From: a virus | IMG/VR virus record: IMGVR_UViG_3300017971_000743 | Location: 1-24,455 of that record | Strand: one strand, 5' to 3' | DNA: 24,455 nt | Shown here: positions 1 through 24,455 of the stretch, in pieces | Layout: the number at the start of each line of letters is the position of its first letter | How positions within the stretch are numbered: position 1 is the first letter of the stretch | The notes under the pieces: generated by a model | Databases searched by the model: none | What the model was told of the DNA's origin: nothing | What the model saw: the letters and a program-made list of their open reading frames with translations, nothing else | Made by a program: the position numbers and the translations under genes

Positions 1-110
1 ATATGTCAAGTATATTATTGCATTATGCCATATTTTTATTGCATTGCAATTTATTAAATGAGTAGATGTCGTTATTGCTATCTATTCTATAATTCTCTCT
101 CTTTTATGAT

Positions 111-132
111 AAAAACGATTTTTCTCGTTTTT
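111..132. terminator. Candidate bidirectional hairpin terminator
   Basis: AAAAACGA (111-118) pairs with TCGTTTTT (125-132) around a 6-base loop, and the T run continues to 136 on the plus strand. Read on plus it is a stem with a strong U tract, and read on minus the stem itself ends in TTTTT. The stem has only two G/C pairs, so it is weak. It could stop rightward transcription from genes beyond the left edge as well as leftward read-through. Confidence 0.35.
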
Positions 133-184
133 TTTTGTAAATCCTATTTTTAGGTATGGATATGTTTCAGTTTTGAAATCTTTA

Positions 185-204
185 TGAGACGCGCTGAGAC
201 GCGC
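185..204. repeat. Tandem 10-bp direct repeat
   Basis: TGAGACGCGC occurs twice in immediate tandem (185-194 and 195-204) and a third partial copy begins at 205. A near copy of 184-202 (17 of 19 bases) lies in another intergenic gap at 17565-17583. The role is unknown. Confidence 0.5.
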
Positions 205-405
205 TGTAACAAGCGGTCCCGGAAAATTATCGCCTAAATCCGACGAGTTTTTCATCAATTGGTAGCATTGGCGCAAATATTTTAGCTTAGTTTTGGATGT
301 AAATTATTGAATGGGTAAAAACCGCATTTTGGCATGATAGTTGTATAGGGTTTGCAATATCAATAATATGACTATTTATTAATTGTTATTGTACTATAAT
401 ATTAA

Positions 406-431
406 TTGCCCCGCCGGGAGTACCGGGGCAA
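406..431 (-). terminator. Likely rho-independent terminator of the leftward transcription unit
   Basis: A perfect 8-bp stem, TTGCCCCG (406-413) with CGGGGCAA (424-431), closes a 10-base loop 13 bases after the stop codon of the last gene. On the minus strand the stem is followed by TTAATATTAT, which is A/T rich but not a clean U run. Position and GC-rich stem support a terminator; the imperfect U tract lowers certainty. Confidence 0.55.
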
Positions 432-444
432 CACTGAAATGGGT

Positions 445-1044
445 TCAGGTGATTTTATGTCGCGCTAGTTTTAATTCTGTCTCGCTCATCGAGACAATCC
501 TACAGCCTAAATTATTTTTAAGCCAAATCAATATATCATCAAACGCTTTTGTTTGCAACCACCTGCCCTTGCGACGTATCTCTATTTGGCAATCTCCTTC
601 TGAACCGTCGAAATGATAATTGCCACTCATATCGACCCCGATCAGAATTATGTTTTTGGCACCACTCATCGCGCAGAGTTGAGTCGCGCGACAGCAAACA
701 GTTGCTCCACCATATGTAGAACCGTGGCAAAAATCCGGATTGTTAAATTTCCAGATTGACTTATGTCTAAACCCATAATCTGCCGGATGTTCTGCGGCGA
801 TTGAATCGCTGAATATTTTTAAAACATCCCTGTCTAAGTTGTCGTGAAACCATTGATTATTTGGAATCGAACTATCTTCACAAATCCAGAACTTTGCATC
901 GATAGGGGTCATGATTGCCTTGTTACAAACCATTACAATCGAGCCTTTTGGAATCGAGTCGTAATATTCCTTACCATTGGGACCCGACCCAACGATATAA
1001 ACCGTTTCATGCCTTAATAAATCTGTATCCGTGATTAGCATCAT
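445..1044 (-). CDS. DUF115/GT42-like transferase, paralog C
   Basis: A 199-residue protein, one of three related proteins in this window (others at 1041-1640 and 5329-6183). All three share an N-terminal G-x-GP-x-GK motif (here GSGPNGK, residues 19-25), a following N/A-I-x-x-P segment, a central GA-K-I-x-L-x-G-(I/V)-DM-x-G motif (here IGVDMSG, 135-141) with a nearby DG, and a C-terminal S-x-T-(K/E)-L motif. This layout resembles DUF115/MptE-like proteins and GT42 (Cst-type) sialyltransferases, which have a similar GP motif and a GID motif. The catalytic His of GT42 is not clearly conserved. Likely role, by inference: transfer of a sugar within the cassette. The start overlaps the previous stop as ATGA, so translation is probably coupled; ATG 1041 is an alternative start. 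It is the last gene before the terminator at 406-431. Confidence 0.65.
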   Translation of the reverse strand: MMLITDTDLLRHETVYIVGSGPNGKEYYDSIPKGSIVMVCNKAIMTPIDAKFWICEDSSIPNNQWFHDNLDRDVLKIFSDSIAAEHPADYGFRHKSIWKFNNPDFCHGSTYGGATVCCRATQLCAMSGAKNIILIGVDMSGNYHFDGSEGDCQIEIRRKGRWLQTKAFDDILIWLKNNLGCRIVSMSETELKLARHKIT

Positions 1045-1640
1045 AAAGGATCGCAGCTTAGTTTGGTTTCCGAAACACTTCTAAATGTGACGCCTCGCCG
1101 CGTGTAATATTCTATAAGGCTGTTTACATAAGGGACGTAAGCCCATATTTCGCCATGGGGACAAGTCTCTGATTTGCTTTCATTCCCGTCATAATACTTA
1201 GCACCGCTCATATCAATGCCACAAAGCGAGATTCTTTTTGCTCCAAATCTGGCTCCAAGTTCCATCGTTATAGCAGCTACCGTTCCGTCTGGCTTAAACA
1301 TTTCTGGAACTGGTAAATATTTGTGTGGCGTGAATCGTGGAACAAAACGGAACGTATAGTTACATTTTGCCTTAGATTTACGGTGCAAGCCTTGTGAAAA
1401 GAACCTGATTATTTGTGGTCGAGATAAGCCTTTTTTGAACCAAGGAGTTTTTATTGCCCACCAATCTGCGACGCACCAAGCATCGATCCTCACAGGAATT
1501 GTTATTGCATAGTTAACAGCGATCACAAAACTATCTGCTGGAATTTCGTCCCAATGCGCCTTACCTCTAGGTCCGGGACCCAGAATTGTTATGTGTTCCG
1601 GACACCGGAAATTAGATTTAAATAAATCGCGTGGCATCAT
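1041..1640 (-). CDS. DUF115/GT42-like transferase, paralog B
   Basis: A 199-residue protein with LGPGPRGK at 20-27, NYAITIPV at 43-50, CGIDMSG at 140-146 followed by a Y-Y-DG segment, and SETKL near the end. These align column by column with the other two paralogs at 445-1044 and 5329-6183. Family knowledge: the fold is Rossmann-like and related to GT42 sialyltransferases and DUF115 proteins, some of which modify surface structures. Substrate is not visible. The start lies 23 bases inside the end of the upstream methyltransferase gene and has no strong ribosome site, so translation is probably coupled to that gene. No signal peptide or membrane segment is seen, so it should act in the host cytoplasm. 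Confidence 0.65.
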   Translation of the reverse strand: MMPRDLFKSNFRCPEHITILGPGPRGKAHWDEIPADSFVIAVNYAITIPVRIDAWCVADWWAIKTPWFKKGLSRPQIIRFFSQGLHRKSKAKCNYTFRFVPRFTPHKYLPVPEMFKPDGTVAAITMELGARFGAKRISLCGIDMSGAKYYDGNESKSETCPHGEIWAYVPYVNSLIEYYTRRGVTFRSVSETKLSCDPL

Positions 1641-2235
1641 TTAATATTTCGATAAGGCGGTTTAACGTAACGACGCGGCCCACCTTCAACCTATTGGGGA
1701 AATAATACGTCCAGTTATCGATATGCATTCCCCGGTCTGTTTTTGGACGTTTTAAAACAACAGTGCAGCCATAATCTTCGTCTATTGTCCAGTAGTTTAA
1801 ATCGGACTGTTTGCATAGCCAACTGAATATTCGCCAAGCATCTCCGCACCAAAGAGGATTACCGGATTTAGATATTAGGGTCGGTTTTTCTGTTGCATAC
1901 CTCGCGTCGGGTGGCATCGTGTCATGAAGGATAATAGCCCCATCGTCGTTGAGAAATTTCAATGAATTTTCCAAATCCTGCTGGACCTGTTCGTATTTGT
2001 GGAGACCGTCGATAAAAATCACGTCGAAATATTCTTGATTCCAACTAAAAAATTGATCGCTGGTCGTTTCGTGGATATCCTTTTCACCGATCATTTCATT
2101 GGTGATAATCGGATCAATGCCGACTTTATAGTCACATTTTATTCGCCGCCAAGTATCGCCGTATAAAACACCAATCTCTAAATATGATGTTGCTCCGATT
2201 GTAGAAATTACACGATTAATTATGTCCCATCTCAT
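1618..2235 (-). CDS. Class I SAM-dependent methyltransferase (Methyltransf_24-like)
   Basis: A 205-residue protein. YLEIGVLYGDT (18-28) is the SAM-binding motif I, the acid after strand 2 is D41 (GIDP), and FIDGLHKYEQV (74-84) with LHD (103-105) is the D-x-x-H and metal-site pattern of Methyltransf_24, rhamnosyl O-methyltransferase and cephalosporin-hydroxylase-like enzymes, many of which methylate sugars. The neighbours are sugar transferases, so O-methylation of a glycan is the natural inference. An AAGGAG and a GGAG stand upstream of the ATG. It is the first gene after repeat array 1 and may be read from a promoter in that array. Confidence 0.75.
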   Translation of the reverse strand: MRWDIINRVISTIGATSYLEIGVLYGDTWRRIKCDYKVGIDPIITNEMIGEKDIHETTSDQFFSWNQEYFDVIFIDGLHKYEQVQQDLENSLKFLNDDGAIILHDTMPPDARYATEKPTLISKSGNPLWCGDAWRIFSWLCKQSDLNYWTIDEDYGCTVVLKRPKTDRGMHIDNWTYYFPNRLKVGRVVTLNRLIEILNDATRFI

Positions 2236-2258
2236 TTTTAGCTCCAGTCTCCTTAAAC

Positions 2259-2264
2259 ATTATA
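2259..2264 (-). promoter_or_regulatory. Candidate -10 box in the gene-proximal copy of repeat array 1
   Basis: The minus strand reads TGAATATAATG, with a perfect TATAAT at 2264-2259, 23 bases before the start codon of the methyltransferase gene. It overlaps the outer arm of a palindromic repeat copy (ATATTCA-N6-TGAATAT, 2262-2281). No good -35 hexamer sits 17 bases upstream (GATAAC), which would fit an activator-dependent promoter. The equivalent place in array 2 holds TATAAC. Confidence 0.4.
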
Positions 2265-2400
2265 TTCACGTCCCTGAATATGTTATCCGCGTCCTTTTAA
2301 TATTGCATCCGCGTCCCTGAATATGTTGCTCGATAAACTATTGTTCACTGAATATGAAAAACACTCCCTTTGGGCCATATATTCATATCACTGAATATGT
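2261..2400. repeat. Repeat array 1: about four copies of a TATTCA-N-CTGAATATGT element
   Basis: Plus-strand copies end in CTGAATATG(T) at 2274-2283, 2317-2326, 2348-2356 and 2391-2400. Copies 1 and 4 are palindromes with perfect 7-bp arms, ATATTCA-N6-TGAATAT. The distance from TGA to TGA is 43, 31 and 43 bases, and weaker copies sit near the middle of the 43-base gaps (for example around 2295-2304), giving a step of 21-22. The same element fills 18889-19102. It lies in the gap between the nucleotidylyltransferase and the methyltransferase, and no gene is seen in 2236-2408. Confidence 0.8.
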
Positions 2401-2408
2401 AGTTAAGT

Positions 2409-3146
2409 TTAATCAGGACCGTAAACGCCTCTCAGGATGCCCTGTGATATTTTAGAATGATCCACGTCCCAATCTATGTCATCTACAGCAGCAGATTGGT
2501 AAATTCTTGCCTTGCCCCGAATCTTGTTTAAATCTAACCATTGTTCCATCGTTGAAGCTCGGCTAAATCTAATCGGAACTTTATCATGACCCTTCCATCG
2601 GATTTCTCCCGCGATTACAGGAAGTGATATTTCTCGATTGACCATACGAATCATTTCCCGACCGGGACCACCGTTAATTCCAATCGCATAGATATCGCTA
2701 TAATCAGTTTTCTTCCCGTGATATAGAACAATCGAAGCGTCCTCGCGGACCTTGAGGAAATGTATCAATGCTTTTTTCGACCAAACCGCATCGGCCAGAA
2801 ATATGACTAGGTTTTGTGAATCGTCCGTAGCTTCGACAAGGTCGAGAAGTGCAGGGACTAAATCTTGAGGATCATCCGGATCGTAAGTGGTCAAAAACTG
2901 GCTCGTCGGATAAGAACTTTCAACCAGTTCTTTTTTATACCCGACACAAAATAATATCTCAGAATCGTCGAACTTTTCAATCGTGCGGAGTAGTCTCAAT
3001 GTGCGTCCGATCAATGTCTCTTCGCTTTTACCATCCGGAGTTGGAATTTTCATTAAGCCCTTGGTTTTATCGACTGATTTAACTCCACGGCCCATACGGT
3101 TAGCACGGCCACCAGCCATAAATACGTATTTGGGACTAAGATTCAT
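2409..3146 (-). CDS. Sugar-phosphate nucleotidylyltransferase-like protein
   Basis: A 245-residue protein with the nucleotidyltransferase signature near its start, MAGGRANRMG (10-19), then KTKGLMKIP (27-35), in which Lys is expected to bind phosphate, and FLADAVW (116-122), whose Asp matches the metal-binding Asp of the GlmU/RmlA/MobA fold. Family role: joining a sugar-1-phosphate or similar compound to a nucleotide to give an activated donor. This would feed the glycosyltransferases next to it. It lacks the left-handed helix acyltransferase domain of GlmU. ATG 3146 follows AAAGGAA, 2 bases after the upstream stop. The exact nucleotide and sugar cannot be read from the sequence. Confidence 0.7.
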   Translation of the reverse strand: MNLSPKYVFMAGGRANRMGRGVKSVDKTKGLMKIPTPDGKSEETLIGRTLRLLRTIEKFDDSEILFCVGYKKELVESSYPTSQFLTTYDPDDPQDLVPALLDLVEATDDSQNLVIFLADAVWSKKALIHFLKVREDASIVLYHGKKTDYSDIYAIGINGGPGREMIRMVNREISLPVIAGEIRWKGHDKVPIRFSRASTMEQWLDLNKIRGKARIYQSAAVDDIDWDVDHSKISQGILRGVYGPD

Positions 3147-3148
3147 TG

Positions 3149-3748
3149 TTATTCCTTTCTTAGCATAAGAATCTTTGCATTGCTATATTTTGAAAGGTCT
3201 ATTATTCGGTCAGAAACATCGGCTAGGTCCATTCCCATCCTGACCGATTCCCAATCAGAGTTATGAAATAAAGCAATACCACCGGGCCTTAACGCTCGCT
3301 CAATAAGTGGTACGGCCTTCATTAACATGCGAGCAGCATGGTTTGTGTCTTCAAAAATCATATCGAAGCATTGTGCTGGTAATGATTCTAAATATTCAAT
3401 CTCGTCACTTGTCACTAACGAGATATTCTTTAGGTCTTCTGGAGTAAATACTTGACCCATTTTAGGGCTACCGGGACCAGCGAACATTTCGCCTTGGCTC
3501 CAAAGGTCCACCGATATTATATTGCCGTAACCATTTTCACGAAGAGCCATATTCATTACCTTGGCACTCAGGCCAATGAAGGTGCCGAGTTCCAATATAT
3601 CCAATGGTCGTAACTTCTTAATAATCGTACATAGTAATTGAGCGTCTTCGTATTGAAGCGCACGTTGTCGATAGAGCTTGCGAAATATTTCTATCGGCAT
3701 GGGACATTCGAATTTATTTATTTTTGTGACGTCTAATTTAACCAACAT
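3149..3748 (-). CDS. Class I SAM-dependent methyltransferase (second of the cassette)
   Basis: A 199-residue protein. Motif I is ILELGTFIGLS (51-61), the strand-2 acid is D81 (SVDLW), FEDTNHAA (132-139) corresponds to the D-x-x-H region, and RPGG (154-157) precedes a FHNSD (161-165) strand. This is the layout of Methyltransf_24 and cephalosporin-hydroxylase-like enzymes. It is a distant relative of the protein at 1618-2235. It lies between a GT4-like transferase and a nucleotidylyltransferase with 2-base gaps on both sides, so it is in the same operon. Probable target, by inference: a hydroxyl on the glycan or sugar made by the cassette. Confidence 0.7.
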   Translation of the reverse strand: MLVKLDVTKINKFECPMPIEIFRKLYRQRALQYEDAQLLCTIIKKLRPLDILELGTFIGLSAKVMNMALRENGYGNIISVDLWSQGEMFAGPGSPKMGQVFTPEDLKNISLVTSDEIEYLESLPAQCFDMIFEDTNHAARMLMKAVPLIERALRPGGIALFHNSDWESVRMGMDLADVSDRIIDLSKYSNAKILMLRKE

Positions 3749-3750
3749 CG

Positions 3751-4626
3751 TTATCTCTCGTTTAGAATTTTAAAGAATTTTCCGACGATTTTGGAAACGT
3801 GGTGATTGCTCATCGCTAAGTGTCTCATTTTACCGGGATTATGCTTGAGGCATTTTTCTATTAATACGTCCCAATTTGGAACGATTCTTTTTGGATTCCT
3901 CGTCGTCATATTATACCAGACACGATTGTTATAGTTGTTTTCAGTCACATAGCCTAAGCCGTGTTTGGAATCAGCGATAATTACACGACGACCACTCGCC
4001 ATTGCTTCATAAATATAACGACCTGTTCCAATGACTAGTTGCGCGATAGAAAACAATCGCATTATTTCAGACTGCGAAAATCCAGTCTCTATTCTGATAA
4101 ATCTTATTCCCCTTGATACGAAAGCGTTAATCATTCGTTCCGGGGCATGATGTCGATGATTCGCACAAACCACGGTATTCAATGGACCTTTACTCATATC
4201 GATTTCAAACCAATCTTTTCTAACCGGATTAACGATGACCTCAGAATCTATTTTATTATTATTTAACCAATGTGAACGGACCTCATTAGAAACACTGACA
4301 TGTCGATGTGGACAATGAAACTTGAGCGGTGGACGCTCAATATCTGTTAATCGGCCATGGCTGACTAATATTGCTTTTTCAACATCGATTGCACCTGAGT
4401 CATTTAAATGTCTCGAATGATTTATTATTCCAAGGTCAAATTTTCTGCCCGTAACATCGGTGACTATTTCTAGGTCTGATAAATATTCCGTAGCGAAATC
4501 TCCTGCTTCGTTTGTAAGGATCGTTACGTCATGACCCTTAATTTTTAAATATTCCGCGATTGTCCAAGTCCATATCTCGGAGCCACGCGGTTTTAAAAGA
4601 GTATGATTTCCAAGTAGGATTTTCAT
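3751..4626 (-). CDS. GT-B (GT4-like) glycosyltransferase
   Basis: A 291-residue protein. The N-terminus MKILLGNHTLLKPRGSE (1-17) is the Rossmann strand and Gly loop of a GT-B enzyme, followed by the usual amphipathic helix and DVTILTN strand. The C-terminal half holds YIYEAMASGRRVIIAD (204-219), the E-x-(M)-A-x-G-x-P/R-V-I motif of GT4 donor sites. It is shorter than typical GT4 enzymes (about 350-400), so part of one domain is reduced. Known role of the family: transfer of a sugar from a nucleotide donor with retention. Start overlaps the upstream stop as ATGA. Confidence 0.7.
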   Translation of the reverse strand: MKILLGNHTLLKPRGSEIWTWTIAEYLKIKGHDVTILTNEAGDFATEYLSDLEIVTDVTGRKFDLGIINHSRHLNDSGAIDVEKAILVSHGRLTDIERPPLKFHCPHRHVSVSNEVRSHWLNNNKIDSEVIVNPVRKDWFEIDMSKGPLNTVVCANHRHHAPERMINAFVSRGIRFIRIETGFSQSEIMRLFSIAQLVIGTGRYIYEAMASGRRVIIADSKHGLGYVTENNYNNRVWYNMTTRNPKRIVPNWDVLIEKCLKHNPGKMRHLAMSNHHVSKIVGKFFKILNER

Positions 4627-5336
4627 CGCTTCCGCTTCTTGCCCTTGAACTTCCCCGGCAATATTCTTTCGTTCCAGCCAAAATCCACGTTCTCTCGCTT
4701 ATCCCTATCGCCCTTGGTATTTGTATTCATGTGATAAAAATATCTCCTGCAACCCTTATGATTAACGACGCCCATTCTTGTTATGATTCTTTTCAATAAA
4801 GCATCCACCGGACCACCGCCATTTCTGGTCAATCCTCTGGGGCATTCTTTTGTTAATTTATCAAACGCCACGGCTAGTTCTTTTGTCTGTCCGACAAGTG
4901 TGCCAATACCTGAGCGATATTTTTTAAACTTAAACATAGGGTATCTATGTTTGCCAGTGACTAAATTCTTAACGATTATATTGTTTAGGTTCCAAGCAAA
5001 CGGAGCACCATTAATAATTGGAGCAAGGGCATGTTCCAAATATCTCGGCTCGAAACGATCATCTTCATCCATAATCGCGAAATAAGGCGATTTGCAGCGG
5101 CGTATGAATAGTTTCATTTTGAAAAACCATATTGCTGGCCAATTACCCTTCACTCTATGTTCGACAATCTTGATAAAACTATCATGTATCAATTCGGGCG
5201 GAAACGGTGGCTGGTGTAATAGATGCAATACCTTTGGGTTATAGGTTTGGTCAAGCGCGTTACAAATCGCATGCATCTTGAGCCATGGATTAAATCCTAG
5301 TGTTGCTATTCCCACTTCCTTGTTTTTTTTACTCAT
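4623..5336 (-). CDS. GT-A (GT2-like) glycosyltransferase
   Basis: A 237-residue protein. It starts with a strand typical of GT2 (VGIATLGFN), has YFAIMDEDDRFEP (85-97) whose DEDD is the metal- and nucleotide-binding DxD region, and a later N-GGGPVDALLKR segment that may be the acceptor/catalytic region. The last 30 residues are strongly basic. Family role: inverting sugar transfer from a nucleotide-sugar. No membrane segment is seen. The gene overlaps the upstream paralog A by 8 bases and the downstream GT4 gene by 4, so the three are translated together. Confidence 0.7.
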   Translation of the reverse strand: MSKKNKEVGIATLGFNPWLKMHAICNALDQTYNPKVLHLLHQPPFPPELIHDSFIKIVEHRVKGNWPAIWFFKMKLFIRRCKSPYFAIMDEDDRFEPRYLEHALAPIINGAPFAWNLNNIIVKNLVTGKHRYPMFKFKKYRSGIGTLVGQTKELAVAFDKLTKECPRGLTRNGGGPVDALLKRIITRMGVVNHKGCRRYFYHMNTNTKGDRDKRENVDFGWNERILPGKFKGKKRKR

Positions 5337-6183
5337 GCTTAACGTCCAATTTTGTCGCTGATAAAGTGGTAAAGCTTAGGCCCAATTTTTCTAGATGTCT
5401 CATTAGAGAATTAAAAACTGGAACCGTGCTCCATTGATTATCTTTTCTTTTCAATTGCTTATGTCTCGAACCGTCGTGATAAGTATTACCGTACATGTCT
5501 ATTCCACATAAAGCGATTTTTTTACTCCCGGTGAGATAAGCGAGTTGTATCGCTGCACCAGCAACGGTACAACCGGGCCTTAGATAATTCGTTCCGGGAG
5601 CAACGTTATTCTCACGCATCATTTCTGGTTTTCTAAGTTCAAACGTACATCTTACCCACGGGAAATAACGCGCCACTCTTAATTTTTCCATCACTGGTAT
5701 TGGATATCCGAGACCGATGCTGTTTTGTGTCAGGTCATGACCTGTTAAGTAATAATTATTATAATGCCACTCCATCAGGTCACGGAAATATTTCTGGCCC
5801 TGTAGCGTGGGGTCCATGGCCATCCATAGAGTAGTATTGACCGGGCAAGTAATAGCACCGTTAAGGGATATGACAAAATCATCGTCATCAATCTTGTCAT
5901 ATCCCTGTTTTCCTCGCGGACCGCTGCCAAGAATAACTACTCTTTCTGGTAGTTTTAAGCCATGTTCGAAAACGTCTTGAAACTTGGGTTTGGGCAACAA
6001 AATAATTTTGCCCTGTTCGAGAAGAGGAATCGCTGTTTTATCACGAAGCTGTACAGTCCTACCCGCTTTCCAGCGACGTCCCTTATATTCGATGGGAATA
6101 ATTACCCGATAATTTCCGATACGTGGCCTTTTCTTTAACGATTGCTGGAATTCAATCGGATTATCCAGAACGGGCTTTGTCAT
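5329..6183 (-). CDS. DUF115/GT42-like transferase, paralog A, with an extra N-terminal domain
   Basis: A 284-residue protein. Residues 80-284 are the third paralog of the family also at 1041-1640 and 445-1044: LGSGPRGK (85-92), NGAITCPV (108-115), CTVAGAA (205-211), CGIDMYG (226-232), then TYHDGS and SATKL. Residues 20-65 form an added small beta-rich domain (YRVIIPIEYKGRRWKAG, then a Leu-rich end), a type of short module seen in other phage proteins; its role is unknown. The GIDMY segment is the closest of the three to the GIDFY of Campylobacter CstII. By inference it transfers a sugar. It is the first gene of the sugar cassette, directly after the small genes behind the tail spike. Confidence 0.65.
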   Translation of the reverse strand: MTKPVLDNPIEFQQSLKKRPRIGNYRVIIPIEYKGRRWKAGRTVQLRDKTAIPLLEQGKIILLPKPKFQDVFEHGLKLPERVVILGSGPRGKQGYDKIDDDDFVISLNGAITCPVNTTLWMAMDPTLQGQKYFRDLMEWHYNNYYLTGHDLTQNSIGLGYPIPVMEKLRVARYFPWVRCTFELRKPEMMRENNVAPGTNYLRPGCTVAGAAIQLAYLTGSKKIALCGIDMYGNTYHDGSRHKQLKRKDNQWSTVPVFNSLMRHLEKLGLSFTTLSATKLDVKHE

Positions 6184-6192
6184 TATCGGAAA

Positions 6193-6594
6193 TTATGGAC
6201 CTTCTGTCACATCTGGATTGAGTTCCCCGGTGCTTGGCTCAAGTTCTGTAACGTCAGGTTCAAGCGGCCATGTGGGTAGCCAGTTTTCTTCAAGGTCGTA
6301 TAGGCCGATAAGAATGTTCTTGACCGCTGTTCGGGTAATTTCGTTGTCCCAATTATTACCCGTGGTTTTTTCTGCAAGTTTCAGGGCGGTAACGACTTGA
6401 CGACCTTCAAGGCCTGCTATTGTTCCTCTCCATTTTTGAGGCAATAGGCCCATGAAGATTTTGAAAATGCGATGTGCGCCGCGTAATTTCTCAATCGCGT
6501 TTCGCACTGGTTCTGGCAGGGCTTCGATGATATTTTCGATATCATCAAATCCGTCAATATCCATCAGACTGTTAATGCTAGTAGTAGGTACCAT
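6193..6594 (-). CDS. Unknown helical protein with acidic Pro/Glu-rich tail
   Basis: A 133-residue protein that I do not recognise. Residues 10-100 look mostly helical (a run such as DDIENIIEALPEPVRNAIEK), and the last 30 residues are rich in Pro, Glu and Thr with two DVTE repeats. No membrane segment, no Cys. It has a good ribosome site (AAGGAG, 8 bases before ATG 6594) and lies between the small genes and the sugar cassette. It may belong to the end of the tail or lysis region, but nothing in the sequence proves this. Confidence 0.6.
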   Translation of the reverse strand: MVPTTSINSLMDIDGFDDIENIIEALPEPVRNAIEKLRGAHRIFKIFMGLLPQKWRGTIAGLEGRQVVTALKLAEKTTGNNWDNEITRTAVKNILIGLYDLEENWLPTWPLEPDVTELEPSTGELNPDVTEGP

Positions 6595-6614
6595 CGTTCG
6601 GTCTCCTTATATTT

Positions 6615-6866
6615 TTATATCATCCGGGATTTTATCCAAGATGTCCAACATTCGTGTTGTGTGTTTTTATTGCCAAATTGTTTAGCGACATGCCGCTCGA
6701 ATCCTTGTTCTGTTCCTTTGAAAAAAACTGAATAATTGTGATCGGCATTTAACATTTCTTGCTCATTATTAAACGCTGCGAAACGAACATTGCATGTTCC
6801 TGCCCCATCATCATTATGTATCAAGACGTAAACAGGATTATTATCTTCTGATTCTATATCGTACAT
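6615..6866 (-). CDS. Unknown small protein
   Basis: An 83-residue protein without a recognised motif. It begins with an acidic stretch and a short beta-like run (PVYVLIHNDD) and has two Cys. The start ATG lies inside the end of the upstream gene (13-base overlap), which suggests a coupled gene rather than a chance open frame. Function unknown. Confidence 0.5.
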   Translation of the reverse strand: MYDIESEDNNPVYVLIHNDDGAGTCNVRFAAFNNEQEMLNADHNYSVFFKGTEQGFERHVAKQFGNKNTQHECWTSWIKSRMI

Positions 6867-7042
6867 GATTCTTCCGGCAATAAATTTTTTTCATCCGGTT
6901 CCTTGCCGTTGAGCTTTTCTTTTAATCTATCCAATTTCTCGCATACGTCCCATTTGCTATTCGCCGGATTAACGTCTCCATTTTTGTTCCCCTTGGACTT
7001 CTTGCCATTTCTGACAATCTGTTCGAATAATTTTTGAAGCAT
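6854..7042 (-). CDS. Unknown small charged protein
   Basis: A 62-residue, Lys- and Glu-rich protein with one predicted helix (WDVCEKLDRLKEKLNGK). It starts after GGAG with 6 bases spacing, 1 base after the stop of the membrane protein upstream. Given the place behind a holin-like gene it could be a lysis accessory protein, but this is only position-based. Confidence 0.5.
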   Translation of the reverse strand: MLQKLFEQIVRNGKKSKGNKNGDVNPANSKWDVCEKLDRLKEKLNGKEPDEKNLLPEESCTI

Positions 7043-7043
7043 T

Positions 7044-7328
7044 TCACGCTCCGCTACTGTTTAAGATTTTATGTCGTAATTCTTCATGAAAGTCATGGCA
7101 AGCCCCGCAATTTTTGTCCTGTTTCTTGTCCATTAATATTAATACCTCAACCGTTCTTTCTGCACAATGCTTGATATTTTCAATGTCCTTGTCCTGTTTG
7201 TCAAGCTGTACCGATATTTTTTTCTCCCAAATCAAATAGGAGCGAATCGCGATCCAAATCGCTACTGCGCATACTGTGACAGGAATACCAATCCTATTTA
7301 TCATCTCACCGACAAATGTTAGTTCCAT
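7044..7328 (-). CDS. Small single-span membrane protein, holin candidate
   Basis: A 94-residue protein with one clear membrane segment (about residues 13-33, GIPVTVCAVAIWIAIRSYLI) followed by a charged helical region and a C-x-x-C pair (GACHDF) near the end. Size, single N-terminal span and long charged cytoplasmic tail fit one type of phage holin or spanin-like protein. A purine-rich GGGGGAG stands just before the start. There is no endolysin gene next to it, so the lysis role is uncertain. Confidence 0.5.
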   Translation of the reverse strand: MELTFVGEMINRIGIPVTVCAVAIWIAIRSYLIWEKKISVQLDKQDKDIENIKHCAERTVEVLILMDKKQDKNCGACHDFHEELRHKILNSSGA

Positions 7329-7349
7329 TACTCCCCCGTAAATATTTTA

Positions 7350-8972
7350 TTAGCTATGCTTGTGAACAGACATGGTGCTATATAATCCTAAAATGTCGTT
7401 AAGGATAGTTCCCGGTGCTGTTAATATCACCCAACAAGTAATGAGGTCTCCGGCTAATAGTTCGAAATACGTATCGACCGATATAGACCTTGTGAGAGTA
7501 GGAGCAAGACCGGGAAAATCGTCTTTAAACTCTTTTCTCGGCACACCATTTATCCATATCTGGATCGTAAAATCAACCGCTGGACCGGGTGGGAAATCAA
7601 ATTCAAGTGTTGATGTAATATGGTAACATCCATTTATCGGAACTGTAAAGGTGCCTATTGCCGGATTATAGAACTGTGTCCCGGTCGCAACAAAATGAGA
7701 ATCATAAAGAACTGCGTCAAAAACGACTTGTGCGGCACCAACACCGGGTATTACTATCGGGGCTATTTGCACACATGCTTTGGCCCTTGGCGGATTGGCA
7801 ATGGATAATGGCCCCCAGATGTGTTCCGAGCTGCCGTCTGAGCCATCATTCGCGACAATAAATTCAAACACTCCGGCACCCGGAGCTGCAAGGCCGGGAA
7901 TTGGAATATCATTAATATCGTCATAAAACATATAAAGCGTATTAATTCCAAAGCCACCAACGTTCTGAGCCGTCGCGTTAGAACTGTAATTATTATGATG
8001 ACTATACATTATTTGATGGCCGATAAGTCCGGCAAGATTGAAGATTACATGATTCCCACCAGCGTTTACTCGATACATCTTAATGTGGTTTTCTTTGACG
8101 AAATATTCATTACCACCTGTATCGTTAATGTAGAAAAAAACCGTCGATGTATTGCCAGCCACGTCTTCTTCCTGAAACAAGGCTATATTGTTAAAGAATC
8201 GGAAATCCACATCGCCAGCGTTTAACGAAAAGACTCTATATGTATCATCATCGTCTTCGGTATAAATCTTAAATTCGCTGTCCCTGAAATAGACCGTAGT
8301 CGGCCCGTCGAAATAGAACAATTCATGAGTCTGCGCACCGACCACCGAGCCGCCAAGACGTACTTCGAAATAACAATCGTCAAATATGTATTCGTTCGAA
8401 AAGAGAAGTTCTATAAATCTACGTGCTGCGGTGGTGTCATACGTCGCGACAAAACTACAATTTCTGATGTGCAGCTTATCTGTATTAATGCTTCCACCTG
8501 TTAGAAGTGGAACTGCGATTGAAGCATTTGGCCTAAATTCTATATTTTCTAACGAGCTTTCTTGACCCGGAAAGTCATATGTTCCTTGGACCCTCACACC
8601 GTCTGATTTCGTGCCAAGGCCGACGAGTGAGACGAAATCTGCTCCTGTTAAATTTTCTGTATAAACACCGGGACAGATATGAATGATCCATGGTTCTGAT
8701 GCTGAGGGAGTTTCTGTAACCGCAAAATCTATCGCGTCTTGAATCGAACTGAAATCACCATTATCGTCCGGGGAAACAACAACTGCCCTGTCGCAACAAG
8801 CACAACCAACGTCTGAATCGGGATCGGTATAAGCAGAACCACCAGAATAAGCATTTGAGTCAAATCGCTGGAATACTTTTTCTTTGAAATCCATTAAATC
8901 AATCGCGATCCTGCCGATTGTTCTCGCGAGAGTTTTACGCTTATTTCGATATGGAGGGAATCCAGTACTCAT
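7350..8972 (-). CDS. Tail spike/fibre: beta-helix with C1q-like C-terminal domain
   Basis: A 540-residue protein. After an N-terminal attachment part (1-60) comes a pectin-lyase-like beta-helix from about 64: VVVSPDDNGDFSSIQDAID is the usual first turn, then HICPGVYTENL, and further turns to about 365. The last 145 residues (about 395-540) have the C1q/TNF-like pattern: GTFTVPINGCYHI, IQIWINGV, then LLAGDLITCWV. Such domains form trimeric heads and bind ligands. The protein is thus likely a trimeric host-binding spike, possibly cutting or binding a surface polysaccharide; catalytic residues were not identified. It overlaps the hub gene by 4 bases (ATGA), with GGAG before the start. Confidence 0.75.
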   Translation of the reverse strand: MSTGFPPYRNKRKTLARTIGRIAIDLMDFKEKVFQRFDSNAYSGGSAYTDPDSDVGCACCDRAVVVSPDDNGDFSSIQDAIDFAVTETPSASEPWIIHICPGVYTENLTGADFVSLVGLGTKSDGVRVQGTYDFPGQESSLENIEFRPNASIAVPLLTGGSINTDKLHIRNCSFVATYDTTAARRFIELLFSNEYIFDDCYFEVRLGGSVVGAQTHELFYFDGPTTVYFRDSEFKIYTEDDDDTYRVFSLNAGDVDFRFFNNIALFQEEDVAGNTSTVFFYINDTGGNEYFVKENHIKMYRVNAGGNHVIFNLAGLIGHQIMYSHHNNYSSNATAQNVGGFGINTLYMFYDDINDIPIPGLAAPGAGVFEFIVANDGSDGSSEHIWGPLSIANPPRAKACVQIAPIVIPGVGAAQVVFDAVLYDSHFVATGTQFYNPAIGTFTVPINGCYHITSTLEFDFPPGPAVDFTIQIWINGVPRKEFKDDFPGLAPTLTRSISVDTYFELLAGDLITCWVILTAPGTILNDILGLYSTMSVHKHS

Positions 8973-11491
8973 TCTAATACTCCGGCACCGTATTCTGTGC
9001 CTGATAGTTCTGTGTTTCGGTCGTTCATCGAAATGTTTTGAACCAGAAAGTATAAATCCTCATCCGCTGTTGCTCTGTAATCATCCACGGCATGAACCGT
9101 GTCGAATATTTTAATTCTTGGATCAAAACCGTGTCTTGTCGATACGTCACGATAAATTCTTATTACCTCGTCAAGAATCAAATAGGCGCGATCAAGGGCT
9201 TGGGCTTCCGTAAATACTATTCCCTGATTGTCCAGTTTTGTCGTATGTCCAACATTTGTCGTTTTCTTGATTAGGTGAGGATAATAATCTCTGACAAATG
9301 CTGAATCTGCCGTGCTGCCACCGATGAAGTGTCCGCCTTCACCCTCTGTATAAGGACCAGTCCCGTCTGAAAAAACTAAGGCTCCCGGACCTGATGGAAG
9401 TGTTCCGTTGTTTTGATAAACAAGTTCTACACAATTGGGACCTGTGGGCGCGTTTATAGTTTCAATAATGGACCAGTGATCCAAATCTCCGTTTTGTGCA
9501 ATATAATCACCGACCTGTGGTTCGCCGGGGGCTCCAAAATTTGTACCAACTCCCGTCACGGTCCAAGGCGGACCACCTGCATTGAAGGTAATGGTACCAA
9601 GTCCTAATTGTCTCGTTCCATGAGCGACTTCGCCTTGAATACAAGCACTGATGCAAATCTCTTGACTGCCATAAATGATTAATTCCCAAAATCCTATTGA
9701 ACGTTCAGGCCCAGAACTCACCCATTTGAAAGGCCTGCATTCTATTATGATATATCTCACTGTGGCGATTCCTTCTAGGTCAAAATCGCGCGATTCGTTA
9801 GAGAACATCTCAAACTCGACCGTTTCTGGTGAAAGTGGAGAATAAACCACATCATCTGTCGAGCCTAATAGAGTCACGCCCATTGCAAAATTATTTACAT
9901 TCTTCGACCACCATCGATATAAAATAAAATGGCTCAGGTCATAAATATCACCAAGGTCAATTTTTACATATTCGTGATATCCCGCGGCTGGACTTGATTG
10001 ATAAACGGCGTATTCGGTTGATAAATCACCGTCGTTAAGTGCTGTGATCGGCCCCGATCCGGCATGAACCGTCCAGCCTGCAATTTCAGCAAGTGCTGTC
10101 AAGACTACTGCTGGATCAGTGATAAGATTTTTTGCCCGACCAATTATTCCTGTCACTGTGACGGCTGTGGCAAAATCTTCTGTGGTAGAAGTGAGTCTTA
10201 GACCATTTTCTAAAACCGGACCAGTGTCTATAATATCGGGATCAGGTGCGGTCAATGCCCTTACCTGCTGTCCACGAACCTTATCATTTTCATGATCGTA
10301 CCAAATCTTATAGCCCTTTGAATCGGCATAATTCTCTTGAAGCTTTCTGTATAGTTCTGCCGCCGTACCGTCACATTTGAGCCATTTAATATTCGAGAGA
10401 TTAATGCCAGATTCCATAAGACCTGAGACAAAAGCCGCGCCAGAAGCTCCGGGGGTACCCCCGATTTGATCGTATGGATATTTAATTGTCAATAAGAAAT
10501 CATTAGTAATAGAATCGACAATTGCGAGTACCGGAGAAACGCTGTGAAGCGCAAACCTGTCGCCCTCTTTAAGTTCTGTGGTAAATAATGTACCCACTCC
10601 CGTCACTGTAAGATATGGCGGTGCATTCACAAAAGTCACGGTGCCTGTTAGATTGGTAATTAATTGGGCCTCAGTAAATCCGCAGCCCTGTGACACACAA
10701 TCATCGGGCAATGAAAGCATATATTCTATTACGTCGGCAAGTTCTAGTGTTCCCTCGATATAAACCGAAACTTCAACTAGTCTGAATACTGCAAGAGCAC
10801 CCTGATCGTTTGCAAATCGTATTAATCCAAGAGGCTCGTCAACGATAAATTCTGATGCCGCAACAGGGTCCCATGATGGGCCGTTTTGAATCTCTACCTC
10901 AAATACTCCGGGGACGAAAGCACGGTTTGTTCCAAAGATATTTTCTGCCCATGTCTGGCCCGGTGCTGTTGGATCGATTTCATAGGTATAATAAGTCCCT
11001 GCATCGTCATAGATTCCTGTAGGATCATGGCGCAACGTCGCATTGGAATTTGGCCCGTTGATATCTGCTTCAAGTTCTGTAGGAGCCAAGGCTTTTTGTA
11101 ACTTATTCATCGGGCATACTGCTTCAACTACCAGTTTGGAGTCGATTATTTGTGGCGTTCGTATTGTTCCACGAAACAGATATTCTGTCTCTGGCCCCAA
11201 TGAGGTTTGTACCGTACATGAAAATCTCGAATCCGCCATAAGCTGTAATGGATTGTCATGATTAAATTCTTCGAATAATTCCCAATCATCAACCCCTATG
11301 TCGTATCGCGCATTGCCAATGACCGGATTAGCGTCTGAAATTACAATTCCCCATCCGTTGTTTTTTATTTTTAACTCGGTCCATGAGCCATCAATCGCGG
11401 CTTCATAACCGTTTCTTACTTCTAGCGTATAGGAACGGTCAACTGCTAAGTTGTCTTCTATAATTGTATCTATTGCAGAGGTCCAAGCCAT
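8969..11491 (-). CDS. Large tail hub/tip protein with F5/8 type C domain
   Basis: An 840-residue protein if ATG 11491 is used (TAATG overlap with the upstream stop and GGGAG before it); an upstream start at 11542 is possible but less likely. The N-terminal 250 residues and the C-terminal 130 resemble hub-like tail proteins of siphoviruses. In between are two copies of a beta module (about 282-355 with VTGVGTLF and GD; about 630-710 with VTGVGTNF and GD), a segment with KGYKIWYDHE, and an F5/8 type C (discoidin) domain at about 462-608, with YVKIDLGDIYDLSHFILY and a closing WELIIYG strand. Discoidin domains often bind carbohydrate. By position and size it is a gpJ-like tip protein that touches the host. 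Confidence 0.7.
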   Translation of the reverse strand: MAWTSAIDTIIEDNLAVDRSYTLEVRNGYEAAIDGSWTELKIKNNGWGIVISDANPVIGNARYDIGVDDWELFEEFNHDNPLQLMADSRFSCTVQTSLGPETEYLFRGTIRTPQIIDSKLVVEAVCPMNKLQKALAPTELEADINGPNSNATLRHDPTGIYDDAGTYYTYEIDPTAPGQTWAENIFGTNRAFVPGVFEVEIQNGPSWDPVAASEFIVDEPLGLIRFANDQGALAVFRLVEVSVYIEGTLELADVIEYMLSLPDDCVSQGCGFTEAQLITNLTGTVTFVNAPPYLTVTGVGTLFTTELKEGDRFALHSVSPVLAIVDSITNDFLLTIKYPYDQIGGTPGASGAAFVSGLMESGINLSNIKWLKCDGTAAELYRKLQENYADSKGYKIWYDHENDKVRGQQVRALTAPDPDIIDTGPVLENGLRLTSTTEDFATAVTVTGIIGRAKNLITDPAVVLTALAEIAGWTVHAGSGPITALNDGDLSTEYAVYQSSPAAGYHEYVKIDLGDIYDLSHFILYRWWSKNVNNFAMGVTLLGSTDDVVYSPLSPETVEFEMFSNESRDFDLEGIATVRYIIIECRPFKWVSSGPERSIGFWELIIYGSQEICISACIQGEVAHGTRQLGLGTITFNAGGPPWTVTGVGTNFGAPGEPQVGDYIAQNGDLDHWSIIETINAPTGPNCVELVYQNNGTLPSGPGALVFSDGTGPYTEGEGGHFIGGSTADSAFVRDYYPHLIKKTTNVGHTTKLDNQGIVFTEAQALDRAYLILDEVIRIYRDVSTRHGFDPRIKIFDTVHAVDDYRATADEDLYFLVQNISMNDRNTELSGTEYGAGVLE

Positions 11492-12024
11492 TATGTTCGT
11501 GACTCCCAAACAACTGAGGTTACGTCGTTCCAGTCTGACCAAGCCCCGCTTAGGGTTATTTCAAGGCCAAATTTCATATTGAGCGGCGCGTTTTGTCTCG
11601 AAAAATGCATCTGTGTCGTATCGTCCAGAGTTGCTTGTGCCGCGATTTCTACTGGTAAATCTGTCAAGTAGCAAACATAGGCCTTTGGCGGTGAATTATT
11701 AATCCCACGTAAAAACAACGTTATCGTATCGTGATATTTGTAGTGATGATAGAAATTGGCCGCTAAATATCTCCAGTCTCCAAGATACTGAATCACGCTC
11801 TGTTCGTCGATATAAATAGTGGGTATTGATAAAACGCCCTTAACTTCGTAATGTATCTTGGTGTCGTGCATCGTTAAATCTCGACCGTCGCGGAGCGTTT
11901 GGATTATGAAATTATTGCTCATTTTCGCGTCTAGGTCGAAAATTTCAAGGTCGTAACCAGTCCCGGCAGCGACGGGTTCACCTGCTGCGTCTAAGGTTTG
12001 ATATGTCCATATTCTTAGGGTCAT
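11491..12024 (-). CDS. Probable distal tail or tail-tip assembly protein
   Basis: A 177-residue protein from ATG 12024, which overlaps the tape-measure stop (ATGA); an ATG at 12051 would add 9 residues. It has a beta-rich look, with no recognised motif except a SGAWSDWNDV segment near the end. It lies between tape measure and hub, the place of distal tail (Dit) or gpL/gpM-type proteins in siphoviruses. The role is inferred from position alone. Confidence 0.6.
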   Translation of the reverse strand: MTLRIWTYQTLDAAGEPVAAGTGYDLEIFDLDAKMSNNFIIQTLRDGRDLTMHDTKIHYEVKGVLSIPTIYIDEQSVIQYLGDWRYLAANFYHHYKYHDTITLFLRGINNSPPKAYVCYLTDLPVEIAAQATLDDTTQMHFSRQNAPLNMKFGLEITLSGAWSDWNDVTSVVWESRT

Positions 12025-14489
12025 GAATCGAAATGTTCTCCATTTTCCCAACCGCCGAACGAATAATCTAAGACTCGACCGTGAGGGTCTACGGCAAGTC
12101 TATCTGATCGACCGCTCAGAACAAAACTGGACGGAAGAGTAAAGCCGAACTGAAAGAAATCTTCCCAATTTGAGATGAAGGTATAGCTTAAATTATTCAT
12201 ATCGCTACCGGGCATTTTCTTCTTGCCCCCACCGAGAAGACCACCGAGAAGGCTTATTCCTGCTCCAATGATACCACCGCCAAAGGCTCCGACGATGCTG
12301 CCGAATAATCCGCCTCCCCCGATATTTGCCGTGATTCTAGTCGATATATGTTTCTCTAATATCTTACCTAGGTCATTAAATATGTTCTGGATCGTTTTCG
12401 AAATATTGCCACTGACAATTGAGCGTCCAAGCTTAGAGAATCCTTTTATGATCGCGTCGTTCAAAGAATCCATAACTTCACTGGTGCCGGATTTAATCGG
12501 ATGCTCGCGGCCAGTACCCCTTATTTTTCTCGGCTTACCCGGACCTTCTTTTTCCGACAAATTATAGACCTTGGTCACGTCCATAAATAAGGGGTCTTTC
12601 GGGTCAGATATTTTTTTATTGAAAAGAATTATCCTTTCTTCGATTTCCTCTAAAGTCTTGAACCAAACCGCTTTCATCGCTTCGAGCATTTCAGGAACGA
12701 TACTGCCAAATACGAGGCTTACACCAAGGTTATAAAACAGGTCGATTAATCTATCTTTCCACCCATCGGTGAAAGTCGCGATGTCATTGAATATTTTAGT
12801 GAACCATTCATAAATATCATTGACAATATCTATTACAGTGTTGAGAAGAGCTTGCCATGCCAAGTCCCAATCACCATTAATGATGTGCATCCCGGCTTCC
12901 AATAATCCGCCAAGGGTATGAAACAAGATTTCAAACGCTGCCTTAATGGTGTCCCAGATTGTAAAAGCTGTGACTTTAATAACTTCCCAGACAGCGTTCC
13001 ATGCCGCCATTATTGTCGGTCCCCATGTGTTCCAGAAATCCTGAATCGCGGTAAGAATCGTTATCCATGTCTGCCTGATAAGAGGAAGGTTTTCTAGGAA
13101 CCAAGCCTTGATCGGCTCCATCCATCTCAAGACTTCTTCTTGTAAGAACTTGGTCTCGCTAACGATCCAGTCCCAATTTTTAACAATAAGAGCCACTCCA
13201 GCGATGATTGCAGCGACCAAAATTCCCCATGGGCCTGTCATGGCGGTAAACGCTACTCCGATTGCAGGTGCCACGGTCAGGATTTGGCCCAATAACATGA
13301 GAAGTGGCCCAAGAGCCGCGACTACCCCGGCTATTACTAATCCGAGTCTAATCATTGCCGGGTCTGCTTCGGCGAGACCTGAGACCCAAGCTGTAAGCTT
13401 TTCGGCAAATTCTGTCAATGCTTCCAATAGGCCTGTTTCCCCAATCGCAATCATCAGGCCCTCAAACGCAGATTGTAGTTTAATCAATTGCCCGTTAAGG
13501 CCTTGCATCTGAGTCTCGGCGATATTTGCGGCAAGACCATCAACGTCGCCAAGTGCGGCGGTAAATTTTTCTAATTCTTCCGTGCCTTGATTCAGGACGT
13601 TTATCATTGCGGGTCCGGCACGAACCCCGAATATTTCGACAATTGCCGCACCCCTTTGAGTAGAGGTATAGAGCTTTTCATCAAAAGCACGGCTTAAATC
13701 GATCAGGACTTGGGTCATTCCACGAAAGTTGTTTTCTGCATCTACTGTTTGTACACCGAGTTCGTCAAGAACGACTTGTGCCGATGGAACTACATCGATA
13801 AGCCTGACAAGGCCTTGTCGTAGAGAAGTACCAGCCATGCTTGCTTGGATACCAGCATTACCAAACATTCCAAGAATTGCACTGGTTTCTTCAAACGAAA
13901 GACCGAATGCCGTAGCGACTGGAGCGGCATATCGCATCGCTTCGCCTAGTTGTACAAGATTAGTATTTGCACTTGTGAAGGTGCCTGCCATAACGTCCAT
14001 TGCATGGCCGAGTTCTTCGACAGGCATTCCCATTCCGGTTAAAATGTTTGAAGCGATATCTGCGGCTTCTGCAAGGTCCATATTTGCAGCAGCGGCGAGA
14101 TTTAAAACATCTGGCATTGCCGCAGCAATTTCATTGACTTCAAATCCGGCCATTGCCAGAAAGTTCATACCTTCTGCGGCTTGTGTCGCGGAGAATTTTG
14201 TGGTGCGGCCTAATTCCTGAGCCACAGAATTCAGGAGTTCCATTTCTTCCGCCGTGCCTTGAGTCACAGCAGCGACTTGATTCATGGCTTGTTCAAAATT
14301 GGCCGCCATCCGCACAGCATTGATACCAAGGCCGACAATTGGAAGAGTCAGTGCGGTTGTAAGCGTTCTACCAACCGCCCTCATTCTTGTACCTGTAGCT
14401 TGTAGAGCGTTTAGAAATTGCTGATTCTCAAGACTTAATCGGACTTGAAGATTAAATACTTCTCCCATACTTCCAAGTAAGCTTGTCAT
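12021..14489 (-). CDS. Tail tape measure protein
   Basis: An 822-residue protein. Residues about 85-290 match the PhageMin_Tail (TP901) domain of tape measures, including FSATQAAEGMNFLAMAGF (99-116) and the repeated Ala/Gly-rich helices after it. Hydrophobic segments lie at about 43-60, 384-416 and 421-436, and a Gly-rich hydrophobic stretch near the end, typical for proteins that enter the host membrane during DNA injection. The length of tape measures sets tail length; at about 0.15 nm per residue this would give roughly 120 nm. It overlaps the end of the GT frame by 4 bases. Confidence 0.85.
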   Translation of the reverse strand: MTSLLGSMGEVFNLQVRLSLENQQFLNALQATGTRMRAVGRTLTTALTLPIVGLGINAVRMAANFEQAMNQVAAVTQGTAEEMELLNSVAQELGRTTKFSATQAAEGMNFLAMAGFEVNEIAAAMPDVLNLAAAANMDLAEAADIASNILTGMGMPVEELGHAMDVMAGTFTSANTNLVQLGEAMRYAAPVATAFGLSFEETSAILGMFGNAGIQASMAGTSLRQGLVRLIDVVPSAQVVLDELGVQTVDAENNFRGMTQVLIDLSRAFDEKLYTSTQRGAAIVEIFGVRAGPAMINVLNQGTEELEKFTAALGDVDGLAANIAETQMQGLNGQLIKLQSAFEGLMIAIGETGLLEALTEFAEKLTAWVSGLAEADPAMIRLGLVIAGVVAALGPLLMLLGQILTVAPAIGVAFTAMTGPWGILVAAIIAGVALIVKNWDWIVSETKFLQEEVLRWMEPIKAWFLENLPLIRQTWITILTAIQDFWNTWGPTIMAAWNAVWEVIKVTAFTIWDTIKAAFEILFHTLGGLLEAGMHIINGDWDLAWQALLNTVIDIVNDIYEWFTKIFNDIATFTDGWKDRLIDLFYNLGVSLVFGSIVPEMLEAMKAVWFKTLEEIEERIILFNKKISDPKDPLFMDVTKVYNLSEKEGPGKPRKIRGTGREHPIKSGTSEVMDSLNDAIIKGFSKLGRSIVSGNISKTIQNIFNDLGKILEKHISTRITANIGGGGLFGSIVGAFGGGIIGAGISLLGGLLGGGKKKMPGSDMNNLSYTFISNWEDFFQFGFTLPSSFVLSGRSDRLAVDPHGRVLDYSFGGWENGEHFDS

Positions 14490-15276
14490 ATTTCTAGATT
14501 CTCAAATCTGCGGTCTAATTCTTTAATATCAGACAATATGCCTTTTCTCGCTTCGTCGGCCTGTTCTTTTGTCGAAAACTGACTAACTCCAATATTGAGA
14601 AGTGCTTTTCTTAGTGTATTTAAATCGCTGAGATAAGAAACGGAACGAATCCTGCAAACTCGCTCGCCCAAGGTCCAAAGTTTAATATCACCTAGCTGGT
14701 ATCCGTTTTCTACAAGACGGGCTTCTGCTCTAAACCAGCCTGTCCGAGCAGAATCTCCTTCATCCGACTGTAGTCTTGTGACAAAAAACGTTGTAGCCTC
14801 GGACCGATGTTATGCATGAAGATTTGAACGATGAATTCAATCACTACAAATCCATCGCCCTTAATCTCGTCATAACTGATATTTGTACCCATCTCAATAA
14901 ATAGCTTTGCAAGACTTGGTATTTTAGAAAGTGTCTTAGCTAATTTCGCCGGGTCCAGAAAATCTTTAAAAATAGTATTAAGTTCGTTCGAAGATACGGG
15001 AGCAGTTTCTTGCGATTCCACTCCCGCCTCCGAACGATTAATACTACTGGCTTTTAACGAAATTTGGACAAATTCATGGATGATCGGACGTATAAGTTCA
15101 GAAATTTCACGTGATCCCTTGTCGATCATATCGGCGGGAAGGGGTAATATTTTTACCTCATGACGCGTACCGTTTTCATCTTCGTACTGAACGATTTTGG
15201 GCCGTGTCGCGCGAATAACTTCTGCTTCTAAAGCTTCATTTGGAGTCGGTTCGTTCGGATTTGTTTCATTAGCCAT
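14486..15276 (-). CDS. Tail assembly chaperone GT, made by -1 frameshift
   Basis: The first 165 codons are those of the G protein. At T TTT TTG (14788-14782) a -1 slip continues the frame from 14782 to 14486 and gives 98 more residues, beginning VTRLQSDEGDSARTGWF and running into a helical end. The -1 frame is closed by TAA eight codons before the slip site and is then open past the G stop codon, and the added part looks like real protein. If translated separately the second frame would start only at a TTG (14671) with no ribosome site. This is the lambda G/GT arrangement in the usual position directly before the tape measure. Role: binds and chaperones the tape measure and recruits tail tube protein. 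The product would be about 263 residues. Confidence 0.7.
14710..15276 (-). CDS. Tail assembly chaperone G
   Basis: A 188-residue, mainly helical, acidic protein made by ordinary translation from ATG 15276 to the TAG at 14712-14710. No conserved motif is obvious, but size, helical nature and position between tail tube and tape measure fit the G-type chaperone. A ribosome site (AAGGAG) precedes the start. Its last 23 residues (from after the slip site) are replaced in the GT form. Confidence 0.7.
   Translation of the reverse strand: MANETNPNEPTPNEALEAEVIRATRPKIVQYEDENGTRHEVKILPLPADMIDKGSREISELIRPIIHEFVQISLKASSINRSEAGVESQETAPVSSNELNTIFKDFLDPAKLAKTLSKIPSLAKLFIEMGTNISYDEIKGDGFVVIEFIVQIFMHNIGPRLQRFLSQDYSRMKEILLGQAGLEQKPVL
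14723..14753 (-). other. Stem-loop downstream of the slippery site
   Basis: TTCTGCTC and GAGCAGAA are perfectly complementary (8 bp, 15-base loop). The stem begins 28 bases after the slippery heptamer, farther than the usual 5-9 bases, so a stimulating role is possible but unproven. Confidence 0.4.
14782..14788 (-). other. Slippery heptamer T TTT TTG for -1 frameshifting
   Basis: On the minus strand the G frame reads CGT TTT TTG TCA, so the last T of CGT plus TTT and TTG form an X XXY YYZ heptamer in the correct phase. It lies in the 3' part of gene G inside the overlap with the open -1 frame. Confidence 0.7.
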
Positions 15277-15300
15277 AGTAGTATTTTTCTCCTTATCGTA

Positions 15301-16533
15301 TTAGCTCGTAGCTTCTTCGCAAGCCTCTGCGTTATTGAAGTTGGTAAGCGTGGCCCAATTCAGCATGTCATAACTGACATAATGACGGTTGAAAGTAGTG
15401 ACTCTACCGTGATTCATCTGTAGTTCAGACATCAGAACGGGCCATTCAAATTCAAAGCCAGATTCGAAACTTAGCGTCGAAATATCGAGTTCCCATCCGT
15501 TTTCTGCAAGCACTTTCCAGAGTTCGATTTCGATACCTCTCGGTGCTGGTGTTGACCTATCGTCATCTTTGAACGCGAGAATCACGGGTCGTACAAGTTT
15601 CGGATTGGTATCAGACGGTCCGATACTCATACTGATATTCGGATTTTCGAAATAAGAATATGTCACCCGAATTCTCTCGCCGTTTTCGATATCTCCGGTT
15701 GAGGGGAAATTAACCACGCCGCATGAAGTGTCTACTTCATAATCTGAACCCGGTTCATAAGCGACATCAGAAATATCGGCGATTATGAAACTACCCACCG
15801 GATCACCGGGGTAATTGCCGCCTTCGCCAAGATGTATAAATTGGGTGATGAGGGCCATCGTTGTTGATGGGTCCGTAACTTCATGGACAAGAATCGCATC
15901 GTCTCTTGTCTCTGTAGCAGTGGTGTATTCGTAAATCCTGTAACCAGTCGGCGTTGCACCAGTCGGCGCGTTCCATGTAACGAGACAATTTTCACCAAGC
16001 GTTATGGAAACTGTATCTTCTTGGTAATTACCCTCTGTATCGCCATATACCGCAGTAACAACCATGGTGTAATTACCAGTAGGAATTAACCCACCAGTCC
16101 CGGTGGCCGTTGCTGATAATGATTGAACCGCTGGTAGTGGTAATGTTCCATAAAGCCCGTTGCTATGGATCAACACGATTGATCGATCATTGAATACTGT
16201 GTATTCCTCAGTGACAGTGGTTAGAGTACAGGTAGTGTCTTGTTCGACCGTACCGCAATTCTTCAAGAAAAAGCGCAATGTATTCGGATCATACATCTCG
16301 ACGAATTTTCCAAGAAGTCGATACTTTTCTTCTGTAGCACGACCCTGAACCTCGACCATACGACCGTTAAAAACGTCGTTCTGAAATACGATAGCAGGGT
16401 CCTGCTTGTTGAACCTGATTTCTTCCACTTTGCCGGGGACGATGAGGTGATCGTTTACCTCGTCGTAAAAACACAGCCTACCCGGACCGATATGTACATT
16501 TTCCGGGTGTTGCGTGACGTTGTGGTCAGACAT
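15301..16533 (-). CDS. Major tail tube protein with FN3/Ig-like insert
   Basis: A 410-residue protein. Residues 1-132 and 246-410 look like a tail tube fold (N-terminal FYDEVNDHLIVPGKVEEI; C-terminal beta strands with ELWKVLAENGWELDIS). Between them, at about 133-245, lies an FN3/Ig-like module: PTGNYTMVVTAVYGDTEGN, then LVTWNAPTGATPTGYRIYEY. Such modules on tube proteins stand out from the tail surface and often bind sugars weakly. Most tail tube genes carry such modules at the C-terminus; here it appears to be inside the chain. A strong ribosome site (GGAGG) precedes the start, and there is an 8-base overlap with the gene before. Tube proteins are made in many copies. Confidence 0.65.
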   Translation of the reverse strand: MSDHNVTQHPENVHIGPGRLCFYDEVNDHLIVPGKVEEIRFNKQDPAIVFQNDVFNGRMVEVQGRATEEKYRLLGKFVEMYDPNTLRFFLKNCGTVEQDTTCTLTTVTEEYTVFNDRSIVLIHSNGLYGTLPLPAVQSLSATATGTGGLIPTGNYTMVVTAVYGDTEGNYQEDTVSITLGENCLVTWNAPTGATPTGYRIYEYTTATETRDDAILVHEVTDPSTTMALITQFIHLGEGGNYPGDPVGSFIIADISDVAYEPGSDYEVDTSCGVVNFPSTGDIENGERIRVTYSYFENPNISMSIGPSDTNPKLVRPVILAFKDDDRSTPAPRGIEIELWKVLAENGWELDISTLSFESGFEFEWPVLMSELQMNHGRVTTFNRHYVSYDMLNWATLTNFNNAEACEEATS

Positions 16534-16981
16534 CGGTGTTTTCCTCCGTTAATTGGGAATTTATATTTTCTGAACCCTCATTAGGTTCAGGTTCGCTCTT
16601 TGTCTTTTTGGACCGTTTCTTCTTGGTCTTTGCTTCTGCTTCACGTTTCTGGAACTTTCGCTTGGAGATTTCCTGTTTCGATTTCTCGCCAGCCTCAATC
16701 GAAGATTTGACCGAACGGGCAACTCCAGAAGTACGTTCGTCGAATCCGCGCGGGTCTTGGGGTATTTCTATGGCTAGTCCCGGCGTGTTGAGAAATAAGT
16801 CTAGTTCTTGTTCCGACGGTATATCAACGACCGACATCATTTTATACCATCCGTAAGGCCTTCCGTTAAGATTTCTAGCGACTTTAGCGTTTGGATAATT
16901 ATTTCTGAGCATATCCAAGTCACCAGAAACCTCGAATTTTTTTAGAATCCTGAACGGCCTATATTTCATTTCGTAACTCAT
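16526..16981 (-). CDS. Unknown tail-region protein with charged C-terminus
   Basis: A 151-residue protein. The first 90 residues contain a compact part (NNYPNAKVARNLNGRPYGWY), and the last 60 are almost only Lys, Glu, Arg and Ser, probably disordered. I do not recognise a family. The 4-base overlap with the gene before it and 8-base overlap with the tube gene after it show it is co-translated with tail genes. It may help tail completion or assembly. Confidence 0.6.
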   Translation of the reverse strand: MSYEMKYRPFRILKKFEVSGDLDMLRNNYPNAKVARNLNGRPYGWYKMMSVVDIPSEQELDLFLNTPGLAIEIPQDPRGFDERTSGVARSVKSSIEAGEKSKQEISKRKFQKREAEAKTKKKRSKKTKSEPEPNEGSENINSQLTEENTDV

Positions 16982-17544
16982 CTGTAAATAGCCTCCCGGT
17001 ACCAGATTTCATAATTGAATTGTATCACAAGCCAAGGCCGTTCCATAAAAACACTATCAAATATCGGATCGGCAAAATTGAAAAAACGCAAAACGTCGAT
17101 CACTCCACCTTCACCAGCAATGCCGCCCAGACTCTTGTCAAGGTGTAGGATTGAATTAATATCGTGATGGATTTCATGAATTTCTTTTTGGGAAATAGGA
17201 AAGGTTTCTCCCCATACTCCTATGATCGCACTGAGTATTGCGTGAAACGTCTCTTCGCCGTATTTATCTGAATCACGTCTTTTCTCAGTCATGACAAATC
17301 CGACATAGGGCCATCGGTCGGCACGTTCAAGCGGGGCTTCTAAATATTCAGCGGCCATTGTCGGAGTAATAACGTTCAAATCCCTTATCGCCTGAAACCT
17401 CTCGGCCCATCCAGAATGATACTCGACATCTCTCATTCTGTCTGGAGGATCAGGGGCCATTGCTAAAATGACGTGTTGAATCAAATTACTCGCCGCTTCG
17501 ATGATTAGATTCTCTTTCGCTCTCGATGTATCAGGTACGGCCAT
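16978..17544 (-). CDS. Tail terminator-like (Mu gp37-like) protein
   Basis: A 188-residue protein. The C-terminal PWLVIQFNYEIWYREA resembles the end of tail terminator and tail completion proteins, and the position after DUF1320 and gpG-type genes fits Mu gp37 or a siphovirus tail terminator, which caps the tail and joins the head. No clear motif otherwise. A GGAG lies about 15 bases before ATG 17544, farther than usual. Sure of the gene, moderately sure of the role. Confidence 0.55.
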   Translation of the reverse strand: MAVPDTSRAKENLIIEAASNLIQHVILAMAPDPPDRMRDVEYHSGWAERFQAIRDLNVITPTMAAEYLEAPLERADRWPYVGFVMTEKRRDSDKYGEETFHAILSAIIGVWGETFPISQKEIHEIHHDINSILHLDKSLGGIAGEGGVIDVLRFFNFADPIFDSVFMERPWLVIQFNYEIWYREAIYR

Positions 17545-17581
17545 ATTCGCTAAAAAACAACTCCATGAGATGCGCTGTGAC

Positions 17582-17600
17582 GCCCATTCTGACCATGGGC
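17582..17600. other. Small inverted repeat in the 101-base gap
   Basis: GCCCAT (17582-17587) and ATGGGC (17595-17600) form a 6-bp stem with a 7-base loop in the gap between the terminator-like and gpG-like genes. The gap (17545-17645) holds no convincing gene; a 21-codon frame there is too short to support. No U tract follows, so it is not a usual terminator. Confidence 0.3.
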
Positions 17601-17645
17601 AAGGGTAAGGGTTGGGAAATTACAATAAATATTTATATTATTTTA

Positions 17646-18140
17646 TCAATAGCCAGTTAACGCACTGACGATTAATTCGTTGGTCAAAAATCTGGTTAAT
17701 TCATCAACATCGCTGTTTCTGATGTAAAGAAATTCACGGACAGGAATATTATTCTCAGGATCACCGAATTGATGTTTCGGCCCATATTGAACATTTGTTC
17801 CACAATACACCGCATTGCCCTCGACCTTAAAGGTAATGCTGTTATATAACCGTCCTGTGTCTCGTAATTTTTCTACGTCTTCACCGGGCGCGGCGTTCCG
17901 TTCGCTCAAGGTCCATGGGGAAAGAGGCGGCCATTTTGAGCCGTCTAGGTTTTCTTCTCGCTCAAAATTCGACCTGACCATTGTCTGCATTTTAAGTCCG
18001 ATTAGTCTCAGGACGTGATTGTTCTGTCGATTCGCATTTATCAGACCTTGAATCGCGCGGTCGAGATGTTGCATTCCGATTATCTGAACCCCGGCTCGGC
18101 CAAATCCCGAAATGTTTCGAAACACAGTGCCGTCTACCAT
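17646..18140 (-). CDS. Phage virion morphogenesis protein (Mu gpG-like)
   Basis: A 164-residue protein from ATG 18140, chosen because GGAGGG stands 7 bases before it; an in-frame ATG 15 bases upstream has no such site. DGSKWPPLSP with later RDTGRLYNSITFKV and VQYGPKHQFG is the signature of the PF05069 (gpG, tail completion) family: DG-x-W-x-PL, then L-x-x-TGxL-x-x-S, then YxxxHQFG. Function in Mu: virion morphogenesis and tail completion at the head-tail joint. The start overlaps the end of the DUF1320 gene. Confidence 0.8.
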   Translation of the reverse strand: MVDGTVFRNISGFGRAGVQIIGMQHLDRAIQGLINANRQNNHVLRLIGLKMQTMVRSNFEREENLDGSKWPPLSPWTLSERNAAPGEDVEKLRDTGRLYNSITFKVEGNAVYCGTNVQYGPKHQFGDPENNIPVREFLYIRNSDVDELTRFLTNELIVSALTGY

Positions 18141-18868
18141 GCCAAATCCCTCCATTCGCCATAATTCTCATCATCGGGATCGCTGGTATAGTCTTCGAAA
18201 TTATCGTCTATCATTACTCGCTCAACGTCTGTATCGGTGAGGGTAGGAATTGTTTTTACAACCGTTCCTCCAACGGTCGAGAATCTATATTCTCCCTTCT
18301 TGATATCGGACAATGCTCGTTGATAATCTGCTTCTCTGTCACGATGCGGATTATTCTCGGCCTGAGTCCGTCTTGCCCAAACAAGCCACGAACAATGATC
18401 CGACACTAATTGATTCACTTCTTTTGGAACATTGGGGACGTATTTACTCGCATCACCCGTAAGGTCATATTCGTAATAAAAAACATTTTCAAGTGTAATT
18501 TCTGTATCGCTATTAATTTCTGCGACAATGAGTCGGATATCTTCTTGGTCATCCGGTCTAATCTCATCACCCACGGCGAGTTCTGATATAGCCGCACCAC
18601 CAGTAATATTTACTGTCGTGTCGCCGCGAATAAATATGAAACTACCCGTAAGGCTTGTGATTGTAGGATCGATTGGAACTGTGGTGTAACGACGCAAAAT
18701 CGCCTCAAGGTCGGTCGATGCCTTAGAGATGTACCGCTCTAAGTTTCTTACCACGTCGTAATCGTCAATTGAAGAGCCTGCACGGTCAATGACCAAATTG
18801 ACCAGATGGCGTTCTGGGTCTAACATGTTTAAATCTGTGATCGTGCAGTATTTTGAAATTCCGGTCAA
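18134..18868 (-). CDS. DUF1320 (Mu gp36-like) head-tail connector with inserted beta module
   Basis: A 244-residue protein that starts at TTG 18868; an in-frame stop lies just before it and there is no in-frame ATG near by. The N-terminal 60 residues (ASTDLEAILRRYTTVPID) and the part from 144 (VPKEVNQLVSDHCSWLVWARR) are the two halves of a DUF1320 connector, which normally lie next to each other. Between them, about 72-140, is a beta module (TGSFIFIRGDTTVNITGGAA, AVGDEIR, then a TEITLE strand) similar to the two modules in the hub protein at 8969-11491. Connectors of this family form a ring under the portal. It is the first gene after repeat array 2. Confidence 0.7.
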   Translation of the reverse strand: MTGISKYCTITDLNMLDPERHLVNLVIDRAGSSIDDYDVVRNLERYISKASTDLEAILRRYTTVPIDPTITSLTGSFIFIRGDTTVNITGGAAISELAVGDEIRPDDQEDIRLIVAEINSDTEITLENVFYYEYDLTGDASKYVPNVPKEVNQLVSDHCSWLVWARRTQAENNPHRDREADYQRALSDIKKGEYRFSTVGGTVVKTIPTLTDTDVERVMIDDNFEDYTSDPDDENYGEWRDLAW

Positions 18869-18888
18869 TTTTCATTCTTCTCTCAAGC

Positions 18889-18894
18889 GTTATA
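18889..18894 (-). promoter_or_regulatory. Candidate -10 box in the gene-proximal copy of repeat array 2
   Basis: The minus strand reads TGAATATAACG with TATAAC at 18894-18889, 20 bases before the TTG start. It has the same place relative to the nearest repeat copy as the TATAAT in array 1. No clear -35 hexamer is seen. Confidence 0.35.
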
Positions 18895-19102
18895 TTCATT
18901 TCACAGAATATGTGCCGAGTCTTCACTAAACGTTACATCCATAGCACTGAATATGTTGTCGGCTCTTTTCCAACAATACATCCGCGTCTCTGAATATGTC
19001 TATCGATACATCAGATGCTCTGAATATGTTATTGCTCCGTTTAGGCGTTTAATTCACATCACTGAATATGTTCGTCGTTAAACTATATTCACAAAATATG
19101 TT
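18889..19102. repeat. Repeat array 2: six copies of the TATTCA-N-CTGAATATGT element
   Basis: Copies on the plus strand have their TGA (or equivalent) at 18905 (AGAATATGTG), 18948, 18991, 19021, 19063 and 19093 (short, AAAATATGTT). The steps are 43, 43, 30, 42 and 30 bases, with weaker copies near 18927, 18968 and 19042, so most steps are close to 21 or 31. Many left arms are ACATCC or TATTCA. The array occupies the gap between the 51-residue gene and the DUF1320 gene and is the second of two in the window. Confidence 0.8.
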
Positions 19103-19256
19103 ATTTCTTTCCGATTGGTTTTAACTTTCCCTGCCTCAACCATCGGCGTACATGTGGATTCCTATCGTCTAAGGTCACATTATTGCCAGCCTTAATAAAA
19201 ATACGGCGGCCACATCTGGAACCACAATTTTTGACAGCTCTAAAGCGACGTTCCAT
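19101..19256 (-). CDS. Small basic protein of 51 residues
   Basis: A short gene from ATG 19256 (1-base overlap with the TGA of the upstream gene) to TAA at 19103-19101. The protein has two Cys near the N-terminus (CGSRC), 18 Arg/Lys residues, and a segment VRRWLRQGKLKPIGKK. This resembles the LKEGLRRGWIVE part of the N-terminal domain in the neighbouring gene (19256-19732), so the two may share a small domain. It has no homolog I can name. Coupled translation and codon-like composition support it as real. Confidence 0.6.
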   Translation of the reverse strand: MERRFRAVKNCGSRCGRRIFIKAGNNVTLDDRNPHVRRWLRQGKLKPIGKK

Positions 19257-19732
19257 CACTGATTATCGGCATAGGCACTTAACAACTGATTCGCCTTGGA
19301 TTTGCCGATCCCCTTGATTTCTCGTAATTGTTCAAAGGTCCAACCTTCGAGGTCTGCGACAAATACTAATCCTGCTTCGGTGAGTTTCGCAACGTTGCCC
19401 GGTTTGAGGAAATCCAAATCACCAATTAATCGAACATCGACCGTTTCCAGTTCTGGTTCTGGATCAGGGTCTAATGGTTCAAAATCCGTTTCTGCTGCTG
19501 TTACTGGTTCAGGAATTACTTCGGCGATTTCATTTATTACTTCCGGAACTGTAACAGTTGGCTCGACTATTTCCTCTGAGGAAATAACCGTGGCTGGACT
19601 GTCTTCCACAATCCAGCCACGTCTAAGACCTTCTTTTAACCGGGGATAATCAGAAGGAACAATACCGTCCTTTCTGATCGTGCCTCGTCTATAGCCTAAA
19701 GCCTTTGTCGCTCGGAATATTTTATCGGCCAT
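19256..19732 (-). CDS. Head protein with FluMu-type N-terminus and HhH C-terminus
   Basis: A 158-residue protein from ATG 19732, which has GGGGAG at the right distance; an in-frame ATG at 19777 has no ribosome site. Residues 1-45 (KALGYRRGTIRKDGIVPSD, then RLKEGLRRGW) resemble the small N-terminal FluMu domain. A Pro/Glu-rich linker of about 55 residues follows. The C-terminus (about 105-158) is a helix-hairpin-helix unit: LTEAGLVFVADLEGWTFEQL and REIKGIGKSKANQLLSAY. HhH motifs bind DNA without sequence specificity. By position it could be a head accessory or head-tail protein acting near packaged DNA. Confidence 0.65.
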   Translation of the reverse strand: MADKIFRATKALGYRRGTIRKDGIVPSDYPRLKEGLRRGWIVEDSPATVISSEEIVEPTVTVPEVINEIAEVIPEPVTAAETDFEPLDPDPEPELETVDVRLIGDLDFLKPGNVAKLTEAGLVFVADLEGWTFEQLREIKGIGKSKANQLLSAYADNQ

Positions 19733-19787
19733 TTTTTGGCTCCCCGTAAATAAAAGATTTACTGAAACATTAAGCAACTAAATAGAA

Positions 19788-20804
19788 TTAACCAGACGTC
19801 GATCCGGTTAAAACGTCCGTGATTAAAACTCCAGCACGACTGTTGGTGACTTTGACCTCATAGTCGGTACGACCCTCGCGATATTCGCCTCTTCTGTGTT
19901 CGTCACGGTAGACGTAGAACGAGACGACATCCATATCATTGATTCGGTTCATATTGAACGCGAACTGTGACACAAACGTTCCTGATCGGCGCGATGGAAT
20001 CGGATCGACGTAAAGGACAATGGCCCAACTATCACCATAAGTAGCTGATGCGTTTTCCCACAGGAATTGAAGATTCGCTGTCTCAAGCGGACCTGCCGAG
20101 TCATAAACCGCGGCGGCCTCAATAATCTTTAGCCTGTAAAGAATGTCGTTTGGAATACGACCAGTCGCGACATACTGAGGACCGCCCATGTATTTGAGCA
20201 GGTCCTTAATATCTGCGTTGGAAGTAATCGCGTCATAAACCCGTGGCGGTACGAGAAGGTGGGTGGGAGTGAAGCCAGAGTCTAAACGAATCTGGCGAAC
20301 AGCCGTGTCAATATCATCCTTAATATTGGCATCGTCTGAATCCCATGCGTTGGCGGCGACGATAACATGATCGCCTGCTGCTCCACCGTAATAATTAGAA
20401 CCGTCTAAGATTTGTTCTGCAAGTTCGTACTCACGAATCGTACCGATATTTTGCAAGACTAGGCGGTCGCCCTTGATGTAGTCCGCAGCAGCAATATCGG
20501 CGTTAGCAACTTCCCTGTCGCTAACAAAATGTCTCTTGGCGGATTCCTCTGTTGCGAAAAAACCTTTATCGATCCGAAAATCGAGTTCGGTAGCAATTCC
20601 ACCTTTACCAAGCTTCTCTTGATGTTCGATATTCAATCCTTCGATTGGAACGAATACGAAATGCTGTCCACTGGTTTTAGGTACGGCAACTACCGGGGCT
20701 ACTTGGTTCGCAACGAAATTATCGTTAAGCATTAATGCTTGAACGCCCCACGTAGAGAGACCAATATCAAGGGCTGATTCGTCTGGATAAGGATGTCCGG
20801 GCAT
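19788..20804 (-). CDS. Major capsid protein (Mu-like)
   Basis: A 338-residue protein without Cys. Its features fit Mu-type major head proteins: the N-terminal arm (NDNFVANQVAPVVAVPKTSG), a spine part with ATEESAKRHFVSDREVANAD, an A-domain with PPRVYDAITSNADI, and the C-terminal strands VVSFYVYRDEHRRGEYREG. An AAGGAG ribosome site stands 11 bases before the start. The next upstream gene is the decoration protein and the one before the protease and scaffold, the standard order. It should be among the most abundant products in infection. Confidence 0.8.
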   Translation of the reverse strand: MPGHPYPDESALDIGLSTWGVQALMLNDNFVANQVAPVVAVPKTSGQHFVFVPIEGLNIEHQEKLGKGGIATELDFRIDKGFFATEESAKRHFVSDREVANADIAAADYIKGDRLVLQNIGTIREYELAEQILDGSNYYGGAAGDHVIVAANAWDSDDANIKDDIDTAVRQIRLDSGFTPTHLLVPPRVYDAITSNADIKDLLKYMGGPQYVATGRIPNDILYRLKIIEAAAVYDSAGPLETANLQFLWENASATYGDSWAIVLYVDPIPSRRSGTFVSQFAFNMNRINDMDVVSFYVYRDEHRRGEYREGRTDYEVKVTNSRAGVLITDVLTGSTSG

Positions 20805-20837
20805 ATCAGTTAATCTCCTTGGTTAACTATCAGTCAC

Positions 20838-21281
20838 CTACGCCTGAGAGGTCGCAGGAATCCGATGAATTTGGATGTGGGTATTCTCACCGTCGGCGGT
20901 GGTTTCGTTGAGACAAATACCAATAATATTATCGGTACCGTCTCCTGTAGCAGCTACGACTCGACCGTTCGCGTCTGATACAACCCACTCGTTGAAATCG
21001 ACCTCGCCACCTGCAAGGACAGGGGCAATGCCGATTATGGCTACTGGACATTTAATGGAATCCATTCCGGCTTCTTCGTCATCGACCAGAGTAATCTGGG
21101 CCGTTGTAACGGTTCTGAGACAGATTCCAAGGGGATCGGCATTCGCTGTACAAGGAACGATTGTCCCCTCCGTGGCTCCGGGCATGACGATTTGTCCGTC
21201 AAGTACCGCGGATTCGGCATAGGCAAAAAGCTCAAGTAAGGGCTTTTTCATGTGTTTCTTTCGAGTCGCTTCGACCGTCAT
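20838..21281 (-). CDS. Capsid decoration protein (DUF2190-like)
   Basis: A 147-residue protein from ATG 21281, which shares one base with the stop of the protease gene (TGATG) and has AAGGAG 10 bases upstream; a TTG at 21284 and ATG 21251 are alternatives. After a short N-terminus the chain is a beta-rich fold with GQIVMPGATEGTIVP, PLGICLRT and IIGICLNETT, the pattern of DUF2190 cement proteins that stabilise the capsid outside. Position between scaffold and capsid genes agrees. Confidence 0.7.
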   Translation of the reverse strand: MTVEATRKKHMKKPLLELFAYAESAVLDGQIVMPGATEGTIVPCTANADPLGICLRTVTTAQITLVDDEEAGMDSIKCPVAIIGIAPVLAGGEVDFNEWVVSDANGRVVAATGDGTDNIIGICLNETTADGENTHIQIHRIPATSQA

Positions 21282-21931
21282 CAAACATCACTCTCCTTGA
21301 GTTTTTCAACCATTACCATGATTTCAGTCGCGTTTTTGTCAGGATACTCTTCTGAGAGTTTCCGACGCAATCGCTCCGTTGTCGTGTCAAACCCCGAAGC
21401 GTCAAGTCTATCAAGGTCCGCATTTGGACCCTTCGTGTCGTCCTTGATCGAGGTATGAGCACTGACTTCGCCCTTGAGTTTCACTCGGCCACCGAGTTTG
21501 AAAAGTTCAAACAACTGGTCTGAGACTTTTCGCTTGACACTATTACCGTCGCTCAGTTGTAGTTCAATTTCCAATTCATCGGGAATTGCACTGAGACATT
21601 CGACAATACCGCCTTCGATATGTGCAGGAACAATAAAGCCTTCTGAGAGCATCGTTCGAGAAATCGCTGTAAGTTTCGCTTTACGATTCTTAAACGATTC
21701 TTCTTGAAGCTGCCGGAATAACTTTTCATATTCCTGCTGCGCCTGTGATTTTTCGGCATCGATGGTTACGCGTAAAGCATCTGTCTTTTTTTGAAGGTCG
21801 TCAATAGACTCTGGTTCAATCAAAGACACCGTAGTTGCCGTAACCACAGGAGTTGGCTGCGTGGACTCAACGGGCGCATCGTCACCTTCATGACCGTCCA
21901 CAGGGGCGGCCGTTTCGACGACATCAGGCAT
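21281..21931 (-). CDS. Internal-start scaffold protein
   Basis: Within the protease gene, ATG 21931 (codon 329 of the full protein) is preceded by a perfect AAGGAGG (21945-21939) at 7 bases. It would give a 216-residue protein that has only the scaffold part: an acidic linker, a coiled-coil (DDLQKKTDALRVTIDAEKS) and a terminal helical part. Mu gpI/gpZ and lambda C/Nu3 use the same arrangement, where the shorter protein is made in excess and removed by the protease. Confidence 0.7.
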   Translation of the reverse strand: MPDVVETAAPVDGHEGDDAPVESTQPTPVVTATTVSLIEPESIDDLQKKTDALRVTIDAEKSQAQQEYEKLFRQLQEESFKNRKAKLTAISRTMLSEGFIVPAHIEGGIVECLSAIPDELEIELQLSDGNSVKRKVSDQLFELFKLGGRVKLKGEVSAHTSIKDDTKGPNADLDRLDASGFDTTTERLRRKLSEEYPDKNATEIMVMVEKLKESDV

Positions 21932-22915
21932 AGTTGGTCCTCCTTCCGCTGTAGCGGTCAGGATATTGGATGTATTTGACCCGTCTACCGTTTCGGTAAC
22001 GGGGTCAGTCCCTTCTTTAACGTTTGTCTCGACATTAATTTTAACGTCTATTTCTACTTCATTATTGTCTGGTTCGGTTAATTCCGCGCTCAGGCTTGCC
22101 TTCCCCTCGACCCAAGCCTTGGCTTTTAAGAACGTCCAGCCTTTTTCGCGACTGAACAAAATTACCCGGTTAAACACGGCATCGTTCTTTTTACCTTCTG
22201 GAACATATTCTTTTTTAAGCAATCCGGCTTCTGCCCGGATTCCAGACTTGCTCGAAATCTGACGGGTCCGCAACGTGCCGGATTGGAAACGGCTCAATTC
22301 TCGAACCTTGTAGGAAATATCTTCATCTGTTCTGGCCCAATTCAAATTGGTCGATTCTGGTAATTGCTCGACAATCATATTTGCAAGATTCGCACGTGCC
22401 GCGATTCTATCTGAGTCTACTGTTTGCTGAACAGAACTGTGCGCATCGATTTCGTCCTGAACGTTATTGACGCTAAAAACGATAGGGTCCATCCCCACTA
22501 CTGCCGGATTTGAGTTTCCGAGCAAGGCGAGATGAAGCATGTAAGGAATGCCTTGGAGCGGGTAAAAATCCCACCAGCTTATCGACCGTTCATTAGCTTC
22601 TCCGGATTCGATGGTTTCGACGCCTGAATCGAGAAGACCGACTGTGGCGATTACTTTGTGTAGGCCCTTGTCGCTTTTTTCATCGACGTGCTGGAGCGCG
22701 AGAATATGGCCTAATGCTTCGAATTCCGGTTCGAGAAATCCACCATGGCCAAATATCACCGGGGCGCGGACTATAGAGAGGTCGTAACTTGCCGCGATGT
22801 CTTCGATGAATTCTTGACCATAAAATCGATTATTCCACGTCCCTTCCCGGACAACTTCGATTTCTACGATTTTGGCATATTCCTGTTCGTAAGGATCACC
22901 TTCAAATCTTGGCAT
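21281..22915 (-). CDS. Prohead protease with C-terminal scaffold domain (Mu gpI-like)
   Basis: A 544-residue protein from ATG 22915 (AAGGAG 8 bases upstream); an in-frame ATG at 22984 lies inside the gene before and has no such site. The first 150 residues are a prohead protease: VIFGHGG (His57 is a candidate), ERSISWWDF (Ser111 or Ser113 candidate nucleophile), and MLHLALLGNSNPAV (His128), a pattern seen in Mu-type and HK97-type proteases. The middle (about 200-300) is a linker with WTFLKAKAWVEGK. Residues 329-544 are the scaffold, also made alone from an internal start. Role: shaping then cleaving the scaffold and capsid precursors inside the prohead. Confidence 0.75.
   Translation of the reverse strand: MPRFEGDPYEQEYAKIVEIEVVREGTWNNRFYGQEFIEDIAASYDLSIVRAPVIFGHGGFLEPEFEALGHILALQHVDEKSDKGLHKVIATVGLLDSGVETIESGEANERSISWWDFYPLQGIPYMLHLALLGNSNPAVVGMDPIVFSVNNVQDEIDAHSSVQQTVDSDRIAARANLANMIVEQLPESTNLNWARTDEDISYKVRELSRFQSGTLRTRQISSKSGIRAEAGLLKKEYVPEGKKNDAVFNRVILFSREKGWTFLKAKAWVEGKASLSAELTEPDNNEVEIDVKINVETNVKEGTDPVTETVDGSNTSNILTATAEGGPTMPDVVETAAPVDGHEGDDAPVESTQPTPVVTATTVSLIEPESIDDLQKKTDALRVTIDAEKSQAQQEYEKLFRQLQEESFKNRKAKLTAISRTMLSEGFIVPAHIEGGIVECLSAIPDELEIELQLSDGNSVKRKVSDQLFELFKLGGRVKLKGEVSAHTSIKDDTKGPNADLDRLDASGFDTTTERLRRKLSEEYPDKNATEIMVMVEKLKESDV
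21939..21945 (-). promoter_or_regulatory. Internal Shine-Dalgarno of the scaffold start
   Basis: AAGGAGG on the minus strand inside an open frame, 7 bases before ATG 21931. It matches the anti-Shine-Dalgarno core fully, which decides the internal start. Confidence 0.7.
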
Positions 22916-22916
22916 C

Positions 22917-23087
22917 TTATCGCTCCTTGAGTTTAACCGGGTCGGTGTTTGAAGGGACCATTTGCTGCGGCCCCACTTTTTCATCGGTTGGTTTGCCTGT
23001 TCCGCAGATTCTACAGAATATTAGTCTTGCTTCTGTATGTACGCCGCAATTTGGGCATTTCCAATAATTCTGTTTTGTATCTTTCAT
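22917..23087 (-). CDS. Small zinc-ribbon protein
   Basis: A 56-residue protein from ATG 23087, ten bases after the stop of the portal-MuF gene; the frame continues upstream inside that gene but without a good start. Its CPNCGVHTEARLIFCRIC part is a C-x2-C-x11-C-x2-C zinc ribbon (knuckle), followed by a flexible end. Such small zinc proteins are often uncharacterised in phage head regions; this one may help head assembly or bind nucleic acid. It ends 1 base before the protease start. Confidence 0.65.
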   Translation of the reverse strand: MKDTKQNYWKCPNCGVHTEARLIFCRICGTGKPTDEKVGPQQMVPSNTDPVKLKER

Positions 23088-23097
23088 CTCTGGCCTG

Positions 23098-24455
23098 CTA
23101 GTGTAGAATTGAAGTAAATCTCCCGAAACCGTCTTGAGCCAATATATCTGGTCTCGATGCTGGATTCCCGGTATATTCATCGATGAAGACTGGAGTCATT
23201 GTTGACCTGCACTGAAAATGACACGGCGGTACAATGTCCCATTCTTCCATTTTGCCCGTTGCATAAATCTGATCGTTTCGTTCCTCACATATCGCCGTTG
23301 TGCGATTATCAATAATCGCGTCAAACCGCATCGCTGGAATTGCTTCTCTGAGGCGTGGGTCAAATAATGCCTCGGCATGTCCAGTGTTGTATGAGCTTTG
23401 TACTACTGTCCTGAATATAACATTTGCATGGTTAGTATTCAAGACCAATCCATCGACTGAGGCCTGAAATTCTGCTATTCCCGTTCCCTGAACAAGAGCA
23501 TTTTCAATCGCGGATCGTAGATTTCTTCGAATGGTCGTATAACTCATGCCGCTCGCAGATAAGGCTCGACGTTTCGCATATGCCTCTAAATAATTAAATT
23601 CTTCAATCGTGAGAATTTCTCGATCCAAGAACATTGCCGTTGCTTCTTCGAATTCGACAGGTTCCCAGAACGATTCTAATATCTTGCCCGAAAATAGACG
23701 TCTCAACGTTTTTATAATCTGACTCAACCTTGGCAGGTCAAGGGCGTCTCGAACCTTGTTTAAATCGTAGATATTGAACATCCCGTGAAGGAGGTCGTAA
23801 TACCACGTAATTCCTACCTGATGGCGGAAATCTTCAAAGTCGATTCGATAGTTTCCAAAATCCGCCAAGGCTTCGTCCAATGAGCTGTAATTATTCAACC
23901 AGATATTTATTTGATCGCCTAATTCTTGGTATATTGGTAAACCAGCAGAAATCGCACCTTCTGTTAATTTCTTTAATTTCCACTGAGTCTTATCGAGCCG
24001 ATTATTGACAATGCCCAATTTATCCGGAAGGATCATTGCGAGTGACGCAGCTTGCGCCTCTGGACTGTCTGGATCGGGAACGTCTTCATTTTCATCATCG
24101 TCTTCATCAGGCTCGTCTGGTTCTGCTGGAACTTCGATTATTTCTGGAGCAGGGGGATTAATCAGGTCGTCCGGGTCCGTATCGTCCGGGGCCATTTCTA
24201 GGCTCAGTTCTGACGCGACATAAGCCTTTGTCATTGGAATACCGTATTCATTGCCGAGTTTAATATTTTCCCTGACTTCTTTAATATCCTTGTTGGTTTC
24301 ATAGGCCTGCTTGAACTTAGGGAACACATTAGGTATGGCATAGTTTAATTCGACCATCCAGCGGATAAGAGTTTCATTCAGCGATCCGGCTAATCCCTTG
24401 GAGTCATGTTCTTTTCGTTTCTGTTCTTTCTCGGCATGAATCGAACCTAACGCTC
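23098..24455 (-). CDS. Portal (DUF935) fused to MuF head morphogenesis protein, 5' end cut by the window
   Basis: The frame is open from the right edge to TAG at 23100-23098; ATG 24357 is not the true start because the upstream 32 codons are open and look like coding sequence. From the edge, residues such as SLNETLIRWMVELNYAIPNV match the end of the DUF935 (Mu gp29) portal, then VRENIKLGNEYGIPMTKAYV. A strongly acidic linker (PDEPDEDDDENEDVPDPD) follows. The C-terminal half is MuF-like: VQSSYNTGHAEAL, AIIDNRTTAICEERNDQ and PPCHFQCRSTMTP near the end, the C-x-CH-x-CRs signature of the gp30/SPP1 gp7 family. Portal and MuF are separate genes in Mu; here they appear as one chain. Confidence 0.8.
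   Translation of the reverse strand, partial: ALGSIHAEKEQKRKEHDSKGLAGSLNETLIRWMVELNYAIPNVFPKFKQAYETNKDIKEVRENIKLGNEYGIPMTKAYVASELSLEMAPDDTDPDDLINPPAPEIIEVPAEPDEPDEDDDENEDVPDPDSPEAQAASLAMILPDKLGIVNNRLDKTQWKLKKLTEGAISAGLPIYQELGDQINIWLNNYSSLDEALADFGNYRIDFEDFRHQVGITWYYDLLHGMFNIYDLNKVRDALDLPRLSQIIKTLRRLFSGKILESFWEPVEFEEATAMFLDREILTIEEFNYLEAYAKRRALSASGMSYTTIRRNLRSAIENALVQGTGIAEFQASVDGLVLNTNHANVIFRTVVQSSYNTGHAEALFDPRLREAIPAMRFDAIIDNRTTAICEERNDQIYATGKMEEWDIVPPCHFQCRSTMTPVFIDEYTGNPASRPDILAQDGFGRFTSILH

Follow-up and report, generated by a model that had tools for sequence, protein, structure and literature searches.

Two related arrays of a directional 10-nt box are candidate transcription control regions in an uncultured phage

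Two arrays of one directional 10-nt box, named Y1 and Y2, were identified in long intergenic gaps of a phage genome fragment. Judged from sequence features, they are best explained as promoter or activator arrays controlling virion-gene operons, a reading that we hold with slightly better than even confidence. The analysed window, of 24,455 bases, comprised an entire IMG/VR virus record. The arrays exist, they are diverged duplicates of one another, and the box within them is constrained; we infer that a protein binds the box, that transcription starts at the arrays and what kind of regulator acts there. Six boxes precede the connector, neck and tail genes, and four precede the methyltransferase operon.

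All of the 30 ORFs taken as genes were located on the - strand. Read from the right end, they encode a Mu-F-like minor head protein, a protease, a scaffold and the major capsid protein, followed by connector, neck and tail proteins and the tape measure, and the last block contains methyltransferase, nucleotidyltransferase and MptE-like genes. Only three gaps among these genes were longer than 40 nt, and the two longest hold Y1 and Y2. The phage is unclassified, uncultured and without a close relative. The AT-rich noncoding left end (positions 1-445) contained a GCCCCG...CGGGGC hairpin just past the last - strand gene, possibly an operon terminator. Three similar proteins encoded at 445-1640 and 5329-6183 carried the motifs SGPNGK, GPGPRGK and GSGPRGK; two of them gave weak Pfam MptE-like matches, and they adjoin the methyl- and nucleotidyltransferase genes, perhaps forming a surface-sugar modification block. 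The arrays and their neighbouring genes were as follows:

1618..2235, - strand: methyltransferase gene (Methyltransf_24), first gene downstream of Y2, preceded by AAGGAG
2255..2400, - strand: array Y2, four units, boxes at 2274-2283, 2317-2326, 2348-2357 and 2391-2400 (steps 43, 31, 43)
18134..18868, - strand: gene for a connector protein resembling Mu Gp36 (weak match, below the Pfam cut-off), first gene downstream of Y1
18885..19101, - strand: array Y1, six units, in a 232-nt intergenic gap (18869-19100) between the 52-aa gene and the connector gene
18904..18913, - strand: box u1, ACATATTCTG, closest to the downstream gene and about 35 nt ahead of its TTG start codon
18947..18956, - strand: box u2, ACATATTCAG
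18990..18999, - strand: box u3, ACATATTCAG
19020..19029, - strand: box u4, ACATATTCAG
19062..19071, - strand: box u5, ACATATTCAG
19092..19101, - strand: box u6, ACATATTTTG, a weak copy whose upstream end meets the 52-aa gene at its stop codon
19101-19259: 52-aa gene upstream of Y1

Re-reading of the Y1 gap recovered the six copies of the preliminary description, with steps of 43, 43, 30, 42 and 30 and all in the same orientation. Their location "between the head and tail modules" was about right, with Y1 following the capsid-related genes and preceding those for the Mu Gp36-like connector and the neck. The 10-mer CTGAATATGT was present with at most one mismatch in five of the six copies (exactly in four), and the sixth, at 19092-19101, had two mismatches. 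On the - strand, the left half ACATATTCA was nearly invariant and the right half, TGRATRTAAY, was degenerate.

Array Y2 had been overlooked in that description, which had proposed searching the rest of the genome for the consensus with the same spacing; Tandem Repeats Finder pointed to this second array, at 2255-2400. Exact copies of CTGAATATGT occurred seven times in the window, four in Y1, three in Y2 and none elsewhere; by chance, about 0.07 would be expected given the base composition, counting both strands, and 0.03 per strand under a first-order Markov model. The two arrays are 16.6 kb apart in direct orientation, both pointing with transcription, and in both of them the box nearest to the start codon is 35-38 nt away from it. 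Y1 and Y2 were colinear diverged duplicates, with an alignment score of 123 versus 37 for the best of 200 shuffles. Units u5, u4, u3 and u2 of Y1 aligned in order with units v4, v3, v2 and v1 of Y2, and registers one unit off scored 43 and 57 versus 122.

In this alignment, the - strand box ACATATTCAG was identical at 39/40 positions versus 47/71 for the linkers (p = 8e-5), while the right half of the supposed palindrome was identical at 27/40, a rate like that of the linkers. Constraint thus falls on a box directed along transcription and not on a symmetric operator. The "imperfect palindrome" of the preliminary description was borne out in part only: its left half was nearly invariant, and its degenerate right half was conserved between the arrays no better than the linkers. 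Across all ten units, the right half had a likeness of 0.56 versus 0.28 for random array stretches; it could represent a secondary, less strict contact or a vestige of the ancestral repeat unit. The paired diverged arrays amount to a natural mutagenesis experiment, in which the functional core is already narrowed to about 10 nt.

The same comparison bears on the idea that the arrays are a neutral remnant of local duplications without function. Duplication is frequent in the gaps of this phage (Y1/Y2, the X blocks and the 65-nt element described below), but boxes kept so far above the linkers between diverged copies are unlike neutral drift, and we consider this explanation scarcely credible. 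A role of the repeats as hairpins in the transcript, for antitermination, processing or translation control, is also quite improbable. The - strand did fold better than shuffles (z -2.6 and -2.1; the + strand of Y1 did not, z 0.2), and the changes at two positions of the right half retained G-U pairs. However, pairing was no better than in column shuffles (213/500 as good), there was no excess of compensatory changes, RNAalifold predicted no pair, and the right half was not conserved between the duplicates. A search of Rfam gave no family match, and no tRNA was found.

Transcription control is favoured by the position before operons, by the constant polarity, by a box that is selectively kept and by the promoter-like units of a third array, X. 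A promoter or activator reading is supported by Y2, which stands before another operon with the same polarity and with its box selectively conserved; among the roles listed in the preliminary description, activator sites of a phage promoter are the best candidate. The box, ACATATTCAGNGA on the coding strand, would be bound by a phage-encoded DNA-binding protein, either a transcription activator or a phage sigma-like or RNA-polymerase specificity factor. The gene-proximal box would be part of a promoter, with the TRTAAY stretch about 9 nt behind it, and the upstream boxes, 3 or 4 turns apart, might load more activator molecules or serve as extra start sites. Production of the regulator would then switch on the late operons strongly and in concert. 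No regulator gene was identified in the record, a 24,455-base fragment.

A TRTAAY stretch lies about 9 nt past the box and reads TATAAT in v1, which was the best of the Y boxes (ATAACA-16-TATAAT, 10/12 consensus bases, ranking about 72nd among some 26,000 positions on the - strand). A good -35 was absent from most Y units, and good sigma70-type hexamers spaced 16-18 apart were found only in v1, the other units being weak. Sigma70-like matches inside Y1 were unremarkable, overall promoter-like counts were close to those of shuffles, and the -10-like stretch of the Y units was not specially conserved (27/40 kept between the duplicates). Each box could instead be a complete single-element promoter, a -10-like site comparable to the T4 late TATAAATA, that is read by a sigma factor or RNA polymerase specific to the phage; the array would then be a series of start sites. 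Conservation is confined to the box, which is also directional, AT-rich and repeated, and between its nearest copy and the gene there is space for a leader of about 30 nt with a ribosome site, all of which would suit such a promoter. However, six starts within 190 nt would be unusual and no phage sigma factor or polymerase was seen in the record, and we regard this alternative as unlikely, though it ranks first among those weighed against activator arrays.

The steps, 30-31 and 42-43, come close to 3 and 4 helical turns. At 10.5 bp, the mean vector was 0.86 for Y1 and 0.94 for Y2, and the evidence for phasing (p = 0.003 with random steps as the null, 0.066 when the null is restricted to two step classes) is limited because the two arrays have common ancestry; the helical phasing proposed earlier is thus suggestive only. 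The weak copies claimed at 21-22 within the long steps were at most faint, as self-similarity at lag 21-22 was not significant in Y1 and reached z of about 1.9 in Y2. Direct repeats with phasing of about 10.5 bp, in two direct-orientation arrays 16.6 kb apart, would also be compatible with a site for replication or partition, made of iterons or centromere-like, or with a direct-repeat recombination site. No replication or partition gene is nearby, however; the surrounding genes are of capsid, connector, tail and sugar-modification types. The iteron and partition roles that had been suggested also fit poorly with a duplicate that precedes another operon and with an orientation that follows transcription, and we consider this reading very unlikely. 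A CRISPR array was rejected, in agreement with the preliminary description, since the units are degenerate with 1-2 or 13-14 nt between them, whereas CRISPR repeats are nearly identical and their unique spacers constant in length. The two ends of transposon-type elements face each other; transposon ends were discarded as an explanation, since the two arrays share one orientation. Taken as a whole, the earlier interpretation was right about a one-way array of elements that look like protein sites and about the exclusion of CRISPR, its promoter or activator role is the best candidate, and support was lacking for a symmetric palindrome and for the iteron or partition roles.

A nearly identical viral contig, L024 (99.99% identical over 9,901 bases), runs 1.6 kb beyond the right end of the window and contains array X, made up of a different element, in the gap between the TerL and portal genes. 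The TerL fragment on this contig was recognised by inspecting its sequence and from its position rather than from a profile match; the portal gene was a Portal_Mu match. Part of this gap resembles the third long gap of the window (17545-17645). The two features were as follows:

L024:10750-11210: array X, about seven units of a different element, in the TerL-portal gap, TTGGCGCG...ATGCGGATAAT
17549..17613, - strand: 65-nt noncoding element in the third long gap of the window, 83% identical to L024:11214-11278

In five units of X, TTGGCG and RRTAAT-like hexamers were exactly 17 apart, and the distance from unit to unit was mostly about 50 bp. Four units ranked within the top 30 of about 26,000 - strand sigma70-like sites (TTGGCG-N17-GATAAT twice, and those with AATAAT and TGTAAT), and the unit with GGTAAT was weaker, at rank about 124. 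The X units have the -35/-10 hexamers spaced 16-18 that characterise a sigma70-type promoter. Blocks of X were duplicated 250 bp apart, with the -35/-10-like positions kept at 38/42 versus 67/98 for the linkers (p = 0.005). The letters of X thus suggest tandem sigma70-like promoters of the form TTGGCG-N17-RRTAAT, and this different unit in the TerL-portal gap suggests a second expression class. In viral contigs, the X unit matched only unrelated coding sequences. The copies of the 65-nt element lie just after TerL on the contig and just after the neck gene in the window, and the search of viral contigs gave no copy outside L024. This phage apparently duplicates its putative intergenic control regions repeatedly.

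We tentatively propose, as a possibility well short of even, a form of late-gene control in which an array with several copies of a single directional 10-nt box stands ahead of operons, different arrays mark different expression classes, and a putative phage transcription factor needs several phased copies. If this is true, late genes would be coordinated via arrays of one box in an uncultured phage without a close relative, and ACATATTCAG in phased copies would be a sequence handle for the regulator and for other phages with the same switch.

Repressor or stoperator-like sites, at which a phage repressor on directional boxes would block or stop late-gene transcription, are an improbable alternative to such activation. 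The stoperators of cluster A mycobacteriophages are likewise short, asymmetric and oriented along transcription. However, these known sites are scattered singly over the genome and differ in sequence, whereas all copies of the Y box cluster in two pre-operon gaps; no repressor gene was seen in the record.

Two known systems resemble the candidate activator arrays in part. In T4 middle promoters, a MotA box, (a/t)(a/t)(a/t)TGCTTtA, lies 12 +/- 1 bp from a strong -10 and acts by sigma appropriation (PMC2988021). The Y box is similarly directional, phage-specific and about 10 nt long, takes the place of a -35 and precedes a -10-like stretch, but the MotA box is a single copy with an excellent -10 (PMC2988021), whereas the phage described here has arrays of 4-6 with a different sequence. 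The Y box was not classed as a MotA box, as it reads ACATATTCAG about 9 nt before a degenerate TRTAAY. Promoters of the T4 middle type also need MotA and AsiA homologues, and regulatory genes of this phage would lie beyond the fragment. The SAS and ESAS of cluster K mycobacteriophages, which have been contrasted with stoperators, comprise a single site by the start codon with a GGGATAGGAGCCC core and a 17-bp inverted repeat (PMC3203893). They are also short, phage-specific, one-orientation elements before genes, and ESAS are imperfect inverted repeats with the left half closer to the consensus than the right, as in the Y boxes (PMC3203893). In contrast, the Y boxes form tandem arrays of another sequence, and the GGGATAGGAGCCC core was not found in the Y1 and Y2 gaps as read.

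Searches for relatives indicated that the array system is so far an orphan. The exact paired box, a form of search that a drifted box would escape, found no array relative in 2.9 million viral contigs (IMG/VR) or about 85,000 genomes (GTDB). Box matches outside the L024/L042 contig were coding or unrelated noncoding repeats with low unit scores (L014, L019/L039, L041, L052, L079 and others). The capsid, tape measure, portal, connector and neck proteins retrieved only the near-identical contig and two distant tape-measure matches without the box. Phage GenBank records gave no match by protein or DNA, and no direct precedent for tandem-promoter arrays was found in the open-access literature. In one unrelated phage gap (L014:3611-3954), AACATATTCAG occurred twice with a 40-bp step before a gene and with the same polarity, a similar layout that is probably a coincidence.
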